Assembly: GCA_021815245.1 (NCBI GenBank)
Contig: JAKAHF010000152.1
Location: 1-6,366 of the forward strand
Direction: 5' to 3'
Length of the DNA stretch: 6,366 nt
From: Actinomycetes bacterium
GTDB lineage: Bacteria; Actinomycetota; Thermoleophilia; RBG-16-64-13
The notes under the pieces were generated by a model, which was given only the letters and a program-made list of their open reading frames with translations, had not been told where the DNA came from and did not search any database. The translations under genes and the position numbers were made by a program. Positions 1 to 6,366 of the stretch are shown here, one piece after another. Numbering within the stretch: the first letter of the stretch is position 1; every line of letters begins with the position of its first letter.

Positions 1-153
1 GTCGTCAGGCACGATCATCCCGCCCCGAGCATACGAAACCAGTTGCTCCCAGGCGAGCGGGCCTACATGCTGATCGGCGGGTGCGCCGTGCTTGGTGTAG
101 TACCAGACGGCACTGGCGGTGTCGGTAACGATCGCTCCAATCTTCGACGGTGC
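1..153 (-). pseudogene. GYF_2-like domain segment, cut by window edge, no start codon visible
   Basis: The frame read from 153 down to 1 encodes 51 residues, including WYYTKHG (residues 17-23), a GP pair, then WEQL and IVPDD at the edge. The order W-Y-Y, G-P, hydrophobic helix, small-residue/charge turn is that of GYF_2 domains, small modules thought to bind peptides. An in-frame TAG (154-156) lies immediately upstream, with a TGA shortly before it, and no ATG, GTG or TTG precedes the domain in this frame. The visible piece therefore looks like a decayed or frameshifted gene, or one using a rare ATT/ATC start. The C-terminus is outside the window. It lies about 115 bases downstream of the lipoprotein gene on the same strand. 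I am fairly sure of the domain and unsure whether the gene is functional. Confidence 0.5.
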
Positions 154-160
154 CTACCCT

Positions 161-175
161 CGTCAAGGCTTGACG
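161..175. promoter_or_regulatory. Perfect 7+1+7 dyad, operator-like
   Basis: The sequence CGTCAAGGCTTGACG is a perfect inverted repeat, CGTCAAG/CTTGACG around one base. It sits in the spacer between the lipoprotein stop and the GYF_2 segment. Each arm contains TTGACG, which resembles a -35 hexamer, but I found no convincing -10 at 16-18 bases. It could be a protein-binding dyad or a short RNA hairpin (6-bp stem, 3-base loop). The structure is certain; the role is a guess. Confidence 0.35.
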
Positions 176-236
176 CCGGCGGTCCCAGTGAAGACGGCAT
201 CGTCCCCAGGATAGTCAACGAGGCGACGGTCCACAA

Positions 237-262
237 GCGGCCGCGCGACACCCGGCGGCCGC
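237..262 (-). terminator. GC-only hairpin after the lipoprotein stop, possible terminator
   Basis: Two copies of the self-complementary octamer GCGGCCGC, at 237-244 and 255-262, can pair as an 8-bp all-GC stem with a 10-base loop. The stem begins a few bases after the lipoprotein stop codon (269-271). No U-run follows, so it is not a standard intrinsic terminator. It might slow polymerase or protect a 3' end. The copies also form a 10-base direct repeat, gcggccgcgc at 237-246 and 255-264. Confidence 0.3.
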
Positions 263-268
263 GCCTCC

Positions 269-895
269 CTACCAGGCCCGCTCTTCGCCGTTCACGTAGA
301 AGATCGTTGTGCCGGCGCCCGGGTCGACCATCGCGCCGAAGGTGGTTCCCGTCGAAGATACTGTGCCCACGGCGTAGGTTGTCTCCGTGCCCGAATAGTT
401 CACCGCGCCGGTGTACGCCAGGGCGGTCGGCGCCGTCGCGGCACTTCCGTCGGCCACGGGCACCCAGGTCACCGAGTCGTCGGCGGCGGCGACCACGGGC
501 GGTGAAATCACACCCGGATCGTACGTTCTCAGATCGACGTAGGCCACCTCGATCGCGATCATGGCCCTGCGCAAGAGCTGCCTGGCCTTTTCGTCGACGG
601 CCCAACCGCGCGCGGTTGCGAACTTGGAGCTTGATGCGCCCGAGGGATGCCCGGCCAGGTCGTGCTCTCCTGTGACCTCGGTTTCTGAGACCGCGACGTT
701 CATCTCTGAGACGGCCCCGTGCTGTTCTGAGGCGGCACCGTCCTGTTCTGAGACCCCGACGGCGCATCCAGAAACGGCGGTGGCGCCCGCCACCACGGCG
801 ATCAAGCCCAACGCCGCGATGGCTACAACCACCGCGCGCGCGAACGCCCGTGAGGGGTCGAGCCCTTCGACTCGACGCGCCAGCGTCCGCCCCAT
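269..895 (-). CDS. Predicted lipoprotein with pilin-like C-terminal domain
   Basis: This encodes 208 residues. The basic N-terminus (MGRTLARR) leads into a hydrophobic run (about 19-40) ending in VSGC, a lipobox with Cys44, so export and lipid anchoring are predicted. Four 7-residue repeats built on (V/A)SE follow (48-75), then a flexible stretch. From about residue 99 comes a predicted domain: an amphipathic helix (DEKARQLLRRAMIAIEVAYVD), a YDPG turn and beta-rich segments with VNYSGT, YAVGTVSSTGTTFG and FYVNGE. That layout resembles the C-terminal part of type IV pilin-like proteins of GC-rich Gram-positives, but no class III prepilin leader is present. The ATG at 895 was chosen because a GGGGGGAG lies 4 bases upstream; an in-frame ATG at 913 would add MIGGSF. 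Its link to the carboxylase cluster is unclear. The gene call is solid, lipidation likely, the pilin relationship moderate. Confidence 0.75.
   Translation of the reverse strand: MGRTLARRVEGLDPSRAFARAVVVAIAALGLIAVVAGATAVSGCAVGVSEQDGAASEQHGAVSEMNVAVSETEVTGEHDLAGHPSGASSSKFATARGWAVDEKARQLLRRAMIAIEVAYVDLRTYDPGVISPPVVAAADDSVTWVPVADGSAATAPTALAYTGAVNYSGTETTYAVGTVSSTGTTFGAMVDPGAGTTIFYVNGEERAW
684..767 (-). repeat. Four-copy 21-base tandem repeat inside the lipoprotein gene
   Basis: Units start at 684, 705, 726 and 747 on the plus strand, each opening with tctgag. The 21-base period keeps frame and gives a 7-residue repeat in the protein (units VSEQDGA, ASEQHGA, VSEMNVA, VSETEVT). The copies have diverged mainly in the middle of the unit. 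The stretch directly follows the predicted lipidated cysteine, so it probably forms a spacer between membrane anchor and outer domain. A weaker fifth copy may start at 768 (ccagaaac). Confidence 0.85.
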
Positions 896-899
896 GAAA

Positions 900-907
900 C
901 TCCCCCC
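900..907 (-). promoter_or_regulatory. Shine-Dalgarno GGGGGGAG deciding the lipoprotein start
   Basis: Read on the minus strand, GGGGGGAG is followed by TTTC and then the ATG at 895. It favours that codon over the in-frame ATG at 913, whose own GGAG (917-920) is only three bases away and overlaps the 3' arm of the leader hairpin. Confidence 0.55.
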
Positions 908-918
908 GATCATTCGCT

Positions 919-947
919 CCGATACCCCGACTCGCTCGGAATATCGG
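919..947 (-). promoter_or_regulatory. 12-bp leader hairpin before the lipoprotein gene
   Basis: The minus-strand transcript reads CCGATATTCCGA, loop GCGAG, then TCGGGGTATCGG. All 12 positions pair, two of them as G-U. On the plus strand those two positions would be A-C mismatches, so the full stem exists only in RNA from the coding strand. It ends 11 bases before the Shine-Dalgarno. No U-run follows, so it looks like a 5'-leader element rather than a terminator. Its 3' arm includes part of the GGAG that would serve the alternative ATG at 913. The 98-base spacer around it (896-993) shows no clear promoter. Confidence 0.5.
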
Positions 948-993
948 CGTCGGTGGGATTTTCTAGAGAGAGCGCTGTCGCGCGGCGGCCGGC

Positions 994-2214
994 TCAGGCG
1001 TTGCCCTGAAACGCCCGCGCCCGCTCGATGAGCGCGTCGGCGAACTCCGGATCGTTGATGTGGTACGGCAACACGACGACCGGCACGCCCTCGGGCATGA
1101 CCTTCTGCAGGTGCTCGGCAAAGACCGGCGGCAGCGACGGGTCGTGCAGATGGCCCTGTTCGCTGTCGTGCGACGAGAACCCGAGCAGCGGCACGTAGAA
1201 GGCCACCGGGCCCTTCGCCTCCTTGATGAGCCCCGCCATATGCTCGGCCACGCGCTTGTAGTCGTTGGCGTCGGCCCGCACCGCCGTCACCGAGGCGTTG
1301 TGGATGTGGTAGCGGCGGCCGGGAAAGCGCACCCGCGACCCCTCGACAGGACCGTCGACCAAGAAGTCGATATTGCCGGGCACGAAGATAGTGGGCACGC
1401 CCTTGTCGAGCGAGGCCTTGCACCGGTCGGGGCCCCCGTCGTAGAGACCTTGGGCCAGAAAGTCGCCCACTTCGATGAGGGAGAGGTCGATCACGAGCGA
1501 GACGTCCTGCTCGCGCACCGTCTCATCCATGGCCGGTCCCCCGGTGCCCTGCGAGTGGAAGACCATGACCTCCGAGCCGGCCTGCTCGAGCGCCGCGCGC
1601 ACCCGGTTGCAGCACGGGTCGGTGGTGCTGAGGGTGGTCATGGCCGCCACCGGTCTGCCCGACGACACCACGGGCGCGTAGGCTTTGGCCATGCCGGCGA
1701 GGGCCCGCACGCCGTTCTCAAAGACCCGCCGGGTCACCGTGTTGATGCCGGCCACGTCGCAGATCGAGTTGAGCATGACGATGTCTTTGGTGCCCACAAA
1801 AGGCTTGGTCATGCCTGAGGCCATGGTCGAGATGAGCACCTTGGGCAGTCCGAACGGAAACGTGCGCATGATCGCCGCGCCCAACGTGGTGCCACCCGAG
1901 CCGCCGGCCGCGATGATGCCGCTGAAACCGACCTGGTCGTCGAGTTCGCGGGCGCGCACGATGGCGCCCTGGATCATCAGGGCCATGCATTTGCCCTCGT
2001 GGTTGAGGGCCCTGATGTCGGGCATGGTCGTGCCCACGGCAGCGGCGATCTGGTCGGGAGTGATGTGCGCACCCGCCTCGACGGTCCGGCGGATGCTGGC
2101 GTCGAGTAGGTAGACCTCGAGCCCCTCTTGCTCGAGATGCTCCCTGATGAACCGGGTCTCGACCTCTTTGGAATCCAACGTCGCGATCAGCAGTACGTTC
2201 CGCTTCGAATGCAT
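994..2214 (-). CDS. Tm-1-like ATP-binding / UPF0261 family protein (second paralogue, complete)
   Basis: This encodes 406 residues, the usual full length for UPF0261, the bacterial relatives of plant Tm-1. The N-terminal domain (1-185) opens with a beta strand (NVLLIATLDSK) and carries the nucleotide-binding signature AAGGSGGTTLG (102-112) followed by PKVLISTMASG and the VGTKDI segment. The C-terminal domain (186-406) has FHSQGTGGPAMDE (219-231), GPDR (261-264), VPGNID (278-283), HDPS and the closing HINDPEFADAL. The usual PLRG is PLLG (342-345). The family reaction is not established, so none is assigned; ATP binding is expected. The ATG at 2214 is preceded by GGGGG five bases upstream. It lies 32 bases after the biotin carboxylase and ends the cluster, so co-transcription is likely. 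It is a distant paralogue of the gene at 5514-6366. Confidence 0.93.
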   Translation of the reverse strand: MHSKRNVLLIATLDSKEVETRFIREHLEQEGLEVYLLDASIRRTVEAGAHITPDQIAAAVGTTMPDIRALNHEGKCMALMIQGAIVRARELDDQVGFSGIIAAGGSGGTTLGAAIMRTFPFGLPKVLISTMASGMTKPFVGTKDIVMLNSICDVAGINTVTRRVFENGVRALAGMAKAYAPVVSSGRPVAAMTTLSTTDPCCNRVRAALEQAGSEVMVFHSQGTGGPAMDETVREQDVSLVIDLSLIEVGDFLAQGLYDGGPDRCKASLDKGVPTIFVPGNIDFLVDGPVEGSRVRFPGRRYHIHNASVTAVRADANDYKRVAEHMAGLIKEAKGPVAFYVPLLGFSSHDSEQGHLHDPSLPPVFAEHLQKVMPEGVPVVVLPYHINDPEFADALIERARAFQGNA

Positions 2215-2218
2215 GTGG

Positions 2219-2223
2219 CCCCC
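2219..2223 (-). promoter_or_regulatory. G-run Shine-Dalgarno of the complete UPF0261 gene
   Basis: GGGGG lies four bases upstream of the ATG at 2214 within a 32-base spacer. The flank GATCGGGGG also occurs before the lipoprotein start, and AAGGGGG precedes the carboxyltransferase start, so G-runs seem to serve as ribosome sites here, pairing with CCUCC through a wobble. Confidence 0.45.
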
Positions 2224-2246
2224 GATCGTCGTTGAGCGATACCCCG

Positions 2247-3707
2247 TCAGTTGCGAATCACCGCTGCCACTGCCGCTATCGCGGCTACCTTCCTTCTGTC
2301 GCGGCCAAGGCCGGTCAATGCATCGCCCAGACCAAGCTCCTCCTCGGCGATGCGCTTCGTCTCAGCCGCCAGGCTCGTCTCGCGCTCGATGAAGTGCGTG
2401 CCCAATTCGCCCCGTGCGAAGCGCTCGTTGCTCATCACCGCCAAATGGAAGGCGATGTTGGTCTTGACACCGACGATGGCGTACTCGCGCAGCGCTCGTT
2501 TCATGCGGGCGATGGCCTCGTCCCTGTCGCGTCCCCAGACGATCAGCTTCGCGATGAGGGAGTCGTAGAAGGGCGGAATCGAGTACGAGTCGTAGACCCC
2601 GCTGTCGACTCTCACACCAGGACCTCCGGGGGGCAGATAGCCGCGGATCTTGCCCGGACAGGGCACGAAATCGTCGGTGGCGTCCTCAGCGTTGACGCGG
2701 CACTCGATGGCGCTGCCGTTCAGCACGATGTCACTCTGAGAGAAACTCAGGGCGAGTCCCGCGGCCACGCGCATCTGCTCCTTGACGATGTCGACGCCGG
2801 TGACCATCTCGGTCACGGGATGCTCCACCTGCACGCGGGCGTTCACTTCCATGAAGTAGAACTGGCCGTTCGACCACAGGAACTCCACCGTGCCGGCGCC
2901 CTCGTAGCCCACCTGGCGGGCCGCGTTCACGGCGACCTCACCCATTCGGCGGCGCGTATCGGCGTCGAGCGCCGGTGAGGGAGACTCCTCGATGAGTTTC
3001 TGGTGCCTGCGCTGGATGGAACACTCGCGCTCGCCGAGATGCACGATGTTCCCATGGGAGTCGGCCAGTATCTGGAACTCGACGTGCCGTGGATCGGCCA
3101 GGTACCGCTCGAGGTAGACGTCGCCGATGCCGAACGCATTGCGGGCGACCGACTGCGCGGTCTCGAGCGCCTCAGGTAGTTCGCCCTCTCCGCTCGCGAT
3201 CGTCATGCCGATGCCGCCCCCGCCTCCCGAGGGTTTGATGGTCACCGGGTAGCCGATCTCGGCGGCGATGCTCTTCGCCCTCTCGGGGTCGGCCACACAC
3301 TCGCTACTGCCGGGCACGACCGGCACGCCCGCGGCGATCATCTCCCGGCGGGCGGCGGCCTTGTCGCCCACGAGCGCCAGCACGCGGCTCGAAGGCCCGA
3401 CGAAGGTGATGCCCCGGCTTTCGCAGGCAGCCGCGAAACCGGGGTGCTCGGCCAGAAACCCATATCCGGGATGGATGGCGTCGGCGCCGCACTGCTCGGC
3501 GGTCGCGATGATCTTCTCGATGTCGAGATAGCTGCGGGAGGCCGGCGGAGGACCGATGAGGAAGGCCTCGTCGGCCACCTTGACGAACAGGGCATCGCTG
3601 TCGGCCTCGGAATAGACGGCGACCGATGCCATACCCAGCTCGCGGCAGGCCCTCATGACCCTGACGGCTATCTCCCCGCGGTTGGCGACCAGGACCTTGC
3701 GGAGCAT
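2247..3707 (-). CDS. Biotin carboxylase subunit (AccC/PycA-like)
   Basis: This encodes 486 residues and catalyses ATP- and bicarbonate-dependent carboxylation of protein-bound biotin in the cytoplasm. The N-terminal domain starts KVLVANRGEIAVRV and includes HPGYGFLAE (79-87). The ATP-grasp domain has GDK with Lys116, Lys158, the glycine loop GGGGGIG (161-167), HVE at 208-210, and ERECSIQRRHQK ending at Lys237. The catalytic set is intact: Glu275, Glu287, Asn289, Arg291, QVE at 293-295 and Arg337, each one residue before the E. coli AccC number. The C-terminal domain has PPFYDSLIAKLIVWG. Oddities are Ile166 where Arg or Lys is usual in the glycine loop, and Pro159. The ATG is one base after the stop of the carboxyltransferase gene, implying translational coupling. 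Its partner is therefore the carrier domain of that protein. Acceptor specificity resides in the partner, so calling it acetyl-CoA carboxylase would be unsafe. Confidence 0.95.
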   Translation of the reverse strand: MLRKVLVANRGEIAVRVMRACRELGMASVAVYSEADSDALFVKVADEAFLIGPPPASRSYLDIEKIIATAEQCGADAIHPGYGFLAEHPGFAAACESRGITFVGPSSRVLALVGDKAAARREMIAAGVPVVPGSSECVADPERAKSIAAEIGYPVTIKPSGGGGGIGMTIASGEGELPEALETAQSVARNAFGIGDVYLERYLADPRHVEFQILADSHGNIVHLGERECSIQRRHQKLIEESPSPALDADTRRRMGEVAVNAARQVGYEGAGTVEFLWSNGQFYFMEVNARVQVEHPVTEMVTGVDIVKEQMRVAAGLALSFSQSDIVLNGSAIECRVNAEDATDDFVPCPGKIRGYLPPGGPGVRVDSGVYDSYSIPPFYDSLIAKLIVWGRDRDEAIARMKRALREYAIVGVKTNIAFHLAVMSNERFARGELGTHFIERETSLAAETKRIAEEELGLGDALTGLGRDRRKVAAIAAVAAVIRN

Positions 3708-3708
3708 G

Positions 3709-5514
3709 TCAGCCGACCACCACGAGCACGTCGTCGGCCTCGAGCATCTGGCCCTCCTCGGCCCAGACCTCGGTCACCACCCCCGCGTGCGAAGTGAGGA
3801 TGCTCCTGCGCATCTTCATGATCTCCATCATGGCCACCTCATCGCCCTCGGCGACCGAGTCGCCGGCGCCCACCTTGATGGAGAGCACGAGCCCGGCAGC
3901 CCCGGCCAAGATCGCGCCCTCGGGCGCCTCGCGCCGCGCCGCCGCCCCACCGGCAGGCTCGATGACGGTCGCCCCGTCGCCACTCCCGTCGGAGGGGAGG
4001 ATCTTGACGCTGAAGACCTCTCCATCGACCTCGACCATGAAGTGCCGTGGGCCGGAGCCCGCGACCCCGGCGGGAGCGCCTGCCGTCGACGCGGCCGGTG
4101 CGGCGCCGGATAGTGCGGCCGCCGGCGATGCGGCCCCCGAAGTCGCGCCGCCACTCGCTGCGCTGCCTCCGCCACTCGTCTGCCCCGCTGACTTCACCGG
4201 CCTCCCCGGAATGAGCACTTTGAGCAGCAGGTCGTCGTCGGAGAGATCGGGTCCCAACTCCTGCCGCAACTCCTCGACGGTCTTCAGGTAGCCCTCGGGC
4301 TGCCAGTCGAGCAGTTCCTTGGCCTTGGGCAGGCTCATGACCCGGTCGAGCAAATCGGGGTCGAGCGGATAGGCGGGGTCACCGTAGTAGCCCAGCAGGT
4401 ACTTGATCGACTCGTCGGTGACGTTCTTGTAGCGCTCCCCCGAGACCACGTTCTCGAAGGCCTGCACGCCCACGATCTGCGAGTAGGGCGTGGCCATCAC
4501 CGGGTAGCCGTACTCCCGGCGCACCCGCATGGCCTCCTCGAGGATCTCGTCGAGGCGATGCTCCATGCCGATCTCGCGGAGCTGCCGGGTGAAGTTGGTG
4601 ATCATGCCGCCCGGCACCTGGTGCTCGAAGTGAAACAGGTCGTACTCGAGCGGACGTCCGATGGGCAGGCCTTGCGTCTCGGCTATCCGCCGAAAGTGAG
4701 CTGAGACCTGGGCAAGGGCGTCTTCGTCGAGGTCCGACTCGAAGCCGAGGCGGCGCATATTCTTGACGATGGTCTCGGTTGCGGGCAGCGACGACGCGTT
4801 GGCGAGAGGAGCGACGGCGGTGTGCACCGTGGTCACGCCGGATTCGATGGCCGCGAGATAACAGAGCGGAGCGAGCCCCGAGTTGCAGTGCGAGTGGAAC
4901 TCGAGCGGGATACCCTCGCAGTTGCGTTGTACGATCGAGACCAACTCGCGGGTGCGCTCCGGGGTGATGATGCCCGACTCGTCGGAGATCATGATGCGGT
5001 CGATGCAGTCCTTGGCGTCGGCGATCATGCGGGTCTTGGCGATCCAATGCTCGTCGGTGTGCAGCGGGCTGCTCGTGTACATGAGCGAGGTCACGATCTC
5101 GGCGCCCTCCGCCTTGGCGATCTCGGCGAAGTAGCGAAACCGCTCCATGTTCTCCTGGTAGTCGCAGATCCAGAAGCTCCGTATGCCGTTGGCCACGTTG
5201 CGTTTGATCCACAGCGAGATGATGTCGCGAGGCGTGCTGAGGTCGAACGAGGAGAGGCTGGCGGTCTGGTACGACCCGCGCAACGGGGTCGACGGCATGA
5301 GCCCCGAGAGGAGCCGGATCCTCTCCCAGGGATCCTCGCCCAGAGTGCGCACGGCGACGGTGAAGGCCTGCGAGCCCACTGTCGCGACGGCCAGGTAGCC
5401 CACTTTGTTCATCGTCTCGGCGATGGACACGATGTGCTCGGTGCGCATCATGTTGCCCCAGAGACTCTGCTGGGCGTCACGGATAGTCTGGTCGACGAAC
5501 TGTATCTTGTCCAC
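3709..5514 (-). CDS. Biotin-dependent carboxyltransferase fused to biotin carrier domain, non-canonical active site
   Basis: This encodes 601 residues laid out like OadA/PycB: HMGL-like carboxyltransferase barrel (about 1-290), conserved carboxylase domain (300-435), Ala/Gly/Ser/Pro linker (441-487) and biotinyl domain (490-601). The barrel keeps DQTIRDAQQS (8-17), EDPWERIR (60-67), FHSHCNSGLAP (206-216), HQVPGGM and ATPYSQIVG. The metal ligands Asp8, His207 and His209 are present, but the KDMAG lysine is Ser177 in ISDESG (176-181). The usual WGGATFD is VGSQAFT (46-52), and FRIFDALND is FWICDYQEN (114-122). Biotin should attach to Lys567 (MEIMKM), 34 residues from the C-terminus as usual. The GTG start at 5514 shares its first base with the upstream TAG and has AAGGGGG ten bases before; later ATGs would remove the DxT motif. 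The biotin carboxylase follows after one base. The acceptor is unknown; pyruvate carboxylase or oxaloacetate decarboxylase labels would be over-specific. Confidence 0.92.
   Translation of the reverse strand: MDKIQFVDQTIRDAQQSLWGNMMRTEHIVSIAETMNKVGYLAVATVGSQAFTVAVRTLGEDPWERIRLLSGLMPSTPLRGSYQTASLSSFDLSTPRDIISLWIKRNVANGIRSFWICDYQENMERFRYFAEIAKAEGAEIVTSLMYTSSPLHTDEHWIAKTRMIADAKDCIDRIMISDESGIITPERTRELVSIVQRNCEGIPLEFHSHCNSGLAPLCYLAAIESGVTTVHTAVAPLANASSLPATETIVKNMRRLGFESDLDEDALAQVSAHFRRIAETQGLPIGRPLEYDLFHFEHQVPGGMITNFTRQLREIGMEHRLDEILEEAMRVRREYGYPVMATPYSQIVGVQAFENVVSGERYKNVTDESIKYLLGYYGDPAYPLDPDLLDRVMSLPKAKELLDWQPEGYLKTVEELRQELGPDLSDDDLLLKVLIPGRPVKSAGQTSGGGSAASGGATSGAASPAAALSGAAPAASTAGAPAGVAGSGPRHFMVEVDGEVFSVKILPSDGSGDGATVIEPAGGAAARREAPEGAILAGAAGLVLSIKVGAGDSVAEGDEVAMMEIMKMRRSILTSHAGVVTEVWAEEGQMLEADDVLVVVG
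4051..4194 (-). other. Coding low-complexity linker between carboxyltransferase and biotinyl domains
   Basis: Residues 441-487 are almost only Ala, Gly, Ser, Pro and Thr. Such mobile linkers let the carrier domain swing between the biotin carboxylase and carboxyltransferase sites. Its position supports one continuous fusion protein rather than two genes. Confidence 0.8.
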
Positions 5515-6366
5515 TAGCCTAGGACCCCCTTGGGAGACTGCTGAGAAATGAACGCGCGAGACAGGGCCTCCGCGACAGCCTTGGCGAAGACCGGGTCGTT
5601 GATGTCGGTGTCGATCTCGACGATCTCGATCTCCGCGTCGAGGTGCGCCTTGAGCGACGCCGCGAACGCCGCGTCGGCGGCGGGATCGTGCAGCGGACCG
5701 CCTTCGACGCTGAGCGACGACAGGCCCCTCAGCGGGATCACCGCCTTGACCCTGGCTTTGTTCTGATAGCGGTTCAACCGGTCGGCGACGGCGCGGGCGG
5801 TCTCGGTCATCTCCTCGGCGCTCGTACGCGCCTGCACCCGCGGCGGTGTCACGTGCAGCTTCCTCTCGGCGATGCGACGCGACGTCCACAGCGCATCGTT
5901 GGAGTCGCGCCGCTCCGGAGGGCCGCAACTGATCATGTCGAAGCCACCCGGACAAAAGATGTAGGGAATCGCGAGGCCGGCGGCCACGTCGAGGCGATCG
6001 GGGCCCGCGTCGCGGTTCCCCCCGAGCACGTGTTCGCTGAAAGACCCGGGCATGAGATCCACGAAGGCGGTGAAGAGACCCTGCGGAGTGAGATCCAAGG
6101 CCGCCCTGTCACCCATCCCCATGGCGTGGATGGAGACGATCTCAAACTCCCCCTCGAGAGCCTCCCTGATATGGTAGGCCCCTTTGTCGACGTAGCCGAA
6201 CTCGGTCACGGCCACCGAAAGCCTTTCGGTGCTGGCCACCGAAGGCTTTTCGGTGCCGGCCACCGACGGCTTCTGCCGGGCCGTCAGGGCCGTCCCGCTC
6301 TCGACCATGCCGGCGATGGCGCCGGCCCCGTTTGTGGCGAGCGTGCGCACCAGCGCGTCCATGCCC
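5514..6366 (-). CDS. Tm-1-like / UPF0261 family protein (first paralogue), N-terminal half outside window
   Basis: The C-terminal 283 residues are visible and the frame stays open to the window edge. The ATG at 6362 is probably internal: the Gly-Met there aligns without gaps to residues 156-175 of the complete paralogue (GMDALVRTLATNGAGAIAGM against GINTVTRRVFENGVRALAGM), so about 155 residues are missing. Numbered from that Met, family marks are GPDRLD (120-125), CPGGFDM (137-143), PLRGLSSL (210-217), HDPAAD and DINDPVFAKA near the end. The usual HATGTGG motif is altered to HAMGMGD (79-85), and three 8-residue repeats (31-54) enlarge the hinge between the domains. It is the first visible gene of the cluster, and its stop shares one base with the GTG of the carboxyltransferase. 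The family reaction is unknown. The family call is firm; any specific role is not. Confidence 0.88.
   Translation of the reverse strand, partial: GMDALVRTLATNGAGAIAGMVESGTALTARQKPSVAGTEKPSVASTERLSVAVTEFGYVDKGAYHIREALEGEFEIVSIHAMGMGDRAALDLTPQGLFTAFVDLMPGSFSEHVLGGNRDAGPDRLDVAAGLAIPYIFCPGGFDMISCGPPERRDSNDALWTSRRIAERKLHVTPPRVQARTSAEEMTETARAVADRLNRYQNKARVKAVIPLRGLSSLSVEGGPLHDPAADAAFAASLKAHLDAEIEIVEIDTDINDPVFAKAVAEALSRAFISQQSPKGVLG
5525..5531 (-). promoter_or_regulatory. Shine-Dalgarno AAGGGGG supporting the GTG start
   Basis: AAGGGGG lies within the last codons of the first UPF0261 gene and ten bases upstream of the GTG at 5514. It supports that GTG as the carboxyltransferase start, which is otherwise fixed by the conserved Asp8-x-Thr motif just inside the protein. 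Confidence 0.55.
6201..6272 (-). repeat. Three-copy 24-base tandem repeat in the UPF0261 hinge
   Basis: Units at 6249-6272, 6225-6248 and 6201-6224 encode KPSVAGTE, KPSVASTE and RLSVAVTE. The last unit aligns with the native strand that opens the C-terminal domain (GRPVAAMTT in the complete paralogue), so the extra copies look like duplications of that segment. The period keeps frame. Two copies carry an inverted repeat: CACCGAAAGCCTTTCGGTG at 6213-6231 (8-bp arms) and 7-bp arms at 6237-6255. Confidence 0.85.

Follow-up and report, generated by a model that had tools for sequence, protein, structure and literature searches.

We propose that a cluster of four minus-strand genes in the window (the whole stretch of 6,366 nucleotides analysed here) encodes the entry steps of hydroxyaryl ketone catabolism. 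The UPF0261 protein UPF-A would phosphorylate the substrate, a biotin carboxylase (BC) and a carboxyltransferase fused to a biotin carrier domain (CT-BCCP) would carboxylate it to an aryl beta-keto acid, and a second UPF0261 protein, UPF-B, would act as an accessory. We put the probability of this reading at roughly 0.7. Candidate substrates are hydroxyaryl ketones, for example 4-hydroxyacetophenone or acetovanillone, whose phenolic hydroxyl would be phosphorylated by UPF-A in an ATP-dependent reaction. BC would charge the biotin of CT-BCCP from bicarbonate and ATP, and CT would then pass the carboxyl group to the acetyl carbon of the phospho-ketone, yielding the aryl beta-keto acid. CoA loading and cleavage would follow, through enzymes whose genes lie close by in relatives, or elsewhere. 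UPF-B would assist the phospho-aryl carboxylation, perhaps by removing or transferring the phosphate.

Organization of the gene cluster

The genes lie in the order UPF-B, CT-BCCP, BC and UPF-A, all on the minus strand.

UPF-B, 5514..6366 and past the window end, minus strand: second UPF0261 protein, divergent subfamily; C-terminal two thirds present
CT-BCCP, 3709..5514, minus strand: PYC/OadA-type carboxyltransferase (HMGL-like and PYC_OADA) fused to a biotin carrier domain
BC, 2247..3707, minus strand: biotin carboxylase
UPF-A, 994..2214, minus strand: full-length UPF0261 protein of the Saro_1862 (9mpy) clade; candidate phenolic-ketone kinase

UPF-B and CT overlap by one base, the GTG start of CT-BCCP at 5514 sharing a base with the UPF-B stop; a 1-base gap separates CT from BC, and a 32-base gap separates BC from UPF-A. 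The preliminary description had reported this four-gene packing, and the coordinates and Pfam matches bear it out. A mechanically called CT start at 5955 was rejected because the homologues in the alignment begin at 5514. CT-BCCP matches PF00682, PF02436 and PF00364, and BC matches PF00289, PF02786 and PF02785 as well as the NCBIfam model PRK08654.1 (763 bits, cut-off 739). UPF-A carries both UPF0261 domains (PF06792, 2.4e-54; PF23189, 1.6e-61). UPF-B, cut by the window edge with 283 codons present, matches UPF0261_C (PF23189, 6.2e-51), and its N-terminal part was assessed through relatives, since the window copy is incomplete. CT, BC and the biotin carrier are all encoded within one operon, as in Hpe/Acv-type systems. 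The nearest organism-named homologues of CT come from Thermoleophilia bins (78-80% identity). Promoter, terminator and Rfam scans of the window gave nothing useful.

Two further features of the window were recorded. Downstream of UPF-A, a 209-residue ORF (269-898, minus strand) has no Pfam or NCBIfam match, and its start resembles a lipoprotein signal as judged by eye. Within UPF-B, an eight-residue repeat occurs three times (6201-6272, minus strand; KPSVAGTE, KPSVASTE, RLSVAVTE); it is present in a single copy in the aligned relatives from loci L001, L002, L003 and L005.

Recurrence across genomes

A CT-alignment scan of GTDB genome contigs gave 29 loci, and 28 of these plus 10 from individual genomes make up the 38 CT loci tabulated here; group names of relatives follow the record titles. 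The exact order UPF-B, CT, BC, UPF-A was found in 4 of the 38, namely L001 from an actinobacterial MAG and L002, L003 and L005 from acidobacterial MAGs, and in L012 UPF-B is followed by CT at a contig end. The preliminary description had read the packing as the mark of one process and had named confinement to a single genome as evidence to the contrary. The order is present in four further MAGs, and its recurrence supports a common process. At least one UPF0261 gene occurs in 25 of the 38 CT loci. In five MAGs, which are possibly incomplete (G001, G002, G003, G005 and G013), both UPF0261 matches of the genome sit at this locus and none besides.

We also counted both families by phylum; the CT counts are lower bounds, as at most 4 to 8 first-look candidates were scored per genome. 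CT was found at E <= 1e-110 in at least 1 of 296 genomes of the G001 phylum (Actinobacteria), at least 2 of 149 of the G001 class and at least 14 of 297 of the G006 phylum (Deltaproteobacteria), and at E <= 1e-100 in at least 3 of 247 of the G002 phylum (Acidobacteria). UPF0261 was found in 25 of the 247 genomes of the G002 phylum (24 above the cut-off) and in 66 of the 297 of the G006 phylum. With CT counted as a lower bound, 22 of the 25 had no CT at E <= 1e-100, and 54 of the 66 had none at E <= 1e-110. UPF0261 was present in all three CT genomes of the G002 phylum and in all seven genomes of the G006 phylum whose CT had at least 60% identity (hypergeometric 9e-4 and 2e-5, respectively), a test that is not independent because 7 of its 10 genomes had already been found in the CT contig scan. 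In six of these seven, UPF0261 lies within a few kb of CT, the exception being G006. The other seven CTs of this phylum show 42-48% identity and match the CT part of the query alone. Six of them adjoin BC directly, with UPF0261 absent from the 2.8-4.3 kb examined, and five (L050-L054) have no UPF0261 within the 14-20 kb examined; the remaining one, in G469, adjoins UPF0261 and has no BC.

The family-wide counts and the CT neighbourhoods therefore show that UPF0261 as a whole is often separate from this carboxylase. Regular separation of the two had also been named as evidence against the association; it holds family-wide, but not for the two subfamilies of the window, which in the loci seen accompany carboxylation clusters.

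Several unusual arrangements were seen among these loci. P0018 is a 611-residue protein with UPF0261_C and CT domains and no listed biotin carrier, either a true fusion or a frame artefact. A recurrent pair of about 250 and 230 residues adjoins CT or UPF0261 clusters (L016:3447-4933, L027:5350-6778, L062:2647-4083), and the L016 pair has no Pfam match. The second CT gene of Desulfosarcina cetonica (L021:984-2713) is interrupted and forms two ORFs. Caballeronia, Arthrobacter and Sulfitobacter plasmids (L091, L094 and L095) carry related CT, BCCP and BC genes with neither kinase type in view; two of the three have a gene for biotin synthesis or transport close by.

The carboxylase and its acceptor

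The E-x-MKM biotin motif is invariant in 21 aligned CT-BCCP homologues. In the CT tree, the window protein falls outside the PYC/OAD/5S clade, in a 46-row clade (support 100/100) that includes CTs of Hpe-like plasmid operons, HpeB itself not being in the tree. CT pieces of 400 residues or fewer were dropped from the tree and the residue table (hence L025 is absent from the latter), and the tree was also built without L021. The metal-site Asp and two His are retained. At the Lys (IKD) column, which we take to be the carbamylated ligand in PYC, the window's clade has E, and the window and L001 have S with E two residues on. At the Arg (LLRG/MLLRG) column, presumably the pyruvate-binding Arg of MLLRG, the window has Q, and Q, M, T or V occur across its 29-row clade. 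The solved proteins 5ks8, 2nx9 and 1rqb have K and R where the window CT has S and Q, so that the PYC/OAD active-site pair is absent from the latter. In UPF0261-linked plasmid CTs the Lys is retained and T replaces the Arg, and two Rhodococcus CTs that occur with the kinase pair have E at the Lys column and keep the Arg.

These residue patterns suggest that the acceptor is probably not pyruvate and may also differ from that of the plasmid CTs; the Arg column is no clean marker. The AlphaFold model of CT (mean pLDDT 63.7) is too poor for active-site geometry, and the residue claims are therefore based on sequence alignments. The earlier proposal of an ATP-driven carboxylase for an unknown acceptor is supported, the acceptor probably being other than pyruvate.

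UPF-A as a candidate kinase

The UPF0261 tree comprised 73 rows; L007 (same contig as L057) and fragments of 330 residues or fewer, including two L019 pieces, were dropped before counting. UPF-A falls in an 11-row clade (support 100/99) with four plasmid rows, L001, L002, L003, L005, L013 and Saro_1862. Its best solved match, by sequence (about 51% identity) and by Foldseek E-value, is PDB 9mpy, which is Saro_1862 of Novosphingobium aromaticivorans with acetovanillone bound. The motifs GGSxG(T/S), STMASG and HDS are common to the two proteins. The accessible part of a 2026 paper (PMC13101465) describes Novosphingobium MarK as a single-component kinase that starts a pathway very like the phosphorylation and biotin-dependent carboxylation of Hpe, and we infer that MarK is Saro_1862. 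UPF-A shows both features that were checked for a MarK-type protein, namely the two UPF0261 domains and placement in the Saro_1862 clade. Moreover, in plasmid operons that are otherwise alike, a UPF-A homologue occupies the position held elsewhere by a two-part PEP-synthase-like kinase. Taken together, the clade, the description of MarK and this operon swap indicate that UPF-A is most likely the kinase, an activity predicted here.

The distribution of the two kinase types was also compared. Members of the UPF-A clade occur in 5 of the 38 CT loci, and all 5 also have UPF-B, while neither subunit of the PEP-synthase-like pair is present in any of them. One or both subunits of the pair occur in 13 of the 38 (both in 6), and among these 13, UPF-B was found in 7 and UPF-A in none. 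L089 and L093, which lack annotation, were left unclassified for kinase type.

It had been suggested that the UPF0261 proteins activate, supply or consume the substrate or product. This agrees with UPF-A as the most likely substrate activator, but the two proteins are not equivalent, UPF-B being without many of the kinase-like residues. The statement that no described pathway joins these families has to be revised, given the Novosphingobium UPF0261 structure with acetovanillone and the Hpe-like pathway that MarK starts, as far as the available part of that paper shows. Open-access searches found no mention of 9MPY, Saro_1862 or 'Tm-1-like ATP-binding', and no work on bacterial Tm-1-like proteins with a carboxylase; the search with biotin returned just a cotton genome paper. 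Passages of some open-access papers that mention acetovanillone contained nothing on Saro_1862.

Neighbouring genes and alternative substrates

The recurrent neighbours of CT fit a beta-keto acid product. AMP-forming CoA ligases of one group occur in 13 of the 38 CT loci (best matches 58-87%), HMG-CoA-synthase-like genes in 12 and thiolase genes in 10. L003 encodes subunits A and B of a 3-oxoacid CoA-transferase above the cut-off, L012 has both in partial form, and BKACE genes are found in L004 and L022.

Because such neighbours suit any beta-keto acid, they would also suit a biotin carboxylase of a small unphosphorylated ketone, for instance an aliphatic methyl ketone, with the UPF0261 proteins binding or delivering the ketone or helping to enolise it with ATP, and with no phospho-aryl intermediate. 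Two other observations agree with this: the active site of the window CT is unlike that of UPF0261-linked plasmid CTs, and the ketone degrader D. cetonica has two related clusters. However, the closest solved UPF0261 protein binds an aromatic ketone, and a phosphorylated intermediate is implied by the operon swap with an aromatic kinase pair and by the HAD hydrolase next to plasmid UPF0261. In addition, proteomics of D. cetonica, in the accessible parts of two reports (PMC7888143, PMC8084838), assigns acetone and pentanones to a TDP/B12 route. We thus regard carboxylation of an unphosphorylated ketone as unlikely. Acetone itself, an idea that came from the D. cetonica clusters L019 and L021, was rejected on the basis of this route, and a 'pyruvate carboxylase subunit B' spot (63.7 kDa, pI 5.73) in the available D. 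cetonica data does not match the L019 CT (65.7 kDa, pI 4.95).

Ring carboxylation of a phenol-type compound was also considered, in which UPF-A would make an aryl phosphate and the biotin enzyme, in the role that UbiD has in phenylphosphate carboxylase, would carboxylate the ring. The UPF-B clade contains one UPF0261 protein from each of eight UbiD clusters; these have a second UPF0261 gene in 8/8 cases, the kinase pair in 7/8 and UbiX in 7/8. Nevertheless, the downstream genes suit a beta-keto acid and not hydroxybenzoate, the thiolase and HMG-CoA-synthase-like clusters are found in 0/8 UbiD loci, and the characterised biotin carboxylase HpeCBA carboxylates an acetyl group (PMC9618137). We judge ring carboxylation to be quite improbable. 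CoA ligases are present in 5/8 UbiD loci and share at most 36% with the CT-linked ligases. A 4-hydroxybenzoyl-CoA reductase suggested beside the L013 cluster by BLAST clustering was rejected (NCBIfam alpha subunit, 213 bits, cut-off 995); the homologue in L066, a UbiD cluster, scores 905 bits against the same cut-off and is therefore called 4-hydroxybenzoyl-CoA-reductase-like.

Finally, a conventional pyruvate carboxylase or oxaloacetate decarboxylase of two subunits, functionally unconnected with the UPF0261 genes beside it, would explain the domain architecture, the match to the domain model 'pyruvate carboxylase subunit B' of NCBIfam (407 bits, cut-off 402) and the names used in source annotations, but it is extremely improbable in view of the CT tree (100/100), the changed Arg and Lys columns, scores far under the cut-off for the oadA and pyruvate carboxylase equivalog models, and the recurrent UPF0261 linkage in MAGs of several phyla.

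The divergent second UPF0261 protein

UPF-B of the window is 72% identical to that of L001 over 251 columns and belongs to a separate 27-row clade (support 100/99). Among 147 columns with an identity of 90% or more across 10 UPF-A rows, 33 are kept (in at least 80%) by 24 UPF-B rows and the other 114 are not; this count excludes L086 (a copy), L055, L062 and the incomplete UPF-B of the window. Both the GGSxGT glycine loop and the STMASG motif differ in UPF-B. UPF-B thus departs from the MarK type: it stands in a separate clade, and most of the residues conserved in the UPF-A clade are not kept. UPF-B occurs with UPF-A in 5 CT loci and with one or both pair subunits in 7, thus with either kinase; 5 further UPF-B loci have neither kinase type, L012 and L055 among them being short contigs.

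A phosphatase survey with queries of three kinds (HAD, tyrosine type and ARMT1) found HAD genes in 5 and tyrosine-type genes in 2 of the plasmid loci, and ARMT1 genes in 3 CT loci from genomes. By hand counts, a phosphatase occurs in 0 of 17 UPF-B CT loci versus 10 of 16 other kinase-candidate loci (9 genome, 7 plasmid; Fisher 9e-5). This contrast is a lead and not a test: L085 is nearly identical to L086, the loci share ancestry, and some of the sequence stretches covered are short. Neither the window nor any of the 17 UPF-B CT loci matched the three HAD queries (threshold 1e-6), a search that distant HADs and genes beyond the stretches would escape. L049, which is one of the UPF-B loci, has a PP2C gene upstream of its CT.

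The absence of these phosphatases from UPF-B CT loci, together with the occurrence of UPF-B in the UbiD clusters (8/8, hand-picked), suggests that UPF-B may act on the aryl phosphate and not in making it. As a tentative and rather doubtful extension, UPF-B could be a distinct subfamily without kinase chemistry that works on the phosphorylated aromatic, probably in phosphate removal or relay during or after carboxylation. It would serve both biotin CT and UbiD with either kinase, and would do the work of the phosphatase (HAD, tyrosine-type or ARMT1-type) that other lineages have.

Implications

UPF0261 is widespread and forms part of the plant Tm-1 virus-resistance protein, according to the accessible part of one report (PMC5028733). 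Pfam still lists the family as uncharacterised and NCBIfam calls it 'hypothetical protein'; the clade and operon swap described here offer a testable function for part of it. With this cluster, kinase-coupled carboxylation of ketones, described so far in a few strains, would also occur in MAGs of Acidobacteria, Deltaproteobacteria, Chloroflexota and Actinobacteria. The presence of UPF-B in carboxylation clusters of both kinds, biotin and UbiD, points to a joint step that has gone unrecognised. The route of bisphenol breakdown passes through 4-hydroxyacetophenone, and copies on plasmids of Sphingomonas bisphenolicum and of strains related to it tie the cluster to the breakdown of bisphenol-type pollutants.

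Comparison with known systems

One known context of Tm-1-like UPF0261 proteins is a PEP-hydrolase-like TIM-barrel partner. The PEP_hydrolase cluster occurs in 0 of the 38 CT loci versus 6 of 20 UPF0261-only loci, which were hand-picked in favour of contigs with more than one UPF0261 gene in the G006 phylum. UbiD clusters of the phenol-degradation type (L061, L065-L070 and L080, from the G006 phylum) resemble the window in having a UPF0261 protein of the UPF-B clade and a second one. They differ in that the carboxylase is UbiD, accompanied by UbiX and the PEP-synthase-like pair (each 7/8) and, in some, by hydroxybenzoyl-CoA-reductase-like genes. Eight UbiD loci among 11 from this phylum is not a frequency, because the loci were hand-picked.

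The Hpe/Acv systems of Rhodococcus rhodochrous GD02 and Sphingobium SYK-6 (HpeHI kinase, HpeCBA, HpeD phosphatase) are like the scheme proposed for the window, in that a biotin-dependent carboxylase is proposed to make a beta-keto acid after ATP-dependent phosphorylation. Both also consist of CT, BC and a biotin carrier, and the window CT shares a clade with the CTs of Hpe-like plasmid operons, to which it is 35-44% identical (HpeB itself was outside the comparison). However, the proposed kinase of the window is a UPF0261 protein instead of a PEP-synthase-like pair, the carrier is fused to CT, and no HpeD-type HAD phosphatase was matched in the surroundings of the window cluster or of its relatives with UPF-B (three queries, 1e-6).

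MarK, if it is Saro_1862, shares with UPF-A a clade, about 51% identity and motifs. Unlike this system, the window also has UPF-B, which was not seen in the four plasmid loci with a UPF-A homologue, and the window DNA is closest to Thermoleophilia bins. Phosphorylation-coupled biotin carboxylation of hydroxyphenylethanones is thus already known, and a kinase of a single component has been published for it, as the accessible part of the report shows (PMC13101465). What is new in the window is the CT-BCCP fusion, the second, divergent UPF0261 protein and the uncultured bacterial hosts far from the described strains.
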